Shown here in pieces: positions 1-64,000 of a stretch of DNA of 64,000 nt (its first letter is position 1; each line of letters opens with the position of its first letter). Position numbers and translations under genes: made by a program. Source of the DNA: Natronomonas salsuginis (GTDB taxonomy: Archaea > Halobacteriota > Halobacteria > Halobacteriales > Haloarculaceae). Location: NCBI RefSeq assembly GCF_005239135.1, contig NZ_QKNX01000001.1, forward strand, positions 124,001 through 188,000. Direction: 5' to 3'. The notes beneath the pieces were generated by a model, which did not search any database, had not been told where the DNA came from, and saw only the letters and a program-made list of their open reading frames with translations.

Positions 1-2118
1 CAGTGGCGCGTCCTCCACGAGGCGCTCGACGACAGGAACCCACCGCTCGAACGGCTCCGGTTTCTCAGCATCCTGACCCGCAATATGGACGAGTTCTTCA
101 TGAAGCGGATCGGGGGCCTCAAACAGCAACTCGCCGCCAACGTCACCGAGCCGACCGTCGACGGACGGACCCCGCAACAACAGTGGCAATCGGCGCTCGA
201 CACCGCAGGGGAGATTTTCGAGACGCAGTCGGAATGCTTCGCCAACGACGTCCGTCCGTTGCTGTCCGACGCCGGGATCGAGATCGCAGATTACGCCGAC
301 CTCTCGGACGCCGACGCCGAGCGACTGCGGTCGTACTTCGAGTCGTCCGTGTTGCCGACGCTGACGCCCTTGACGTTCGATCCGGCCCAGCCCTTCCCGT
401 TCATCTCGAACCTCTCGTTGTCGCTCGCGGTACTCTCGCGTGGCGAGGACGGAAACGAGCGTTTTTCGCGGATCAAGATCCCCGCGAACCGACCGCGGCT
501 CATCTCGGTTTCCGACCCCGGAACGCCACTGGAGTCGATCCCGCCCGGTCATCGCGTCGTCCCCATCGAAGACGTCATCGAGGGGAATCTCGACTTGCTC
601 TTCCCGAACATCGAGATCCGTCACTCCTCGACGTTTCGAGTCACGCGGAACGCTGAGGTCAGACGAAACGAAGATGTCGCCGAGGGCCTCATCGACCGGA
701 TCGAAGACGTACTCAGACAGCGCCGCTTCGCCACCGTCGTCCGCCTCGAAGTCACGGAACACGCTCCCGACCCGGTGCTCGATCTCCTCGTCGAACACCT
801 CGACGTGGACGATTCGGAGGTGTTCCGACGCTCCGGTCCGCTCGCGCTGGGCGATTTCGCCGAACTGTGCGATCTGGAGTACCCGGAACTGACGCTCGAA
901 CCGTGGCGGCCGAGACAGCACCCGCGGTTCGCCGGACTGTCGCCCGACTCGCCCGACGAGGTGTTCAAGTCGCTTCGGGAGCGTGACTGTCTGGTTCATC
1001 ACCCGTATCACTCGTTCAGCGAGACCGTTCAGACGTTTCTCGAGGCGGCAGCCCACGATCCGGACACGCTCGCGATCAAGGTCGCGGTCTACCGGACGGC
1101 TCCCGATTCGAAAGTCATCCGGAGTCTCATCGACGCGGCGAAAAACGGCAAGCAGGTCGCGGTCATGGTCGAACTCAAGGCCCGGTTCGACGAGGAGAAC
1201 AACCTCCGCTGGGTCAAACGGCTCGAAGAGGAGGGGATCCACGTCGCCTACGGGTCGATCGAACTCAAAACGCACAGCAAGGTCGCCCTCGCCGTCCGAG
1301 AGGAAGCAGAAAGCGTCCGGATCTACTCGCACGTCTCCAGCGGTAACTACCACTCAGGCACCGCGAAGGGGTACGTGGATCTGGGGCTGTTCACCGTCGA
1401 TCCGGACGTCGGTCAGGACCTCGTCCAGCTGTTCAACTCCTTCACCGGCCACTCGCGTCACGGTCGGTACCGGAAACTACTGGTCGCTCCCGAAACGCTC
1501 CGAACGCGACTGTACGAACTGATCGACCGCGAAACGGAGCGCGCCGAGGCGGGCGACGGCGGTCGAATCGTGGCCAAAATGAACGCGCTCGAGGATCCCG
1601 ACGTGGTCGAGAGACTCTACGGGGCGGGGTCTGCCGGGGTCGAAATAGATCTCATCGTGCGCGGTATCTGTCGGCTTCGGCCGGGGATTCCGGGGGTCAG
1701 CGATTCGATCCGCGTCCACAGCGTCGTCGGTCGGTTCCTCGAACATTCGAGGATCTTTCGCTTCGGCGAGGACGATCCGGCGTACTTCATCGGGTCGGCC
1801 GACTGGATGACGCGAAATCTCGACCGTCGAGTCGAAGCCGTTGCACCGGTGGAGGATCCGGAGCTTCGAACGGAACTCGATTCCATCCTCTCGATACTGC
1901 TGGCCGACAATCGAACGAGATGGACGATGCGACCGGACGGGAGCTACGTTCAACGGCGCCCTCGGCCGGACGAGCCGTCGCGGGGAACACAGAGTGTGTT
2001 GATGAAGCGCGCCCGACGGACAGCTCCCGACGAGCGACCGCGCTCCGGCGACGACGCGGGTCGCGAACCCAGCATCGACCTCGACGAGGTGTACACGACC
2101 GATCCGTTCGACGGGTAG
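1..2118 (+). CDS. ppk1: Polyphosphate kinase 1, 5' end outside window
   Basis: Transfers the gamma-phosphate of ATP onto a growing polyphosphate chain, reversibly. The reading frame is open from base 1, and its first residues (WRVLHEALD, then PLERLRFL and NMDEFFM) match the PPK1 N-terminal domain, so only a short N-terminal piece is missing. The two conserved histidines of the phospholipase-D-like half are visible: KTHSK, with the His codon at 1273 (the expected autophosphorylated His), and EHSRIFRFG, with the His codon at 1744. The C-terminal GSADWMTRNLDRRVE block is intact. The last roughly 50 residues are a low-complexity acidic/basic tail. A PhoU-like gene follows on the same strand, which fits phosphate homeostasis. 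Confidence 0.95.
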   Translation, partial: QWRVLHEALDDRNPPLERLRFLSILTRNMDEFFMKRIGGLKQQLAANVTEPTVDGRTPQQQWQSALDTAGEIFETQSECFANDVRPLLSDAGIEIADYADLSDADAERLRSYFESSVLPTLTPLTFDPAQPFPFISNLSLSLAVLSRGEDGNERFSRIKIPANRPRLISVSDPGTPLESIPPGHRVVPIEDVIEGNLDLLFPNIEIRHSSTFRVTRNAEVRRNEDVAEGLIDRIEDVLRQRRFATVVRLEVTEHAPDPVLDLLVEHLDVDDSEVFRRSGPLALGDFAELCDLEYPELTLEPWRPRQHPRFAGLSPDSPDEVFKSLRERDCLVHHPYHSFSETVQTFLEAAAHDPDTLAIKVAVYRTAPDSKVIRSLIDAAKNGKQVAVMVELKARFDEENNLRWVKRLEEEGIHVAYGSIELKTHSKVALAVREEAESVRIYSHVSSGNYHSGTAKGYVDLGLFTVDPDVGQDLVQLFNSFTGHSRHGRYRKLLVAPETLRTRLYELIDRETERAEAGDGGRIVAKMNALEDPDVVERLYGAGSAGVEIDLIVRGICRLRPGIPGVSDSIRVHSVVGRFLEHSRIFRFGEDDPAYFIGSADWMTRNLDRRVEAVAPVEDPELRTELDSILSILLADNRTRWTMRPDGSYVQRRPRPDEPSRGTQSVLMKRARRTAPDERPRSGDDAGREPSIDLDEVYTTDPFDG

Positions 2119-2164
2119 CCCAACGGTGTCGATCGTCGGTCTGATTGGCCGATGTCGGCCACCG

Positions 2165-2176
2165 GATATATATATA
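2165..2176 (+). promoter_or_regulatory. TATA-like element upstream of DUF47 gene
   Basis: An alternating TA run lies in the 140-base gap between ppk1 and the DUF47 gene. It is the only strong TATA-like sequence there. It sits about 85 bases before the ATG, so the transcript would carry a short leader if this is the promoter. Inference from sequence only. Confidence 0.35.
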
Positions 2177-2258
2177 GCCGAACGTCCCCGTCGGAGCCGC
2201 TATCGAGGGTCACGGGGGACTCATAGCAACGGCCTTTGGTTCGCTCCCGAAGACGCAG

Positions 2259-2981
2259 ATGATGGCCGTAGATACCTCCCGCCCGTTCGGCGAGCGCCTG
2301 GAAGCCACGACCGACCGGTACCTCGATCGGTTGGATAACTGTGTTACGGCGCTGCCAACGCTCGTCGAGGAATACAGTACAGATGCGGGGTACGGGTCGA
2401 CCGTGGACCGGATACAGAGCCTCGAGAGCGACTGTGACGAACTCAAACTGGCGCTCGGCAAGCTCGTCACGACGGCGGACGCCAAGGAGGTCGGCCTCAG
2501 ACTGACGTGGGTCCATCTCCACGCGGATCGGATGTTGGAGCTGTACGGCCACCTCGATACCATCGCGAACGTCTCCGAGCAGTTTGCCGAGGAGCTCGCC
2601 GCCATCGCCCCAAAACGAGTGGACGATTGTCTCGACGGGATCGCGAGGATGGCCGAACTCGCTGTGGCGGCGATGGCCGAACTGGAAGTCGTCGTCCAGG
2701 AGTTCGTCAGGACGCTGTGTCGCCCGGAGTACAGCGCCTCGATCACGCAGGGGGTGAGCGCGATCCGCGCGTTCGAGGGCGACTCGGACGCTGTTCGAAC
2801 CCGGGTTCTCGAAACGGCGTTCGATCGAGAACACGACGCGACCGCCGTCGCGTATCGACAGCTCGCGGTCCTGCTCGACGGCGTCCTCGACGCGATGGAG
2901 GATGTGACCGATCAGATGCACCTAATGACCGGCCCCGACACGTGGCTCGATATCGAGATCTATCCCGAATATCACTATTGA
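2259..2981 (+). CDS. DUF47 / PhoU-like protein
   Basis: A 240-residue, mostly helical acidic protein of the DUF47 (PhoU-like) family. Members form helical bundles and usually sit beside phosphate transporters, modulating phosphate uptake. Visible features are the regular amphipathic helices and the RMLELYGHLDTIANVSEQFAEEL segment, resembling the family's metal-binding helix. No Pit-type transporter is next to it here. The upstream neighbour is polyphosphate kinase instead, so a role in linking phosphate signalling to polyphosphate storage is plausible but inferred. A second ATG directly follows the first and could be the true start. Confidence 0.75.
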   Translation: MMAVDTSRPFGERLEATTDRYLDRLDNCVTALPTLVEEYSTDAGYGSTVDRIQSLESDCDELKLALGKLVTTADAKEVGLRLTWVHLHADRMLELYGHLDTIANVSEQFAEELAAIAPKRVDDCLDGIARMAELAVAAMAELEVVVQEFVRTLCRPEYSASITQGVSAIRAFEGDSDAVRTRVLETAFDREHDATAVAYRQLAVLLDGVLDAMEDVTDQMHLMTGPDTWLDIEIYPEYHY

Positions 2982-3056
2982 CCGCTCGGGAGGGCTATAA
3001 TCCGCTCCTAGCAGCGATCATGTGGGTTCGGAACCGATCGCCGATCGCGATAAGCG

Positions 3057-3290
3057 ATGTCCGAGAGAGCCCCCACACCAACTGTTCGGCCCCTCGCGAT
3101 GGGCCTGTTCGCTCCGATCGTCACGGCCGACGTATCGGCAGAGATCGTCTACCCGGATCCACACCTCGTCGTCCTGCTGTTCCTCTTCGGATTCTGTCTG
3201 CTGTACGTCCTCGTGATCGTCGCCGACGCGCTGTCGCGGTCGCGAGAGGGCGTCGCCGACGCTACCGAGTGGTCCTCCGATCGAGGCTAA
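3057..3290 (+). CDS. Small single-pass membrane protein, unknown
   Basis: A 77-residue frame with one clear hydrophobic segment (about residues 38-60, HLVVLLFLFGFCLLYVLVIV) followed by a charged tail, giving a probable single-pass topology. No family is recognised. The ATG at 3099 (MGLFAPIV) would give a shorter product and is an equally possible start. Its gene-like composition and stop close to the tRNA gene make it more likely real than chance, but there is no homology evidence. Confidence 0.45.
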   Translation: MSERAPTPTVRPLAMGLFAPIVTADVSAEIVYPDPHLVVLLFLFGFCLLYVLVIVADALSRSREGVADATEWSSDRG

Positions 3291-3350
3291 GCAGGGAAGC
3301 GAGTCGCGACGCCCCGCTCGCGGTGCTCGGCGAATTGTTCCTCACAAAAG

Positions 3351-3424
3351 CGGGCCGAGGGGGATTTGAACCCCCGACCGTCTGGTTAAGAGCCAGATGC
3401 TCTCCCTGGCTGAGCTATCGGCCC
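3351..3424 (-). tRNA. tRNA-Lys(CUU)
   Basis: A complete cloverleaf reads on the minus strand. The acceptor arms GGGCCGA and TCGGCCC pair perfectly. The D-arm is TAGCTCAGCC-type. The anticodon stem CTGG/CCAG closes the loop CTCTTAA, giving anticodon CUU (Lys). The T-arm is GGGGG TTCAAAT CCCCC. The discriminator base is G and no CCA is encoded. There is no intron. A short T-run (CTTTTG) follows the 3' end and could end transcription. Confidence 0.97.
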
Positions 3425-3547
3425 CGCGACCGAACGTATCCGCGGTTGCCTGAAATAGGTTGCGTTCCACGCATCCATGGAGACGCCGTGGCATACCGAG
3501 GACCGGACGGTCGAATTAAGTGTCCGCACCCCGTCGTCGTCGGTATC

Positions 3548-5005
3548 ATGAGTACCGCCATCTCGATGGCGTCGATGTCGACGTATGCGATTCTTGGATG
3601 CGGCAGCGTCGGTCACGCCGTCGCGGAAGAACTCGTCGAGGAGGGCAAGGACGTGCTCATCCTCGACCAGGACGAGGGTCGCGTCGAGGCGCTCAGAGAT
3701 CAGGATCTCGACGCCAGGGACGCCGACATCAAGAACGAGGCGGCCGCTGAGGCCGTCGCCGACCGCGACGTCGTGTTGATCCTCTCGCCCGACGTCGACG
3801 CCAACGTCGCGGCGGTCGAGAACCTCAGACGCCGGAACGGTAATCGATTCCTCATCGTTCGCGCGTCCGATCCCGTCACGGCCGACGAACTCAGGGAGGC
3901 GGGCGCGGACGTCGTGATCAACCCCTCAGCAGTCATCGCCGACTCGGCGCTCCGGGCGCTCGAGCAGGGTGAACTCGAGTACAAGGCAACACAGCTCGCG
4001 GAGCTCATCGATGGAGGGGAATCACTCGCGATCCTCGCCCACAGATCGCCTGGCCCTGATTCGATCGCTTCGGCCGTCGCTTTGCAAGCGATCGCCGACT
4101 CGCGGGGGGTGGATGCGGACATCCTCTACGAGGGCGAGATCGGCCATCAGGAGAACCGCGCGTTTGTCAATCTCCTCGGTATCGAACTCGTCTCGCTCGC
4201 CGACACCGACCTCGACGAGTACGACACGCTCGCGCTCGTCGACTGTGCGAAGGCGACCGAGCCGGTGGTCGACGGCGATGTCGACATCTTGATCGACCAC
4301 TTCGAGCCCGAGGTCGATTACGGCGCGTCGTTCGTCGACGTTCGCTCGAACGTCTCCTCGACGTCGACCATCCTGACGAAGTACGTCCAGGAGTTCGATC
4401 TCAGTCTTCCAGAAGAGGTCGCGACGGCGCTGTTGTACGGTATTCGCGCGGAGACGCTCGACTTCAAGCGCGACACGACCCCAGCCGACCTGACCGCGGC
4501 TGCGTATCTGTACCCCTTCGCGAACCACGACACGCTCGAACAGGTCGAGTCGCCGTCGATGAGCCCCGAGACGCTCGACGTCCTCGCCGAGGCGATCCGG
4601 AGCCGCGAGGTCAAGGGGTCACACCTCGTCTCGAACGCCGGATTCATCCGCGATCGGGACGCGCTCTCACAGGCCGCACAACACCTGTTGAACCTCGAGG
4701 GAATCACGACTTCGGCGGTGTTCGCCATCGCCGACGACACGATCTATCTCGCGGCGCGGTCGAAGGACATCCGGATCAATATCGGCAACGTGTTGCAGGA
4801 CGCCTTCGACGAGATTGGTGACGTCCGCGGTCATTCGACGGACGCCTCGGTCGAAATCCCGCTCGGGATCTTCACCGGACTGGAGATTACCGGCAATAAC
4901 CGAGAGACGCTGTTGCAACTCACCGAACAGGCGGTTCGCTCGAAACTCTTCGAGGCGATGGGCGTCGAGGGAGGAAACAGTAGCGACGGATCGAGTGGTA
5001 GTTAG
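3548..5005 (+). CDS. TrkA-N plus DHH/DHHA1 phosphoesterase
   Basis: A 485-residue two-part protein. The N-terminus (about residues 12-130) is a Rossmann/TrkA-N nucleotide-binding domain with the glycine motif ILGCGSVGHAVAEEL. The rest is a DHH phosphoesterase of the NrnA/RecJ-like class, with metal-binding motifs HRSPGPDSIASA, DCAKA and IDHFEP, and a DHHA1 region near the C-terminus (GGNSSDGSSGS tail). Known relatives degrade nanoRNA, pAp or cyclic dinucleotides; the substrate here is unknown. The N-terminal fusion suggests control by NAD(H) or another nucleotide. The start used is the ATG at 3548; another in-frame ATG at 3575 is possible. The stop overlaps the convergent PRC-barrel gene. Confidence 0.85.
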   Translation: MSTAISMASMSTYAILGCGSVGHAVAEELVEEGKDVLILDQDEGRVEALRDQDLDARDADIKNEAAAEAVADRDVVLILSPDVDANVAAVENLRRRNGNRFLIVRASDPVTADELREAGADVVINPSAVIADSALRALEQGELEYKATQLAELIDGGESLAILAHRSPGPDSIASAVALQAIADSRGVDADILYEGEIGHQENRAFVNLLGIELVSLADTDLDEYDTLALVDCAKATEPVVDGDVDILIDHFEPEVDYGASFVDVRSNVSSTSTILTKYVQEFDLSLPEEVATALLYGIRAETLDFKRDTTPADLTAAAYLYPFANHDTLEQVESPSMSPETLDVLAEAIRSREVKGSHLVSNAGFIRDRDALSQAAQHLLNLEGITTSAVFAIADDTIYLAARSKDIRINIGNVLQDAFDEIGDVRGHSTDASVEIPLGIFTGLEITGNNRETLLQLTEQAVRSKLFEAMGVEGGNSSDGSSGS

Positions 5006-5295
5006 ACCGCCGCCTCTTCGCTCTCGGGCTCTCGAAGCCGTTCGACGATGTCGTTGACGAGCACGATATCCCCCACCGCACGGACCCATCGGTACGGAAC
5101 GATAACGCCCTCTCGCCCCGAGACGCGACTGTCGAACAGCTCTCGGTTGATATCCCCCAAGGCGAGCCCCGTGACGGCTTCGCGCTCCAGATCCAGCCGG
5201 ATGTCCTCGACCTCGCCGACGAAGATGCCGTTGTTCGAATACACTTCCCGGCCCACGAGCGACGTGATCTCCTGCGATGCGGAGTCGGTGTCCAT
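5002..5295 (-). CDS. PRC-barrel domain protein
   Basis: A 97-residue protein with the PRC-barrel pattern: ITSLVGREVYSNNGIFVGEVEDIRLDL, then a beta-rich segment ending in IVPYRWVRAVGDIVLV. PRC-barrel proteins in archaea are small beta-barrels thought to act in RNA processing or regulation. The start at 5295 (MDTDSASQE) fits the domain better than the upstream Arg-rich extension. Its stop overlaps that of the DHH phosphoesterase by 3 bases in convergent orientation. Function not determined. Confidence 0.8.
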   Translation of the reverse strand: MDTDSASQEITSLVGREVYSNNGIFVGEVEDIRLDLEREAVTGLALGDINRELFDSRVSGREGVIVPYRWVRAVGDIVLVNDIVERLREPESEEAAV

Positions 5296-5399
5296 ATCGA
5301 AGGATTGTGTGGATTCCCCCTTAACTGTTGTCGGTGGGGCTCGGCGTGCGGTCCGCACACCCCCGAAGGAATTAATCCGATCACCGACGTACGACAGGT

Positions 5400-5789
5400 A
5401 TGAGCGACGCAGACGACATCGATAAGATCAGAGCACAAAAACGCGAGGAACTGACGTCGAAACTGGAATCGCCGGACGCCCCGATCGACGTACAGGATGC
5501 GGCACACCTCGACGAACTGCTGAGTGAGAACCGAGTCGCGCTCGTGGACTTCCACGCGGACTGGTGTGGCCCCTGTAAGATGCTCGCGCCGACGGTTGAG
5601 GAGATCGCGGCCGAGACCGACGCCGCGGCGCTGAAGATCGACATCGACGCCAATCAGGATCTGGCCGCCGAGTATCAGGTTCAGGGCGTCCCGACGCTGT
5701 ATCTGTTCGGCGACGGCGAGGTCAAAGAGCGGATGGTCGGCGTGCAGGACAAGGCGACGCTCGTTCAGAAGATCGAAGCGGTGGCCTGA
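5400..5789 (+). CDS. trxA: Thioredoxin
   Basis: A 129-residue cytoplasmic thiol-disulfide oxidoreductase. The redox motif WCGPCK is at residues 55-60 (Cys56 and Cys59), the cis-Pro loop GVPTLYLF follows, and the fold is full length. A charged N-terminal extension of about 30 residues (DDIDKIRAQKREEL) precedes the domain, as in many haloarchaeal thioredoxins. A TATA-like GGAATTAATCC about 25 bases before the ATG suggests a leaderless transcript. Confidence 0.95.
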   Translation: MSDADDIDKIRAQKREELTSKLESPDAPIDVQDAAHLDELLSENRVALVDFHADWCGPCKMLAPTVEEIAAETDAAALKIDIDANQDLAAEYQVQGVPTLYLFGDGEVKERMVGVQDKATLVQKIEAVA

Positions 5790-5816
5790 TACGGGTCGTT
5801 CGACCGACGGTCGCCG

Positions 5817-6875
5817 TCACTCGACCAACATCGCGTCGATATCGGCGTAGTCGTCGAGCAACTGCCGCATCCGCTTGACCGTCTCACCGTCCCTCGTTCG
5901 CCGTTCGGTCGCGACCGTCTCCGCCCTGTCGAGTGTCGTGACCGTATCGGTCTGGACCAACAGGACCGGAACGCCAGCCGCCTCGGCCCGTCGCAACACG
6001 GCGTCGGGCGGATGGAACCCACCGGTCAAGAGCAGACACTCGACGCCGGACGCTTCGAGGGCAACGGTCTGAATGTCGCTTCGATCGCCGCCAGTTATCA
6101 ATGCCGCATCGCGGACCCGCCGGAACTGTCCCAGCGCTTTCTCGGCCGACATCGCGCCGACGAGGAAACGACGGACCCGGCTGTCGGTCGGCGTGTCGGC
6201 GGTCAGCACCTCCGACCCCATCTCCGAGGCCAACTCCGAAACGGTGACGCCGGCCAACTTCTCGTCTCTCGGGATCGTCCCGTAGACGCGGATCCCGCGG
6301 CCTTCGAGGAAGGGCACGACGTCGCTCGCGAGCGAGTCGAACGCCGCGTCCGGGACATCGTTGAACAGAACGCCGCCGAGTCGGTCGCCGAGCAGGTCCG
6401 CGGCGGCGAGCACATCGTCCACGTCCCCGGCGTTCTCGAAGCTCGCGACGAGGACGACGGTCGCCTCGAACAGATCCGCCAGATCGGCGTCGGTCAGATC
6501 GACGATCCCGCCGGTCGTGAGCGATCCTCCACCCTCGACGATCAGGCGGTCAACGTCGGCCGACAGCGCCTCGAACTGGGTTCGAACCTGCGCTCTGAGC
6601 GCCTCGGGATCTTCGCGTCCGCGGATCGCCTCCTGGACGAACGTGGGGGAGTAGACGACAGGCTCCATCTCGTGGATCTCGGCGTCGAGGTCGAGAACTT
6701 CCCTCGCGAGCATCGGATCGTCGTCCAGCGTCTTCCCCACGGCCGACTGGAGGCGCGTTCCCTTGGGTTTCATGTAACCGACCCGCTCGCCGCGCTCGCG
6801 GGCGACCGCGCCCAGCGCCAGCGCAACAGCGGTCTTTCCTGTGCTCTCTTCGAGTGATGTGACGAGTACGGTCAT
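5817..6875 (-). CDS. BioD-like/DRTGG 'phosphotransacetylase family' protein
   Basis: A 352-residue protein with a P-loop NTPase N-domain of the dethiobiotin-synthetase type (LVTSLEESTGKTAVALALG, Walker A-like) and a C-terminal DRTGG-type domain (about residues 215-330, with DAALITGGDRSDIQTVALEA). It matches the N-terminal regulatory half of large bacterial phosphotransacetylases but lacks the catalytic PTA domain. The start codon overlaps the stop of the acetyl-CoA synthetase gene (ATGA), so the two are co-translated. A role in sensing or regulating acetyl-CoA metabolism is likely but inferred. Confidence 0.85.
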   Translation of the reverse strand: MTVLVTSLEESTGKTAVALALGAVARERGERVGYMKPKGTRLQSAVGKTLDDDPMLAREVLDLDAEIHEMEPVVYSPTFVQEAIRGREDPEALRAQVRTQFEALSADVDRLIVEGGGSLTTGGIVDLTDADLADLFEATVVLVASFENAGDVDDVLAAADLLGDRLGGVLFNDVPDAAFDSLASDVVPFLEGRGIRVYGTIPRDEKLAGVTVSELASEMGSEVLTADTPTDSRVRRFLVGAMSAEKALGQFRRVRDAALITGGDRSDIQTVALEASGVECLLLTGGFHPPDAVLRRAEAAGVPVLLVQTDTVTTLDRAETVATERRTRDGETVKRMRQLLDDYADIDAMLVE

Positions 6876-8965
6876 AGGATCTCTGGGTCGACGGTGAGTC
6901 GGATATCGACCGCGACGACGCCGTCGGGCGTCGCCACGAGCGGATTGATGTCCAGTTCGACGATGGCGGGGAAGTCGGTGACGAGCTGTGAGAGCCGCTG
7001 GATCGTCTCGACGATCCCCGCTTCGTCGACCGGCGGGCTGCCGCGGGCTCCCCGCAGGAGCGGGGCCGAGTCGACGTCGTTGAGCATGTCTCTCGCCTCG
7101 CGTTCGGTGACGGGGGCGAGCCTGACGGTCGTATCGTCGAAAATTTCGACGAAAACGCCGCCGAGACCGAACAACAAGAGCGGGCCGAACTGCGGATCGC
7201 GGTTCATCCCGACGATCGTCTCGACGCCGTCGGCGAGATCGACCAGTTCCTGGACCTGGACGCCGAACAGTCGGGCATCGGGCTGATAGTTGTACGCTCG
7301 CGAGACGAGTGTCTCGTAGGTGTCGGCCACTTCGTCGAGCGAGACGCCCACTTCGACGCCACCGATGTCGGTCTTGTGGAGGATGTCTGGCGAGACGATC
7401 TTCATCACGACGTCACCGCCGATCCGCTCGGCGGCCGCCGTTGCCTCGGCCGGCGAATCGACGATCTCGCCCACCGGTGTCGGGATCCCATAGGCGTCCA
7501 GCAGCCCCATTGCCTCGACGCCCAGTCGGTTGTCCCGCTTGGATTCGACCCGCTCGAGGATCGCCCGCGCCGCCTCCCGATCGACGTCGAAGGTTGCTGG
7601 AGGGTGGTCGACGCGATCACGTATCGAGCGATACGACCGAAGGGCGTCGAGGCTCCGGACGGCCCGTGCCGGATCGAAGTACGTCGGTATGCCGGCCGAG
7701 GAGAGCGTTTCTGCGGCGGCGTCTATCGACGATCCGCCCATCAGACAGACCGCGAACGGCACGTTCGTCTCCGCCCGGCACTCGACGATCGCCCCGGCGA
7801 GTCGGTCGAACGAGAGCACGGCAGACGGACACGCGATGACGATAGCTGATCCAACTTCGGGATCCGAGAGGACGACTTCGAGGGCGTCGCCGAACCGATC
7901 GGCGGACGCGTCGCCGAGGACGTCGACGGGGTTGTGGACGCTCGCCGTGGACGGGAGCACTCCCCGGAGCCGCCGTTTGGTCTCGTCGTCGAACGCGGTC
8001 AACGTTAACTCTGAGTCTCCGACCGAATCCGTCGCGAGCACACCCGGCCCGCCCGCGTTCGTGACGACCGCGACACCGTCGGTCTCCGGCGGCGGGCCGC
8101 CGGCGAGCATCGTGCCGAAATCGAACAGTTCCTCGGTCGACTGCGCTCGGAGTACGCCCGCCTTCTCGAGCCCGGCCTTGTAGGCCGCTTCGCTCCCGGC
8201 GATCGCCCCCGTGTGCGAGGACGCCGCGCGCGCCCCGGCCTCGGTTCGTCCGGATTTGAGCACAACCACGGGCGTTTGGCGGGTGACCGCCCGTGCGGTC
8301 TCGACGAACTCGGTTCCGCTCTCGATGCCTTCGAGATAGCCCAACACGACGTCCGTGTCCGGGTCGTCGCCCCAGGTTTCTACGAAATCGACCTCGTCGA
8401 GGACCGCTTTGTTCCCGAGTGAGACAACATCTTTGAACCCGAGGTTCCGATCGCCGGCCCACTCGAGGATCGCGGTGACGAGCGCGCCGGATTGGCTCAT
8501 GAACGACATCCGACCCGAAATCGCGTTTCTCGGCGCGAACGTTGCGTTAAGACCGGACGACGTCGAGATGATGCCGAGGCTGTTCGGCCCGACGATGTCG
8601 AGATCGTACTTCTCGGCGAGGGCCTTCAACTCCGCTTCGCGCGTCGTGCCGTCGTCTCCGGATTCGCCGAAGCCCGCGGTGATGATCACGAGGTTTTCGA
8701 GTCCCGCCTTTCCCGCGTCTTCGACGACCTCGAGGACCACCTCTGCCGGAACGACGACAATCGCGAGGTCGGCGTCAGTTTCCTCGATCCCGTCGTGGCA
8801 CGGCCGTCCGAACACCCGTTCGACGTTCGGGTTCACTGGGAGCACGTCGCCGTCGAAATCGGCGAGCAAATTCCGCAGTATCGCCGCCCCGATCGACCCC
8901 TCCCGATCCGTCGCCCCGACAACCGCAACGCGCTCGGCGTCGAACATCCCAGATGCACTGGCCAT
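6872..8965 (-). CDS. acd: ADP-forming acetate/acyl-CoA synthetase, fused subunits
   Basis: Converts acyl-CoA + ADP + Pi to acid + ATP + CoA, the main archaeal acetate-forming step. The 697-residue chain has both halves: a CoA-binding domain (VAVVGATDREGSIG), a CoA-ligase domain with the phosphorylated-His motif SHTG (His251, codon 8213-8215), and a C-terminal ATP-grasp domain (MKIVSPDILHKTDIGGVEVG). Start at 8965 (MASASGMF) is preferred because a TATA-like AGTATTTTT lies about 25-30 bases upstream; the upstream in-frame extension is not conserved-looking. First gene of an operon with the DRTGG protein. Confidence 0.93.
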   Translation of the reverse strand: MASASGMFDAERVAVVGATDREGSIGAAILRNLLADFDGDVLPVNPNVERVFGRPCHDGIEETDADLAIVVVPAEVVLEVVEDAGKAGLENLVIITAGFGESGDDGTTREAELKALAEKYDLDIVGPNSLGIISTSSGLNATFAPRNAISGRMSFMSQSGALVTAILEWAGDRNLGFKDVVSLGNKAVLDEVDFVETWGDDPDTDVVLGYLEGIESGTEFVETARAVTRQTPVVVLKSGRTEAGARAASSHTGAIAGSEAAYKAGLEKAGVLRAQSTEELFDFGTMLAGGPPPETDGVAVVTNAGGPGVLATDSVGDSELTLTAFDDETKRRLRGVLPSTASVHNPVDVLGDASADRFGDALEVVLSDPEVGSAIVIACPSAVLSFDRLAGAIVECRAETNVPFAVCLMGGSSIDAAAETLSSAGIPTYFDPARAVRSLDALRSYRSIRDRVDHPPATFDVDREAARAILERVESKRDNRLGVEAMGLLDAYGIPTPVGEIVDSPAEATAAAERIGGDVVMKIVSPDILHKTDIGGVEVGVSLDEVADTYETLVSRAYNYQPDARLFGVQVQELVDLADGVETIVGMNRDPQFGPLLLFGLGGVFVEIFDDTTVRLAPVTEREARDMLNDVDSAPLLRGARGSPPVDEAGIVETIQRLSQLVTDFPAIVELDINPLVATPDGVVAVDIRLTVDPEIL

Positions 8966-9045
8966 CCACGATGACCTGTGCTCCACGGGGAAAAATACTC
9001 GTCGGTCGTCCCCACTGTCCGAGAGCCAACGCGAACGACCGCTGC

Positions 9046-10074
9046 TCACTCGCCGTCGTCGCCGTTCGAGATCGGGGCGGATCGAGCACCCTCAGAGCGC
9101 GTTCGTCGGGCGTCCACCGGTCGCCGTCGGATGCGGTTGGCGACGGCCGCGGCGAGGTAGGCCGAGATGGCCACGAGCACGATCGTCCCGCCTGCGGCGA
9201 CGTCGTAGACGTACGAGAGCGTGACGCCGGTGATCGTCGCGAACTGCCCGACCGCGACCGCGGCCGCGGCGGAGCGCTTGAACCCGCTCACTGCCGTCGT
9301 CGTCGCCACGGGGATCACGAGCATCGCGGCGACGAGGATGACGCCCATGATCTGCATCGCCCCGACGACGACGACGGCGGTCAACACCGCGAGCAGCCGA
9401 TTGTATCGCGCCACGTCGAGGCCGGCCGCGCGGGCCCCGATCTCGTCGAAGGTCACGTACAGCAGCGGGCGGTATGCGAGGGCGATCGCAGCGCCAACGA
9501 CGATCGTCATTCCCAACAGGAGTGCGGCGTTCGTCCGCGACACCGTCGCGAGCGAACCGAAGAGATACGCGTTGATGCCGACCGAGATCCCGCCGTCGGT
9601 CGCCGTGATCAGTACGCTGCCGATCGCGAACGATCCCGTCAGGACGATGGCCAGCGACGTATCCCGATAGGCGCCGGCGTAATCGATGAGCATCTGAACG
9701 AGCAACGCGGCGAGCGAGGCGACCACGAGCGCCACGAGCAACGGCGGGAGGGTCACCGCGAACACCGCGTTCGCGAACAGTCCGGCAGCGACTCCGGCGA
9801 ACGCCGAGTGGGCGAGCGTATCGCCGATCATCGCCATCTCCCGATGAACGAGGAACGTCCCGACGAGCGGACCGATGAGTGCGATGCAGATCGCGGCCAA
9901 GTACGCTCGCTGCATGAACGCGAAGCCGAGGGCGTCGATACCGCTCACCTCCGCGACGAACCGCATCGCGCCGCCCCAGACGCCATCGAGAATCACGTCC
10001 CGTAGCTCCCCGATGGGTCCGGCGACTGTCAACGCGGGATCGACCGCTCCTCTCGGTGTGTCGTTTGGATTCAT
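9046..10074 (-). CDS. znuB: Zinc/manganese ABC transporter permease (ZnuB type)
   Basis: A 342-residue integral membrane protein with about 8-9 hydrophobic segments and the ABC-3 family signature HREMAMIGDTLAHSAFAGVA and GVILVAAMLVIPVATT. It forms the membrane channel of a metal importer of the cluster-9 (Zn/Mn/Fe) family. The start overlaps the stop of the ATPase gene by one base (TGATG), so the operon is tightly coupled: binding protein, ATPase, permease. A hydrophilic Arg-rich tail of about 30 residues follows the last helix. Confidence 0.92.
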   Translation of the reverse strand: MNPNDTPRGAVDPALTVAGPIGELRDVILDGVWGGAMRFVAEVSGIDALGFAFMQRAYLAAICIALIGPLVGTFLVHREMAMIGDTLAHSAFAGVAAGLFANAVFAVTLPPLLVALVVASLAALLVQMLIDYAGAYRDTSLAIVLTGSFAIGSVLITATDGGISVGINAYLFGSLATVSRTNAALLLGMTIVVGAAIALAYRPLLYVTFDEIGARAAGLDVARYNRLLAVLTAVVVVGAMQIMGVILVAAMLVIPVATTTAVSGFKRSAAAAVAVGQFATITGVTLSYVYDVAAGGTIVLVAISAYLAAAVANRIRRRPVDARRTRSEGARSAPISNGDDGE

Positions 10075-10811
10075 CAGTGGTCGTGGTGGACGACGCCCTG
10101 TGCGCCGCCGTACGCGTCTGCCAGCGCATTGGTTTCGACGAAGCGCTCGGGGTCGCCGTGGAAGAACAGCTCCCGGTTGAGACAGGCTATTTCGGACGCG
10201 TGAGTGGTCACGACGCCGATGTCGTGCTCGATAAGCACGATCGTGAGTCCCTCGTCGTTCAGTCCGTGGAGCAGGTCGTAGAACGTCTCTCGGGATTCGG
10301 CGTCCACGCCGACCGTCGGCTCATCGAGCGCCAACAGGTCCGCCTCCGAGGCGATCGCCCGGGCGATGAACACGCGCTGTCGCTGTCCCCCCGAGAGACG
10401 CCCGACACGTCGATCGGCGAGGTCCGTGATTCCGACGCGCTCCATCGCTCCGTCGATCGCTCGACGGTCCCCATCGTCGAACCGGCCGACCCATCGGTAC
10501 GGATAGCGGCCCATCCGGACGGCCTCCCGAACGGTGATCGGCATCTCGCTTTGGGCGGTCGTCACGTCCTGCGGCACGTAACCGATACGCTCCCCGTCGT
10601 CGAAGGCGTGGGCGGGCTCGTCGAAGAGGGTCACCGTGCCGTTATCGGGTCGGTGAAGGCCGATCATTAGCTTGAGCAGCGTCGTCTTCCCGGAACCGTT
10701 CGGTCCCACGAGGCCGAGGAACTCCCCCTCGTCGATATCGAGCGTCACCCGCTCGACGACCGGCTGCTCGCCGTAGGCGAACGTGACGTCGTCGACCTCG
10801 ACCGCTGTCAT
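10074..10811 (-). CDS. znuC: Zinc/manganese ABC transporter ATPase (ZnuC type)
   Basis: A 245-residue ATP-binding subunit. Walker A is GPNGSGKTT (about residues 36-44), the Q-loop is YVPQD, the signature is LSGGQRQRV, Walker B is LLALDEPTVGVD, and the switch His is in IEHDIG. The C-terminus ends GGAQGVVHHDH; this short His-rich tail may help metal sensing, as seen in other ZnuC proteins (inference). It overlaps the genes on both sides by one base. Confidence 0.94.
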   Translation of the reverse strand: MTAVEVDDVTFAYGEQPVVERVTLDIDEGEFLGLVGPNGSGKTTLLKLMIGLHRPDNGTVTLFDEPAHAFDDGERIGYVPQDVTTAQSEMPITVREAVRMGRYPYRWVGRFDDGDRRAIDGAMERVGITDLADRRVGRLSGGQRQRVFIARAIASEADLLALDEPTVGVDAESRETFYDLLHGLNDEGLTIVLIEHDIGVVTTHASEIACLNRELFFHGDPERFVETNALADAYGGAQGVVHHDH

Positions 10812-11923
10812 TATGCGTTCAATACCCGCTCTATCGTTGGAAGGTTAACGTTTTCCATAACGTCGAGGTAGCCCCACTCGTCCCCCGCCCACTCGTCGGT
10901 CAGTCCCGGCATCGCGGTCAGTGGGAGCACTTCCTCGGCGTCGGTCTCGGCGACCAACTGTTCGGCCGCCGCCTGCGATTCAAGGGGGTCCGCACAGATG
11001 TATCGAAGATCGTGTGTCGAGATGACCTCCTGGGCGGCCTCGATATCCCGGGGCGTCGGAATGTCGTCCGGGGAGACGCTCGTGAGCGCTTCGATCCGCA
11101 CGCCGTAGCGGTCGGAGAAATATCCGAACGAATCGTGGCCCGCGATCAGGATGACGTCGTTGGACGCATCGGCGACGATCGTTTCGATTCGTTCGTGGAG
11201 ATCGTCGAGGCGGCCGTTGAATGCCTCCGCGTTCTCGGCGTACACGTCGGCATCTTCGGCGTCTACCTCCGTGAGTCCTCGACGGACGTTCCCAACCGCC
11301 TCTTTCACGCGAAGTGGATCCATCCAGAAGTGAGGGTCCATCCCTCCGCTGTGGTCGTGCCCGTGTCCCTCTTCATCTTCGTGGTTGTGTTCGTCTTCGT
11401 GGTTGTGTTCGTCTTCGTGGTTGTGTTCGTCTTCGTGGTTGTGTTCGTCTTCGTGGTTGTGCTCGTCTTCGTGGTTGTGCTCGTCTTCGTGGTTGTGCTC
11501 GTCTTCGTGATTCTCTTGGTGGTCGGAGTGCCCGGCCTCGATCAGCGAAATCCCCGCGCTGGCATCGATCGGCACGACGTCGGAGCCGTCCGCATCGAGG
11601 TCGCGCTTGATGTCGTCGACCCACGGCTGGAAGCCGTCCATGCCATGGACGAAGAGGTCCGCCCCGTGAATTTCCTCGCGCACCCTCGGGCCGGGCTCCC
11701 AGCCGTGGCCGTGCTGGCCCACCGGAACGAGGAGGTCGGCGTTTGCGGCGTCGCCCGCGACCTGCGAGGTGACGTCGCCGAAGACGAAAAACGACGCCTG
11801 CGCCGTCGTTCCGGTCGTTTCCCCTCCCGTCTGTCCACCTGAGCGGTCGAGACAGCCGGCGACACCGCCGGAGAAAGCGGTTACGGCTCCGGCGGCCAAC
11901 AGTCGTCGTCTGGTAAGATCCAT
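10811..11923 (-). CDS. znuA: Metal-binding lipoprotein ZnuA with His/Asp/Glu repeat
   Basis: A 370-residue cluster-9 substrate-binding protein on the outer face of the membrane. The N-terminus MDLTRRRLLAAGAVTAFSGG ends in a GC lipobox (Cys24), a Tat lipoprotein signal. The metal-site motifs are GQHGHGWEPG, DPHFWMDP and GHDSFGYF. Between the first two lies an acidic His-rich loop of eight NHEDEH-type units, followed by HGHDHSGG. Such loops bind several zinc ions weakly and are typical of zinc, rather than manganese, importers. First gene of the znuACB operon; a TATA-like element sits about 25-35 bases before the ATG. Confidence 0.94.
   Translation of the reverse strand: MDLTRRRLLAAGAVTAFSGGVAGCLDRSGGQTGGETTGTTAQASFFVFGDVTSQVAGDAANADLLVPVGQHGHGWEPGPRVREEIHGADLFVHGMDGFQPWVDDIKRDLDADGSDVVPIDASAGISLIEAGHSDHQENHEDEHNHEDEHNHEDEHNHEDEHNHEDEHNHEDEHNHEDEHNHEDEEGHGHDHSGGMDPHFWMDPLRVKEAVGNVRRGLTEVDAEDADVYAENAEAFNGRLDDLHERIETIVADASNDVILIAGHDSFGYFSDRYGVRIEALTSVSPDDIPTPRDIEAAQEVISTHDLRYICADPLESQAAAEQLVAETDAEEVLPLTAMPGLTDEWAGDEWGYLDVMENVNLPTIERVLNA
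11369..11512. repeat. 18-bp tandem repeat, eight units, inside znuA
   Basis: Eight consecutive 18-base units, each encoding Asn-His-Glu-Asp-Glu-His on the minus strand; the last unit ends in Glu instead of His. The units are nearly identical, differing by C/T at the third position of a His codon (GTGTTC versus GTGCTC on the plus strand) and by changes at the two ends. The near identity indicates recent expansion by slippage or unequal exchange, so copy number probably varies between strains. Confidence 0.97.
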
Positions 11924-11944
11924 CTCTGATTATCAATTTGTGGC

Positions 11945-11962
11945 AAAGATATAATAAAATTA
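11945..11962 (-). promoter_or_regulatory. Promoter of znuACB
   Basis: An AT-rich block (minus strand TTTTATTATATC) ends about 25 bases before the znuA ATG, the spacing of a haloarchaeal TATA box for a leaderless transcript. The roughly 100 bases further upstream to the end of the YbaK-like gene are also AT-rich and gene-free, and could hold a metal-repressor site. No clear symmetrical operator was seen. Confidence 0.55.
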
Positions 11963-12061
11963 CTATTCTACGCGCCTTCGAATAATAATATGTGTCATGT
12001 ATGGTGGCTTTGATAATACCCTGCCCACGGTCGGCGGCCTCTCCATCGCCCCGAGGCCGGA

Positions 12062-12538
12062 CTACTGGTTGACGTCGATGAGGGGTGCGTCAGCGAGTTC
12101 TGCGAGCGTCTCCGGCTCGATCTCGAAGACCGCCTTCGGCGTTCCGGCAGCGGCCCACACGGTCTCGAACTCCGCGAGCGTCTCGTCCATGAACACCGGA
12201 ACCTCGGTGGCGTGACAGAACGGCGGGACGCCACCGATCGACCAGCCGAGCGTCTCCTTTATCGCGTCGGCGTCGGCCATCGATACGTCGTCCTGCTTCA
12301 CGCCCACGGTAGCGGCGATCTTCGCCATGTCGACGCGGTTCGCACCGCTCGTGACCGAAACGACGAGTCCGTCGCCGGCCGAGAGAACGATCCCGCTCGC
12401 GATCTGTGCGACGGAACAGCCGACTGCCTCGGCGGCGTCGGCCGCCGTCTTCGTCCCCTCGGGAAACTCCCGTACGTCGACGTCGATGCCGTACTCGTCC
12501 CTCGCGGTCCGTGTGAACTCTTCGGCTCGTGGATGCAT
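12062..12538 (-). CDS. YbaK/EbsC-type aminoacyl-tRNA editing domain protein
   Basis: A 158-residue free-standing editing domain of the YbaK/ProX family, which hydrolyses mischarged aminoacyl-tRNA such as Cys- or Ala-tRNA-Pro. Family features are KTAADAAEAVGCSVAQIASGIVL at the N-terminal half, the GxxRVDMAKIA segment, and GVPPFCH in the substrate pocket. The length is normal. The start at 12538 follows 46 bases after the MBL gene on the same strand, so the two may be co-transcribed. Confidence 0.85.
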   Translation of the reverse strand: MHPRAEEFTRTARDEYGIDVDVREFPEGTKTAADAAEAVGCSVAQIASGIVLSAGDGLVVSVTSGANRVDMAKIAATVGVKQDDVSMADADAIKETLGWSIGGVPPFCHATEVPVFMDETLAEFETVWAAAGTPKAVFEIEPETLAELADAPLIDVNQ

Positions 12539-12584
12539 GGTCCCGGATGCGTTGCGGCCGCGTTTCAAGATCACGGTTCGGCAG

Positions 12585-13271
12585 TCACCGAGCCGAGAGC
12601 CCGTCCGAAAGCGCTCCGAGCGCGCGGTCACCCCCGCTCGAAAGAGGAGTTCCATGACCCATGCATGCGGCTTCGAAGCGTTTCCCGGCGATCCGGGCGA
12701 TGCTCGCTTCGATCCGATCGGTGTCGTACGAATCGATCCACGGCGGCGGGACGAACCCGGTCGCGGTGTTCCACACGAGATCACCGAGCATCGCGGCGTC
12801 CAACTCCTCTTGAAGATACACCGTGTGACCAGGGTTGTGTCCCGGCGTGTGAAACGCGTCGAATCCGCCGATCCGGTCCCCGTCGACGACGGGGCGAAGC
12901 TCGATCCCCGAAAGCGGGTACAGCCGTCGCACGATCCGGTGAAACGCCCCCTTGTGATGCCGCCACGACGGCGACCACGCACGACGAACGAGGCGGCAAT
13001 CCAGCGCGCCAACGTAGACCGGCGCGTCGAGGTCGATCCTGGCCAACCCCCCGACGTGATCGATGTCGTAGTGCGTCAAGAGCACGCGATCGATCTCAGA
13101 GACGGCGTATCCGGCCGCTCGTATCTGGCCGGTCAGCGAGCGGCGGGGGAGCGGCACTCCGGCGTCGACGAGCGTCACCTCCCCATCGTCGACGAGGTAC
13201 GCGTTCGCGCCGATCGGCTCGGGCCACGCGATCTCAAGGAGCGTGACGCCGTCCGTGACCCGACGAGCCAT
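12585..13271 (-). CDS. MBL-fold metallohydrolase
   Basis: A 228-residue metallo-beta-lactamase-fold hydrolase. The metal motif is LTHYDIDHVGG (HxxxDH, with Tyr in the first variable place), followed by HTPGHNPGHTVYL and LGDLVWN. Substrate unknown; the family includes glyoxalase II-like thioesterases and lactonases. The start at 13271 (MARRVTDG) is the only Met near the expected domain start; the longer upstream frame is a shadow of intergenic sequence. Confidence 0.85.
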   Translation of the reverse strand: MARRVTDGVTLLEIAWPEPIGANAYLVDDGEVTLVDAGVPLPRRSLTGQIRAAGYAVSEIDRVLLTHYDIDHVGGLARIDLDAPVYVGALDCRLVRRAWSPSWRHHKGAFHRIVRRLYPLSGIELRPVVDGDRIGGFDAFHTPGHNPGHTVYLQEELDAAMLGDLVWNTATGFVPPPWIDSYDTDRIEASIARIAGKRFEAACMGHGTPLSSGGDRALGALSDGLSAR

Positions 13272-13374
13272 GTTCCATATTGTCTGGCCACCCTCTTCAC
13301 GGTGACGTGTCGCTGCTCCGAGCGAAGCATTTCGGCCAACAAACCCATATGTATCACGTGCCCAGGTACGCCGA

Positions 13375-14019
13375 ATGAGACGAAGAGCACTCCTCGCCGG
13401 GGCGGGCGGACTCACCGTCTCAGCGCTCTCTGGCTGTCTCGGAACCGCTGGATTGGACGAGTACGAAGCGACGCCGGCCGGGGTCGACCCCGCCGTTCGT
13501 GAGGAGACGGGGTACGAACAGACCGACGTCCGGGATCTCGTCGTGCGGGAAACCGTCGGGTTCGGAGGGGTCTCCGAGGAGATCGTCGTCACGAACTACC
13601 TCACGGAGCACGAGAAGTCGATCAGTCTTGGCCCCTTCGGTAGCGTTCGAGTGGCGGCGTTCGTCCTCCTCACCTCGCCACAGATCTCGATCGCTGGGCA
13701 GGCGTTCAATCCGATCGCCGAGATGTCCACGAGGGAGTTGGTCGACCTGCTCGAAGCCGACTTCGAGGGGATCAACAACGTCGAGCACGTCTCCGACGGC
13801 GAAGTCAGGATCCTCGACCAGGAGACGGTCGAATCGATCTTCGAGGGGAAAGCACAGGTCAACGGGACCACCGTGGACGTGAACATCCACATCACCGAAA
13901 GCGTGCAGACGACCAACGATCACCTCATCACGGTCGGCGTCTATCCGACCCAGGTTGGGTCCTCTGAGGAGGAGAACGTTCGCGCTCTGATGGGTGGCGT
14001 GGTCGAACGGACCGATTGA
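13375..14019 (+). CDS. Haloarchaeal Tat lipoprotein, unknown function
   Basis: A 214-residue protein with an Arg-rich N-terminus and lipobox LSGCLG (Cys21), so it is predicted to be exported and lipid-anchored. The body is beta-rich, with a conserved-looking segment around VVTNYLTEHEKSISLGP and a C-terminal ITVGVYPTQVG. It resembles a lipoprotein family widespread in haloarchaea (possibly DUF6517); the match is from memory. A TATA-like CCATATGTATC precedes the ATG by about 25 bases. Function unknown. Confidence 0.75.
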   Translation: MRRRALLAGAGGLTVSALSGCLGTAGLDEYEATPAGVDPAVREETGYEQTDVRDLVVRETVGFGGVSEEIVVTNYLTEHEKSISLGPFGSVRVAAFVLLTSPQISIAGQAFNPIAEMSTRELVDLLEADFEGINNVEHVSDGEVRILDQETVESIFEGKAQVNGTTVDVNIHITESVQTTNDHLITVGVYPTQVGSSEEENVRALMGGVVERTD

Positions 14020-14056
14020 TCTCCCCGCCGGACTCTTCACCTGTTGTCGGTTCCAG

Positions 14057-14698
14057 TCAACGATCTTCGGCGTACTCCGGGACGAGTTCCTCCAACAGTT
14101 GCTCCGCGATCCCGGAGAGGTGAACCTGTCCGAACGCCGCGACTGCGAGCGCGCCGAGCGAATTGAACATCAGATCTCGAACCGTGTCGTCGAGGCCGTG
14201 CTGTGCGAGCGGCATGGTGATCCCCGTCGCGTCAGCAGCGAGATCCAGCCCGAACTCGAACAGTTCCCAGATCACGCCGAAGGAGAGGACGATGACGAGC
14301 ACGTAGGCGAAGTAGAACTGACGGGGGAGATAGATCCGATCGCTGTGAATGTCGATCGCGCGGGCGAACGTGTAGCCCACACCCGCGATAAGTGATGCCG
14401 ACATGGCGTGTGTCAGGTGGTCCCACCAACCGAGGCGCGCGTAGAGGACGGCCGATCCCACCGTGTGCAAAAAGACGGTGAGCGTGATCCACAGGCCCAG
14501 CCACGGGTCGAGCGGGAGCTGGTAGTTTCGCTCCATCACTGCCGGCGCGAACGTGATCAAAAGCGAGATTGTTCCGTTGGTGATCGCCTTCGGCTCCCCC
14601 ACGACCACTCCGTAGACGACGAGCAGGATCAACAGAAGTTGTATCCCTCGGGTGAGGCGCCGTTGGTTCGGAACCGATGGTCGGGGCAACAGCGTCAT
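14057..14698 (-). CDS. Polytopic membrane protein, DUF2238-like
   Basis: A 213-residue protein with about six hydrophobic segments. Conserved-looking polar motifs are WWDHLTHAMSASLIAG, IWELFEFGLD and FNSLGALAVA; the WxDxxxH / WELFEF pattern resembles the DUF2238 (YjdJ-type) membrane family. The start at 14698 overlaps the stop of the upstream membrane gene (ATGA), so the pair is translationally coupled. Function unknown. Confidence 0.75.
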   Translation of the reverse strand: MTLLPRPSVPNQRRLTRGIQLLLILLVVYGVVVGEPKAITNGTISLLITFAPAVMERNYQLPLDPWLGLWITLTVFLHTVGSAVLYARLGWWDHLTHAMSASLIAGVGYTFARAIDIHSDRIYLPRQFYFAYVLVIVLSFGVIWELFEFGLDLAADATGITMPLAQHGLDDTVRDLMFNSLGALAVAAFGQVHLSGIAEQLLEELVPEYAEDR

Positions 14699-15378
14699 CG
14701 CTGTATCACCCATCGGAGCCGATGGCCGAGCAGCCGTCCGCGCCGTTTGAAGTACGCGTCGAAGAGTACTCCCGCAACGATTCCGGCCAGCGTCACCCAG
14801 ACAAACTCGGTCATGAGCATCGCGTTGGCCTCCTCGCCGGTCACGCTCGGCGTCGAGAGAAACTCGGTGCCGAGCAGCCGGTCTGCGTTCCACCGCACGA
14901 CGGCCCACGCAGCCGCCGAGGCGAGCGTCGTCATCACGACGAACACTACGGCGAACCAGTGGGTCATCCGCATTCGGGTGAACATGTGCAACTCGACGGT
15001 GACGATGAGCGCCAATCCCGCGACCGAGAGGTAGTACGCGAACGTTCCAAGCTCCCCCCCGAAGAGCCCGCGGACCAACACTGGCGCGAGCGCGAGCATG
15101 AGAACCTCCCAGGGGAGCATCACCCGCCAGTCTCGGTAGGCGATCGGCGGGATGACCACGATGAGGCCAATCGTCGTCACGAAGAGGATCCACAGGCGGT
15201 CGAAATCGAGGAAGCTCTCGACCAGAACGAGGCCCAAAACGCTGACGAGAGGCCACGCGAACATCGCGTTCGCCCGCCCGCTTCGAAACAACGTCGCGAG
15301 CAGGTCCTCGGGCCCGTCGGGCGGTTCCGTTCGAGCCTCCCCCGGCGAGTTTGGGTTGGCCCCCGCGTCCTCTTGCAT
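14695..15378 (-). CDS. Polytopic membrane protein, partner of downstream gene
   Basis: A 227-residue protein with about six to seven transmembrane segments after a hydrophilic N-terminus of about 35 residues (MQEDAGANP start). Starting at 15378 places the ATG about 25 bases after a TATA-like TTTAACA on the minus strand, so a leaderless start is likely; a longer in-frame extension to 15435 is less likely. Overlaps the next gene by 4 bases. No recognised family; probably forms a complex with the following membrane protein. Confidence 0.75.
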   Translation of the reverse strand: MQEDAGANPNSPGEARTEPPDGPEDLLATLFRSGRANAMFAWPLVSVLGLVLVESFLDFDRLWILFVTTIGLIVVIPPIAYRDWRVMLPWEVLMLALAPVLVRGLFGGELGTFAYYLSVAGLALIVTVELHMFTRMRMTHWFAVVFVVMTTLASAAAWAVVRWNADRLLGTEFLSTPSVTGEEANAMLMTEFVWVTLAGIVAGVLFDAYFKRRGRLLGHRLRWVIQR

Positions 15379-15506
15379 GTATCTGTACCAGCGCTCTGAG
15401 GATGTTAAACCTCGGTACTCGGACAGGGCCGGCAACGGGAACCGTCACCGTCGCCACTCCCCGAATCACAACGTTAAACTAAGTGTATGTTGAATACGTG
15501 GCTACG

Positions 15507-15761
15507 ATGGTAGACAAAGACGAGCTCCGAGAGCAGTTCACCGAGGCGTTCGAGGGCGCAGAGTACCCAGTCAACAGTCCGATGGACCTCCTCCCGGCGC
15601 TCCCGCAGGGGCCGGGGACGAAGTTCGAATCCGGTGACTTCTCCATGACAGCGATGGAACTCAACGCCAAAGCCGGTGACAGTCAGGACTTCCCGTACGA
15701 CTCGGTCGAGGAGCTCGTCGACGACCTGATGAACGGGCTCGAGGACGCCGACCTGCTCTGA
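15507..15761 (+). CDS. MTH865-like family protein
   Basis: An 84-residue soluble protein with the layout of the MTH865 family: an N-terminal helix (KDELREQFTEAFEGAEYPV), the MDLLPALPQGPGTKF turn and a C-terminal FPYDSVEELVDDLMNGL helix. Family members are small EF-hand-like helical proteins of unknown function. An upstream ATG at 15483 is in frame, but the TATA-like GTTAAACTA just before it fits a start at 15507. Confidence 0.75.
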   Translation: MVDKDELREQFTEAFEGAEYPVNSPMDLLPALPQGPGTKFESGDFSMTAMELNAKAGDSQDFPYDSVEELVDDLMNGLEDADLL

Positions 15762-15828
15762 TATCGCGACCCGGTTCGAACATCGATAGCATTTTTATTC
15801 CGTGGAACCGACGGCGATCAGACAGCCG

Positions 15829-16038
15829 ATGCAGCAGGCCACGTTCGTGAAACTCTCCGCGCTCGCGTTCGGCCTCGTGGCGTTGAGCTTCGTGATCCGC
15901 GGCTTTTCGAGGCTCGTCGTCACACCGGAAACCGCCGCGATGTTCTCCGCGCCGACGATGCTCGCTGGGGGTGCGCTCATCGCGTTTCTCACGCTCAGGT
16001 CGGTGCTCGCGGTCTCCGGGATCCGGCCGCTCGAGTGA
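15829..16038 (+). CDS. Small two-helix membrane protein
   Basis: A 69-residue protein with two hydrophobic helices (LSALAFGLVALSFVIRGF and TMLAGGALIAFLTLRSVLAV). A TATA-like ATTTTTATTC at about 15790 precedes the ATG by about 30 bases. A GTG at 15802 would add nine residues. It ends 4 bases before the convergent DtxR-type gene. No family recognised. Confidence 0.6.
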   Translation: MQQATFVKLSALAFGLVALSFVIRGFSRLVVTPETAAMFSAPTMLAGGALIAFLTLRSVLAVSGIRPLE

Positions 16039-16042
16039 CGAG

Positions 16043-16714
16043 TCAGGCTTCGGCTTCAGTCGCCGGCGTCGTCTCGATCAATCGGGCGATCTCTTTCGGG
16101 AGGCTCTGATCGCCGTTCAGCGTCCGAACGGTGACGAGTCCGAACGGGGCGACTTCGAGGACTTCGACCTCGGTTCCCGGTTCGATCCCCGCGTCCGAGA
16201 GGTACCGGAGTTCCTCGTCTCCTTGGTGGCGAATGCGTCTGACGATGGCGCGGTCACCCTCCGATGCGTCCGAGAGCCGCGACCGCCCCCTTTCATCTGG
16301 GAGTTTGAGGTCCGCGTCGGGAATCGGATCGCCGTGGGGGTCGACGCCGGGGTTGTCGAGCGCGTCGGCGATTCGCGCCGTCAGCTCCTCGGAGACGTGG
16401 TGTTCGAGCCGGTCGGCCTCCTCGTGCACGTCGGCCCAGTCGTAGTCGAGGTGGTCGGTCAGAAACGACTCCAACAGGCGGTGGTGACGGAGAATCTCGA
16501 GGGCGACGATCTCGCCTTCCTCGGTGAGCCTCACGCCGCGGTACTCCTCGCGGTCGACGAGCCCGCGCTCTTCGAGTTTCTTCAACATACTGGAGACCGT
16601 CGGGGAGGTGACGTCCAGATACTCGGCGAGTTCGGAGGTCCCGACGCGCTCACCGGTGTCGTTCCCGATGGCGTATATCGCCTTGATGTAGTCCTCCATG
16701 ACGGCGCTCAACAT
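16043..16714 (-). CDS. DtxR/SirR-family metal-dependent repressor
   Basis: A 223-residue regulator. An N-terminal winged helix-turn-helix (VGTSELAEYLDVTSPTVSSMLKKLEERGLVDREEYRGVRLTEEG) is followed by the metal-binding and dimerisation domain (ILRHHRLLESFLTDHL, HEEADRLEHHVSEEL), and a C-terminal FeoA/SH3-like domain (EVEVLEVAPFGLVTVR). Such proteins repress iron or manganese uptake genes when metal is plentiful. It may act on metal transporters such as the znu operon 4 kb away, but this is only a guess. Confidence 0.92.
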   Translation of the reverse strand: MLSAVMEDYIKAIYAIGNDTGERVGTSELAEYLDVTSPTVSSMLKKLEERGLVDREEYRGVRLTEEGEIVALEILRHHRLLESFLTDHLDYDWADVHEEADRLEHHVSEELTARIADALDNPGVDPHGDPIPDADLKLPDERGRSRLSDASEGDRAIVRRIRHQGDEELRYLSDAGIEPGTEVEVLEVAPFGLVTVRTLNGDQSLPKEIARLIETTPATEAEA

Positions 16715-16820
16715 TGCCTTTCGATAGGCGACGGGGAGGCAAAGTGTTTTTCCTCATCCGTGGGGCGAGTCGGACGCCTGGGAAGGAAACCGCTTTGCAC
16801 GTCGCGGTCCAACATCGGCC

Positions 16821-18089
16821 ATGAACGTGAGAGCTGTCGCCGACCTCTCCCCGACGGAGCGGGCGGCGCTTTTCGACCGCGACGCCGGCGTCGATGACGC
16901 TCGGTCGGCGGTGCGCGAGATCATCGACCGCGTCCGCGAGGAGGGTGACGTCGCCCTCCGCTCCTATGCCGAGGAGTTCGACGACGTGACGATCGGCAAT
17001 CTCGACGTCACCGACGACGCCGAGCGCGCGCACGATCGGGTCGACGCCGACGTCCGCGACGCGATCGAGACGGCGGCAGAAAACGTCCGCGCGTTTCACG
17101 AACGGCAGGTCCCCGACGACTGGCGCGACTCCTTTGACGGTCGCGAACTCGGTCGCCGGTATCGACCGATCGACCGTGTTGGAGTCTACGCACCCGGTGG
17201 CACGGCAGCCTACCCGTCGAGCGTCCTGATGGGTGTGATTCCAGCGAAAGTGGCGGGCGTCGATCACGTCGCCGTCGCGACGCCGCCCGCCGAAGAGCTC
17301 AATCCAGCCACCATGGCGGCCGCCCACGTCGCCGGTGCCGACGCCGTCTATCAGATCGGCGGCGCGCAGGCGGTCGCGGCGCTCGCGTACGGGACGGAGA
17401 CGATATCCTCCGTCGAGAAGATCGTCGGTCCCGGGAACAAGTGGGTGACAGCGGCGAAGGCCGAGGTCCGCGGGGATGTCGAGATCGACTTCCTGGCCGG
17501 CCCCTCCGAACTGCTCGTCGTCTGTGACGACACTGCGGATCCGGACCTCGTCGCCGCCGACATGCTCGCTCAGGCCGAGCACGATCCGAACGCCTCCGTC
17601 GTCTGCGTGACCGACGACCCCGAGACCGCCGAGAGCGTGGTCGTGGCCTGCGAGGCGCAGGTGTCGGAACGCGACCGATCCGAGACTATCGAGGCGGCCC
17701 TCGACAACGACGCGTCGGGCGTCCTTTCGGCCAGATCGATGTCCGAAGCCGTCCTCTTTGCCGAGGAGTACGCCGCCGAGCACCTCTCGATCGTCGCCGA
17801 CGACGAGGAGGGGCTCTTGGATCGCATCGGCTCCGCGGGGAGCGTGTTTCTCGGCGACAACTCTCCGGTCGCCGCTGGCGATTACGCCTCCGGTCCGAAC
17901 CACGTGCTCCCGACCGGGGGGCTGGCGAAAGTCGCCGGCGGCCTCTCGGTCGACCACTTCCTGCGGTCGACGACGGTGCAGAAACTCGACCACGATGCCC
18001 TCGCCGAGATCCGCGCGACGGTGACCACGCTCGCCCGGACGGAAGGACTCGAGGCCCACGCCGAGAGCGTCGAGAAGCGCTTCGAGTGA
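16821..18089 (+). CDS. hisD: Histidinol dehydrogenase
   Basis: Catalyses the last two oxidations of histidine synthesis, L-histidinol to L-histidine with two NAD+. The 422-residue length is normal. Visible blocks are the [27 protein letters not shown] segment, the zinc/substrate region [29 protein letters not shown], and [17 protein letters not shown] with the catalytic His pair region. It is not beside other his genes here, as is common in haloarchaea. Confidence 0.97.
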
Positions 18090-18137
18090 GCCGTCGTGAC
18101 GGCCAGTTGTTAAGGGGTCGGCCGTCGATCGGGGAGT

Positions 18138-18923
18138 ATGGCGTACGAAACTCTCGAGTGTACCCAGGCGGACGGCGTCGGAACGATCGCGTTTGATCGC
18201 CCCGACGCGCACAATTCGATCAATGCGCGGATGGGCGAGGAACTCCCCGACGCCGCACACGAATTCGTGAGCGACGACGAGATCAGGGCGATCGCCGTGA
18301 CGGCGAACGGTCCGGCGTACAACACGGGTGCCGATCTGACGGAGCTCTCTGCCGACGGCACCGACGAAGCCCACGTTCGGAGCCTCGCCGCCGGGCTCCA
18401 CGAGTTCGTGAGCCAGCTCGTTCGCGCCCCGAAGCCCGTCGTCATGGGTGTCAACGGCGTCGCAGCGGGCGGCGGACTCGGCCCGTCGATCTGCGGTGAC
18501 ATCGTCCTCGCCGCCGAGTCCGCGCGCTTCGAGTTCGCCTATCCGAGAATCGGCCTCTCCGGCGACGGCGGCTCGACGTATCTCCTTCCGCGACTCGTCG
18601 GGCTTCGACGCGCCCAGGAACTCGCGTTGCGCGACGAGCCGATCGGTGCCGAGGAAGCGGTCGAGATCGGATTGGCCACGGAGGTCGTCGCCGATGACGA
18701 ACTCGACGCGCGGCTCTCCGAGGAGGCTTCGCGGCTCGCTTCGGGGCCGACGAAGGGATACGCGGCGACGAAACGACTGCTCGCGGAGAGCCTCGACAAT
18801 CCGCTCGAGACGCAGTTGGCCAACGAGGGCGAAACGATCGCGGAGCTCACCGACACGACCGACTTCGCTCGCGGACACGCAGCCTTCGGCGGGGACGAAC
18901 CCCCGGAGTTCGTTGGCGAGTAG
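18138..18923 (+). CDS. Enoyl-CoA hydratase/isomerase family protein
   Basis: A 261-residue crotonase-fold enzyme. The oxyanion-hole segments are AYNTGADLTEL and GVAAGGGLGPSICGD. At the place of the second catalytic Glu of hydratases it has GDGGSTYLLPRLVG with Asp143, and the first Glu position is not acidic. That is the pattern of PaaG-type isomerases more than true hydratases, so a delta-isomerase or epoxide-CoA isomerase role is more likely. Substrate not determined. Follows hisD by 48 bases on the same strand, with its own likely promoter (TTAAGG). Confidence 0.85.
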   Translation: MAYETLECTQADGVGTIAFDRPDAHNSINARMGEELPDAAHEFVSDDEIRAIAVTANGPAYNTGADLTELSADGTDEAHVRSLAAGLHEFVSQLVRAPKPVVMGVNGVAAGGGLGPSICGDIVLAAESARFEFAYPRIGLSGDGGSTYLLPRLVGLRRAQELALRDEPIGAEEAVEIGLATEVVADDELDARLSEEASRLASGPTKGYAATKRLLAESLDNPLETQLANEGETIAELTDTTDFARGHAAFGGDEPPEFVGE

Positions 18924-18932
18924 TCGGGTCGA

Positions 18933-20177
18933 TCAGGGGTCGACGACGACCCTTCCAGTTTCCCCGTCGTACGTCTCGCGCAGCCCCCGTGCGACGACGA
19001 CGGTGGCGACGACAGCGAGGAGACTCGCCGCGGCGAACGCGGCTTCGTAGCTCGAGAGCGTCGCGACCGCGCCGACCGCGGCGGGCCCGGCGACACCGCC
19101 GATCCCCCTCGCGGTCTCGCGGATCCCCATGAGTTCCGACTCGCGGCCCTCCGGAGAGACATCGCTTATGAACGCCAGTCCGCCGATGGTCATCGCCGAG
19201 AACGACGCACCCAGTACCACGAACGTCCCCGCCCCGAAGACGAGCCGGAGCGAACCGGGGGGAACGAGCGTCAACCCGGCCGCCAGCAGCGCGAAGACGG
19301 CGCTCCCGGCCATCCCGACGACGACGAGCGGTTTCCGTCCCGTTCGGTCGGAAACGATTCCCAGCGCGTACATGAATCCGGTCTGCGAGCCGTGGTTGAA
19401 CGCGAGCAACACGCCCATCGTGAACTCCGCGACGCCGACGACGCTGATGAGATACGGCGCGATGATCGCCATGATCCCGAGCACGGCGACGTTCCGCAGC
19501 GTGACGGCAACATAGAGCCATGCGAGCCCGTTTCGGTGCAGATGCCCCCGGTCAGACGGGGCTGGAAACAGGCGGCGGCGCGTCTCGGCGATCAGTTCGC
19601 CGACGGAAACGTCGCGGGCCGGCGTCGGCGTCGGATCCGAAACGGCGACCAGCGCGACCGTCGATACCGCGGTGATCGCCGCGATCGCCCAGTAGATGTC
19701 GACCGGCGTGACGTACTCCAAGAGCGCCCCCGAAACGACGTACCCGAACGCGAAACCGCCCGATCTGGCGCTGTTGAACAGTCCGATCGATCGCCCCCGA
19801 CCGGCGGTCCCGCCGTGGTGGCTCGCGATGGTGAGTGCGACGGGTGCGAACCCGGCGAGGAAGGCGGCGTACACGCCCCGGGAGCCGATTGCGACGGGGA
19901 CGCTATCGGCAACGAGGAGCGGAAGGACGGCCAACAGCCCGCCGATTCCGGTGACGATCAACACGAGTCGTCTGCGACCGGTGATGTCAGCGAACGCGCC
20001 CCAAAAGGGCGAGAAGAGCATCAATCCGGCGTAGTACGCCGTCCCGACGAGCCCGGCCGCGAAGGCGGACGCTCGTGCCTCGACGATGACCGCCAGTACC
20101 GTTCCCATGAGGATCGCCCCCGAAAACCGGGTGAACGTCGCCAATCCGAGCGTGATCCACTGCCGACGACTCGTCAT
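18933..20177 (-). CDS. MFS transporter
   Basis: A 414-residue major facilitator protein with about 12 transmembrane segments and a central cytoplasmic loop (about residues 180-215). The loop 2-3 motif appears as GAFADITGRRRLVLI and its repeat as GIVSDRTGRKPLVVV. It probably exports a small molecule by proton antiport; the substrate cannot be read from sequence. Convergent with the enoyl-CoA isomerase-like gene. Confidence 0.9.
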   Translation of the reverse strand: MTSRRQWITLGLATFTRFSGAILMGTVLAVIVEARASAFAAGLVGTAYYAGLMLFSPFWGAFADITGRRRLVLIVTGIGGLLAVLPLLVADSVPVAIGSRGVYAAFLAGFAPVALTIASHHGGTAGRGRSIGLFNSARSGGFAFGYVVSGALLEYVTPVDIYWAIAAITAVSTVALVAVSDPTPTPARDVSVGELIAETRRRLFPAPSDRGHLHRNGLAWLYVAVTLRNVAVLGIMAIIAPYLISVVGVAEFTMGVLLAFNHGSQTGFMYALGIVSDRTGRKPLVVVGMAGSAVFALLAAGLTLVPPGSLRLVFGAGTFVVLGASFSAMTIGGLAFISDVSPEGRESELMGIRETARGIGGVAGPAAVGAVATLSSYEAAFAAASLLAVVATVVVARGLRETYDGETGRVVVDP

Positions 20178-20287
20178 ACCGGTGGCTCGGCAGGCGGCCT
20201 CCTAAGCGGCGCGGTTCGGATCGCTGCTCGCGGCAGCGCGTCCACGGCCACCGAAACGTTCGAACGGCGCGACGGCGACGTGTCGGT

Positions 20288-20662
20288 ATGCACGCGCTGA
20301 TCGCCACCGATTCAGTCCACACGACCGCAGCCGCCTGTGACTATCTCGAGCCCCGACTCGGTTCGTCGGATACGGTCACCTTCGTCTCGGTTTCGGGCCC
20401 CGACGCCCGCGACGCCGCCGACGCACTGAACGTCGCGAACGCTCGGCTGCTCGGGTACGCGAACGTCGAAACGAAGCGAATCCACGCCGGCGGCGATCCG
20501 ACACCGGCGATCGTCTCGGCGATCGACGACTACACGCCGGATATCGTCCTCATCGGACCACACGCCGGCGATCCCGGCGCTGGCCCATCGCTCGGACGCA
20601 CGACTCAACAGCTGGTCGAGTCGGTCGATATCCCCACCGTCGTCGTTCCGCTGTCAGGCTGA
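20288..20662 (+). CDS. UspA-family universal stress protein
   Basis: A 124-residue small UspA-like protein. It has the alternating alpha/beta pattern, a DIVLIGPHAG segment near the C-terminus in place of the G-x2-G-x9-G(S/T) ATP motif, and a final VDIPTVVVPLSG strand. It is shorter than typical UspA and the ATP-binding glycines are incomplete, so it may be a non-ATP-binding member. Confidence 0.75.
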   Translation: MHALIATDSVHTTAAACDYLEPRLGSSDTVTFVSVSGPDARDAADALNVANARLLGYANVETKRIHAGGDPTPAIVSAIDDYTPDIVLIGPHAGDPGAGPSLGRTTQQLVESVDIPTVVVPLSG

Positions 20663-20716
20663 TTTGTCCGTCTCTACCCGCCGGGATTGAAATATCATCC
20701 CGCGTAACCCCGTTCC

Positions 20717-21670
20717 ATGGAGCTACTCGTCCTCCGTGAGGGGGTTCACGGAATTCCCACGGAATCGTACGCCGAAGCGCTCCGGTCGCGGCTCGACGGA
20801 CACGCGATCCGATACGCGCGAACGCCCGACGAGGAGCGCGAGGCGATCCCGACGGCCGACGTGGTCACCGGCCTCCGGCTCGACCGCTCCCTGCTGGAGC
20901 GCGCCGACGCGCTCGATGTCTTCGCGTGCGCGTACGTCGGCACCAGTCACCTCCCGCTCGACGCGCTCGCCGAGCACGGCGTCCGCGTGACGAACGCCGC
21001 GGGCGTCCACACACCGAACGCGTCCGAGCAGGCCATCGGGTCCATGCTCGCGTTTTCGCGCCGACTGCACGAGGCGGCGCGGGCGGACACCTGGCAGCCG
21101 GCCACGCCGACCGAACTCTCGGGATCGACCGTGACGATCGTCGGCCTGGGCGCCATCGGCCGAGGAATCGCGAAACGTCTCGAACCGTTCGGCGTGGACA
21201 CGATCGGCGTGCGTCGAACGCCGGAATCGGGCGGCCCGACGGACGAGGTACTCGGACCGGATAGCCTCCACGACGCGCTCGCTCGCAGTCAATTCGTCGT
21301 CCTGTGTTGCCCGCTCACCGACGAAACGCGCGGGCTCGTCGGTCCCGAGGAGCTCGGAACGCTCCCGCCGGACGCTGTACTCGTCAACGTCGCCCGCGGC
21401 GAGGTAATCGACACGGATGCGCTGGTCGAGTACCTCCGCCGAGGGTGGATCGGCGGCGCGGCCCTCGACGTGACTGACCCCGAGCCGTTGCCGGACGACC
21501 ACCCGCTGTGGGGGCTCAATGACGCGCTCATCACACCACACTCGGCCGGTTCGACGCCGGCGTACTACGAGCGACTCGCCGACATCGTCGCCGAGAACGT
21601 CGGCCGATTGGACTCCGGAGCATCGCTGCGAAACGAGGTCCGGATCGAAACAAGCGACGACCTCGAATAA
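20717..21670 (+). CDS. D-2-hydroxyacid dehydrogenase
   Basis: A 317-residue NAD(P)-dependent dehydrogenase of the D-isomer family. The Rossmann motif is VGLGAIGRGIAKRL (about residues 140-153). The catalytic Arg is in VNVARGEVID, the Glu in DVTDPEPLP and the His in ITPHSAG. The substrate is unknown; glyoxylate/hydroxypyruvate or 3-phosphoglycerate-like acids are possible, but no ACT domain is present, so it is not a standard SerA. Confidence 0.92.
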   Translation: MELLVLREGVHGIPTESYAEALRSRLDGHAIRYARTPDEEREAIPTADVVTGLRLDRSLLERADALDVFACAYVGTSHLPLDALAEHGVRVTNAAGVHTPNASEQAIGSMLAFSRRLHEAARADTWQPATPTELSGSTVTIVGLGAIGRGIAKRLEPFGVDTIGVRRTPESGGPTDEVLGPDSLHDALARSQFVVLCCPLTDETRGLVGPEELGTLPPDAVLVNVARGEVIDTDALVEYLRRGWIGGAALDVTDPEPLPDDHPLWGLNDALITPHSAGSTPAYYERLADIVAENVGRLDSGASLRNEVRIETSDDLE

Positions 21671-21678
21671 CTGAAGTG

Positions 21679-22053
21679 CTACTCGTCGAGCGATTCGACC
21701 AGCTCGACGACGTGTCCGTCGGGATCCTCGATGAAGGCCGTTCGGGCATCTGCGATGGGTTGATCCGTCGGCTCCTGTCGGACGCCGTGGTTGTCGATAT
21801 CCGCGAAGGCGGTATCGACGTCGTCGACCTTCACCGCGAGGTGGTCCCAGAGATCGCCGTCTTCGGCGGGGGTCTCCCCCGCCGTCTCCGACAGCTGAAT
21901 CTCCATCCCGTTCTCGTCGGCGACGTACCGGTTGACGGTCTCGCCGTCTTCGGTTTCGAAGCCCCACGACTCCTCGAATCCGAGGTTTTCGACGTACCAC
22001 TCGACGGACTGTTCGACGTCGGTCACGTTCAGACAGGTGTGTAGGATCACCAT
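21679..22053 (-). CDS. Glyoxalase/VOC-family protein
   Basis: A 124-residue vicinal-oxygen-chelate protein, close in pattern to lactoylglutathione lyase. It has His at the first metal position (ILHTCLNVTDVEQSVEWYVENLGF), Glu in NGMEIQLSE, His in LWDHLAVKVDD and Glu in HVVELVE, so all four metal ligands are present. The start at 22053 gives the usual length. It ends 9 bases from the convergent dehydrogenase. Confidence 0.88.
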   Translation of the reverse strand: MVILHTCLNVTDVEQSVEWYVENLGFEESWGFETEDGETVNRYVADENGMEIQLSETAGETPAEDGDLWDHLAVKVDDVDTAFADIDNHGVRQEPTDQPIADARTAFIEDPDGHVVELVESLDE

Positions 22054-22252
22054 GGCACATCCCCAACCGCGGCGATTATAATGTCGGCGGTTCTGGGCGT
22101 GCGCTTCGGCCACGTCGATCCGACTCGGAACGAACTCGGATCGTTTTTCAGCGAGTGCACCGAAGCGCGGATATGTCTCTCCCCACGCGGCGATCTGCCG
22201 TCCTACGTCCCCGATCAGCACGGGCTTCGATCGCTCTCCAACGAGTATCCCG

Positions 22253-23158
22253 ATGAGTCGGGCGCGAAACCTCGGTCTGTTCGTCGCGCTCTCCGCGCTC
22301 TGGGGACTCACGTTTCCCGCGATCACGATCGGTCTCGATTCGTTCCCACCGCTTCTGTTCGCGGCCGTCAGATACGACGTCGCCGGGGTCGCGCTGCTCG
22401 GGTTTCTCGTGATTCGGGGCGTCGAGTGGGTACCACACACTCGAAGCGACGGCCTGGCGATCGCGACCGCTGGGGCGTTTCTCATCGCCGGAAACAGCCT
22501 GCTGTTCATCGGTCAACAGACCGTTCCCGGCGGGATCGCCTCAATCCTCTACGGGCTCATCCCGCTCTTGACGGCAGGCTTCGCGGCGGTCCTGCTCCCG
22601 TCCGAACCGATCACCGCACGTCGACTGCTCGGCGTCGGGATGGGCCTCGTCGGCGTCGGCGTCATCGCACAGCCCGATCCGGGGAACCTGTTCTCCGCGG
22701 AGCTCGTCGGCATGGGGTTCGTGCTCGCCGCCGGCGTGAGCGTGGCTCTCGGGAGCGTGTTGCTCCGACGGCTCGCTCCGACGCTCGGGATCGGGGCAAT
22801 GACCGCGTGGGCGATGCTCGTCGGCGGCGTCGTGCTTCACGTCGGTAGTTTCGGGATCGGCGAGCGGTTCGCAGACGTCACCCCGACGCTTCTCGGAGCC
22901 CTCTCGGTCCTGTACCTCGCCGTACTCGGCAGCGCTGTGGGCTACATGATCTACTTTACGCTCTTGGCAGAATTCGGCCCGCTCGAGATCAATCTGGTCT
23001 CCTACGTTGTGCCGATCTTCGCCACTCTCGGGGGTATCGTGCTACTCGATGAGGCGCTGACGCCCGCGATGATCATCGGTTTCGGCCTCATAGCCGGTGG
23101 ATTCGTCGTGCTGAAGGGACGAGTTCTCGTCACAGCGTTGGGGATCGGCCTCGACTGA
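22253..23158 (+). CDS. DMT/EamA-family transporter
   Basis: A 301-residue membrane protein with ten hydrophobic segments in two EamA repeats (about residues 10-140 and 150-290). The second repeat contains the familiar LEFGPLEINLVSYVVPIFATLGGIVLLDE-type region, split here as EFGPLEINLVSYVVP and GGIVLLDEALTP. It probably exports metabolites or amino acids; the substrate is not predictable. The 200 bases before it are a divergent promoter region with the glyoxalase gene. Confidence 0.88.
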   Translation: MSRARNLGLFVALSALWGLTFPAITIGLDSFPPLLFAAVRYDVAGVALLGFLVIRGVEWVPHTRSDGLAIATAGAFLIAGNSLLFIGQQTVPGGIASILYGLIPLLTAGFAAVLLPSEPITARRLLGVGMGLVGVGVIAQPDPGNLFSAELVGMGFVLAAGVSVALGSVLLRRLAPTLGIGAMTAWAMLVGGVVLHVGSFGIGERFADVTPTLLGALSVLYLAVLGSAVGYMIYFTLLAEFGPLEINLVSYVVPIFATLGGIVLLDEALTPAMIIGFGLIAGGFVVLKGRVLVTALGIGLD

Positions 23159-23185
23159 CCGACCGTCTCCTCTCGACGACGCTCG

Positions 23186-23193
23186 GAAAAAAG
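23186..23193 (-). terminator. T-run terminator after cdc48
   Basis: On the minus strand a run of six T follows a GC-rich stretch, about 15-20 bases past the cdc48 stop codon. Oligo-T runs terminate archaeal RNA polymerase. It lies between convergent genes. Inference. Confidence 0.4.
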
Positions 23194-23206
23194 CCGGGCG
23201 GCCGCC

Positions 23207-25429
23207 TTACTGGAAGCCGATCCGCCCGCCGCGCTGTTGTCGACCGTCCGGGCTGCCGCCGCGGAACTGGTCTTCGACCTGCTCGTAGTACTCGCGGATA
23301 TCGTCCGTGATCGTGGGCCGGACCGACTCGAGCGCCTGTCGGAAGTGACGCATCTCGACCTCGTCGGCGTCGTCGTCCTCTCTGAGCGCCTCGATGGCGG
23401 CCTCTCTGGCGATCGATTCGAGGTCCGAACCGACGTACCCGCCGGTGATCTCGGCGAGTTCGCGGAGACTCACGTCGGGCGCTAACGGCGTGTCACCCGT
23501 GTGAATCCGGAGAATCTGCTCGCGCCCCTCGGTGTCGGGCTCGCCGATCATGACCAGCCGATCGAAGCGGCCCGATCGGATGAGCGCCGGATCGATCATG
23601 TCGGGGCGGTTCGTCGCGCCGATAACCATCACGTCGTCCATCTCTTCGAGGCCGTCGAGTTCGGTCAACAGCTGATTGACGACCCGTTCGGAGACGTTCG
23701 AACCGGTGTCGGTTCCGCGTCCGGGAGCCAACGAGTCGAGCTCGTCGAAGAAGATCACCGTCGGAGAGACCTGCCTGGCCTTTCGGAACGTCTGTCTGAT
23801 CGCCTTCTCGCTCTCGCCGACCCACTTCGAGAGCAGCTGTGGACCGCGGACCGATATGAAGTTGGCGTTGGTCTCGTTGGCGACGGCCTTCGCCATCAGC
23901 GTCTTTCCGGTTCCGGGCGGGCCGTACAGCAGGACGCCAGCAGGCGGGCTGATCCCCATCCGTTCGAACTTCTCGGGGGCGTTCATCGGCCACTCGACGG
24001 ACTCTTTGACCTGCCCCTTCGCGTCTTCAAGTCCGCCGACGTCGTCCCACGAGATCTTCGGGAGCTCGACGAGGACCTCCCGCATCGCCGAGGGGTCGAC
24101 CTCGTTCAACGCGCCGCGGAAGTCGCGGCGCTTGATGATCATCCGATCGATGAGGCTCGGCGGGATGTCCTCCTCGTCGAGATCGATCTCGGGGAGGTAC
24201 CGCCGAAGCGCCTTCATCGCCGCCTCCTTCGTCAGGCTCTCGATGTCCGCGCCGACGAACCCGTGCGTCTCGTCGGCCATGTGGTCAAGCGAGACGTCGT
24301 CCGAGAGCGGCATCCCCCGCGTGTGAATCTGGAGGATTTCCTTGCGTCCCGTCTCGTCGGGGACGCCGATCTCGATCTCCCGGTCGAACCGACCGGGGCG
24401 GCGAAGCGCTGGATCAACCGAATCGACCCGGTTCGTCGCCGCGATGACGATGACCTGCCCGCGTGATTCGAGCCCGTCCATCATCGTCAACAGCTGGGCG
24501 ACGACGCGCCGCTCGACTTCGCCCGTCACGTCCTCGCGCTTGGGCGCGATCGAGTCGAGTTCGTCGATGAAGACGATCGAGGGCGACTCGTCGGTGGCGT
24601 CCTCGAAGATCTCGCGGAGCTGTTGTTCGGACTCGCCGTAGTACTTCGAGATGATCTCGGGGCCCGCGATGGAGAAGAAACTCGCCGACGTCTCGTTGGC
24701 GACCGCTTTCGCGAGCAGGGTCTTCCCGGTGCCTGGCGGGCCGTGCAGCAGGACGCCCTGCGGCGGCTCGATGCCGAGTTTCTTGAAGATCTGCGGGTGT
24801 TTCATCGGCAGCTCGACCATCTCGCGGACCCGCTGGATCTCGCTTTGCAGGCCGCCGATGTCCTCGTAGGTAATTCCGCCGCCGGTCTTTTCGAACCCGG
24901 CGATCGGTTCCTCGCGGAGTTCGACTTCCGTATCCTCCGTGATGAGACAGACGCCCTCCGGATCGGTTTCGACGGCGATAAGCGGGATCGCCTGCCCCGG
25001 CGAACGCATGAACGGGTGGTTCGTCGAGCTCATCACGGGAACGATGTCGCGCTCGACGACCGGCCGTTTGAGTATCTGCCGTTTGACCATGCCTGCTGCG
25101 TCCGACCCGAACTGGACCGACGCTTCCTCCGGTGGCGCGAGCACGAGCCGCTCGGCCTTCGTCGCCTCTGCCTTCCGGATCGTCACCCGTTCGCCGATCC
25201 CGATGTCGGCGTTCTGTCTGGTGAATCCGTCGATCCGGACCGTGTCAGTGTTCCAGTCCTGTCGGTCGGCCCGCCAGACCTTCGCCGCCGTCGTGTCGGC
25301 CCCTTCGATCTCGATTATGTCGCCCGGCGACAGCTTGAGATGGAGCAGGGTGTCCGGATCGAGGCGTGCGATCCCCCGTCCGGAGTCGTTGGGGTACGCC
25401 TTTGCGACCTCGAGTTGAACCTCGTTCAT
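23207..25429 (-). CDS. cdc48: Cdc48/p97-type AAA+ ATPase
   Basis: A 740-residue protein unfoldase that feeds substrates to the proteasome or remodels complexes. The N-domain (residues 1-185: double-psi barrel, then the CDC48_2 fold) is followed by two AAA domains, each with Walker A GPPGTGKT (D1 [19 protein letters not shown]2 [18 protein letters not shown]), Walker B ([20 protein letters not shown]) and arginine fingers ([17 protein letters not shown]). D1 also has the pore motif region [10 protein letters not shown]. The start at 25429 (MNEVQLEVA) matches family starts; the in-frame extension upstream is not part of the protein. The C-terminal tail is GGRIGFQ. Confidence 0.97.
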
Positions 25430-25546
25430 CCTGATACAGATACTGCGTTCTGCCGAGAGATATGTTTTTTGCTCACTGTGATCGTCTGATTCGGCCACTG
25501 TCGCAGATCCCATCAGCGATTTGGCGCCGAACGCCGAACGAACGGC

Positions 25547-26143
25547 ATGGACGCTTTCACGCTCTGTATCGCGGAGCCCTCCGATGGTAAGGCGATCGCG
25601 TCGGTCTATCGCCCGTACGTCGAGACGACGGCCACAACGTTCGAAGAGACGCCTCCGGCTCCCGAGGCCGTCGCGTCGGATATCCGAACGCGGCTCGAAA
25701 CGCATCCGTGGTTCGTCGCCGAACACGACGATGACGTGCTCGGATACGCGTACGCGGCTCCGCTCCGAAAGCGAGACGCGTATCGGTGGACCGTCGAACT
25801 GTCGATATATCTCGACCGCGAGCGTCGGGGTCGAGGGTTCGGTTCGGCGCTGTACGCCGCGCTGTTGGAAACGCTCGATCGACAGGGGTTTAAGAGCGCC
25901 TACGGCGTCGTGACGCTGCCGAATCCCGAGAGTGTCGGCTTTCACGAGTCGTTCGGCTTCGAACGAGTCGGGGTCCTTCCCGAGGCGGGATACAAACTCG
26001 GCGCGTGGCACGACGTCGCTTGGTACGAGCGGTCCCTCGGTGCGCAGTCGGCGTCGCCTTCGGAGCCAATCCCGTTCGAGGCGTGTCGGAACGAGCCGTG
26101 GCTCGAGGAACTGCTCGCGTCTGCGAGCACCCCCGCCTCCTGA
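25547..26143 (+). CDS. GNAT acetyltransferase, PAT/phosphinothricin-like
   Basis: A 198-residue N-acetyltransferase. The acetyl-CoA binding motif is [18 protein letters not shown], and the substrate region [14 protein letters not shown] and [19 protein letters not shown] match the phosphinothricin/methionine-sulfoximine acetyltransferase group (family knowledge). About 25 extra residues follow the domain at the C-terminus. Physiological substrate unknown; methionine sulfone-like amino acids are a reasonable guess. Confidence 0.85.
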
Positions 26144-26195
26144 CGCCGCCCGACTCCGATATCGTTTTGACCGTCCGGTCGGTACCGATGGTCGA

Positions 26196-26489
26196 ATGAT
26201 TGATCGGCTGGCGAGACAGCTCCGGAAAGAAGAGCGGGACCTCCTCGTCTTGGAGGCTGTCCTCTCGCACCACCCGATCGGCATCTCCCGAATCGCTGAG
26301 GTGACAGGGATCGATGAACACAAGACGAGATACTCCCTCCGCATGCTGGAGGACGACGGTCTCGTGGATCCGACTCCCAATGGAGCTGTTCCGGTCGACG
26401 GCGTCGCCGGACGTGTCGACGAGATCAACGCCGGCCTGGACGCCCTCTGCGAGCGAGTCGACGACCTGAAGCGGTACGGCTCGACGTAG
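26196..26489 (+). CDS. Winged-helix transcription regulator, small
   Basis: A 97-residue protein with an HTH ([41 protein letters not shown]) and a short C-terminal helix likely to dimerise ([21 protein letters not shown]). Starting at 26196 puts the ATG next to a promoter-like GTTTTGACC stretch about 30 bases upstream. It is a small haloarchaeal regulator type; the target is unknown. Confidence 0.75.
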
Positions 26490-26583
26490 TCGCGTTCGAC
26501 CCGACCGTTCGGAGTACCCACACGAACCGCGGGCGCGTTCCACGAGGTTTTATCGGATCATGGATGTAGGGAAAGCCGCGTCT

Positions 26584-27651
26584 TCAGTCGTGGAGTGATG
26601 ACTCACCGCTGCTAACGATCTCGTCGTACCGTGCGCCGGTCTGTTTCAACGTCTCCGTCGAGTACAGTCGCTCGTGATCGAACGGGAGGTACTCGGCCGC
26701 CAACTCGTCGATCTTCTCGTCGACGACCTCGGACTCGCGGCCGTGGATCATCGTAAACAGATTGTATCGCCACCCCTGCGCTGGCCGCCGCGGCCGGTGA
26801 TAACACAGCGTCACGTACGGGAGTTCGCCGACCGTCTCGCCCAATCGATCGAGTTCGGCGTCCGGCACGTCCCAGACGACCATGCAGTTGGCGTCGAACC
26901 CAGTCACGACGTGATTGACGACACAGCCGATGCGCTTGATACAGCCGTTCTCGAGGAGCCCCTCGATAGCGGTCAACACGTTGCCGACGGGCGCACCGAT
27001 CTCTTCGGCGATATCCCGGTACGGCGTCGCCGAGAGCGGGAACCCGTCCTGAATTTCGAGCAGCAGCCGCCGATCCAGCGCCGAGAGGTCCGCCGTCGCC
27101 GTCTCGGAGATCCGCGTCGCCGTCACGGCCGTTGAATCGATCGACTCCCGAGCGAACCGATCGCCGTTGACGACCGGAAACTCCAGATCGATGTAGAAGT
27201 CGGTCAGCATCGGTAACACGAGCACCGAACAGTCGGTTCGATCCTCGATTTCGGCGATGATCCGATCGCGAGTATCGAGCGATCCGGCCGTCACGACGAA
27301 CCACATGTTCCACTCGTGATCGCGTCGGTAGTTGTGGTTCACTTGCCGGTACTCGTTGATCGTCGCCGCTACGTCCTCGAAACGGTCCTCCGGCGCTCGC
27401 ACCGCCGCGAGGGTCGACGCGCCGATGACCGGCGGATTGAGAACTGCCCCGAAACGGCGGAATATCCCCGCCTCGCGGAGCCGAGTCACCCGTTCGAGCG
27501 CCTCCGATTCGTCGATTCCCAGCGACTCCCCGACGCCGCGGAACGGTCGTTCCACGGTCGGAAAACCCGACTGGTAGCCGTCGATGAGCGCCGCGTCGAC
27601 CGAGTCGATGTCCGTCCGCCAGTCGTCACCGTCGATCGCCGGCGTAGTCAT
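26584..27651 (-). CDS. ahbAB: Siroheme decarboxylase, AhbA-AhbB type fusion
   Basis: A 355-residue protein with two tandem Lrp/AsnC-like units, each an HTH plus a ferredoxin-like sensor fold. Unit 1 (about 1-170) has RRFGAVLNPPVIG and HNYRRDHEWNMWF. Unit 2 (about 190-345) has KRIGCVVNHVVTGF and CYHRPRRPAQGWRYNLFTMIHG. These are the signatures of AhbA/AhbB (NirD/L/G/H) enzymes, which decarboxylate siroheme to didecarboxysiroheme in the alternative haem route of archaea. The usual two subunits are fused in one chain here. No other haem gene is adjacent. Confidence 0.9.
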   Translation of the reverse strand: MTTPAIDGDDWRTDIDSVDAALIDGYQSGFPTVERPFRGVGESLGIDESEALERVTRLREAGIFRRFGAVLNPPVIGASTLAAVRAPEDRFEDVAATINEYRQVNHNYRRDHEWNMWFVVTAGSLDTRDRIIAEIEDRTDCSVLVLPMLTDFYIDLEFPVVNGDRFARESIDSTAVTATRISETATADLSALDRRLLLEIQDGFPLSATPYRDIAEEIGAPVGNVLTAIEGLLENGCIKRIGCVVNHVVTGFDANCMVVWDVPDAELDRLGETVGELPYVTLCYHRPRRPAQGWRYNLFTMIHGRESEVVDEKIDELAAEYLPFDHERLYSTETLKQTGARYDEIVSSGESSLHD

Positions 27652-27754
27652 TGATCGCCATACGGCCTCGGGGGTTTAGGCTTCGTCGGTCCCGGAACGG
27701 CGAACCCCTCGCCGAATTGGATGTATTTTTCCCTCCGACACCCGAATCTCGATT

Positions 27755-28819
27755 ATGGCACACGCGACCGAGCGATACGGGGACTGGCCGCTGAAACGAT
27801 TGATGACCGACGTCGTCGGTTCGGGGCACAAATCCGCCGACGACATGACTCGCGAACAGGCGTCCGAGGCGTTTCGCCGCATTCTCGACGGGGAACCGGA
27901 CCCGACGACGCTCGGCGCGTTCTGGCTCGCGAACCGTTGGAAGCGGAACACGCCAGAGGAGCTTGGCGCGTACGTCGACGTGATGGCCGACGGGATCGAC
28001 ATCGCCGAGCCGGCGTGTGATCCCGTCGACTGCGGGGCGAACTACGACGGAAAGGGCCGAACCGCGCTGCTCGGCGTCGCCTCGGGGCTCGTCGCCGCGG
28101 CGGCCGGGACCCCAGTTGTCGTTCACTCCGGTGACCGAGTACCGACGCAAAAGCAGGACGCCTACAAGCACGTCCTCGATGAACTCGGCATCAGGACCGA
28201 ACTGTCGCCAGACGAATCGGCCGAGATGACCGACGAGGTCGGATTCGGTTTCTACTACCAGCCGGAGTTCGCCCCCGAGATCGACGCGCTGTTCGATCGG
28301 CGCGATCAGATGGGCGTCCGGACGTTCGTCAACACGATCGAAACGCTCGCGAACCCCGCTTCGGCGTCCGTCCACCTCGGCTCATTTTATCATCTCCCGT
28401 ACGCGAAGCGAATCATCGACACGTTCGGCGCGTCGGAGACCGCCGACATCGAACGGATCGTCATGTTCCAAGGACTGGAGGGATACGACGACATCCGCCC
28501 CGGATCCACCAAAGTCGCCGTTTGGGATTGCGGCTCGGAGATCGATGACTTCGACATCGAGACTCCCGACTACGGCATGGACTTCGAAAGCGACGACCTC
28601 GGCGTCGACGACGTCGCAGTCGACTCCGCCGCGATCACCGAGGAGGTCCTTCGTGGCGATCGAGGAGACCAGTTCACGGATGCCGTCGCCGTCAACGCCG
28701 CGCTACGGATCTACGCCGCCGAGGACGTCGTCGACATCGCCGAGGGACTCGACGTGGCAAACGAGACGATCGAGTCGGGCGAACCAGCCGACCGCCTCGA
28801 CGAACTTCGAGCGTTCTAG
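27755..28819 (+). CDS. TrpD-like glycosyltransferase/phosphoribosyltransferase paralog
   Basis: A 354-residue protein with the anthranilate phosphoribosyltransferase fold: an N-terminal helical domain (about 1-80; DDMTREQASEAFRRILDGEPDPTTLGAFWLANR) and a C-terminal nucleoside-phosphorylase-like domain. The PRPP-binding signature GTGGD of TrpD is replaced by DCGANYDGKGRT (residues 92-103), and KHGNR by VHSGDRVPTQKQDA. It is therefore unlikely to make phosphoribosyl-anthranilate and is closer to TrpD2/YbiB-like proteins. A TATA-like TGTATTTTTCC precedes the ATG by 25-30 bases. Confidence 0.8.
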   Translation: MAHATERYGDWPLKRLMTDVVGSGHKSADDMTREQASEAFRRILDGEPDPTTLGAFWLANRWKRNTPEELGAYVDVMADGIDIAEPACDPVDCGANYDGKGRTALLGVASGLVAAAAGTPVVVHSGDRVPTQKQDAYKHVLDELGIRTELSPDESAEMTDEVGFGFYYQPEFAPEIDALFDRRDQMGVRTFVNTIETLANPASASVHLGSFYHLPYAKRIIDTFGASETADIERIVMFQGLEGYDDIRPGSTKVAVWDCGSEIDDFDIETPDYGMDFESDDLGVDDVAVDSAAITEEVLRGDRGDQFTDAVAVNAALRIYAAEDVVDIAEGLDVANETIESGEPADRLDELRAF

Positions 28820-28872
28820 TCGCTGTTGAGACGACGTCACGCCTTTCGAAGCGAGGACTCGATCCGGACCGT

Positions 28873-29166
28873 TCACCGAACGCGGAGCGAGTAGGCGATA
28901 ATCCCCAATCCGAAGAGCACGAACAGACTCTCCACGAGAACCCCGACGCCGAGTGCGATGTTCAGCAACTCGAACGTGAAGCCGGCGAGCAAGACCCCAA
29001 CGACGATCAACGCGAAGCCGACTGCGAGAAACGCGAGCGACCGATCGTACGTGCGCCGATACGCGCTGAACGCGAGATAGGTGACAAGACCCCCGACGAT
29101 GAGAATGAGCGTCTTTACCACCGCAATCGCGAGCTGAACTCCGATTCCTGTTGTCGTGTGTGCCAT
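28873..29166 (-). CDS. Small membrane protein paired with HTH regulator
   Basis: A 97-residue protein with three hydrophobic segments (VQLAIAVVKTLILIVGGLVTYLAF; LAFLAVGFALIVVGVLLAGF; ALGVGVLVESLFVLFGLGIIAY, each written as its approximate range). It resembles the haloarchaeal DUF7521 membrane family (from memory). Its start lies 3 bases after the stop of the HTH gene, a two-gene unit seen repeatedly in haloarchaea. Function unknown; possibly the membrane sensor for the regulator. Confidence 0.75.
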   Translation of the reverse strand: MAHTTTGIGVQLAIAVVKTLILIVGGLVTYLAFSAYRRTYDRSLAFLAVGFALIVVGVLLAGFTFELLNIALGVGVLVESLFVLFGLGIIAYSLRVR

Positions 29167-29168
29167 CT

Positions 29169-29546
29169 CTATAACTCCTTTCGCACTTTGGACCACATCT
29201 CGGCGAGCCGTTCGTCGGCCCGCCGAGCCGGTCGCTCGATTTCGATTTCGATCGCTCCCGCCTCGTTTCGAGACACGATGACCTCCTCAAAGTCGGGGGT
29301 GTATCGGTTGGCGTGGCTACCCTCCTCGCGGATCTCCGTTCCCTCCTGTACGAGCGTGGCTTCGACAAGCAGATCGAGCTTTCGGTACAGCGTCGATCGC
29401 GGGATTTCGCACCGTTCGAGGAGCGTGCTCGCCGTCCGTGGGTCCGTCAGTTCCGAGAGAATAGTTCGACAGTCCTCGTCGTACAACGCCTCCAACACGA
29501 CGTCGATGTCTGGGCCGTCGTCTTTGGCCAACGGATCCCGGACCAT
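29169..29546 (-). CDS. Winged-helix regulator (ArsR-like)
   Basis: A 125-residue regulator with an HTH at about residues 14-65 (VLEALYDEDCRTILSELTDPRTASTLLERCEIPRSTLYRKLDLL region) and a basic/acidic C-terminal half. The start at 29546 is supported by a TATA-like CGTTTAACG about 25 bases upstream. Divergent from the Tat cyclophilin gene and co-transcribed with the small membrane protein. Target unknown; autoregulation or response to membrane state is a guess. Confidence 0.8.
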   Translation of the reverse strand: MVRDPLAKDDGPDIDVVLEALYDEDCRTILSELTDPRTASTLLERCEIPRSTLYRKLDLLVEATLVQEGTEIREEGSHANRYTPDFEEVIVSRNEAGAIEIEIERPARRADERLAEMWSKVRKEL

Positions 29547-29642
29547 ACCAAAGGCTTCCACGTGTGGCGTTAAACGGCTGTGGGTTCGCTCTTGCGCCGA
29601 AACGATGGCCGCACTTTTGACCGCCGTCCGCGTACAGGGGTT

Positions 29643-30368
29643 ATGAGATGTACGCGTCGAGCGCTCGTGGGGGGTGGTGGTGCCGCCCTGAGCATTGCTA
29701 TCGCGGGCTGTCTCGGTCGAAATGACGACCGAATGACCGGTGACGGAACCGAAAGCCGGCAGTCTTTTCCAACCCCGACACCTGTCTCTAATATGAGCGA
29801 TCAGAGATCGGTTTCCGACCCCGACAATCCGACCGCAGCGATTCGAACGACCCACGGCGAGATCACCGTCGAACTGTTCGAGGGACGAGCGCCGCGTACG
29901 GTCGAGAACTTCATCGGCCTCGCGACGGGTGCCGACGACTACGACGGCACCGAGATCGCACCCGGAACCGGCGCGTGGGAAGACCCGGAATCCGGCGAAA
30001 AGCGGATCGATCCGCTCTACGACGGCGTTCCGTTCCACCGGATCATCGATGACTTCATGATCCAAGGCGGGGATCCGACGGGGACGGGCCGCGGCGGTCC
30101 GGGCTACCAGTTCGACGACGAGTTCCACGACGAGTTGACCCACGACAGCGCGGGGATCCTCTCGATGGCGAACTCCGGGCCGAACACGAACGGCAGCCAG
30201 TTCTTCATCACGCTCGGTGCCCAACCGCACCTCGACGGCCGACACGCCGTCTTCGGCCAGGTCGTCGACGGGATGGACGTCGTCGAAGAGATCGGCTCGC
30301 TCCCGACCGGCCGCAACGATGCGCCGCGAGAAGACGTCGAGATCGAAACGGTAAGCGTCGATCAGTAA
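29643..30368 (+). CDS. Exported cyclophilin-type peptidyl-prolyl isomerase
   Basis: A 241-residue PPIase with a Tat-like lipoprotein signal ([23 protein letters not shown], Cys23) and a short Thr/Ser-rich linker. The cyclophilin domain runs from about residue 65 ([24 protein letters not shown]) through [32 protein letters not shown] and [15 protein letters not shown]. Active-site Arg, Phe, Met and Gln residues are present. It folds proteins on the outer face of the membrane. Stop overlaps the convergent Nudix gene by 7 bases. Confidence 0.93.
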
Positions 30369-30925
30369 TCGCCGGACGATCCGGCTCGGAGGGCGTACTG
30401 AAGCACGGCCAGCGCCGATCGGCCATCGCGCAATTCTCCGCTTTCGGCTTGCGCTGTTAGTTCTTCGAACCTCGTGGTCTCGACGGCGATCGATTCGTTG
30501 TGATCCAGCTGCTGTTCCCCGTTGGGGACGCAGCCGTGGGCGACGACGTAGTGATACGTCGAGTCGAAGAGGCCGTTCGCGGGCTCGAACGTCGCCAGCC
30601 GTTCGACGCGATCCGCCTCGTAGCCGGTCTCCTCGGCCAGTTCTCGACGAGCCGCGGCTGGAACGTTATCATCCTCGTCTTCGAGCCCGCCCGCCGGAAG
30701 CCCGTAGTTGATCCGTCCGACCGCGTGTCGCCACTCGTGGATGACGACGACGTCTCCGTCCTCGGTGAACGGTAAGATCACGACTGACGGCGGTTCCGTC
30801 ACGTAGTGAAAGTCAGTCTCGGTTCCGTCGGGAAGGCGAACGTCGTCACGAACGACGTCGAACCCGGGACACTCGTAGTCGGTCGCCGAGTCCAGCGTCC
30901 GCCACGCGAGATCCGTCTCGTTCAT
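30362..30925 (-). CDS. Nudix hydrolase (ADP-ribose pyrophosphatase-like)
   Basis: A 187-residue Nudix enzyme. The Nudix box reads [23 protein letters not shown]. The first Glu of GX5E is an Asp here, while the metal-binding REL-EE part is intact. The upstream [22 protein letters not shown] resembles the QYR/E-R substrate region of ADP-ribose pyrophosphatases. It probably hydrolyses ADP-ribose or another nucleoside diphosphate compound. Convergent overlap with the cyclophilin gene. Confidence 0.9.
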
Positions 30926-31132
30926 GAGAGACGATCCGGCCGGGAGGATCAAAACGGTGTCTACCCGCTTCGTTGGCGAACAGGTGGGGCGTCCGCTCGA
31001 CCATCCGACGACGACGCTCCACGCATTCACCTCGATCGCCGCCGGGCGTTCATCACGCCACGCGCGGTCTGGTCGCGTCTCCGTATATAAACTGTCGCGT
31101 CGGTGACTCCACCGTTCTTCCTGGTGTTACTT

Positions 31133-31462
31133 TTAAACCCACTCAAAATAGCGGTCGTAGTGATTCGCACAGCCTGGGTTGAACGCCGCAGCGCACGTTG
31201 GACACGCTTCGACACTCATATACTCCGCTCCCGTGAGCGTCGCTCCACAGACGCCGCAGTATGCTGCCGGTTCGCCCCGTCGATCTGCTGGCCACGGTTC
31301 GGCCTCGTGATCGGCGAGTTCCGCGTGGCACCTATGGCAGGCGTAGTATCTCTCACAGCAACCGAACCTGAGCGCGACGATGTCACGCTCGGTCCCGTAG
31401 TGATCGCACCTGCTTTCGGCGTCAGTAGCCACGCCGAGTACGTCCACGTCCCCGTGAGTCAC
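31133..31462 (-). CDS. CHY zinc finger protein
   Basis: A 109-residue zinc-binding protein of the CHY family. The Cys/His pattern is CDHYGTERDIVALRFGCC, YYACHRCHAEL, DHEAEPWP, YCGVCGATL, ACPTCAAAFNPGCANHY, enough for about three zinc ions. The start codon is a GTG at 31462 with a TATA-like ATTATAAGC about 25-30 bases upstream, suggesting a leaderless GTG start. The eukaryotic relative (Hot13/RCHY1 N-domain) acts in redox or ubiquitin pathways; the archaeal role is unknown. Confidence 0.88.
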   Translation of the reverse strand: MTHGDVDVLGVATDAESRCDHYGTERDIVALRFGCCERYYACHRCHAELADHEAEPWPADRRGEPAAYCGVCGATLTGAEYMSVEACPTCAAAFNPGCANHYDRYFEWV

Positions 31463-31519
31463 AATGGAACGTAGGCGTTCTCGTTGCTTATAATTCCGGG
31501 GCGCGCCCCGATCACATCG

Positions 31520-32491
31520 CTACGGACCCAACACCACCTTTCCGCTCGATTCTCTCGATTCGATAAGCCGGTGGGCGTCGGCCGCGTCGGTCAGCTCGAA
31601 CACGTGGCCGACACGCACTTCGAGGATACCGGCGGCGAGGAGGTTCGTGAGCTCCGGTACCGCTCCCAGTACCTTCATCGGCTGCTGTTCTATCGCCCGT
31701 CCGAGGTGGTAGCCGATGACCCGCTTGTTGCCGAAGAGCAAATCCGTGGTGTTCGGGCGGCCGGGCGTCCCCGACGCCGCACCGAACGAGACCATCCGCC
31801 CGAACGATTTCAGCGCGTCGAGGCTCTCGTCGCTGGTTTCACCGCCGATCCCGTCCAGCACCAGATCGACGCCCTCGCCGTCCGTGAGCTCGTCGACGCG
31901 TTCGGTGAACGACTCGTCTATGTATCTGATTCCGTGGTCCATCCCGAGGTCAGCGGCCATCGTCAACTTCTCGTCGGTCGAGGCGGTCCCGATCACCGTC
32001 GCTCCGGCCTCGTCAGCGAGTTGAACGGCTGCACTGCCGACCCCGCCCGCGGCCGCGTGGATCAACACGGTCTCGTCGCCCTCGAGTTCGCCCCACTCGT
32101 GCAGGCAGTTGTGTGCCGTGAGCCACTGGACCGGGAATCCGGCCGCCTCCTCGAAACTCAGTCCGTCCGGAATCTCGAGGAGACCGCGCGCATCGGCGAT
32201 CGCATATTCGGCGTACCCCCCGCCGTTGACGAGCGAAACGACCTTTTCTCCCGGCTCTCGGTTGACGCCGCCGCCCACCTCGGCGATGGTTCCTGCGACC
32301 TCCATGCCCGGCGTGTATGGGGGTTCGGGCCCGCCGTGGTAGTGCCCTCGCCGCTGCATGATGTCGGCGAAGTTGACGCCCGCCGCTTCGACCTCGATGA
32401 GGACCTGCCCCTCACGTGGCTCCGGGCGGCCTCTCTCCTTGATGGTTAACACGTCCGCGTCGCCGTACTGTGTGACTGTGAGCGCTTTCAT
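31520..32491 (-). CDS. Quinone oxidoreductase / zinc-independent MDR
   Basis: A 323-residue NADPH:quinone reductase-like enzyme of the MDR superfamily. It has GroES-like N-domain residues (AAGVNFADIMQRRGHY, PGMEVAGTI), the nucleotide motif HAAAGGVGSAAVQLA and a C-terminal QQPMKVLGAVPELTNLLAAG. No zinc-binding Cys cluster is present, as expected for the QOR branch. It probably reduces quinones or alkenals using NADPH. Confidence 0.93.
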   Translation of the reverse strand: MKALTVTQYGDADVLTIKERGRPEPREGQVLIEVEAAGVNFADIMQRRGHYHGGPEPPYTPGMEVAGTIAEVGGGVNREPGEKVVSLVNGGGYAEYAIADARGLLEIPDGLSFEEAAGFPVQWLTAHNCLHEWGELEGDETVLIHAAAGGVGSAAVQLADEAGATVIGTASTDEKLTMAADLGMDHGIRYIDESFTERVDELTDGEGVDLVLDGIGGETSDESLDALKSFGRMVSFGAASGTPGRPNTTDLLFGNKRVIGYHLGRAIEQQPMKVLGAVPELTNLLAAGILEVRVGHVFELTDAADAHRLIESRESSGKVVLGP

Positions 32492-32646
32492 CCTTCCGTA
32501 CCCTTAATTGACGGACGGCATTAATTTCGGGGGTGGCTCGTTCTTGCCGATTGTCCCCGTCCGGCGGCTCCGAGCGCTATCCGTCACGCTCCGATGGCCC
32601 GTGGCTCGCGGATACATTTATACGGGACGCGTCACCCGGTTTGTGT

Positions 32647-34068
32647 ATGTCCTACGACTGCTCGTTTCTCGAAGACCTCTCGATCGACGGGACGGTTTCG
32701 TTCGAACCGTCGGCGCTGAACAATCACGCGACCGATTGGCTGACTGAAGCGACCGGCGAGGGGGTTACGCCGGACGCGGTCGTGTGGCCCGAGTCGACGG
32801 CGGACGTCTCGACGATTCTCAGCGCTGCGAACGAGAGGGACGTTCCCGTGACGCCGTACGCCGCCGGCACGTCTCTCGAGGGGAACCCGGTACCGCTGTT
32901 CAAGGGGATCAGCATGGATATGACGAAGATGAACGCCGTGTTGGAGGTCCGCCCCGACGACTTCCAGATCGACGTCGAACCCGGGGTGATGGGGAACGTG
33001 ATAAACGAGGCCGTTGAGGAGCACGGCATGTTCTTCCCGCCGATGCCCTCGTCGGCGGACCTCTCGACGATCGGCGGGATGATAGTCAACGATGCGTCCG
33101 GAAAAAAGACCGTGAAGTACGGAGAAGTCGCCGATTGGGTACTGGAACTCGAAGTCGTGCTCGCCGACGGTAGTGTCGTCGAACTCGGGAGCAACGCCGT
33201 CAAGACGTCCTCCGGCTACAATCTGAAAGACCTCATCGTCGGAAGCGAAGGCACACTGGGCGTCGTCACGCGCTCGACGCTCGAACTCGAAGGGCTCCCC
33301 GAACAGATCAAGGGCGGTCGTGCGGTCTTCGAATCGATGGATGATGCCGTCGCGGCAGTCTTCGACACCGTTCGATCCGGCGTCGACACCGCGAAGATCG
33401 AACTCATCGATTCACTGGCCGCCGAGATGGCGAACGACTACCTCGACGCGGGACTCCCGGACGGCTCGATGATCTTCTTCGAGTTTCACGCGAACCACGG
33501 GATCGACGAGGAGATCGAGTTCTTCCGATCGGTGATCGAGTCCCACGGCGTCGTGGAGTTCGAGACTTCGAGCGACGAACGTATGGACGAACTGTGGCGC
33601 GCCAGGGATGATCTCGCGTTTGCGGTCCAACAGTACGACCCGGACCTCTCGCCCCGTCATCCCGGCGACGTGACCGTTCCGATAAGCAAGTATCCGGAGA
33701 TCATCCGGTTCGCGAAGGATCTCGCCGACGAACGTGAGATCCTGTTCCCCTGTTTCGGTCACGCCGGCGATGGAAACGTCCACTACACGGCGCTCGTCGA
33801 CCCGGACGACGAGGAGATGATTCACACCGCAGAGGAGATCTACGACGCGGTCGTCGAACGCGCCCTCGAATACGGCGGGACCGCGACCGGCGAACACGGG
33901 ATCGGGATGGGAAAACGCCGATTCCTCGAGGCCGAACACGGCGAGATCGGCGTCGAGATGATGCGGAAAATAAAGGCCGCGTTCGATCCCAACGATGTTC
34001 TCAATCCCGGAAAGGTGTTTCCCGAGACGGATGAGGACGGTGTCAGGGTTCGGTTGTCAGACGACTGA
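32647..34068 (+). CDS. FAD-binding oxidoreductase (GlcD/D-lactate dehydrogenase type)
   Basis: A 473-residue flavoprotein. The FAD_binding_4 domain (about 40-180) has VTPYAAGTSLEGN and TIGGMIVNDASGKKTVKYGEV. The C-terminal FAD-oxidase domain has FGHAGDGNVHYTALVDP and GEHGIGMGKRRF. It oxidises a 2-hydroxy acid such as glycolate or D-lactate. No FeS partner (GlcE/F or a Cys-rich domain) is adjacent, so the electron acceptor is unclear. A TATA-like ATTTATAC about 27 bases before the ATG suggests a leaderless mRNA. Confidence 0.92.
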   Translation: MSYDCSFLEDLSIDGTVSFEPSALNNHATDWLTEATGEGVTPDAVVWPESTADVSTILSAANERDVPVTPYAAGTSLEGNPVPLFKGISMDMTKMNAVLEVRPDDFQIDVEPGVMGNVINEAVEEHGMFFPPMPSSADLSTIGGMIVNDASGKKTVKYGEVADWVLELEVVLADGSVVELGSNAVKTSSGYNLKDLIVGSEGTLGVVTRSTLELEGLPEQIKGGRAVFESMDDAVAAVFDTVRSGVDTAKIELIDSLAAEMANDYLDAGLPDGSMIFFEFHANHGIDEEIEFFRSVIESHGVVEFETSSDERMDELWRARDDLAFAVQQYDPDLSPRHPGDVTVPISKYPEIIRFAKDLADEREILFPCFGHAGDGNVHYTALVDPDDEEMIHTAEEIYDAVVERALEYGGTATGEHGIGMGKRRFLEAEHGEIGVEMMRKIKAAFDPNDVLNPGKVFPETDEDGVRVRLSDD

Positions 34069-34102
34069 TCGTGCGCGTCGAGGGATCGTGGCTCATCGAT
34101 GT

Positions 34103-34852
34103 TCAAATCGATTCTTCGATACGGGGAAGGGTTTCAGTTACATCGGAGCGAGAATCGAATGCGGCCCGTCCGGACAGCTCCGTTCGGTCGAGGTTGACGA
34201 TACAGAGCGTCCCACCGTTTTCGTGGGCGCGTCGCGGCAACGACGCGGCCGGCTCGACCGTGAGCGACGACCCGATGGCGAGAAAGACATCGGCGGACCG
34301 AGCGGCCGATTGGGCTCGAAACAGTTCGTGTTCCGGCAGTCGTTCGCCGAAGAGGACCACGTCCGGTTTGAGCACGTCACCGCAGCGCTCACAGGTCGGT
34401 GGCGTCTCGCCGTCACGGACTCGATCCATGATCGGATCGACGCTAAACCGGCGTTCACAGCCGGTACAGACGACCCGCTGGCCGTTCCCGTGGATCTCGA
34501 TCGGATCCTCGCTCCCGGCTTCCTGATGCAGGCCGTCGACGTTTTGAGTGATGAGCGTCCCCAGATGGCCGTCGGCTTCGAGCCCCGCGAGCGCCTCGTG
34601 AGCGGCGTTTGGCTCGACGTCGCCGCCGAACGCCTCCTCGATCATTCTTACGCGTTCGCGCCAAAACCCTTCGGGGTCAGTTCGGAACCGAGAGATGTGG
34701 AAATCGTTCGGATCGTACTCGTTCCAGATCCCGTCCTCGGATCTGAAATCGGGGATTCCCGATGCGGTCGAGACGCCCGCACCGGTCATCGCGACGACCG
34801 AGTCCGCGGTGCGGATCGCCTCGACGACGGGCGCGAGTTCATCGCGATCCAT
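34103..34852 (-). CDS. Sir2-family NAD-dependent protein deacylase
   Basis: A 249-residue sirtuin, normal prokaryotic length. NAD motifs are MTGAGVSTASGIPDFRSEDG and ITQNVDGLHQEAG. The catalytic His is in IEIHGNGQ, and the structural zinc ligands are CTGCERRF and CERCGD. KPDVVLFGE and GSSLTVEPAASLP follow. It removes acetyl groups from lysines, for example of Alba or acetyl-CoA synthetase in other archaea. The start at 34852 (MDRDELAP) fits the family; the upstream in-frame extension belongs to the intergenic and cupin shadow. Confidence 0.94.
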   Translation of the reverse strand: MDRDELAPVVEAIRTADSVVAMTGAGVSTASGIPDFRSEDGIWNEYDPNDFHISRFRTDPEGFWRERVRMIEEAFGGDVEPNAAHEALAGLEADGHLGTLITQNVDGLHQEAGSEDPIEIHGNGQRVVCTGCERRFSVDPIMDRVRDGETPPTCERCGDVLKPDVVLFGERLPEHELFRAQSAARSADVFLAIGSSLTVEPAASLPRRAHENGGTLCIVNLDRTELSGRAAFDSRSDVTETLPRIEESI

Positions 34853-34981
34853 GTTCGTACTGTGCCGCCCGAGATAAAAATGCCTGCGGCGCTCCTCGTG
34901 CCACCCATCTGTCTCCGATGCCATCATCGAGGTCCAGTGACACGTACATTTTAGTTCGCGCTTTTCGTGCGTGAAGGTGTC

Positions 34982-35383
34982 ATGGACTACAACGTACTCG
35001 ATCTCGATGACATTCCGTTGAAGGACCTCTCCGAAATCGACGAGGTGCCGCCGGATCTCGACATTCGTCCCATCGGTGAACAGCTCGGGCTGTCGGAGAT
35101 GCGGGCGACCGTCTGGTACTTCGAGCCCGGTGAGGAGATCCAGTATCACGCCCACAGCGAACAGGAGGAGCTGTACTTCGTCCTTGAGGGTGAGTTCTCG
35201 CTGAAGCTCGGACGATCGGGCGACACCGAGTACGTCGACGCCGATCCCGGGACCTTCTGGGTCGCGGAACCGAAGGTCGGACACGGGCATCGAAACGTCA
35301 GCGACGAGCGCGGCGTTGTCCTCTCGATCGGTGCGCCCCCAGTCGACGATCCCGGCTTGGACCCCCACGATATCGACGACTGA
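34982..35383 (+). CDS. Cupin-domain protein
   Basis: A 133-residue single cupin. Motif 1 is GEEIQYHAHSEQEELYFVLEGEFSLKLG, with two His and Glu metal ligands. Motif 2 is PGTFWVAEPKVGHGHRN, with the third His. It therefore probably binds a metal ion. The function could be enzymatic or ligand sensing; substrate unknown. It ends 8 bases before the convergent glutaredoxin. Confidence 0.87.
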   Translation: MDYNVLDLDDIPLKDLSEIDEVPPDLDIRPIGEQLGLSEMRATVWYFEPGEEIQYHAHSEQEELYFVLEGEFSLKLGRSGDTEYVDADPGTFWVAEPKVGHGHRNVSDERGVVLSIGAPPVDDPGLDPHDIDD

Positions 35384-35390
35384 ATCGGCG

Positions 35391-35666
35391 TCAGCCCTCG
35401 ATCTCGACGGCGTCCCGCGACGCCGCGTCGCCGTACGTCGTCCGTAGATATTCGATGATTCGGGCCGATTGGCTCATGGAGATGCCGTACTCGTCGTCGA
35501 CGAGCACCGGTACCTGTCGTTGACCCGTGACCGATTTCACCTCGTCGCGCTTCGAGTGGAGTCCCTCGACCCAGATGCTATCGAACTCGACGCCCAACTC
35601 GTCGAGTTCGTCGACGACGTACTCGCAGTACGGACAGCCCTCCAGCCGATACAGCGTGACGGTCAT
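35391..35666 (-). CDS. Glutaredoxin-like protein
   Basis: A 91-residue thioredoxin-fold protein with the dithiol motif GCPYC (Cys11 and Cys14), cis-Pro in RQVPVLVDD and a C-terminal SARIIEYL helix as in GST-N/glutaredoxin proteins. Haloarchaea lack glutathione and use gamma-glutamylcysteine, so it probably works with that thiol (established for the group, not seen here). Confidence 0.9.
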   Translation of the reverse strand: MTVTLYRLEGCPYCEYVVDELDELGVEFDSIWVEGLHSKRDEVKSVTGQRQVPVLVDDEYGISMSQSARIIEYLRTTYGDAASRDAVEIEG

Positions 35667-35767
35667 ACTCCTCGGTACGCGCCGAGAAGCAAAAAATCAC
35701 GCCAACGTCTGCGGTGGTAGACTGCCCCGAGCGACATGCCCAAACGGTACCGGGACGTACGTCGATC

Positions 35768-36058
35768 ATGACGTATCCGGTCACATACTACTGTCCCCGC
35801 TGTGAGACGGTCGTCGAACTGCCACGCGACGGATATCTCGCGGATAAATCGGTCACCCCGCATCCGTTGGATGGGTGGACGTACGTCTCGGTCGATGAGG
35901 ACTACGAATCCGACGAGGCCGAGGGCGTTCGATTCGTCTGCGGGAGCGATGGCTCGGCGCGGGACCCGGACGCCGAGGGCTGCGGACGGCCGTTCTTTCT
36001 CTCCTTCGTCAGACGGGGGACGACGGAGGCCGGCTCGGCTATCGACGTCAGCCGGTAG
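35768..36058 (+). CDS. Small zinc-ribbon-like protein
   Basis: A 96-residue protein with CPRC near the N-terminus (TYYCPRCETVVELPRDGYLADKSVT, written in part) and a second pair C-x13-C (VRFVCGSDG ... EGCGRPF), forming a possible four-Cys metal site. Haloarchaea carry many such small proteins. Two TATA-like candidates are weak. No family name assigned. Confidence 0.7.
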   Translation: MTYPVTYYCPRCETVVELPRDGYLADKSVTPHPLDGWTYVSVDEDYESDEAEGVRFVCGSDGSARDPDAEGCGRPFFLSFVRRGTTEAGSAIDVSR

Positions 36059-36126
36059 CGGCGTCTCGGTCGCGTCCGACTGCGCTCTAGCCCCGTGATT
36101 AAGTGGCCCCAGCTTGACCGTTTGGT

Positions 36127-36603
36127 ATGACGCCAGCTGTCGAGGAGACTGCTCCGGACTTCGAAGCACTGCTGTGCAACGGCGAGACGTTTCGGCCGGC
36201 TGCGCTATCGGAGTCCGTCGGGAATGTAGGCTGCGTGCTTGTCTTCGACGGGTTCGTCTTTTCGGCCATCGCGCGGAACTGGTGGACGCGATACACCACC
36301 CGCGGGTGGGACGCGCTCGACGGCGTTCCGGTCTACGGAGTCGTTCGCGACGGTCCCTACTCTATCAACGAATTCATCCGGCAACTCGACAGCCCGTTCG
36401 CCCTCTTTTCGGACCTCAACGGCGACGTCGCCGACGCGTACGAACTGCTCGTCGAACGCGACGGGATGGCCGGGACGAAAACCCCGAGGCGCGCGGTGTT
36501 CGTCCTCGACGATGACCGCGTCGTCCGGCACGCGTGGACGACTGAGAAGTGGATTGGGCCGGTCCCGATCGACGAGATCGAAGCCGCGATCGACGAGCTG
36601 TAA
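36127..36603 (+). CDS. Peroxiredoxin-like protein lacking the catalytic Cys
   Basis: A 158-residue thioredoxin-fold protein of the AhpC/TSA type: ETAPDFEALLCNGE at the N-terminus, VYGVVRDGPYSINEFI and PFALFSDLNGDVADAYELL in the middle, then RRAVFVLDDDRVVRHAW. Where active peroxiredoxins have P-x3-T-x2-C, this protein reads FDGFVFSAIARNWW, with no Cys. Its only cysteines are Cys17 and Cys36, outside the active-site helix. It therefore cannot act as a normal peroxidase; a chaperone or sensor role is possible. Confidence 0.8.
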   Translation: MTPAVEETAPDFEALLCNGETFRPAALSESVGNVGCVLVFDGFVFSAIARNWWTRYTTRGWDALDGVPVYGVVRDGPYSINEFIRQLDSPFALFSDLNGDVADAYELLVERDGMAGTKTPRRAVFVLDDDRVVRHAWTTEKWIGPVPIDEIEAAIDEL

Positions 36604-36819
36604 CGCCGGACGCCACGACGGCGAGAACAGTGGGTCAACCACCGGTGACAGAGTGATGGATCTCCGACGGTTGCGAGCAGGCGATCCAGATGCGACCGGC
36701 GGACGTGGATCGCGGACGCGATTGCATCACACTACGGCCTTGGCGAGCCGCCGGCAACGGAGCAGCGCACGGGTCGGTGTGGATCCCTCCTCGTATATAA
36801 ATCGCCCGCCGGTCGGCGC
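36604..36819. other. Gene-free stretch after redoxin gene
   Basis: About 216 bases with no credible gene. A TATA-like TATATAAATC at about 36794 points toward no obvious start codon, and lies just past the end of the decayed LLM gene on the opposite strand. No inverted repeats or RNA genes were recognised. Confidence 0.5.
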
Positions 36820-37821
36820 TCACTCCGGCGCGAGCGCACGTACCGTCGTCCGGATCTGCTCGATATCCGCGGCACGCGGGAACGACACGGAAACCGCATC
36901 GATGCCGTCAACGTCGGAGAAGCGATCGAAGTGTTCGCGTGCCTTCTCCGGTGTTCCCCAAACGGCGATCTCCGCCAGGAGATCGTCGTCGAGCGCATCC
37001 ATCGCCGCCTCCCTGTTGCCGTCTTGCCAACTGTGGTAGATCTTGTTGGCGACGGCTTTGTGGCCCTGTCGCCCGAGGTTGTCGCGGTAGAAGGTTCCCA
37101 TCCCACCGAGATAGAACGCGGTGTGCTGTTTGACGAGTCGCTTCGCCACCGCAGGGTCGTCGTCGACACAGCACGTCAACGAGAGGGTGACCCGCTGTTG
37201 GGATCGATCCCGACCGCCCATCTCGGAGCCGCGATCGAAATCTTCGACCCGATCTTCGAGGCCGTCGCGAGTGAAAAGCAGGGCATGCCAGCCGTCGGCG
37301 AACCGACCGGCCAACTCGACGGCTTTCGGGCCCATCCCTGCAGTGTCGACCGTTGGAGCGGGATCCGGCGGCTCACACCGGAGCCGAAAGCCTCCCAGTT
37401 CGAACTATTCGCCGCCGTAGGCCACTTATTTGCCGGAGAGCACGCCTTTGACGATCTCGACCGTCTCGCGCGTGCGACGCAGCGGGTTCCCGAATTCGAC
37501 GCCGTGCCAGTTCTCGATGACGATCGGTCCCGACGGACCGAGTCCGAGCCGAAACCGACCCTCGGAGACCTCCTGGAGAGTCGCCGCGGTCTGACCGATG
37601 AGCGCCGGCGACCGCGAGTACACGGGCATGATCGACGTGCCGATGTCGATGTCCTCGGTTTCGCGTGCGATGCAGGTCGGCGTCGTGACGGCGTCTCGTC
37701 CCCACGTCTCGGGAAGCCACGCCGTGTCATACCCGAGGTCTTCACCGAGTCGTGCGCCGTCGACGAGCGAGTCGACGCTGGGCTGTGCGGCAACCGGGAG
37801 GAGTAGATCTTGTTCTGTTAT
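36820..37821 (-). pseudogene. Decayed F420-type LLM oxidoreductase
   Basis: The frame encodes a luciferase-like monooxygenase of about 333 residues: DLLLPVAAQPSVDSLVDGA, GYDTAWLPETWGRDAV, GTSIMPVYSRSPALIGQTAA, GRFRLGLGPSG, then GMGPKAVELAGRFADGWH and a C-terminal EQIRTTVRALAPE. There is no frameshift, but two in-frame stops interrupt it: TAA at 37426-37428 (codon 132) and TAG at 37405-37407 (codon 139). The expected start position (ATA ACA GAA CAA GAT, 37819-37821) reads ATA, not ATG. It lies 4 bases after the SDR stop, so it was the second gene of an SDR-LLM operon. The rest of the coding frame is intact, so decay is recent. Confidence 0.85.
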
Positions 37822-37825
37822 TTTA

Positions 37826-38602
37826 TCACAGGTGTTCGTCCTCTAGGGGTGGGACCCCCCGCGCGGTTATCGTTTCGCCGACGATGTACGAGGATGCGTC
37901 GCTGGCAAGGAACTGGACGATGTCGGCGATCTCCGCTGGGAGACCGCTCTCCTTCGCGATATCCGCCCGATCGACCCCGTCGGGATCGATCCCCATCTGT
38001 GAAGCGACGCCGGGCGTCCCGACGAGCCCCGGCGCGACGCAGTTGACCCGAACGTCGTGTTCCGCGTAGGCTCCGGCCAGCGACGTGGTGAAGTTGATCA
38101 CGGCAGCCTTCGCGGCCCCGTAGTGGCTCATGTACTTCGATCCCATCGTTCCGGCGATCGACGCGAAGTTGATGATCGTTCCGCCACTGCCCTGTCGTTG
38201 CATCCGTTTGCCGGCGATCTGTGCGCAGTGGAAGGTCCCGTGGAGATTGATATCGACGATCGTCTTCCAGCCGTTCTCGGAGATGTCGTCGATGCTCGCC
38301 ATGAACGACGCGCCCGCGTTGTTGATCATCGAATCGATCGCGCCGAACTCCGCGACGGTCTCGTCGACGAGGGCCTCGACGGCGGCCCGGTCACGCACGT
38401 CGCACTCGATCGCGATCGCCTCGCCCGGCCCGTCGCGCTCGTTGATCTCCTCGGCGACCGACTCGATCCGATCCCGCGACCGCGACGTCACGACGACGTT
38501 CGCGCCCTCCGAGGCGAACTGCCTCGCCGTGACGGCACCGATCCCCTGGCTCGAGCCGGTGATCACAGCTGTCCGTCCGTCGATCGAAAAGCGATCTGTC
38601 AT
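37826..38602 (-). CDS. SDR-family oxidoreductase
   Basis: A 258-residue short-chain dehydrogenase. The cofactor motif is TGSSQGIGAVTA (TGxxxGxG), NNAG is present, and the catalytic Ser/Tyr/Lys are in NFASIAG and HYGAAKAA. Arg after the first strand (TSRSRDR) suggests NADPH. Divergent from the MBL-HAD operon and just upstream of the decayed LLM gene. In the ACAD10/11-like block it could be the keto/hydroxyacyl-CoA reductase, by analogy with LvaD of levulinate breakdown (inference). Confidence 0.9.
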   Translation of the reverse strand: MTDRFSIDGRTAVITGSSQGIGAVTARQFASEGANVVVTSRSRDRIESVAEEINERDGPGEAIAIECDVRDRAAVEALVDETVAEFGAIDSMINNAGASFMASIDDISENGWKTIVDINLHGTFHCAQIAGKRMQRQGSGGTIINFASIAGTMGSKYMSHYGAAKAAVINFTTSLAGAYAEHDVRVNCVAPGLVGTPGVASQMGIDPDGVDRADIAKESGLPAEIADIVQFLASDASSYIVGETITARGVPPLEDEHL

Positions 38603-38688
38603 CGACGCTCACGCTCCTCGCGGTGGTCCGTTCCTGCCATGTTGTCCGCGGTTCTCGGCGATTATTAATAAAGGTATGCTCCGAGAAA

Positions 38689-38709
38689 TTTTACGAAACA
38701 TTGGTAAAC
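38689..38709. promoter_or_regulatory. Operator-like element between SDR and MBL genes
   Basis: The divergent promoter contains TTTTAC, then GAAACATTG, then GTAAAC: an imperfect dyad (TTTAC ... GTAAA). Inside it AACATTGGTAA (38697-38707) differs by one inserted base from AACATTGTAA at the ACAD and kinase promoters 3 kb away. It lies about 60-80 bases from the MBL start and about 95 bases from the SDR start. Likely a binding site of a shared regulator (inference). Confidence 0.5.
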
Positions 38710-38767
38710 AAAAAAGCGATAGCGTGAAACAAAGATTTATGCCGCCCGGCAGACCACCTTTCGGCGA

Positions 38768-39730
38768 ATGAACCAACGGAGCAGGGAAGGCTCGATCCAC
38801 CGACTGGAGTTCGACGTCGAGTGGCCGCCGGGGCACGTCGCGTGCTATCTGGTCGACGGGCCCGAACCGGTTCTCGTCGACGCCGCGATGCCGCAGAGCG
38901 ACGACGCCCTCGAAGCCGCCCTCTCGGAACACGGCAGATCGCTCGCCGAGATCGACCACGTCCTGATCACGCACCCCCACGTCGATCATATCGGCGGCGT
39001 CCCGAACGTCCTCGGGGCGACCGGCGCCACCGTTCACGCGCCCGCGAGCGTGCGCGAGCGATTCAAACGGGCGTCAGACGCGCTCGGGGAGCGCGTCCGC
39101 CGGAACTGCGTCGACGCGGGGTTTTCGGGGGAACGGCTCGAGACCCTCGTCGAAATGGCCGTCAGGTCGCTCGACCGGAACGCCGAGTTACTGCCCCCGG
39201 AAGCCGTCGACGTCTGGATCGAACCGGGGGACTCGACGTCGGTCGGGGGTATCACCGTCGACGCCGTCCACCTTCCAGGCCATCAGGCGGATCACCTGAG
39301 CTATCCGGCGGAACTCGGCGGGGAACGCGCGCTTTTCGCCGGGGACATGGGGATCCTCCCGTTTCGGCCGGTCGTCGTACACGACGGACTCGACGACGGG
39401 TACCGCGACGCATTCGCGGCGTTCTACACCGCGCTCGAACGGCTGGCCGAGGTCGACGTCGATCGGGTGTACCCCGGACACGGCCCGGTTCACTCCGACC
39501 TCGCTGACGTCGTCGATCACCACCGATCGAGCCTCGATCACCGCCTCGATCGCCTCGTCGACCTGGTCGCAGACGGCGTCGAAACGGCCCCCTCACTCGC
39601 CCGCACCGTCGCCGGCGAGTGCGACGTCAACTATCTCATCCCCGAGACGATGAGTGCGCTGGCCCACCTCGAGGCGACGGGTCGACTCGAAAGCGATAGC
39701 ACCGACGAAAGCCGACGATACCACACATGA
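38768..39730 (+). CDS. MBL-fold metallohydrolase of the ACAD block
   Basis: A 320-residue metallo-beta-lactamase-fold hydrolase with a complete metal motif: ITHPHVDHIGG, then HLPGHQADHLSY, FAGDMGILPF and YPGHGPVHSD. The C-terminal winged-helix-like tail (about 265-320) fits the LACTB2 branch, which includes thioesterase-like and nuclease members. Coupled to the HAD gene by a 4-base overlap (ATGA). In this context it may hydrolyse an acyl-CoA or lactone (inference). Confidence 0.88.
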   Translation: MNQRSREGSIHRLEFDVEWPPGHVACYLVDGPEPVLVDAAMPQSDDALEAALSEHGRSLAEIDHVLITHPHVDHIGGVPNVLGATGATVHAPASVRERFKRASDALGERVRRNCVDAGFSGERLETLVEMAVRSLDRNAELLPPEAVDVWIEPGDSTSVGGITVDAVHLPGHQADHLSYPAELGGERALFAGDMGILPFRPVVVHDGLDDGYRDAFAAFYTALERLAEVDVDRVYPGHGPVHSDLADVVDHHRSSLDHRLDRLVDLVADGVETAPSLARTVAGECDVNYLIPETMSALAHLEATGRLESDSTDESRRYHT

Positions 39731-40407
39731 GTTCGTACCGAACGGTCTTCTGGGACATCGGCGGCGTCATCGTCGAACTGAAGTCGATCCGCGAGGGATA
39801 TGCGGCGTTCATCGAGGACCTCGCCGCCGACGCGGATCTCGATTCGTCACCCGCGCTCGATCGGTGGACATCGGCTCTCGGCGAGCACTTCAAAGGGAGA
39901 GAGAAACCCCGATACCGCCTCGCCCGCGACGGCTATGCGAAGGCGACGGCGGAACTCTTCGACAACGACCCGCCGGCCGACTGGGGGGCGCGACTGGAGG
40001 CGGCGGTGTCGGCCGCCGTGCGTCCCAAACTCGGCGCGCCGGAAACGATCAGGCGTCTCTCGGGGACCGATGTCGATCAATCGATCGTCTCCGACATCGA
40101 CACGCCGGAGGCACACCTCCTGCTCGGCGCGCTCGACGTCCGCGACCGCTTCGACCACATCACGACCTCCGAGGCGGTCGGCTACACCAAGCCCGACGAG
40201 CGCATGTTTCGAGACGCGCTCGACGCGCTTTCGGCCGATCCCGATGCGACGCTCATGATCGGTGACCGGTACGGTCACGACATCGTCGGGGCGGCGGCGC
40301 TCGATATCGATACTGTCGGCTACGGTCCCGACGCGACGGGGCCGAAGACGACGTACGAGATCGACGATCTCCGCGAGGTACCGGGAATCGTCGGCATCGA
40401 CGGTTGA
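39727..40407 (+). CDS. HAD-family hydrolase
   Basis: A 226-residue haloacid-dehalogenase-like hydrolase. Motif I is FWDIGGVIVE, with nucleophile Asp10 but Gly12 in place of the usual second Asp of DxD. Motif II/III are ITTSEAVGYTKPDERMF (Lys) and MIGDRYGHDIVGA (Asp). The helical cap is inserted after motif I. The DIGGVI form is the one seen in soluble-epoxide-hydrolase N-domains and in ACAD10. Loss of the second Asp suggests a non-phosphatase reaction or weak phosphatase activity. Translationally coupled to the MBL gene. Confidence 0.88.
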   Translation: MSSYRTVFWDIGGVIVELKSIREGYAAFIEDLAADADLDSSPALDRWTSALGEHFKGREKPRYRLARDGYAKATAELFDNDPPADWGARLEAAVSAAVRPKLGAPETIRRLSGTDVDQSIVSDIDTPEAHLLLGALDVRDRFDHITTSEAVGYTKPDERMFRDALDALSADPDATLMIGDRYGHDIVGAAALDIDTVGYGPDATGPKTTYEIDDLREVPGIVGIDG

Positions 40408-40431
40408 ATAACCCTCATCGCTGAGGACCGT

Positions 40432-41646
40432 TCAGAACGTCGGCAGGTTCTCCAGTTCGTCGAGGTGCTCGACCGCCCCGTCGAACGAGTCGCGCGCGAT
40501 GACGCGCTTGTGGACCTCGTCGGCCCCATCGACCAGTCTGAACGCGCGGACGGCCTCGTAGAAGTCCGCAAGCGGTAGGTCGCGGGACATGCCCGCCCCG
40601 CCACAACACTGGATCGCGAGGTCGATCGCGTTCTGTGCGACGTTCGCGGTGAAGATCTTCGACATCGAGACCGGAACGCGGGCCTCCTCGCCGCGGGTGA
40701 TCTCCGCGGCGGCGTGACGGACCATCGTCCTGGCCCCGTGAAGCTCGGTCTCGGCGTCGGCGATCTCGTACCGGAGCGACTGTTTGTTCGAGAGGCTCGT
40801 TCCGAACGCGTTGCGGTCGGACATGTACGCCTTCGCGACGTCCAGCGCGCGCGACGCCATCCCCGAAAAGCGCATACAGTGCGTCAGTCGCGCGGGACCG
40901 AGTCGCTGTTGGGCGATCGTGAAGCCGGCGTGTTCCTCGCCGAGGAGGTTCTCGCGGGGGACGCGAACGCTGTCGAAGACGAACTCCGAGTGGCCGTGCC
41001 CGTCCATGTCGGGCCCGAGGTGGGGGATGTCGCGGACGAACTCGAGCCCGTCGGCGTCCGTCGGGACGAGGATGATCGAGGCACCGTTGTACGGGTGCGC
41101 CTCGGGATCAGTGATCGCCATCGTGAGCAGGACGTCGGCGTGACGCCCCTGGGTCGTCCACCACTTGTGCCCGTCGATGACGTACTCGTCCCCGTCCAAC
41201 TCGGCCGTCGTCGAAAGCATCTTCGGATCCGAGCCGCCGCCGTCTCGCGGTTCGGTCATCGCGAACGCCGATCGGATGTCGCCCGAGACGAGCGGTGCGA
41301 GGTACTCCTGTTTTTGCTCTTCGGTGCCGACGAGTTCCAGCGTGTGCATGTTACCCTCGTCCGGCGCGTCGACGCGCATCGCGGTCGGGCCGAGGAGCGA
41401 CCGACCGGCCTCCTCGAACAGCGGCAACACGTCCCTGAAATCGAGTCCCATCCCGCCGTACTCCTCGTCGATCTGCGGGCAGTACACGGATCGATCCTTC
41501 GCCTCCTCGCGGAGGTCCGCGATCACGTCGACGTCGGGCGGGCCACCGCCGAGCAGTCCGCGCTCTTCGGGAATGACGACCTCGTCGACGAACTCGCTGG
41601 CGCGTTCGGCGAGCTCGGTCGCCTCGGGGGAATCGTGGTATCTCAT
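40432..41646 (-). CDS. ACAD10/11-like acyl-CoA dehydrogenase
   Basis: A 404-residue FAD-dependent dehydrogenase with N-terminal helical, middle beta and C-terminal helical domains. Motifs: VDAPDEGNMHTLELVGTEEQ, AFAMTEPRDGGGSDP, GHKWWTTQGRHAD, CCGGAGMSRDLPLADFYE, and FRLVDGADEVHKRVIAR near the end. The catalytic Glu of ordinary acyl-CoA dehydrogenases falls on Asp373 (VDG), as in the ADGPDEVH pattern of ACAD11 relatives. APDEGNM also matches that branch. It stands divergent to an APH-like kinase. Start at 41646 (MRYHDSPE) matches family starts. Confidence 0.93.
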   Translation of the reverse strand: MRYHDSPEATELAERASEFVDEVVIPEERGLLGGGPPDVDVIADLREEAKDRSVYCPQIDEEYGGMGLDFRDVLPLFEEAGRSLLGPTAMRVDAPDEGNMHTLELVGTEEQKQEYLAPLVSGDIRSAFAMTEPRDGGGSDPKMLSTTAELDGDEYVIDGHKWWTTQGRHADVLLTMAITDPEAHPYNGASIILVPTDADGLEFVRDIPHLGPDMDGHGHSEFVFDSVRVPRENLLGEEHAGFTIAQQRLGPARLTHCMRFSGMASRALDVAKAYMSDRNAFGTSLSNKQSLRYEIADAETELHGARTMVRHAAAEITRGEEARVPVSMSKIFTANVAQNAIDLAIQCCGGAGMSRDLPLADFYEAVRAFRLVDGADEVHKRVIARDSFDGAVEHLDELENLPTF

Positions 41647-41664
41647 ACCACTTCTTCGCGGTAA

Positions 41665-41674
41665 AACATTGTAA
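41665..41674 (-). promoter_or_regulatory. TTACAATGTT element in ACAD promoter
   Basis: Minus strand TTTTAC-AATG-TTTTAC contains TTACAATGTT ending 18 bases before the ATG of the acyl-CoA dehydrogenase, in the TATA/BRE zone. The same ten bases occur in the same orientation to transcription before the divergent kinase gene. A repressor bound here would block both promoters (inference). Confidence 0.55.
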
Positions 41675-41746
41675 AACTCCCGTCCGCTGACTAACACGAT
41701 CGTTCGGGAGGTATGGCGGTATTTCGAGCGATGTCGGCAGATATTT

Positions 41747-41761
41747 GTGAGACGATCTCAC
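41747..41761. promoter_or_regulatory. Perfect palindrome GTGAGA-CGA-TCTCAC
   Basis: A 6-base perfect inverted repeat around CGA in the divergent ACAD/kinase promoter region, about 45 bases before the kinase ATG and just upstream of its TTACAATGTT element. Typical layout of a dimeric regulator site; no regulator is identified. Confidence 0.45.
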
Positions 41762-41769
41762 ATGTGGTC

Positions 41770-41779
41770 TTACAATGTT
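41770..41779 (+). promoter_or_regulatory. TTACAATGTT element in kinase promoter
   Basis: TTACAATGTT ends 24 bases before the kinase ATG (41804), in the TATA/BRE position. It repeats the element before the divergent acyl-CoA dehydrogenase. Supports co-regulation of the two genes. Confidence 0.55.
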
Positions 41780-41803
41780 AGTGATATCGAGTGGTGAGTC
41801 GGT

Positions 41804-42886
41804 ATGACGGGGACCGACTCCGACTACTTCGGTCGAATCGTCAACAAAGACTCGCTACGGGCGTATCTGACGGCGGAGTTGGGGTCCGTTGAGGACTACG
41901 ACGTCCGACATCATCAAGAGGGTCACTCGAACGAAACGCTGTTCGTCACCTGGGGCGACACGGAACTCGTCATCCGCCGGCCGCCGCCGGGTGACATCGC
42001 CGAAAACGCCCACGACGTGCTCAGAGAGTACAAAGTCATACACGCCCTTCAGGACACCGACGTGCGCGTTCCGCGAACCGTGCTCGCGTGCGAGGATGAA
42101 ACGATCATCGGCGATGAGTTCTACGCGATGGAGCGACAGGACGGTGACGTGCTCCGCGACACCGAACCGGAGCGGTTCGCCACGCCGGAAAAACGAGAGC
42201 GAATCGGCCACGAGATGGTCGACCGGCTCGTCGAGATTCACGACGTCGATTACGACGCCGTGGGGCTCAGTAAGGGCGACTTCGGCTACCCAGCGGGGTT
42301 CACTCACCGACAGGTCAAGCGATGGTCCAAGCAGTTGAAGTGGGCGTTCAAGGTCACCGAGGACGAACGGGAAGTCGAGGAGCTGTACGAGGTCATGGAG
42401 TGGCTCGAGGACAATGTCCCGAGCGACGACCAGTATCCGCACACGCTCGTTCACGGCGATTACAAACTCGACAACGTGATGTTCGGCCCCACCGAAGATC
42501 CGAAGATCGCGGCGATCTTCGACTGGGAGCTGTCGACGCTCGGCGATCCGTTCACCGACCTCGGGTGGATGCTGTTCTACTGGCGTGAGCCGAAGGACCC
42601 AGAGCCGGCGATTCCGTCGCTCGATCAGCCGTTCATGACGAACGATGGCTATCCGACTCGTCAGGAACTCATCGATCGCTACGAGCGAAAGACCGGCTTC
42701 GAATACGACAACCCAACGTTCTATTGGGTGCTTGCGACGTATAAACTCGCGGGGCTCGGTGAGATGTTCTTCCGCCGACATCTCGAAGGAAACGCCGACG
42801 ATCCGATGTATCCGAAGATGCGTGACGGCGTCCCCGCGCTCGCGGACCAGGCGCTCGCCATCATCGACGGCGACATGACGATTTAA
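41804..42886 (+). CDS. APH-like acyl-CoA kinase (ACAD10/11 kinase-domain type)
   Basis: A 360-residue phosphotransferase of the aminoglycoside-phosphotransferase fold. The N-lobe has EGHSNETLFVTWGDTELVIRRPPPG; the RRPPPG form is typical of ACAD10/11 kinase domains, not of drug-resistance enzymes. The catalytic loop is HGDYKLDNVMF (His217, Asp219, Asn224), and the metal Asp is in FDWELSTLGDPFTDLGW (Asp240). Relatives (LvaA, ACAD10/11) phosphorylate the hydroxyl of 4-hydroxyacyl-CoA before the dehydrogenase-like partner eliminates phosphate. Divergent with the ACAD gene and sharing its promoter element. Confidence 0.92.
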   Translation: MTGTDSDYFGRIVNKDSLRAYLTAELGSVEDYDVRHHQEGHSNETLFVTWGDTELVIRRPPPGDIAENAHDVLREYKVIHALQDTDVRVPRTVLACEDETIIGDEFYAMERQDGDVLRDTEPERFATPEKRERIGHEMVDRLVEIHDVDYDAVGLSKGDFGYPAGFTHRQVKRWSKQLKWAFKVTEDEREVEELYEVMEWLEDNVPSDDQYPHTLVHGDYKLDNVMFGPTEDPKIAAIFDWELSTLGDPFTDLGWMLFYWREPKDPEPAIPSLDQPFMTNDGYPTRQELIDRYERKTGFEYDNPTFYWVLATYKLAGLGEMFFRRHLEGNADDPMYPKMRDGVPALADQALAIIDGDMTI

Positions 42887-42943
42887 CCGACCTGCGTCCG
42901 GACACCCACGAGCTTATTTGTTCGTCCGGTCCATCAACCGGAT

Positions 42944-44584
42944 ATGGATCCCGTGACCCTCGCGTGGTATCTCCTTCTCGTTGCGGGGGTGACCACGTCC
43001 GTGGCCGTGCTCGTGTCGCTGAGCCGCCCCAGGGGCCGATGGGGACTGACGACTCGAAAGCGACTCGTCATGGGCGTCCCCTGGGGGACGCTCGTCGCGG
43101 TCGTCGCCGTAGCCGCGTTTTATTTGTTCGTGCAAGACGGACTCGCCAATCCGCGAAATCCGCTCGATATTCCGTTTCGGGCGTACAGCTACTTGTATCC
43201 GATCGGGATACTCACCGCCGGATTCGCTCACTCGGGGCTCGGCCACGTCACGGGCAACCTGCTCTCGACGCTCGTGTTCGGCTCGCTCGCGGAGTACGCG
43301 TGGGGTCACTTCCCGCGTCGACGCGGAAGCTTCTCGTTTTCCTCGCCGCTCTCGAACCCCCTGGTCAGGATCGCGATCTGGGTCTGCGCGATCGCCGTCG
43401 CGGCGGTGCTCACCTCCGTGTTCGGCCTCGGGCCGGTGATCGGCTTCTCCGGCGTCGTCTACGCTTTCGTCGGGTTCGCCCTCGTTCGGTTCCCGATCGC
43501 GACCGCCGTCGTTGCGCTTTCGACGCGAATCGTCACGGAGCTGTACAACGCGGTGTTGGTGCCCGAAATCCAGCGGACCGCCGTCGAAACGTTTTCGCGG
43601 CCGTGGTGGGCAGGAATCGCGATCCAGGGACACGCGCTCGGGCTCTTGCTCGGCGCGACGGCGGGTATCGCGCTGTTGCACCGCCGGGACGTTCGACCGA
43701 AGCCGGAACATGTCTGGATCGCGGCGCTCGCCTTCGCCGTCGACCGGGGGCTGTGGGCGATCTACGTCCCGGAGGGCTCCGAGACGTTTCGGCTCTTTCG
43801 AGCGCTCGGGATGGCGTCGGTGTTCGTGCTCGCCGCCCTCGTCGCGAGCGGTGCGACCGCGACGACCCGCGAGTTGCTCCCGCGTATCGATCTCTCGCGC
43901 CGCGAGGCGGCGTTCGGATCGGTTCTGGCGGTCGTCCTGGCGATCTCGTTCGTCACCGTCCCGCTCAACCTCTACGCCGTGGACGACCCTTCCGCGGGGT
44001 TGGAAGACGCCGAGCCGACCGAGATCAGGGATTACACGGTCTTTTACGCCGAGAACGTGGAAAACCAGTTCGTCCCTGCCGTTCCGATCCCTGGCCAGGA
44101 AAACGTGACCGACGGCCGCGTCAACGCGAGCGGCGTCATCGTCGTCTCGGAGCGACGAAACATCTGGTGGGAGGAAGTGTCGGCCGGGCGTCTCGAAACG
44201 AACGGCGCGGCGACGATCCGGATCGGCGGCCTCTCTTGGAGGGAGGACGTTCGCGTGACGCGGGAGACGTGGGCGGTCGCAGGCGGTAACTCGACTCACA
44301 ACGTCCGCCTCGGGCCCGCGGCCGCCGAGGAACGACCCGTCGTCTTTCGAGCTGATCCCGCCCGCTCGGACGCCGTCGTCGACGGCCGGAACGTCACGAT
44401 CGCGCCCGTCGGGGACCGGTTCGAAGCGAGGGTGTTCTATCGGGGCGATCGAGTCGGGTCGACGGTGATTCCAGCGGACAACGTGACGACGACCGCGGGC
44501 GGGCTCACCTTCGTCCGCGCGGGGCGAAGCCTGTTCGTCAAACGGGGCGAAACGCGGGTTCGAATCGCCCAACGGGCAGCCTGA
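42944..44584 (+). CDS. Rhomboid-family intramembrane protease with extra outside domain
   Basis: A 546-residue membrane protein. The rhomboid core (about 75-260) shows AHSGLGHVTGNLLSTLVFG, the catalytic Ser in GFSGVVYAF (Ser169) and His in IQGHALGLLLG (His230). Further transmembrane segments run to about residue 350. The last 190 residues are hydrophilic and beta-rich with several N-x-S/T sequons (NVT, NAS, NST), suggesting an extracellular, possibly glycosylated domain. It cleaves membrane proteins within the bilayer; the substrate is unknown. Confidence 0.88.
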   Translation: MDPVTLAWYLLLVAGVTTSVAVLVSLSRPRGRWGLTTRKRLVMGVPWGTLVAVVAVAAFYLFVQDGLANPRNPLDIPFRAYSYLYPIGILTAGFAHSGLGHVTGNLLSTLVFGSLAEYAWGHFPRRRGSFSFSSPLSNPLVRIAIWVCAIAVAAVLTSVFGLGPVIGFSGVVYAFVGFALVRFPIATAVVALSTRIVTELYNAVLVPEIQRTAVETFSRPWWAGIAIQGHALGLLLGATAGIALLHRRDVRPKPEHVWIAALAFAVDRGLWAIYVPEGSETFRLFRALGMASVFVLAALVASGATATTRELLPRIDLSRREAAFGSVLAVVLAISFVTVPLNLYAVDDPSAGLEDAEPTEIRDYTVFYAENVENQFVPAVPIPGQENVTDGRVNASGVIVVSERRNIWWEEVSAGRLETNGAATIRIGGLSWREDVRVTRETWAVAGGNSTHNVRLGPAAAEERPVVFRADPARSDAVVDGRNVTIAPVGDRFEARVFYRGDRVGSTVIPADNVTTTAGGLTFVRAGRSLFVKRGETRVRIAQRAA

Positions 44585-44585
44585 G

Positions 44586-45227
44586 CTACACCCACTCGAT
44601 CCGGTACACTTCGGTGTCGATCGATCGGGAGGCGGACGTGTGGTGATCGAACTGTTTCGGCAGCTCGAACTCGGCGGCGAACGCGTGCGTCACGGTGCCG
44701 CCGTTGTCGCCGGCGAAGGCCTCGATGAACGATTCGCTGCCGGCGTTGTGAACGGAGTACGAGACGCTCGATATCTCGGCGGCCGTCTGCAGAAAGGCTC
44801 GATCGGCCCCCTCGTTGCCGGACTGTGCGCCGAACGGCGGGTTCATCAGGACGGTCGCCGGCCCGTTGGGGGCGAGCGGAACCGCGGTCACGTCGCCACG
44901 AACCCACGAGACGTCCGTCATCGCGCCGACTCGGCGTTCGTTCTCGCGCGCCGTCGAGAGCGGTGCGGGATCGATATCCATTCCGACGGCCCGTTCGGGC
45001 CCCCGAAGCGCCGCGCCGAGCGCGAGCATTCCCGTTCCACACCCTAGATCGAGGACTGTCTGGCCCTCCACATCGCCCTGCAGGTCAGCCACGTGGACGA
45101 TGTGGGCAGCCAGATCGGGCGGCGTGTGGTACTGTTCGAGCGGCGCGCGCGGGTCTTCGAAGCCCGCGACGACCGCCAACTCCTGGGCCAATCGTCGTCG
45201 TGTCGCGCCGGGCGTCCCCTCTGTCAT
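44586..45227 (-). CDS. METTL5-like N6-adenine methyltransferase
   Basis: A 213-residue SAM-dependent methyltransferase. The N-terminal LEQYHTPPDLAAHIV motif, the SAM site VLDLGCGTGMLALGA and the catalytic MNPPFGAQ (NPPF) are those of the archaeal METTL5 group, which methylates adenine in structured RNA (18S rRNA in eukaryotes). It is convergent with the rhomboid gene, with stops 2 bases apart. Start at 45227 is supported by an AATTTATACC TATA box about 28 bases upstream. Confidence 0.9.
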   Translation of the reverse strand: MTEGTPGATRRRLAQELAVVAGFEDPRAPLEQYHTPPDLAAHIVHVADLQGDVEGQTVLDLGCGTGMLALGAALRGPERAVGMDIDPAPLSTARENERRVGAMTDVSWVRGDVTAVPLAPNGPATVLMNPPFGAQSGNEGADRAFLQTAAEISSVSYSVHNAGSESFIEAFAGDNGGTVTHAFAAEFELPKQFDHHTSASRSIDTEVYRIEWV

Positions 45228-45328
45228 CGTTGTGTAATACTCGTGGGTATAGGTATAAATTTGTATATGATTGTGGGTTATTCTACATCGGGAGTACATT
45301 CTTTTCACCGCCGATGTAACGCCTCGCC

Positions 45329-45763
45329 ATGAACTGTCCCCGCTGTGAGAGCGAGCTCGACAGATACACCCTCGGGGGTCGCGAGGCCGTCGGCTGCGGA
45401 AGCTGCGGCTACGTCGGCGTACCGGTCGAACACCGCGGCGAACGGCGATCGCTCGAATCGTGGGACGAGGCGATCGATCGGTACGCCGACGCCGCCGCGT
45501 CCGGATCGGTGACGATCGAGACGATCGGCGGCGAGCCAGCGCTCGAACTCATTCTCGACGACGAGCCGGGCGCTGGCGCCTCACCGGAACCGACCGTCGT
45601 CCGCGTCGCTCGACCCGACCCGGCTCTCGCGGCGGCGTTCGAGGCGGCGGACGGGTCGGACGAGCGGTTCGTCTGTGATATCTGCGATGCGGAGTTCGAC
45701 ACACAACGCGGCCTCTACGGTCACCTCGCGATCCATTCGGGTGAAAAAGACGGCGATTCCTGA
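45329..45763 (+). CDS. Zinc ribbon plus C2H2 zinc-finger protein
   Basis: A 144-residue protein. The N-terminal zinc ribbon has CPRC (3-6) and CGSCGY (about 23-28), similar to the TFIIB-type ribbon. The C-terminal C2H2 finger is FVCDICDAEFDTQRGLYGHLAIHSGEK (split here into FVCDICDAEF and GLYGHLAIHSGEK). The middle is acidic and low in structure. A single C2H2 finger is unusual outside eukaryotes but recurrent in haloarchaea. It probably binds nucleic acid or protein; target unknown. Confidence 0.8.
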   Translation: MNCPRCESELDRYTLGGREAVGCGSCGYVGVPVEHRGERRSLESWDEAIDRYADAAASGSVTIETIGGEPALELILDDEPGAGASPEPTVVRVARPDPALAAAFEAADGSDERFVCDICDAEFDTQRGLYGHLAIHSGEKDGDS

Positions 45764-45787
45764 TTCGTCTGCGACCGGCCCGGGTGA

Positions 45788-46816
45788 TCAGTCCTCAGCT
45801 TCTACTTCGCCTTCCGCCTCGGCGTCTCCGGTGCCGCTTCCTTCCTCGGTTCTGGATGCGACCAACGCGCCACGGGCGACGCTGTAGAGCGGCTCGTCCG
45901 CCTTTCGAACGTGGCTGATCGAGAACGGGATGTCGGCCTTGTTCAGCCGTTCCTCGAAGAGCTTCTCGAAGCCCGGCGGACTGGAAGTGCCGCCGGTCAC
46001 GACCACCGGCACGTCGAGGCCTTCCTCGACGTCCTCGTTGTTGACCTCCTTGACCACGTTCTCGATGACGTAATCGAGCAGGTTGTCGTAGTAGATCGAC
46101 AACGCGCCCTCGACGCCGCCCGCGTCCGTCGTGAAGTCGAGTCGGAAGTCCTCCTCCTTGACCGAGGTGACCTTGTCGACGTTCTCGCCGGTTGCGGTCG
46201 CGGTCTGCTCGTCGATCCAATCGCCCCCGCGGGCGACGCTGAACGTCATGACCGGGACCGCGTAGTAAGACAGACAGACGTTCGTCATGCCCGCGCCGAA
46301 GGAGATACCGAGACCGGTGAAGTTGTGATCGGCGAGCTCGGAGTAGATGACCGCCATCCCCTCGTTGATCGGTTCGGGGTCGTACCCGATGTCGCCGAGG
46401 AACGATTCGAGCGTCTTCTGGTGGTACAGTGTCGAGAGATCCGAGTCGATCGGATCCGCCGGCGTCGAGAAGTAGACGCGCTCGTTGGGGCGTTCGGGTT
46501 CGCCGACGACCTGTTCGAGGATGAGCCTGATCATCGGGATCGCGGACTTCTCCTCCGAGGAGAGTATCCCGCGTTTCATCGGGCGACGCGTCTCCTCGTT
46601 GAAGATGTTCGCGAAGTTCAACGCGTCGTCGCCGACGACGTAGACGTTGTCGTCCTTTCGGATGTGGAGAACGTCGGATCGACTGAGCATCCGCTCGGCC
46701 ATGTCGCTGTAGTCGATCTCGACGAAGGAGTTCCGCTGCGATACGAAGACCGTTTCGCTGCCGTCCTGTCTGGCCGAGACGAGATTCATCGTCCCGACGT
46801 CAATGCCACGGGCCAT
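45788..46816 (-). CDS. Salactin-like actin homolog
   Basis: A 342-residue actin-superfamily protein. Phosphate-1 loop is [13 protein letters not shown], phosphate-2 is [14 protein letters not shown], and the adenosine motif is [16 protein letters not shown]. The overall pattern and acidic C-terminal tail match salactin, the dynamically unstable actin of Halobacterium (recognised from memory of the family, not by search). It would form ATP-driven filaments, probably for cell division or shape. A TATA-like TTTTAATAC lies 25 bases before the ATG. Preceded (upstream) by a membrane coiled-coil gene on the same strand. Confidence 0.82.
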
Positions 46817-46944
46817 ACCAAGACCGTCGCTGGCGGCGTATTAAAACTACTCCCCGTTTCCTCTCCCGTCGTCTACGAATGGGTCGCGTTCGCACAGTAG
46901 CGGTCGGTTCGGCAGTCGACGTCTCCGCCTGCTCCGCTCGGCCG

Positions 46945-47847
46945 CTACTTGCCGAAGTACGACTTCACCTGATCGACCAGCCCCGAATCCTCGGCCTCGG
47001 CCTCCCGTCGCTTCTGCTCTCGAAGCTCCTGTAACGCCGCCGCCTGCTCGTCGACCCCGCTGCCGCTGTCGGTCCGCTGTTCGCCTCCCTTCATCCCCCG
47101 AAGCGCCGAGAGCTGGTCGTCGATGCCCGCCGACCGGTGGACCTTCGCCGACTCTTGGTTCAGTGACTCGCCGTCGAGGTTCTCGTCGGGCGTGATCCGA
47201 AGCCGTTCCGTCTCGACCTTCTCGACGCCGCCCCAATTGACCTCGGTCTCGGACATGGCCTCGTCGATGTCCTGCTGTACCTTCGCTGCCGTGGCCGCCG
47301 GATCGTCGGTGCCGGTCGACCCCGCAGTTCCGCCGGCCGTACCGGTTTCCCCCTCGGCGGTCGCGGGGCCGCCTTCGACGCGTTCGACATGGTAGCCGAC
47401 CAGTGCCGAACCGGTCGCGGCGAGCGTGCTGATCAGGCCGACGGCGTAGACCGTCACGCCGTGGAGACTGTAATCCGGCGTGCCGTAGTTCCAGTTGGAC
47501 GGATACACCGTGACGAAGAAGCCGACGGAGATGACGACCACTGCGAACCCGCCAACCGCGATGTACAGCGCGCGGCGGTCGGCCGGAAGCAACACGACGA
47601 CCGCGACCAAGATGAGCGGGAGGCCGAGCGCGCCGATCGCAAAGGCGATCTCTCTGATCCAAAAGACCAGCCCATCGAGGACGGCGCGTTCGAGGACGAA
47701 CAGGAACAGACCGAGGAGCCCGAGCCCGAGCCCGCCGAAGAAGAGTGTAAACCCGAGATACACATCCGTTCGGCGGTCCGGTTCCCCGATGTAGGTCCGG
47801 TACAGCTCGACGAGTCGATCCCTGTCGGCCGTGTCGGCGGAAGCCAT
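46945..47847 (-). CDS. Membrane protein with C-terminal coiled coil, upstream of salactin
   Basis: A 300-residue protein. The N-terminal half (about 25-165) has four to five transmembrane helices; the C-terminal half is cytoplasmic, with a Gly/Thr-rich linker, conserved-looking EVNWGGVEKVETERLRITPDENL, and a final charged helix EQAAALQELREQKRREAEAE. It probably belongs to the haloarchaeal DUF7139 family (from memory). Same strand as the actin gene and 128 bases upstream of it, so it may anchor the actin filament to the membrane (inference). Confidence 0.78.
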   Translation of the reverse strand: MASADTADRDRLVELYRTYIGEPDRRTDVYLGFTLFFGGLGLGLLGLFLFVLERAVLDGLVFWIREIAFAIGALGLPLILVAVVVLLPADRRALYIAVGGFAVVVISVGFFVTVYPSNWNYGTPDYSLHGVTVYAVGLISTLAATGSALVGYHVERVEGGPATAEGETGTAGGTAGSTGTDDPAATAAKVQQDIDEAMSETEVNWGGVEKVETERLRITPDENLDGESLNQESAKVHRSAGIDDQLSALRGMKGGEQRTDSGSGVDEQAAALQELREQKRREAEAEDSGLVDQVKSYFGK

Positions 47848-47956
47848 TTGACGGTGCTTTCGGCCGAGGCCCTATGACTGTTTGGCCTGTGCAATGGTTC
47901 GAGATTTTGAACCAACACATCAAATATCCCCTCCGAGACGGATCTTTAGCAGCGTT

Positions 47957-49012
47957 CTACCACGTGCCGTGGAACGTGTCGAACTCCAGACTGTCGAGTG
48001 GCTCCTCGCCGATCGCGATCTTGTACTCGCCGGGGGTCAGCATCGGCTGTTTGAACTGCGGCCCGTCGTCGGTTGTGATCCGGGGACAGCCGGTGTTCAC
48101 GTAGGCGTCGAAGCCGAAGTTCGTCAGCCGGTCCGGGGTGACCTCGTCCATCGTCAGGAGGTAGGCGTTCTCGTTGTCCTCGACGATCTCCTCGGCGACG
48201 TCCCACCGGCCCTGGCCGATCTTCGTACAGAAGACGACGCCCCACTCCTCGGCGTCCATCGCGCGGTGCACCGCCCCGTAGCGCTGTTTCAGGAACTTCT
48301 CCGTGTCGGCGATCGTGACAACGTTGTTCACGGGGTCGGCGATGATCACCGTCTTGTCGGGGTGTTCCATCGCCAGCCCCAGCGGGTGGAACTTCCCGCC
48401 GCCGACGTAGAGGATCTGGTCGGCGTCGACGTCCGCCGACGCGTAGTTGCAGCCGAGCACCTGCCCCTCGTGGGTCAGCCGCTCGTCGCCGCGGCGCGTC
48501 TCGACGGTGTAGCCGCGGTCTGTGAGCCACGACTTCATCTCGTCGAACTTGTTCATGTGTTGAGCCGTCGTCACGAGCCCCACGGTGTCGTCCTCGCCGG
48601 GCGAGGCGAGCGTCTCCAGCGATTTCTCCATGATCGGCGTCACGTCGACGTTCGAGAACAGGGGGACGTAAATGATCTTGTCCGATTCCTTCATCGGCGA
48701 GTGTCCAAAGTGAACGAACACGTCAGTCCGCCGCATCATGTACGTATCGAGGTCGCACGCGCCGTAACAGGGCTGTCCCGAAATGAGGACATTCGTGTCG
48801 TCGGGCAACAGCGTCCGGAGATCGTCCGCGACCCGGCCGGCGCGGCGTTTCAGTCCCTCGGGAAACTGTAAGCCGACCTTCGTCGCGTCGCGCTCTTCGA
48901 CCGCCTCGACGATCCGGTCGAGTTCGTAATCCCACGTGCGCTCGTGTTTGAGCGCCATCCCCGTATTACGGAGGTCGCCCGGTGTTCGTTCGACGTCCGA
49001 TTCGTGGCTCAT
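47957..49012 (-). CDS. dph2: Diphthamide biosynthesis enzyme Dph2
   Basis: A 351-residue non-canonical radical-SAM enzyme that makes the first bond of diphthamide on elongation factor 2. The three iron-sulfur cysteines are in QPCYGACD (Cys82 or Cys86), VLGCNYAS (Cys188) and NTGCPRI (Cys309), in the spacing of archaeal Dph2. The start at 49012 (MSHESDVE) is chosen; an ATG at 49018 is 2 codons upstream. A TATA-like TTTTAGTC lies about 26-30 bases before. Confidence 0.95.
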   Translation of the reverse strand: MSHESDVERTPGDLRNTGMALKHERTWDYELDRIVEAVEERDATKVGLQFPEGLKRRAGRVADDLRTLLPDDTNVLISGQPCYGACDLDTYMMRRTDVFVHFGHSPMKESDKIIYVPLFSNVDVTPIMEKSLETLASPGEDDTVGLVTTAQHMNKFDEMKSWLTDRGYTVETRRGDERLTHEGQVLGCNYASADVDADQILYVGGGKFHPLGLAMEHPDKTVIIADPVNNVVTIADTEKFLKQRYGAVHRAMDAEEWGVVFCTKIGQGRWDVAEEIVEDNENAYLLTMDEVTPDRLTNFGFDAYVNTGCPRITTDDGPQFKQPMLTPGEYKIAIGEEPLDSLEFDTFHGTW

Positions 49013-49133
49013 TAGCATTCGGTTGTGGGTCAGGGACTAAAACAGCCGCGTTTCGGGACGCTTCCGGGACCGTAGATCCCGACAACTGTCCGCATTCGGC
49101 ACGCCTATACGAGGCCGCTCCGAACCATTGCCA

Positions 49134-49517
49134 ATGAGCGTCGAGATGACTCCCGAAGCACAGGCGACGGAACTCGCCGAGGAACTGGGCGAGGCGATCA
49201 CCGAACTCCCCGCTTACGAGGCGTTCGTCGAGGCAAAGGCGGCGATCCAGGCCGACCCCGAACTCCAACGCGAGATGGCGTCGTTTGAGCAGCTACGCGA
49301 GGAGTTCCTGATGGCCCGAGAGACCGGCACCGCGTCGAACGAGGATCTACGCGAGCTGCAAGCCGCCCAGGAGGAACTGCACGACAATCCCACGATGAAC
49401 GCGTATCTCCGCGCGAAATCGGACATCGAACTCCGACTCCAGGAGATCGATCATATCATCTCCGAACCGCTCGACGTCGAGTTCGGGCAGACCGCAGGCG
49501 GCTGCTGTCAAGACTGA
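49134..49517 (+). CDS. YlbF/YmcA-family protein with CC tail
   Basis: A 127-residue, nearly all-helical protein of the YlbF family (LAEELGEAITELPAYEAFVEAKAAIQADPE region, later SFEQLREEFLMAR). In Bacillus the relatives form a complex with RicT that controls RNase Y. This one ends GGCCQD; the tandem Cys could bind an Fe-S cluster or metal, as shown for the bacterial complex (established for Bacillus, inference here). Divergent from dph2. Confidence 0.82.
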   Translation: MSVEMTPEAQATELAEELGEAITELPAYEAFVEAKAAIQADPELQREMASFEQLREEFLMARETGTASNEDLRELQAAQEELHDNPTMNAYLRAKSDIELRLQEIDHIISEPLDVEFGQTAGGCCQD

Positions 49518-49579
49518 GACGTCAACATCTTCGGGCGGGCGGTACGAATCTTTTCATACCGTCGGTGTCTGTCGTGGAT

Positions 49580-50983
49580 ATGGCCGCAGTGCCGACCGAC
49601 GACCGGCTGTTCCGTGCGATGTTCGAGGGGACGCTCGACGCACTCCTGTTGGCGGACGACGACGGAACCTACATCGAAGCGAACGAAGCCGCAGGCGAGC
49701 TGCTCGGGTGTTCGAGCGACGAACTCGTCGGGCAGTCGATCGCGGACTTCCTCTCCGCCGACGTCGATTTCGAGGCGGCGTGGAACGCGTTTCTCGAGAA
49801 GGGCCACGCCCGCGGTCAACTCGAGATTCGCCGCCCGGACGGCACCGTTCGAACCGTCGAGTTCGCCGCGAGCGCCGTCATCCTGCCGGGGATCCACCTC
49901 TCGGCGCTCAGGGACGTAACCGACCGGGAGACCGACCGGCTCGAACTCCGCCGCAAAACGGATATGTTGACCAAGGTGTTCGAAACGAGCCCCGTCGGTA
50001 TCGTCGTCGTCGAGGCGGACGGGCAGATCGTGGACGCGAACCAGCGCGCCGAAACCGTTCTCGGACTCACCCGAGCGGAGATAACCGACCGGACGTACGA
50101 CGACGACCGCTGGAGGCTGCTCAGTGAGGACGGAACGACTCTTCGGACGCCCGAACTCCCCGTATCCACCGCCATCGAACGCGGCGAGCCGGTCTTCGAT
50201 GCCGAACTCGGTATCGAGACGCCGATCGGGGACACCGTCTGGCTCTCGGTCAACGCCGCGCCGATACACGACGTCGATGGGGCGGTCGATCGGATCGTCG
50301 CCGTCGTGTCCGACGTCACCGATCGCCGCGAGTACCGACGGCTGCTCGAACAGCAAAACGAGCGGCTCGAGGAGTACTCCGCGACGGTGAGCCACGATCT
50401 CCGCAGTCCGCTGTCGATCGCGTCCGGCTGGCTTGACGTCGCGATCGAGGAGGAGTCGACCGAGTCGCTGGACAAGGTTCGCGACGCGCTCGACCGGATG
50501 GGGAACCTCATCACCGATCTCCGGGCGCTCGGCCGATACGGTCAGACCGTCGACGACATGGTCGAGTTGGAGCTTCGGGCGCTCGCCGAGGCCGCGTGGG
50601 CGAACGTCGAGACGACCGATGCGACCCTCGAGATCGATGGCGGGCTCGGCGCGATCAACGGCGACGAGAGCCGCATCCTCCAACTGTTCGAGAACCTGTT
50701 TCGGAACGCCGTCGACCACGCGGGACCGAACGTGACCGTCCGCCTCGGCGCGCTCGGCGACGGCTTCTACGTCGAGGACGACGGTCCCGGAATCCCGGCG
50801 GCCAACCGCGAGGAAGTCTTCGACTTCGGCTACTCGACGCTCGAGCGCGGCACCGGGATCGGCCTGGCGATCGTCGAGGCGGTTGCCGACGCGCACGGCT
50901 GGGAATTTGATCTCACCGACGCCGACCCGCACGGCGCTCGGTTCGAGTTCCGCCCTCGATGGCATCCCGATCGCGACGGGTGA
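49580..50983 (+). CDS. PAS-domain sensor histidine kinase
   Basis: A 467-residue cytoplasmic kinase without membrane segments. PAS 1 (about 8-118), PAS 2 (about 125-250), HisKA with phospho-acceptor His272 in SHDLRSPLSIASGW, then an HATPase with N box ENLFRNAVDHAG, and G boxes EDDGPGIP and GTGIGLAIVEAVADAHGWEF. No response regulator is next to it. The start at 49580 is supported by a TATA-like CTTTTCATAC about 25 bases upstream; an in-frame ATG/GTG at 49565 lies too close to the TATA. Confidence 0.93.
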   Translation: MAAVPTDDRLFRAMFEGTLDALLLADDDGTYIEANEAAGELLGCSSDELVGQSIADFLSADVDFEAAWNAFLEKGHARGQLEIRRPDGTVRTVEFAASAVILPGIHLSALRDVTDRETDRLELRRKTDMLTKVFETSPVGIVVVEADGQIVDANQRAETVLGLTRAEITDRTYDDDRWRLLSEDGTTLRTPELPVSTAIERGEPVFDAELGIETPIGDTVWLSVNAAPIHDVDGAVDRIVAVVSDVTDRREYRRLLEQQNERLEEYSATVSHDLRSPLSIASGWLDVAIEEESTESLDKVRDALDRMGNLITDLRALGRYGQTVDDMVELELRALAEAAWANVETTDATLEIDGGLGAINGDESRILQLFENLFRNAVDHAGPNVTVRLGALGDGFYVEDDGPGIPAANREEVFDFGYSTLERGTGIGLAIVEAVADAHGWEFDLTDADPHGARFEFRPRWHPDRDG

Positions 50984-51069
50984 CACCGCGGCTCTCGCGC
51001 TCGCCCATACCAGAAGATGGGGCGGACGAACCGCCCGGGTTTTTGAGGCCCGCCGCCGCATCGCCACCC

Positions 51070-51897
51070 ATGAGCGTACACTCCGATTGGGGCGATTGGC
51101 TCCCGACCGCGGTCGCCGAGGCCGACCCCGACGGCCTCGATCTGTGGTATCTGGGCTGCAACGGCTTCGCGTTGAAGACGTCGGACGAGACCACAGTCTT
51201 CATCGACCCGTACCTCGGAATCGGCGATCCGCCGCGGACCGTTCGGATGATTCCGATCCCCTTCGCGCCCGAAGACGTGCGTTCGGCCGACGCTCTCTTG
51301 GCCACGCACGAGCACACCGACCACACGCACGGTCCCTCTCAGGCTCCGATTCTCACCGGAACGGATGCGGAGTTCTTCGGTCCCTCCGCCTCGGCCGAGA
51401 TCGCTCGGGCGTGGACGAACGAGTACGGCGTCGACGCGGACGGAATCTCCGAGATCGCGGAGGGAGATACCCTCGAAATCGGCTCGCTGACGGTCCACGT
51501 CGAACCGGCGCACGATCCCGACGCCGACCATCCGGTCTCCTACGTCGTCGAGCACGATTCGGGGACGTTCTTCCACGGCGGCGACGCCCGCCCGAGCGAA
51601 GCGTTCGAGGATATCGGCTCGCGGTACGATATCGACCTCGCGGTCGTGGCGTTCGGCTCTTCGGGGATGATTCCCGACAAGCAGACTCGGGAACCGACGT
51701 ACACCAAGTGGTACGCCGACGAGAACATGGCGGCCGAAGCGGCGAATCAGCTCCGGACCGATCGGCTGCTCCCGACGCACTGGGACATGTGGAAGGGGCT
51801 CACGGCGGACCCATCCGCGCTCCGGGACCACGTCCGTGGCTTCGAGCATCCGCGGACACTCGAAGTGCTCGAAATCGGCGATCGAACGTCGGTGTAA
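51070..51897 (+). CDS. MBL-fold hydrolase, UlaG-like
   Basis: A 275-residue metal-dependent hydrolase. The metal site THEHTDHTHG follows an N-terminal LWYLGCNGFALKTSDETTVFIDP strand pair; FFHGGDARPSE and LPTHWDMWKG follow. This is the layout of UlaG (L-ascorbate-6-phosphate lactonase) proteins. The archaeal substrate is unknown. Confidence 0.87.
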   Translation: MSVHSDWGDWLPTAVAEADPDGLDLWYLGCNGFALKTSDETTVFIDPYLGIGDPPRTVRMIPIPFAPEDVRSADALLATHEHTDHTHGPSQAPILTGTDAEFFGPSASAEIARAWTNEYGVDADGISEIAEGDTLEIGSLTVHVEPAHDPDADHPVSYVVEHDSGTFFHGGDARPSEAFEDIGSRYDIDLAVVAFGSSGMIPDKQTREPTYTKWYADENMAAEAANQLRTDRLLPTHWDMWKGLTADPSALRDHVRGFEHPRTLEVLEIGDRTSV

Positions 51898-51959
51898 CCG
51901 TCGGTTCGGCCCGCCGAGCCAGCGCGTACCTTTATCTCGAAACCGTCACACTAGTGGGT

Positions 51960-53210
51960 ATGCCTGACGTCGACCACGAGGAGGGCGTAACCGCGATCAG
52001 AGACGGCATCACCGTCGAGAAATCGTTCGAGCCGGACGATTTCCCCGTCCCGGCTATCGCCTTCGCGATCAGTTCGGACCGCGAGGAGTCGGTCACCGTC
52101 CGGCTCGTCGACACCGTTTCCGACGACATCGCCCCCGAGAACGTTGGCTTTCACCCCAAATACGGTGCCGAGTTCTGGGATGTCGATGGGGACGAGATCG
52201 TCTTCGAACGCGAGTTTTCCGGCGGCGAGGAGTATACGACCGTCTACGGACTCCGCGGTAGCGACGCGGACGTTCCCGCGAAGTTCCTGGGTGAGCCGTC
52301 GATCGAGTCCGTCGACCCGCCGCTCGACGGCGACGAAGCGGAGGCCTCGGCCGCCGTCGACGCCGCCGTCGCGGCCGTCGAAGACGACTCGAACGCCGTT
52401 CCCGCGATCGAGCGGATCGAAAACGGCTCCGAGATGGGGGCTGAGGATTTCGATGGCGAGATCGTCCCCTCCGATACCGATCACGGGCGCGCGAGCGACT
52501 CGGAGGGCGCTGCCGCCACGCGAGCCGGTGACGCCGACGTGCTTTCGACACTCGCCGCGGAGATCGAGGCGGCCGACCCCGACGACCCGGCCGTCGCCGA
52601 ACTCCGCGATGCGCTCGGGATCGATCTGACGCGAGCGACCGTCGAGGCGCGGATCGAACACCTCCAGTCGGCGGTCGCGGATCTCGAGGCGTACACCGAC
52701 GCGCTCGAAGCGTTCATCGACGAGAACGGCGACGCACAGGGGCTTCTCGAGGATCTCCGCGACGAGTACGAGGGGACGACGACTCGACTGGACGAGGTCG
52801 AGTCGCTCGCCGAGGACGCCCACGAGTCTGCCGAATCGATCGACGACCAACTCGATTCGGAGATCGACGAGCTCCGAGCGGAGGTCGAGCGAATGGAGTC
52901 CGACATCGAGGCGTTCTCAGACGAACTCTCGGCGGTCATCGAGATGCGTGATCGCCTCACCCGGGCGCTGGGTGGGCTGACGGCGGAGGGGACGATCGAC
53001 GACGGGGGCGACAACCCAGTGGGGAACGACGGCTCCATCGAGGACGCGATCGATCCCGACGGCTCCCCGGCCCCCGACGCCGAATCGAGCGACGGAGAAT
53101 CCGAGGATCCGTCCGACGACCCAGCGGCGATCCCCGAAGGTGAGACGGACGCCGACGACCCGTCCGATACCGAAGGCGGGGACGACGCCGACGGTCGAGA
53201 CGGCGAGTAG
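51960..53210 (+). CDS. Acidic coiled-coil protein, haloarchaeal
   Basis: A 416-residue very acidic protein. The N-terminal part (about 1-115) is a beta-sandwich-like domain (KSFEPDDFPVPAIAFAISS, GFHPKYGAEFWDVDGDEIVFE). The middle (about 215-335) is a long coiled coil with EARIEHLQSAVADLEAYTD and ELRAEVERMESDIEAFSDEL. The tail is a disordered Asp/Glu/Ser-rich stretch. A leaderless start at 51960 follows a TTTATC element by about 25 bases. Function unknown; the coiled coil suggests a scaffold or filament partner. Confidence 0.8.
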   Translation: MPDVDHEEGVTAIRDGITVEKSFEPDDFPVPAIAFAISSDREESVTVRLVDTVSDDIAPENVGFHPKYGAEFWDVDGDEIVFEREFSGGEEYTTVYGLRGSDADVPAKFLGEPSIESVDPPLDGDEAEASAAVDAAVAAVEDDSNAVPAIERIENGSEMGAEDFDGEIVPSDTDHGRASDSEGAAATRAGDADVLSTLAAEIEAADPDDPAVAELRDALGIDLTRATVEARIEHLQSAVADLEAYTDALEAFIDENGDAQGLLEDLRDEYEGTTTRLDEVESLAEDAHESAESIDDQLDSEIDELRAEVERMESDIEAFSDELSAVIEMRDRLTRALGGLTAEGTIDDGGDNPVGNDGSIEDAIDPDGSPAPDAESSDGESEDPSDDPAAIPEGETDADDPSDTEGGDDADGRDGE

Positions 53211-53310
53211 TCCCGGCTGTTCGAACGCGCTGTCGGGCGTTCTGATGGGGTCGTTCGTGGACGCGGTCGAAACCAGTCTGATTTTATTCATCGAGCGTCA
53301 GAGTCCGACA

Positions 53311-54180
53311 ATGACGACGATCCCCGTCGCCGTTCCGCGGAAGGGCAGGCCGCTGGAGGCGGTCCTCGATCGGGTCGCAGCCGTCGCCGATCTCGAGGAG
53401 CAGGCAGATTCGATCGCCTCGACGCTCCGCTACGAGAAGGCGGTCACCAAGGGTACGCAGACCCCGGCGGAGGACGTCTACGATCGGCTGGCGGAGTACA
53501 GCGATACGGATCGATACCACCCCGAGTACACGCTGTTGCGCGACGCCAGACTGGGGGTTCCGAGGCGAATCGTCTTCGACTCGCTGCGCGTCGATCTCGG
53601 CGAGCACGAACTCCATCTGGTCGGACGCGAAGAGCCGTTCCGAGCGCTTCGAAAGCACGAGTTCGGACTCGGGTTCGATAGCGCGGACCTCGTCCTCGAA
53701 GAGGTCGTCAGCATCGAGCCCGAGCCGCTCTCGTCGCTCGACGAACTCAACGACCGGATCGACCCACACGACACCGATGTCCGCGTCGTCGACGGGCTCG
53801 GCGATACGGTTCATCACGCGTTGCTTTCGATGCCCGACGTGGCCGACGCCCCCGACAGGGAGTTCCTTCGCGGATACGAGGGACCGCTGTGTATCTCACC
53901 CCGCTACGAACGGCTCGTTCGTGCGGTTCTCGGCACCGAGGCTACCGACGGCGTGTCGTTTCGGTACCCCGACGACCGCGACGAAGAAGCTGCGATCGCC
54001 TCGATCGGGGTCGGGATCTACCTCACCGTCACCGGCTCGACGGCCCGTGATCACGGGCTGAGCGTCGGCGAGCGGCTGTTCCCGAGCGAGACGGTGCTGT
54101 TGGAGAACCCGACCGAACACGAGGACGTGGCGGCGGCTGTCGCCGAACTGCTCGTCGGCGGTATCGAGACGCCGGTCTGA
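53311..54180 (+). CDS. HisG-like (ATP phosphoribosyltransferase-fold) protein, diverged
   Basis: A 289-residue protein. IPVAVPRKGRPLEAVLDRV at the N-terminus resembles HisG (IAVPNKGRL), and the second half has FGLGFDSADLVLEEV and CISPRYERLVRAVLG, like HisG's FGxCRLVVAxP and IATxYPxLTRRY. The PRPP loop of HisG is not clearly present, so it may not be a histidine enzyme. A TATA-like GATTTTATTC lies about 25 bases upstream. Identification is tentative. Confidence 0.5.
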   Translation: MTTIPVAVPRKGRPLEAVLDRVAAVADLEEQADSIASTLRYEKAVTKGTQTPAEDVYDRLAEYSDTDRYHPEYTLLRDARLGVPRRIVFDSLRVDLGEHELHLVGREEPFRALRKHEFGLGFDSADLVLEEVVSIEPEPLSSLDELNDRIDPHDTDVRVVDGLGDTVHHALLSMPDVADAPDREFLRGYEGPLCISPRYERLVRAVLGTEATDGVSFRYPDDRDEEAAIASIGVGIYLTVTGSTARDHGLSVGERLFPSETVLLENPTEHEDVAAAVAELLVGGIETPV

Positions 54181-54906
54181 TCGCTTCGCCCGTTCACGCT
54201 CGAGCGTTCGACCGGCGGACCGATTCGTCGCACATCCGCAATCAAATATGTACGAGATCAAGAACGTTCTGCCGGCCGGCTTCGGCGCCGCCAACGTATG
54301 TGTCTATTTATATTAATAAATCGAATATAACTGTATTTTTATATTTATTCGGTGCACGGTGGTTCGCGCTGGAAGGGCACAACACGCAGTCGCGCGTCGT
54401 CTGTGCTATCCTTCGAGAAAGCCGTTAAAATTACGAACGTAACTCTTATGGATCGAATTACGACTGCTCTCCCGACGCGGTTATATATCCTGATCCTTCG
54501 AATTCGGGTCACACATGATCGTCAGTTCGAATAAACATAACATATATTATAATTATATACATTTTATATTTCTTTCAAACAGCACTTTTTATATGTGGTG
54601 GCAATGCCTATTTTAAGATATTTATATTTTTATTGATAATACGCTCGACGATACCTGTCCACCGTCCGCGTCGGCGTACAGCGACAGTACCTAACAAACA
54701 TAACGCAGTTAGGTAAATACACAATTTATGCTAGTTATCCATATCCTAACTGTCGCTTTATATAAGACCCCCCCGGCGATTCGTCCCCCGCGCACGTCGT
54801 CCCTACCGATCGGCGACGGGGGTTCGTGGGCGGTCTGTGACCGAATTCGTTCGCTACGGACGTTTCGTCCTCTATTACTATACGTGGCGAATCCGATCGG
54901 TTGGCC
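54181..54906. other. AT-rich gene-free island
   Basis: About 725 bases without a credible gene. Two blocks (about 54300-54350 and 54530-54640) are extremely AT-rich, far from the GC-rich average of the window. Between 54681 and 54756 lie nested inverted repeats: GCGACAGT/ACTGTCGC outside (54681-54688, 54749-54756) and TACCTAAC/GTTAGGTA inside (54688-54695, 54708-54715). A TATA-like CTTTATATAAG follows at 54756-54766. No tRNA, transposase remnant or Orc site was recognised. It could be a regulatory or mobile-element scar, or hold an unannotated RNA. Confidence 0.6.
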
Positions 54907-55095
54907 ATGGAGCCACGCGCAGAACGGGTGTGCCACGTACTGATAGCTCTCTCGTTGCTCACGCTGAGTGTCGGCATCGGATACGAGTTCGTCTTCGGGA
55001 CGAAGTTAGCGGACTTTCTGGTGATCATCGCCGGGTTGCTTCTCGGCTGGATCGCGTTGTTATACTGTCTCGGGAACGCGATGTTTTGGCGGTGA
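54907..55095 (+). CDS. Small two-helix membrane protein
   Basis: A 62-residue protein with two hydrophobic helices (VCHVLIALSLLTLSVGIGY and FLVIIAGLLLGWIALLYCLG). A TATA-like TATTACTATA precedes the ATG by about 25-30 bases. No family recognised. It lies at the edge of the AT-rich island. Confidence 0.55.
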   Translation: MEPRAERVCHVLIALSLLTLSVGIGYEFVFGTKLADFLVIIAGLLLGWIALLYCLGNAMFWR

Positions 55096-55115
55096 TACGC
55101 GTCGATTCCGCACCG

Positions 55116-55568
55116 CTATTGCGATCGATCCGTGCCGGGGTCCGATTCGGCTCGGGCCTCCCATCCGCCGCTGTCGGTGAGTTCGAAGAGCTTCCCCCAG
55201 TTCTCGTCGTCCGGCGATTCGGGGAGCTGGTCTCGGAGTTGTCGGAAGTCAGACTCGGGAACCGCGCCCCGCACGAAGTCGACGATCACGCGCGCCTGGT
55301 AGGCGGCGTCCGCGCCGTCCTCGTTCGTGATCTCGCTGACGCGCTCGACGAACTCCCGCCAATCGAACCGTTGGCCGTGCTCGTGAACCGCCCCGGTCAT
55401 GTACCACCCGATCTCGATCGGTAACGACGCCGCGAAATCCTCCGCGTTCCCCGCCGGAATCCGCTCGCCGAGCGTCATGAGCGTCGCCCGAACCGCGCGG
55501 AGCGTCCGTCCTGTGTCGGGGAGTTCGAGGCGGTGTTGTATCTCGCCGATGAATTCGTCGAATTTCAT
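55116..55568 (-). CDS. DUF2267-family protein
   Basis: A 150-residue helical protein of the DUF2267 family: MKFDEFIGEIQHRLELPDT at the N-terminus, then ATLMTLGERIPAGNAEDFAASLP and a second repeat including VIVDFVRGAVPESDFRQLRDQLP. Function unknown in all lineages; often linked to stress genes. Start at 55568 matches family starts; an upstream ATG at 55583 is possible. Confidence 0.85.
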   Translation of the reverse strand: MKFDEFIGEIQHRLELPDTGRTLRAVRATLMTLGERIPAGNAEDFAASLPIEIGWYMTGAVHEHGQRFDWREFVERVSEITNEDGADAAYQARVIVDFVRGAVPESDFRQLRDQLPESPDDENWGKLFELTDSGGWEARAESDPGTDRSQ

Positions 55569-55852
55569 GTGCCAGCGCTTCATCTCGGACGGATATCAAT
55601 GCCGAAGTCGATTCTCACCGCGTGAAACCTGACTCGAAGCGCGGGCCTCCCTCGCGAACACGGGACACGTCCGGGGTCGCGCGTCGACCGATCCACTGCG
55701 TCTCGCTCGACGTTCTCGGTCCGCGGGAAATCTCCGTACGATTACTTTTCCCGTCGCCGTAGCGTCGTTGGGGAAGGGACGAACGCGGTACTGGAGCGAG
55801 TTCGTCGGTTCGACTCGCGACCGGCCGTACCGCCGGTCCCCCCGTTCGAGTA

Positions 55853-56635
55853 ATGGCACTCAGCATACACGCGTCCGAAGAGGAGCACAGCCGACCGCTT
55901 CGAAACAAGACCTGTCTCGTCACCGGATCCTCCCGCGGGATCGGCAAGGAGATCGCGCTTGAGTTCGCCAGATACGGCGCTGACGTTGCGGTGAACTACC
56001 GATCATCAGCCTCGGCGGCCAACGACGTCGCGAAGGCGATCGAAGCGAACGGCGAGACCGCTTTGACGGTGCAGGCCGACGTTTCGGACCAGCAGGCGGT
56101 CGACCGAATGGCGCGGACGATCCACGAGGAGTTCGGGAACATCGATGTTCTGGTGAACAATGCGGGGATCACTGCCGATAGCACGTTCGCGAACATGACG
56201 CGCGAGGAGTGGGACCGCGTCGTCGACGTCAATTTGGGCGGAACGTTCAACTGCACCAAGGCGTTTCTCGACGATATCGAGCGGGCGGAAAACGGACGGT
56301 TGATCAACGTTTCGAGCGTCGTGGGACAGCAGGGTAACTACGGACAAGCGAACTACGCGGCGTCGAAATCCGGCCTGTTCGGCTTCACCCGAACGCTGGC
56401 GCTCGAACTCGCGAGCTCCGGATCGACGGCTAACTGCATCGCTCCCGGATTCACCGAAACGGACATGCTGCGAAGCGTTCCGGACCGCGTCAGAGAAAAG
56501 ATCCTCGAGCGAATCCCGTTGGGGCGGTTCGCCGAACCGGATGACGTCGTCGGGATGGTCCGGTTTCTGGCCGGTGACGAATCGAGCTACATGACCGGTC
56601 AGGTGCTCGGCATAAACGGCGGCATGGAGTGGTAA
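55853..56635 (+). CDS. SDR-family 3-oxoacyl reductase (FabG/PhaB-like)
   Basis: A 260-residue reductase. Cofactor motif is VTGSSRGIGKEIAL, NNAG is in VLVNNAGITADSTFANM, and catalytic Ser, Tyr and Lys are in NVSSVVGQQGNYGQANYAASKSG. The INGGMEW C-terminus is typical of FabG/PhaB. Haloarchaea do not run a classical FabG fatty-acid cycle, so acetoacetyl-CoA reductase activity in polyhydroxyalkanoate synthesis is more likely; the MaoC hydratase 1.7 kb downstream fits this (inference). About 25 extra residues precede the domain. Confidence 0.88.
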   Translation: MALSIHASEEEHSRPLRNKTCLVTGSSRGIGKEIALEFARYGADVAVNYRSSASAANDVAKAIEANGETALTVQADVSDQQAVDRMARTIHEEFGNIDVLVNNAGITADSTFANMTREEWDRVVDVNLGGTFNCTKAFLDDIERAENGRLINVSSVVGQQGNYGQANYAASKSGLFGFTRTLALELASSGSTANCIAPGFTETDMLRSVPDRVREKILERIPLGRFAEPDDVVGMVRFLAGDESSYMTGQVLGINGGMEW

Positions 56636-56640
56636 CGGGA

Positions 56641-56787
56641 TTACTCGCTGTACCCCTCGCGGGCAAACCGCGTGCTCTCGTAGATGTTGAGCAGCTCTTC
56701 GATGAACTCTTCGTAGGTCTCGTCGTCCTCGAGGTGACCGTCGAGGCGCTCTTTCAGTTCGTCTCGGATTTCGATCTCGTATCCCAT
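56641..56787 (-). CDS. 48-residue helical protein, DUF7557-like
   Basis: A short minus-strand gene, MGYEIEIRDELKERLDGH at the start and FAREGYSE at the end, 48 residues, ending 5 bases after the convergent reductase stop. The sequence is a ribbon-helix-helix-like pattern: a short strand, then two helices (IRDELKERLDGHLE and TYEEFIEELLNIYE). Similar short proteins are common in haloarchaea (DUF7557, from memory) and may be DNA-binding antitoxin-like regulators. Too short for usual ORF cutoffs; composition and third-base GC support coding. Confidence 0.75.
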   Translation of the reverse strand: MGYEIEIRDELKERLDGHLEDDETYEEFIEELLNIYESTRFAREGYSE

Positions 56788-56878
56788 GGTGGTAGTATCG
56801 AGTGTTTTTCGCGCGTGTTTTTCGGTTGGAGATCGTAGCGTGGTGGTACTGAAACCGTTCTCGAAGCGCGCTGTCGAC

Positions 56879-57091
56879 CTATTCTGAGACGCCTTCTTGC
56901 AGTTCGAACGCGGCCTCTATTTCTACCTGAAACTCACGCTCGGACGCCGTCGCGAGCTCGACCGATTGGTCGGTGATCGTCGCCCACTTGAGCTGCTCGA
57001 GCGTCTCCTCGGCGCGGTCGATCGCGTCGGTCGTCGCGTCCTCGAAGCTCTCGTTACTCCGGCCGATCAGTGTGATCTTCTTGAAAACCAT
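56879..57091 (-). CDS. Dodecin-family flavin-binding protein
   Basis: A 70-residue dodecin: MVFKKITLIGRSNESFEDATTD, then RAEETLEQLKWATITDQSVEL and a final strand. The Trp in LKWATI is the aromatic residue that stacks on flavin. Twelve subunits form a hollow sphere that stores riboflavin or lumichrome, as characterised in Halobacterium. Start at 57091 gives the standard length. Confidence 0.92.
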   Translation of the reverse strand: MVFKKITLIGRSNESFEDATTDAIDRAEETLEQLKWATITDQSVELATASEREFQVEIEAAFELQEGVSE

Positions 57092-57264
57092 CGCAGTAGC
57101 CACTCGATTCGCCGACGTGTTAGCTTCCGCGGTTGTTCTCGCCGAGGGAGAACTACCCGTTCGTTTGAGATGACTCCGCGCCCCGACCGAAGTCGTCACA
57201 CTGGTTGGGGCATTCCCAGTCGCGCGGAGTCGCCGGTACCGATATATGGGTGCTCGTCGAGTCC

Positions 57265-57687
57265 ATGGTCATGGGACGGCACGTACTCGTCGGCATCGAC
57301 GGCTCCGACCAGTCCACGAACGCTTTAGAACACGCGCTCAGTGCGTTTCCCGACGCCGAGCTATCGGTCATCAGCGTCGTCAACCCGGTCGCGGTGACGG
57401 CCGGCGACGAATTTTTCGACGGATCGGCGTTCGAACAGCAGCGCGAGTTGGCAGAGAAACATCTCGAATCCGCCTCGGCCGTTGCCCGAGCGCACGACCG
57501 CGAGATCGACACCGACGTTCGGATCGGCGGCCCCGCTCGTGAACTCATCGCGTCCGCGACGGAGTCCGACGTAGACCACATCGTCGTCGGGAGCCACGGC
57601 CGAACCGGGCTCTCACGAATCCTGCTGGGAAGCGTCGCCGAGACGGTCGTCCGTCGATCGCCGGTTCCGGTGACCGTCGTTCGGTGA
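57265..57687 (+). CDS. UspA-family universal stress protein
   Basis: A 140-residue universal stress protein. The ATP-binding signature is GSHGRTGLSRILLGSVAETVV (G-x2-G-x9-G-S/T), and DGSDQSTNA at the N-terminus matches the family. Either of two in-frame ATGs (57265, 57271) may start; a TATA-like GATATATGG lies about 20-27 bases before them. Probably binds ATP and signals stress. The first of two Usp genes in a row. Confidence 0.92.
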   Translation: MVMGRHVLVGIDGSDQSTNALEHALSAFPDAELSVISVVNPVAVTAGDEFFDGSAFEQQRELAEKHLESASAVARAHDREIDTDVRIGGPARELIASATESDVDHIVVGSHGRTGLSRILLGSVAETVVRRSPVPVTVVR

Positions 57688-57793
57688 CCGGCGTCTCGTC
57701 GCGAGAGTTCGACGTCGAGCCGCGGGAGCCGACACTTCTCGGCAGCCGAGAACCGCACTGGTGATTTTTCTTCCTGCAGGGGAACGGTTCGGC

Positions 57794-58243
57794 ATGGCAC
57801 TCGCACACGTCCTCGTGCCGATGGATGGATCACCGCTGTCGAAGCGGGCGTTGCGGATCGCGCTGGAAGAGCATCCCGACGCGACCGTCACCGTGTTGCA
57901 CGTGATCGATCCGACGCAACCTGGATACAGCTACCCGATCGAGTCCGATCTCGATACCGAGCCGCTCCACGGGTCCGAGGACTGGTATGAACGCTCCGAA
58001 GAACTCGCAGACCAGCTCTTTTCGGAGGCGAGAGACATTGCCGCGGAGTATGACGCGACCATCGAGACAGAGACCGCAACGGGGGAGGCCGGCCGGACGA
58101 TCGTCGAGTTCGCCACCGACCACGACATCGACGGGATTCTCATCGGGAGTCACGGTCGCGACGACGACGATCTCTCGCTGCTCGGAAGCGTCACCGAGAC
58201 CGTCGTCTTTCGCTCGCCCGTCCGCGTCCTGCTCGTTCGCTGA
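57794..58243 (+). CDS. UspA-family universal stress protein
   Basis: A 149-residue universal stress protein following the previous one by 106 bases. VPMDGSPLSKRAL and the ATP motif GSHGRDDDDLSLLGSVTETVVF are complete, with acidic residues in the linker of the ATP motif. It has an 18-residue loop (PIESDLDTEPLHGSEDW) typical of haloarchaeal members. Probably a tandem duplicate with diverged regulation. Confidence 0.9.
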   Translation: MALAHVLVPMDGSPLSKRALRIALEEHPDATVTVLHVIDPTQPGYSYPIESDLDTEPLHGSEDWYERSEELADQLFSEARDIAAEYDATIETETATGEAGRTIVEFATDHDIDGILIGSHGRDDDDLSLLGSVTETVVFRSPVRVLLVR

Positions 58244-58281
58244 TTCGAAAGAATATTGGGATCCGGTACGCATGCACGCGT

Positions 58282-58737
58282 ATGCCCAAGCTGTATTTCG
58301 AGGATGTTTCGGTCGGCACGACGTGGGAGCTGGGGACGTACGAACTGTCCAAATCGGAGATCAAATCGTTCGCGGAGCAGTACGATCCGCAACCGTTTCA
58401 CCTCGACGAGGAGGCAGCAAAGGAGTCCATCTTCGAGACGCTCATCGCGAGCGGCTGGCAAACGGCGTGCATATACATTCGCCTGTTGACCGAGGGGTTT
58501 CTCGAGAGAACGTCACACATGGCTGGAAAACGGGTATCGGATCTCCAGTGGCTCCACCCGGTGTACCCGGGTGACGTTCTCACCGGGCGGATCGAGATCT
58601 TGGACCGATCGGTCTCGTCATCGAACCCCGAACGGGGATACCTCACCTATCGCGTGATCGGATCGACACAGACCGGTGAGACCGTCTTTCGGATGGATCT
58701 CGTCGGGATTTTCGGTCGACGATCGAACACTCAGTAG
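58282..58737 (+). CDS. MaoC-family (R)-enoyl-CoA hydratase-like protein
   Basis: A 151-residue single hotdog domain. Motif YDPQPFHLDEEAAKESIF holds the catalytic Asp/His pair of the MaoC/PhaJ hydratase family (D-x4-H), and LIASGWQTA the second conserved block. It would add water to trans-2-enoyl-CoA to give (R)-3-hydroxyacyl-CoA, a precursor for polyhydroxyalkanoate; PHA genes are common in haloarchaea. Follows the Usp gene by 38 bases. Confidence 0.88.
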   Translation: MPKLYFEDVSVGTTWELGTYELSKSEIKSFAEQYDPQPFHLDEEAAKESIFETLIASGWQTACIYIRLLTEGFLERTSHMAGKRVSDLQWLHPVYPGDVLTGRIEILDRSVSSSNPERGYLTYRVIGSTQTGETVFRMDLVGIFGRRSNTQ

Positions 58738-58785
58738 CCGAGGGACCGGTCGTTCGGAGGACGGTCGGCCGAGGGCTCAGTCCGG

Positions 58786-60009
58786 TCACGTCGGGTGGTC
58801 CGGTTCTCCGGTGACCACGCCCGACGGTGGGGCATCCGTCGTGCTCTCGGCGCGAGCGTCGGCGTCCGTCCTCGATGGCTGCGGCTCCGAATCCGCCGAT
58901 TGGTCGACCGCAACGGTGGCGTCGTCCGCATCTGGCGTCTCGAACGCGTAGGTGTAGTGAAACCGCTCCCCGGCCACGAAGAACAGCTCTCGCGATGGAT
59001 CCTCGATGACGCGTTCGTTGCTATCGATCGCGATATCGACGAGATCCTCGAGGGACTCCACGTCGATCCGCGTCCCCTCTAGTGCGTGTCCGGGAACGCG
59101 AGCGCGGCTGATCCAATCTCCGAACTCCGAGCGCTCCCGGTGGCGCTCGAGTGCGGTCAACTCCTCGGCCGTCGGCGACAGCTTCTCTCGTCGTTTCAGT
59201 GTCCACAGTCCAGCTGCGCCGAGTATCGAACCCAAAAGCACGACGAACGGTCCGTACGCTCGAAGCGGTCCGTACGAACCCTCCGTCTCGACTTCTGTGG
59301 TCGTCACGTGTGGGCTCCGTCCGGTTCCGCTCGGTACGACGGCGTACGTCGAGCCGCTCGGTTCGACGCCGAGTTGGGTACGGTGCGTTTCGGCTACCGT
59401 GCGACCGTCGACCGACCCCTCGACTCGAGCCGTGTAGACGATCGCGATCTCCGCACGTCCAGTGTTCGAGCCGATCTCCGATCGGATCCGATCGAGTTCG
59501 GTAGCGGCTTCGCTCACGTTGATCGACGCTGATATGGTCGCCGTCTCCCCCGGCTCGAGCGCCTCGTACCGACGCTCGTTCAGCGGCGTCGTGTGTTGCC
59601 AGTACGTTTGATTCCCCTCGCCGACCGCCCGATAGCGGAGCATCGCGTCGAGTTCGACATCGAGCCGCTCGCTCTCGTTTGCCTGAAAGGCGTACGCGTG
59701 TGTTCCGGTGAACTCTGGTGACAGCTGCGTGAAGTACACCTCCCGATCGGATAGCGTTTCTCCCCGATCGAACACCGGGTTCGACCGCTGAACCGTCGCT
59801 TGGTGGGTGAGAGATGTCGATTCCTCCCACGATGAAACGGTTCGCTGTTCGGTTTCCACCGGCGGGTTCGCGTGCGTGTAGTAGCCGATGCCTCCGGAGA
59901 CGACGCCGACCAGCACGAGAACCACCACGATGCCCGACGCTCGATCGGTAATGAATTGCTTGGCTCTGATCCGCCGCATACGCCCCTCGTCCGTGTGTTT
60001 CTCGGTCAT
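58786..60009 (-). CDS. DUF5305-family membrane protein
   Basis: A 407-residue protein. One transmembrane helix near the N-terminus (ASGIVVVLVLVGVVSGGIGYY) and one in the middle (FVVLLGSILGAAGLWTLKRR) flank an outside domain of about 230 residues (VFDRGETLSDREVYFTQLSP). The inside tail is about 140 residues. This layout and the ISASINVSEAA region match DUF5305 proteins, often next to archaeal signal peptidases, though none is adjacent here. The 23-bp palindrome upstream may regulate it. Start at 60009; 59979 is an alternative. Confidence 0.82.
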   Translation of the reverse strand: MTEKHTDEGRMRRIRAKQFITDRASGIVVVLVLVGVVSGGIGYYTHANPPVETEQRTVSSWEESTSLTHQATVQRSNPVFDRGETLSDREVYFTQLSPEFTGTHAYAFQANESERLDVELDAMLRYRAVGEGNQTYWQHTTPLNERRYEALEPGETATISASINVSEAATELDRIRSEIGSNTGRAEIAIVYTARVEGSVDGRTVAETHRTQLGVEPSGSTYAVVPSGTGRSPHVTTTEVETEGSYGPLRAYGPFVVLLGSILGAAGLWTLKRREKLSPTAEELTALERHRERSEFGDWISRARVPGHALEGTRIDVESLEDLVDIAIDSNERVIEDPSRELFFVAGERFHYTYAFETPDADDATVAVDQSADSEPQPSRTDADARAESTTDAPPSGVVTGEPDHPT

Positions 60010-60505
60010 GATCTGCTGAGAGTGGTCCCCGCTCGGTTCGTTCGGTGCGTAAGCGACAGGAGCGGCGGCGACGTGTTTGTTATTCACAACATACCCCGTT
60101 ATGAGATTCATAACGGGACACCTCTGCCCCACTGTCGGCTCCTTTTTGTCGCTGGCCCGTCCGAACACGGTACGATCACGGTTCAGGTGGATTCTGCGCT
60201 GCCGTATCCGAAGCCAGCCAATGTGATAAAGTAGCACGCAGTTACTCGACGAGATTCGTTTTATGACTTTTATAACTAAGATCGATACCGTGGTGTTCTG
60301 TTTTGTCCATGCGTGGTCGACGAACGGAAACTGACCGCCGCTCTATTCGTCGCCTTCAACCGGGAGGAAAGAGCCGTGAGTGAGTATCGTTACTCCGATC
60401 GTCTCACCTCCGACCGACTCGCCGCGCTCGACGTTCCGAACCGGTGTATCGGCGCCGAACAGACACCGAGGTGCGACGCAATGACTGAACTGAGCTGCGA
60501 CACAA
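60010..60505. other. Divergent regulatory gap with operator-like sequences
   Basis: About 500 bases between DUF5305 (minus) and the winged-helix gene (plus). It contains a perfect 23-base palindrome (60095-60117) and a second AT-rich element TTTTATGACTTTTATAAC (about 60259-60276) that includes half-site-like TTATGA/TATAAC words and a TATA-like TTTATAAC. A GTG-start frame at 60313-60513 exists but has no convincing protein features. Confidence 0.5.
60095..60117. promoter_or_regulatory. 23-base perfect inverted repeat CCCGTTATGA-GAT-TCATAACGGG
   Basis: Ten bases read the same on both strands around GAT. It lies 86 bases before the DUF5305 start and in front of the divergent winged-helix regulator, so it is a good candidate binding site for that regulator. 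Perfect arms of this length are very unlikely by chance. Confidence 0.65.
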
Positions 60506-61105
60506 ATGACTGACCAACATCAATCCTGTGACTCACCGGAATCCGTCCTCTCCGCACTCGCCGACGACGACTGTCGGGCGATTCTGGTGGCGACCGCCGA
60601 CGAACCGCGAACCGTTTCGGAGCTAGTGGACTCGTGTGGAATCCCGATGGCGACCGCCTATCGGAAGGTCGACCGTCTCGCCGACATCGACCTCCTCGAC
60701 GAGCGCATCAGGGTCAAACCGCGGGGACGAAACAGCCGCGAGTACCTGCTCCGAGCCGAGTCGATTCACGTTTCGATCCCCGAACCGCACAGTTCGGCGG
60801 TCACGTTCGGCTGTACGATTGCGGCGCGCAAGCCGGCCGACGGCAACCGAGCGAAGATTTCGACGGACGGTGGACAGCTTCTCGACGACGCGAAACCGGA
60901 CGATCAACAACACCACCTACGGTGTATCTTCGAGCGCGTGACGGGGACGGTCGGGTTTGTCGAAACGCAGGAGCAACTCGTCTCGTCACGATACTTCGAT
61001 GACGAATGCGATGCGGCACTCTCTGAGTACGTGACTGCCGCCGCCAAGGCCGACGGTCTATCGGATGCGATCACGACCCCGGAGATGAGTACCGACCACG
61101 AGTGA
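60506..61105 (+). CDS. Winged-helix regulator (ArsR-like) with C-terminal domain
   Basis: A 199-residue regulator. The HTH (about 15-75: LSALADDDCRAILVATADEPRTVSELVDSCGIPMATAYRKVDRL region) is followed by a beta-wing and a C-terminal domain (about 85-190) of unknown type containing CTIAARKPADGNRAK. Divergent from DUF5305 with a palindrome between. Its stop overlaps a possible GTG start of the tiny zinc gene (GTGA). Probably controls its neighbours. Confidence 0.78.
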   Translation: MTDQHQSCDSPESVLSALADDDCRAILVATADEPRTVSELVDSCGIPMATAYRKVDRLADIDLLDERIRVKPRGRNSREYLLRAESIHVSIPEPHSSAVTFGCTIAARKPADGNRAKISTDGGQLLDDAKPDDQQHHLRCIFERVTGTVGFVETQEQLVSSRYFDDECDAALSEYVTAAAKADGLSDAITTPEMSTDHE

Positions 61106-61128
61106 CGACGTCCAAACCTCGATCGAAC

Positions 61129-61287
61129 ATGTTCACGAACACGAAACGGTCCGGGCGCGTCGGGCGGTGTCCGATCTGTGGCGAACCGATCACGTCCACC
61201 CAGGTTCTCATCGAATACGAGACCGCGACCGGGATACGGGTCTACGCGGAGTGTCGCAACTGTTCTGACGTCGTCCATCCCGAATAA
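61129..61287 (+). CDS. 52-residue zinc-ribbon protein
   Basis: A small protein with two C-x2-C pairs: GRCPICGEPITSTQVLIEYE and VYAECRNCSDVVHPE. A zinc-ribbon of this shape recurs in haloarchaea. A GTG at 61102 would add nine residues and overlap the previous stop, so co-translation with the winged-helix gene is possible. Function unknown. Confidence 0.75.
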   Translation: MFTNTKRSGRVGRCPICGEPITSTQVLIEYETATGIRVYAECRNCSDVVHPE

Positions 61288-61318
61288 CTCTCGCCGCGTT
61301 CATTTCGCGACTGCGCCG

Positions 61319-61918
61319 CTACCGGTACTGGTGTATCGCGACCCCGAACAGGGCGACGATACTGAGCATTGTCCACGCCGCGGCCGGTGCCATCGCCAGG
61401 GGGCCGACGTCGAGTACGCCGCCAGTGACAACGATGCCGACCGCGCTCGCGACGTAGATCGGAACCGCTGACGGTGTGGATTCCGTTCGGGGATCGGTGT
61501 TCAGCCCCTCGAGGAACGGTTCGATCTGTGAGATGTCCTGTAACTCGATCGTTCCCCTGCTTTGATCGTATTCGATAACGCCGAGTTCGTCCATCTTCGG
61601 GAGGTGACACTGATAAAGGCCGATGTACACCCGCTTTCGCTGACTGGACGTGAGCTGTTTAATCTCGATATCGTTCTCCTTCGCCGCGATGTGTTCTGCA
61701 ACCGTATCGAGCGTCGCGCTCCCGTCTGTCTGATCTCGCAGATATCTCAAAACGCCCCGTCGCCGTTGATTTCTCAAGAGATCGAAGACGTCATCCAGTG
61801 GGAGCTCACCGCCCTCACGTTTGGTGTCTATGAGGTCGTTCAGTTGCTCCCGTGATACCCCATCCCCATTTCGTCCGGTGGTTTCACCACCGGACGATGC
61901 ATTCCTTGCTGTCCCCAT
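61319..61918 (-). CDS. DUF7344-domain winged-helix membrane protein
   Basis: A 199-residue protein. The N-terminal HTH-like domain (LPLDDVFDLLRNQRRRGVLRYLRDQTDG, then IKQLTSSQRKRVYIGLYQCHLPKMDELGVIEYDQSRGTIEL) is the DUF7344 type, very common in haloarchaeal genomes. Two transmembrane helices follow (IYVASAVGIVVTGGVLDVG and TMLSIVALFGVAIHQY). It may bind DNA or sense membrane state. An 11-bp perfect hairpin lies 22-48 bases after the ATG. Confidence 0.82.
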   Translation of the reverse strand: MGTARNASSGGETTGRNGDGVSREQLNDLIDTKREGGELPLDDVFDLLRNQRRRGVLRYLRDQTDGSATLDTVAEHIAAKENDIEIKQLTSSQRKRVYIGLYQCHLPKMDELGVIEYDQSRGTIELQDISQIEPFLEGLNTDPRTESTPSAVPIYVASAVGIVVTGGVLDVGPLAMAPAAAWTMLSIVALFGVAIHQYR

Positions 61919-62051
61919 ATATGCGGTTACAGCCAACACAGTCCATAGGTAAATATGTGTCCCCTACATACTGAGAAGTGGGAATTAGGGCGCTACTCGC
62001 GGAACCGCTATCCCGCGCATAACTACATCCTTACCGACGCAGTTTCGGCGT

Positions 62052-62198
62052 ATGCGCTGTCTGATCGTGTGCGACTGTGGGTGTGAACTGCCGGTGGAGA
62101 CGGAGACGGCTCGCACAGTCTGTCCGAATTGTCGCGCCAACTATGCGGTGACTGTCACGATGATTCGGGGTTCCGAACGATCCATCCCCGAAAAGTAA
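62052..62198 (+). CDS. 48-residue zinc-ribbon protein
   Basis: A tiny gene, MRCLIVCDCGCELPVE at the start, CPNCRANYAVTV in the middle and SIPEK at the end. Four Cys in two pairs (CDCGC and CPNC) form a probable zinc site. The length is below common ORF limits, but the zinc pattern and the stop in front of a Usp gene support it. Function unknown; may be an RNA- or protein-interaction ribbon. Confidence 0.65.
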   Translation: MRCLIVCDCGCELPVETETARTVCPNCRANYAVTVTMIRGSERSIPEK

Positions 62199-62329
62199 TC
62201 CCCGATCGACGCGTCTCGACATCCGACGGCCGTCGGTGAGCGCAGCGTGATTGCCGATCGATAACCCTCAGTTCTCAGCCAACGATAACGATGGCGTCCG
62301 CCTTTGGACGTAGCGACGCACGTCCCCGT

Positions 62330-62749
62330 ATGTACGATACCATTCTTGTCGGCACCGACGGAAGCGCGAACGCGAACCGTGCGATCGTCCACGCGCTCGA
62401 GCACGCAGAACAGTACGGAGCGACGCTCCACGGTATCTTCGTCGTCGACACGAGCCGTCTCGACGATCCCGCACTCGGAAGCGGGGCGATCGCAACGAAC
62501 GACGTCGAGGACATGGGACAGCAGTATCTCGGCGACATCGAACAGCGCGCGACGGACCTCGGAATCCCGTTCGTTGGCCGATGCTGTCACGGTCGGCCGT
62601 CCGAGGAGATCGTGCGGTACGCGGACGACATCGACGCCGACGTGATCGTCCTCGGCTATCAGGGGCAGTCACACACGGAAACGAATACGATCGGGAGCGT
62701 CACCGACCGCGTCGTACAGAGCGTTGGCCGCCCGGTACTCGTCGTCTGA
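62330..62749 (+). CDS. UspA-family universal stress protein
   Basis: A 139-residue universal stress protein. VGTDGSANANRAI at the N-terminus; the C-terminal ATP motif is degenerate: LGYQGQSHTETNTIGSVTDRVVQ (G-x-Q-G rather than G-x-H-G). An in-frame ATG at 62291 would add 13 residues. The Usp core is complete, including the DVIVLG strand. The altered motif may reduce ATP binding. Confidence 0.88.
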   Translation: MYDTILVGTDGSANANRAIVHALEHAEQYGATLHGIFVVDTSRLDDPALGSGAIATNDVEDMGQQYLGDIEQRATDLGIPFVGRCCHGRPSEEIVRYADDIDADVIVLGYQGQSHTETNTIGSVTDRVVQSVGRPVLVV

Positions 62750-62832
62750 CCGGACTCGTTGTTTCTGTCGATAGTTTTCAGTCGCCGATAACGAGTGTAA
62801 CACGGATACCCAAGGGGCGCGAACGGTCCTCC

Positions 62833-63336
62833 ATGCAAACGACTCGCAGACAGGTCGTTCGATCCTCGACGGTGGCCCTCGCGGTGGCCGTCTCGCTCGC
62901 TGGGTGCAACGGGAACGGAAACGGCAACGGCTCGGACGACACTCCGACACCCGAACCGAGCGGACCGGAAGCGCGCCTCGACACGTATCTCACCGAGAAC
63001 GACGCGAACCTCTACGACGGAAGCATCGAGGACCTGACCGGACAGGACGAGGTAACTATCCTCGTCGGTGCCGGTGACGATGGACTCGCGTACGATCCGC
63101 CCGCGGCGCGAATCGGCGTCGGGACGACGGTGATTTGGGAGTGGACCGGTCGCGGTGGCCGTCACAACGTCAACGGCGACCCCGAGATCGATTCCGACTT
63201 CGAATACACCAGCGGCGAGCTCATCGGTGAGGAGGGCCACACGTGGTCGTACACGTTCGAAGATGGCGGCGTCGCGCTCTACTACTGCGACGCACATAGA
63301 ACGGTGGGGCATCACGGGGCGCTGATCGTCGAGTGA
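62833..63336 (+). CDS. Halocyanin-like blue copper lipoprotein with changed axial ligand
   Basis: A 167-residue type-1 copper protein. N-terminal signal RRQVVRSSTVALAVAVSLAGC with lipobox Cys25, then a Gly/Asn/Ser linker. The copper ligands His111 (RHNVNG), Cys152 and His155 (YYCDAHRTVGHHG) are in place. The axial Met expected at Cys+8 is His160 instead. Probably carries electrons outside the membrane; the His for Met change would lower the redox potential or add a metal-binding site (inference). Confidence 0.88.
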   Translation: MQTTRRQVVRSSTVALAVAVSLAGCNGNGNGNGSDDTPTPEPSGPEARLDTYLTENDANLYDGSIEDLTGQDEVTILVGAGDDGLAYDPPAARIGVGTTVIWEWTGRGGRHNVNGDPEIDSDFEYTSGELIGEEGHTWSYTFEDGGVALYYCDAHRTVGHHGALIVE

Positions 63337-63447
63337 CTCGGCGGGCGAGCGTTCCCGAACCGAACCCGTCTCGGCGGTCGTCGATCGCCAACCGCGCCCG
63401 CTCGATAGTGTAACATACGGTTTGTGGCGTGTCGCCCGTCGGTCGCG

Positions 63448-63909
63448 TTACCTCTCCGTCGACCGCCGACCCGTGATCGATTCGATCTCGAGTGCGAACA
63501 CGGTCGGATCGACGTTTTCGATCGGTTCGTCGAACACTCGAAGCGGCACGAACAGCGCGTTCACCAACGCGTCGTCGAATTCGGTCGGCGGTCCGATCTC
63601 CGAAAGCGGTCCAGTTGCGATGATGCTCCAGGAGTCCCGCAGCGGATCCGCGCCGTAAACGAGAAAACACGCGGTGTGGGTCTTCGAAAGCATCTCGGTC
63701 TTTCGGCTGTCGGGATTCAATCCGAGTCTGACGTAGATTCGCTCGCCGTCGTAGTGGTAGGCGACGGGGATCGCGTAGCTGTCGCCGCCGTCGGCGAGCG
63801 CGAGAACACCGACCGCCTCTCCGCGGAGACGCGCTGTGACTTCGTCGTCCGTCATCCCGATGCTGTACGCAAACCTGATGTCCGTCATCTCCGTTCGAGG
63901 ATCGCCCAT
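63448..63909 (-). CDS. Pyridoxamine 5'-phosphate oxidase-like flavoprotein
   Basis: A 153-residue split-barrel flavoprotein of the PNPOx-like superfamily: GVLALADGGDSYAIPVAYHYDGERIYVRL, then HTACFLVYGADPLRDSWSIIATGPLSEIG. Such haloarchaeal proteins bind FMN or F420 and reduce small molecules; the substrate is unknown. Start at 63909 (MGDPRTEM); an inner Met (MTDIRF) at residue 8 is another choice. Confidence 0.85.
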   Translation of the reverse strand: MGDPRTEMTDIRFAYSIGMTDDEVTARLRGEAVGVLALADGGDSYAIPVAYHYDGERIYVRLGLNPDSRKTEMLSKTHTACFLVYGADPLRDSWSIIATGPLSEIGPPTEFDDALVNALFVPLRVFDEPIENVDPTVFALEIESITGRRSTER

Positions 63910-64000
63910 GACGGTAATACGAGCGGATTCCTCGAAAGTCTACCTACGCGAGTACCCCTGATCTCCGTCTATTCAGGTGCGTAAACACTCGCCCCCGGTA

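Follow-up and report, generated by a model that had tools for sequence, protein, structure and literature searches.

In animals, a kinase and a dehydrogenase are fused in ACAD10 and ACAD11, which serve the breakdown of 4-hydroxy fatty acids. The Lva pathway of Pseudomonas putida uses the same two families as separate genes and is composed of the kinase LvaA, the acyl-CoA dehydrogenase (ACAD) LvaC, the reductase LvaD and the CoA ligase LvaE. For ACAD11, it has been demonstrated that residues R626, H634, R637 and D753 hold the 4-phosphate and act in catalysis (PMC12440821). In ACAD10, the HAD domain is without the second aspartate of the DxD motif and has negligible phosphatase activity, yet it restrains the kinase (PMC11342911). 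In the lva cluster of Pseudomonas citronellolis LA18T, a histidine phosphatase has been proposed to remove the phosphate of the 4-phospho intermediate (PMC6692424). Our literature search found no report on archaeal ACAD10/11 or on a phospho-elimination route in Archaea. Here, we analyze a haloarchaeal locus in a window of 64,000 nt (the whole stretch of DNA studied), in which HAD, kinase and ACAD are three separate open reading frames and not a single polypeptide. We consider it likely that this cassette feeds 4-hydroxyacyl-CoA into beta-oxidation and that the HAD protein serves the kinase as a dedicated partner.

Table 1. Genes of the locus, with coordinates as positions in the whole 64,000-nt window.
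Feature	Position	Strand	Basis or remark
F420-dependent LLM oxidoreductase, broken	about 36820-37818	-	TIGR04024; adjoins SDR
SDR oxidoreductase	37826-38602	-	Pfam adh_short; conserved core neighbour
MBL-fold hydrolase	38768-39730	+	Pfam Lactamase_B; lineage-specific addition
Stand-alone HAD-IA protein, motif I DIGG	39727-40407	+	Pfam Hydrolase/HAD_2
Acyl-CoA dehydrogenase (ACAD), assigned to ACAD10/11-LvaC type	40432-41646	-	Diagnostic residues, motif, tree
APH-fold kinase, assigned to LvaA / ACAD10-11 kinase-domain type	41804-42886	+	Pfam APH 1.8e-45

All genes named in the original prediction lie where it had placed them and belong to the families it had assigned. The proposed block of six genes shrinks to five intact ones, since the next gene, encoding the LLM oxidoreductase, is interrupted by two in-frame stops (TAA at 37428-37426 and TAG at 37407-37405) and is intact in relatives. 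The HAD and MBL genes overlap by 4 bp and form an MBL-HAD operon, while ACAD and kinase are divergent. The window cassette contains no CoA ligase. A second divergent ACAD/kinase pair is located on another contig of the same genome; its kinase is 58% identical to that of the window, a thiolase lies alongside and a HAD gene is absent.

The ACAD carries the diagnostic residues of ACAD11. In the alignment, ACAD11 R626, R631, H634-C-M-R637 and D753 fall on residues 248, 253, 256-259 and 373 of the window protein. The phosphate-binding set R626/H634/R637 is thus matched by R248, H256 and R259, and the catalytic Asp that replaces Glu is present as D373. The signature R-x4-R-x2-HxMR plus DGxDEVH occurs in 46/46 kinase-type haloarchaeal ACADs and in 0/42 other ACADs of the same loci. 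Both motifs named in the original prediction are in the sequences, the DGxDEVH end as DGADEVH and RRPPPG in the N-lobe of the kinase. Phylogenetically, the window type groups with ACAD11, M. abscessus 4hr3 and bacterial kinase-linked ACADs in a clade with support of 100/99, apart from other ACADs. By residues and tree the enzyme is assigned to the ACAD10/11-LvaC type, as had been predicted, and we propose that it is a phosphate-eliminating 4-phosphoacyl-CoA enzyme.

The kinase has an APH fold with an HGDxxxDN catalytic loop, and its closest PDB matches are 9o56, 3dxp and mouse ACAD11 (8v3v). ACAD11 D220, N225 and R176 align with residues 219, 224 and 169, D219 and N224 being the phosphotransfer pair and R169 the counterpart of the proposed CoA-binding Arg. 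In a tree with 9fsg as outgroup, from which LvaA itself is absent, the haloarchaeal kinases form their own branch and are not nested with ACAD11, the deep nodes being weak. The earlier placement in the ACAD10/11-Lva branch therefore stands at the level of the family, but has to be refined, and the sequence data place the kinase in a haloarchaeal branch of the LvaA/ACAD11 APH family. We propose that it acts as a 4-hydroxyacyl-CoA kinase. Genomes carry several paralogs of the kinase, the maximum being six.

Within Halobacteria, SDR-HAD-ACAD-kinase makes up the conserved core, to which a 3-hydroxyacyl-CoA dehydrogenase (3HCDH) is often added, so that the expected conservation of the neighbourhood is borne out in other haloarchaeal genomes. 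ACAD/kinase and HAD/kinase linkage recurs in many haloarchaeal genera, and the arrangement is far beyond chance. The four core genes are contiguous in g3, f6, f10 and Haloferax mediterranei, where pHME132 carries SDR-HAD-ACAD-kinase-3HCDH. Hydratase, 3-hydroxyacyl-CoA dehydrogenase and thiolase are neighbours in many relatives, and such genes also accompany the second ACAD/kinase pair of the present genome. The original prediction had counted both SDR and MBL as members of the block. An SDR orthologue (58-81% identical) adjoins the HAD gene in most loci of several families, and the SDR belongs to the core. Its similarity is uninformative as to an LvaD-like identity, since it resembles bacterial kinase-linked SDRs no more closely than it does other SDRs; a role as a 4-oxoacyl-CoA reductase, like LvaD, is possible. 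The MBL gene adjoins HAD in most loci of Haloarculaceae and in one other genus, but is missing from most cassettes outside Haloarculaceae and from g3. We therefore reject it as a core member and regard it as a local, lineage-specific addition. In Haloarculaceae, LLM-SDR-MBL-HAD and ACAD-kinase-rhomboid-methyltransferase are two blocks, which in some genera lie several kb to megabases apart. Bacterial loci hold kinase, ACAD and SDR together, some also with a histidine phosphatase.

HAD is nearly confined to genomes that have the kinase. Among 322 near-complete genomes, HAD is present in 114, the kinase in 160 and both in 113 (Fisher 4e-47, from counts without correction for shared ancestry). 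General beta-oxidation does not explain this co-occurrence, since its marker is found in 295 of the 322 genomes, and within these 295 the association is still 1e-41. In the sole HAD genome without an intact kinase (G359), the HAD lacks its N-terminal half, a remnant of kinase residues 8-67 is fused to the 3HCDH gene, and the kinase-linked type of ACAD is absent. In all 22 other sampled HAD/kinase genomes the ACAD is present, even if unlinked. In family f3, 31/50 HAD genes precede the kinase by 97-302 bp in the same orientation, often with 3HCDH next, while in several genera HAD is far from the kinase. A kinase without HAD is found in 47 genomes, and hence HAD is dispensable for the chemistry.

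We take the HAD domain of ACAD10 to belong to the TIGR02247, sEH-N-like type. The original prediction had seen its counterpart in the window HAD, but the TIGR02247 score is 28.9 bits against a cut-off of 125.4, and CTE7, RUBPPhHalo and others score better. An ACAD10-type HAD was rejected on this weak profile score, ACAD10 itself not being among the proteins scored. The protein is closer to PH0459/CTE7 proteins, and its predicted structure (three sequences; pLDDT 71, modest confidence) is nearest to PH0459/BH32. No TIGR02247 HAD was found on 14 kinase-bearing plasmid records. Residues D10, G12, S122, K155, D180 and D185 are invariant in 81/81 HAD relatives; the first Asp of DxD (D10) is thus retained, while the second is replaced by Gly (G12) throughout. 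We propose that the HAD protein is a kinase partner, as restrainer and/or phosphatase. It may be a regulator of the kinase or a phosphatase that counteracts it.

The data establish what the cassette contains, its diagnostic residues, the phylogeny, the co-inheritance and the linkage. For the pathway as a whole, we infer the following reactions, substrate and roles of HAD and SDR. The kinase would transfer phosphate from ATP to the 4-hydroxyl group of a 4-hydroxyacyl-CoA. Using FAD and its catalytic Asp, the ACAD would then eliminate the phosphate and return the electrons, giving 2-enoyl-CoA with zero net oxidation, and hydratase, 3-hydroxyacyl-CoA dehydrogenase and thiolase could complete the breakdown. 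The 4-hydroxyacyl-CoA might come from the SDR, through reduction of a 4-oxoacyl-CoA such as levulinyl-CoA. The HAD might sense or slowly hydrolyze the phosphorylated intermediate and so limit its build-up, in the manner of the ACAD10 HAD domain acting in cis. Several observations speak against this model: the haloarchaeal kinases branch apart from ACAD11, HAD is part of the MBL-HAD operon in the window and distant from the kinase in several genera, 47 kinase genomes lack HAD, and the SDR shows no special closeness to bacterial kinase-linked SDRs.

Instead of regulating the kinase, the HAD could function in metabolite repair, as a working phosphatase that disposes of 4-phosphoacyl-CoA or 4-phospho acids once they have stalled. 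Its nucleophile Asp, Ser, Lys and the GDxxxxD aspartates are all among the invariant residues, and YihX, which has the DxG form of the motif and is an active phosphatase, is among its distant PDB matches. In bacterial clusters such as that of P. citronellolis, the histidine phosphatase adjoins the kinase (PMC6692424). However, the acid/base Asp is Gly in every relative, and the ACAD10 HAD, which also lacks it, restrains its kinase with negligible phosphatase activity (PMC11342911). We rate a working phosphatase somewhat below an even chance. With about the same caution, we suggest that Archaea could have independently recruited a different HAD subfamily without the acid/base Asp as a stand-alone restrainer of the 4-hydroxyacyl-CoA kinase.

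Kinase and ACAD might also perform the same chemistry on another hydroxyacyl-CoA, for example a branched, isoprenoid-derived or 5-hydroxy compound. The number of kinase paralogs suggests differing substrates, the haloarchaeal kinases stand on their own branch, and a conserved substrate-specific neighbour is absent in the window. The HCMR/Arg phosphate-binding set is, however, identical to that of ACAD11, an enzyme for 4-phospho substrates, and we regard another substrate as unlikely. That HAD-MBL-SDR-LLM form a pathway of their own, placed beside ACAD-kinase in the window incidentally, is very improbable. The distance between the two blocks in some Haloarculaceae genera would fit, but HAD and kinase share 113/114 HAD genomes and are adjacent in f3, the four core genes are contiguous in the loci named above, and HAD, kinase and ACAD are jointly lost or broken in G359. 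For HAD and SDR a separate pathway is largely refuted by these data, but not for MBL and LLM.

If entry of 4-hydroxyacyl-CoA into beta-oxidation is the correct reading, the phospho-elimination route for 4-hydroxy acids would extend to Archaea. The cassette also bears on the role of the ACAD10 HAD domain: in haloarchaea, HAD, kinase and ACAD exist as individual soluble proteins, co-inherited across many genera, and hence effects of HAD on the kinase can be tested by mixing and by single-gene deletion. H. mediterranei is reported to grow on levulinate and incorporates 4-hydroxybutyrate from butyrolactone into PHA (PMC12455835, PMC3880725). The levulinate report describes a similar growth rate on formate, so background growth is possible. 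The cassette may bear on this incorporation and, more weakly, on levulinate growth.

Bacteria ordinarily encode kinase and ACAD in separate genes, as in the Lva pathway, and thus the window does not hold a "split" ACAD10 protein, as the original prediction had it. With the Lva pathway the haloarchaeal cassette shares the SDR alongside and, in some relatives, CoA ligases. It differs in the HAD protein, the archaeal host, the divergent ACAD/kinase pair and the missing ligase in the window; no gene of LvaB size (about 12 kDa) lies beside the kinase, the flanking gaps being at most about 160 bp. With ACAD11 it shares identical diagnostic residues (ACAD 248, 256-259 and 373; kinase 169, 219 and 224), but kinase and ACAD are unfused and the haloarchaeal proteins form a separate branch. 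The set of HAD, kinase and ACAD, with a HAD in which the second DxD aspartate is missing, is that of ACAD10, and the HAD-then-kinase order of family f3 equals the ACAD10 domain order; unlike ACAD10, the window has three separate proteins and a HAD nearer PH0459/CTE7 than TIGR02247. The P. citronellolis LA18T cluster likewise combines kinase, phosphatase-family protein, ACAD and SDR (PMC6692424), although the phosphatase-family member there belongs to the histidine phosphatases and has no relation to HAD. An archaeal recruitment of HAD, if true, would be convergent with both the animal ACAD10 HAD domain and the histidine phosphatase found in some bacterial lva clusters.

The finding is real: gene content, residues, trees, linkage and co-inheritance are direct observations. 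The kinase and the ACAD represent an archaeal branch of a two-enzyme system that was already known, and new here is a dedicated HAD partner that is tightly co-inherited with the kinase. In the 2.9 Mb genome that holds the window, all genes named in the original prediction match in position and family assignment. The block holds five intact genes; a sixth, for an F420-dependent LLM oxidoreductase (TIGR04024, F420_NP1902A), is broken by two in-frame stops; its frame is elsewhere full-length and 78% identical, and is uninterrupted in eight congeners checked. Beyond the kinase lie genes for a rhomboid-like membrane protein and a methyltransferase, as in most Haloarculaceae loci. The same genome harbors a second divergent ACAD/kinase pair that has a thiolase, a 3-hydroxyacyl-CoA dehydrogenase (3HCDH)-like gene and a further ACAD after it on one side, a MaoC-like gene on the opposite side and no HAD nearby. 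A third ACAD of the ACAD10/11-LvaC type is unlinked.

Coordinates of the cassette genes and of related loci
Feature	Position	Strand	Remark
LLM oxidoreductase	36820-37818	-	stops TAA 37428-37426, TAG 37407-37405
SDR	37826-38602	-	intact
MBL-fold hydrolase	38768-39730	+	intact
HAD	39727-40407	+	intact
ACAD	40432-41646	-	intact
APH-type kinase	41804-42886	+	intact
Rhomboid-like protein, methyltransferase	42944-45308	+, -	
Second ACAD/kinase pair	L096 8358-15064 (G000:C5)	divergent	same genome
Truncated HAD locus	L155 4400-7300 (G359:C14)		kinase residues 8-67 fused to mid-3HCDH gene at residue 209
Second HAD-kinase pair, family f4	L139 8206-10010 (G165)		HAD 80 bp upstream of kinase

In mouse ACAD11, R626 together with H634 and R637 of the HCMR motif holds the 4-phosphate, and D753 is the base (PMC12440821). 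The alignment places R248, H256-C-M-R259 and D373 of the window ACAD at these positions. All 46 haloarchaeal ACADs of the type carry this signature. It is absent from the 42 other ACADs of these loci, almost all of which end in the usual EGT or DGTTEI. The tree joins the haloarchaeal type to ACAD11 of human and mouse, to M. abscessus 4hr3 and to four bacterial ACADs linked to kinases (100/99); other haloarchaeal ACADs fall outside. Residues and tree thus bear out the predicted clustering of the ACAD with the ACAD10/11-Lva branch, which in the kinase and ACAD comparisons was represented by ACAD11 and bacterial proteins in place of P. putida LvaA and LvaC themselves. For the kinase, residues and tree support membership of the same family. 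Among solved structures the closest to it are 9o56, 3dxp and mouse ACAD11, and the catalytic D220 and N225 and the proposed CoA-binding R176 of ACAD11 align with D219, N224 and R169. However, the haloarchaeal kinases form one branch of their own (93/95) inside the family relative to the APH outgroup, ACAD11 groups with bacterial kinases apart from them, and the deep nodes are weak. Some genera (G047-G050 and G144) have between three and six kinase paralogues along with several ACADs of the type, an expansion that suggests different substrates.

HAD and kinase are tightly co-inherited. Among 322 genomes at least 90% complete, the HAD occurs in 114, the kinase in 160 and both in 113 (Fisher 4e-47, uncorrected for shared ancestry); within the 295 genomes with a beta-oxidation marker the association is 1e-41, likewise uncorrected. 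In genus g3 both are found together in 12 genomes, and none is listed with one alone. The sole HAD without a kinase, in G359, lacks its N-terminal half, and this genome lacks an ACAD of the type; the locus may reflect a deletion through a HAD-kinase-3HCDH operon or a misassembly, both being possible. An ACAD of the type, linked or unlinked, is present in all 22 further genomes sampled that have both HAD and kinase.

The neighbourhood, predicted to be conserved, does recur in other genomes. Haloarculaceae have two blocks, LLM-SDR-MBL-HAD and ACAD-kinase-rhomboid-methyltransferase, which adjoin in the window, lie about 6 kb or less apart in about nine congeners and are distant in other genera. 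The order SDR-HAD-ACAD-kinase, without MBL, is found in g3, families f6 and f10 and on Haloferax mediterranei pHME132; a 3HCDH gene lies between ACAD and kinase in some of these loci and after the kinase on pHME132. In family f3, 31/50 HAD genes precede the kinase on the same strand by 97-302 bp, often with 3HCDH next, and in Haladaptatus the MaoC dehydratase and kinase genes overlap by 4 bp. In the additional HAD-kinase pair of family f4 the kinase has diverged further (56%), and a MaoC gene and CoA ligases are close by.

Assignment of the HAD to the ACAD10 type is not supported: it scores 28.9 bits to TIGR02247 (sEH-N-like; cut-off 125.4), to which the ACAD10 HAD presumably belongs, and CTE7 and others score higher. 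Its closest named relatives are from Natronomonas, and its closest structures are PH0459 and the BH32 derivatives engineered from it. D10, S122, K155, D180 and D185 are invariant, and the second Asp of DxD is Gly in 81/81 HADs. DxG alone is no proof of inactivity, because E. coli YihX has this motif and is active. The missing second Asp is a trait shared with the ACAD10 HAD, in which mutation of the remaining Asp raises kinase activity and phosphatase activity is negligible (PMC11342911).

By analogy with characterised relatives, the kinase would perform an ATP-dependent 4-phosphorylation and the ACAD an FAD-dependent phosphate elimination, yielding a 2-enoyl-CoA that would enter beta-oxidation; the 3HCDH and MaoC dehydratase encoded next to these genes in relatives would take this product further. 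More tentatively, the HAD may be a restrainer or a phosphatase and the SDR a 4-oxoacyl-CoA reductase. The natural substrate is likewise assigned more tentatively. H. mediterranei, a cassette carrier, is reported to convert butyrolactone to PHA containing 4-hydroxybutyrate (PMC3880725). Its reported growth on levulinate is weak support, since formate gives a similar growth rate in the same study (PMC12455835).

Bacterial plasmid-borne loci (Deinococcus, Aminobacter, Sulfitobacter dubius, Pseudosulfitobacter, Streptomyces) combine kinase and ACAD, usually with an SDR. No HAD is annotated in those read, one of which is a record without annotation. A histidine phosphatase adjoins the kinase in Sulfitobacter pontiacus and Deinococcus QL22, and P. 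citronellolis has the same set of kinase, ACAD, SDR and histidine phosphatase (PMC6692424). The haloarchaeal HAD therefore takes the place held by an unrelated phosphatase in some bacteria and, as a stand-alone protein, that of the HAD domain in ACAD10.
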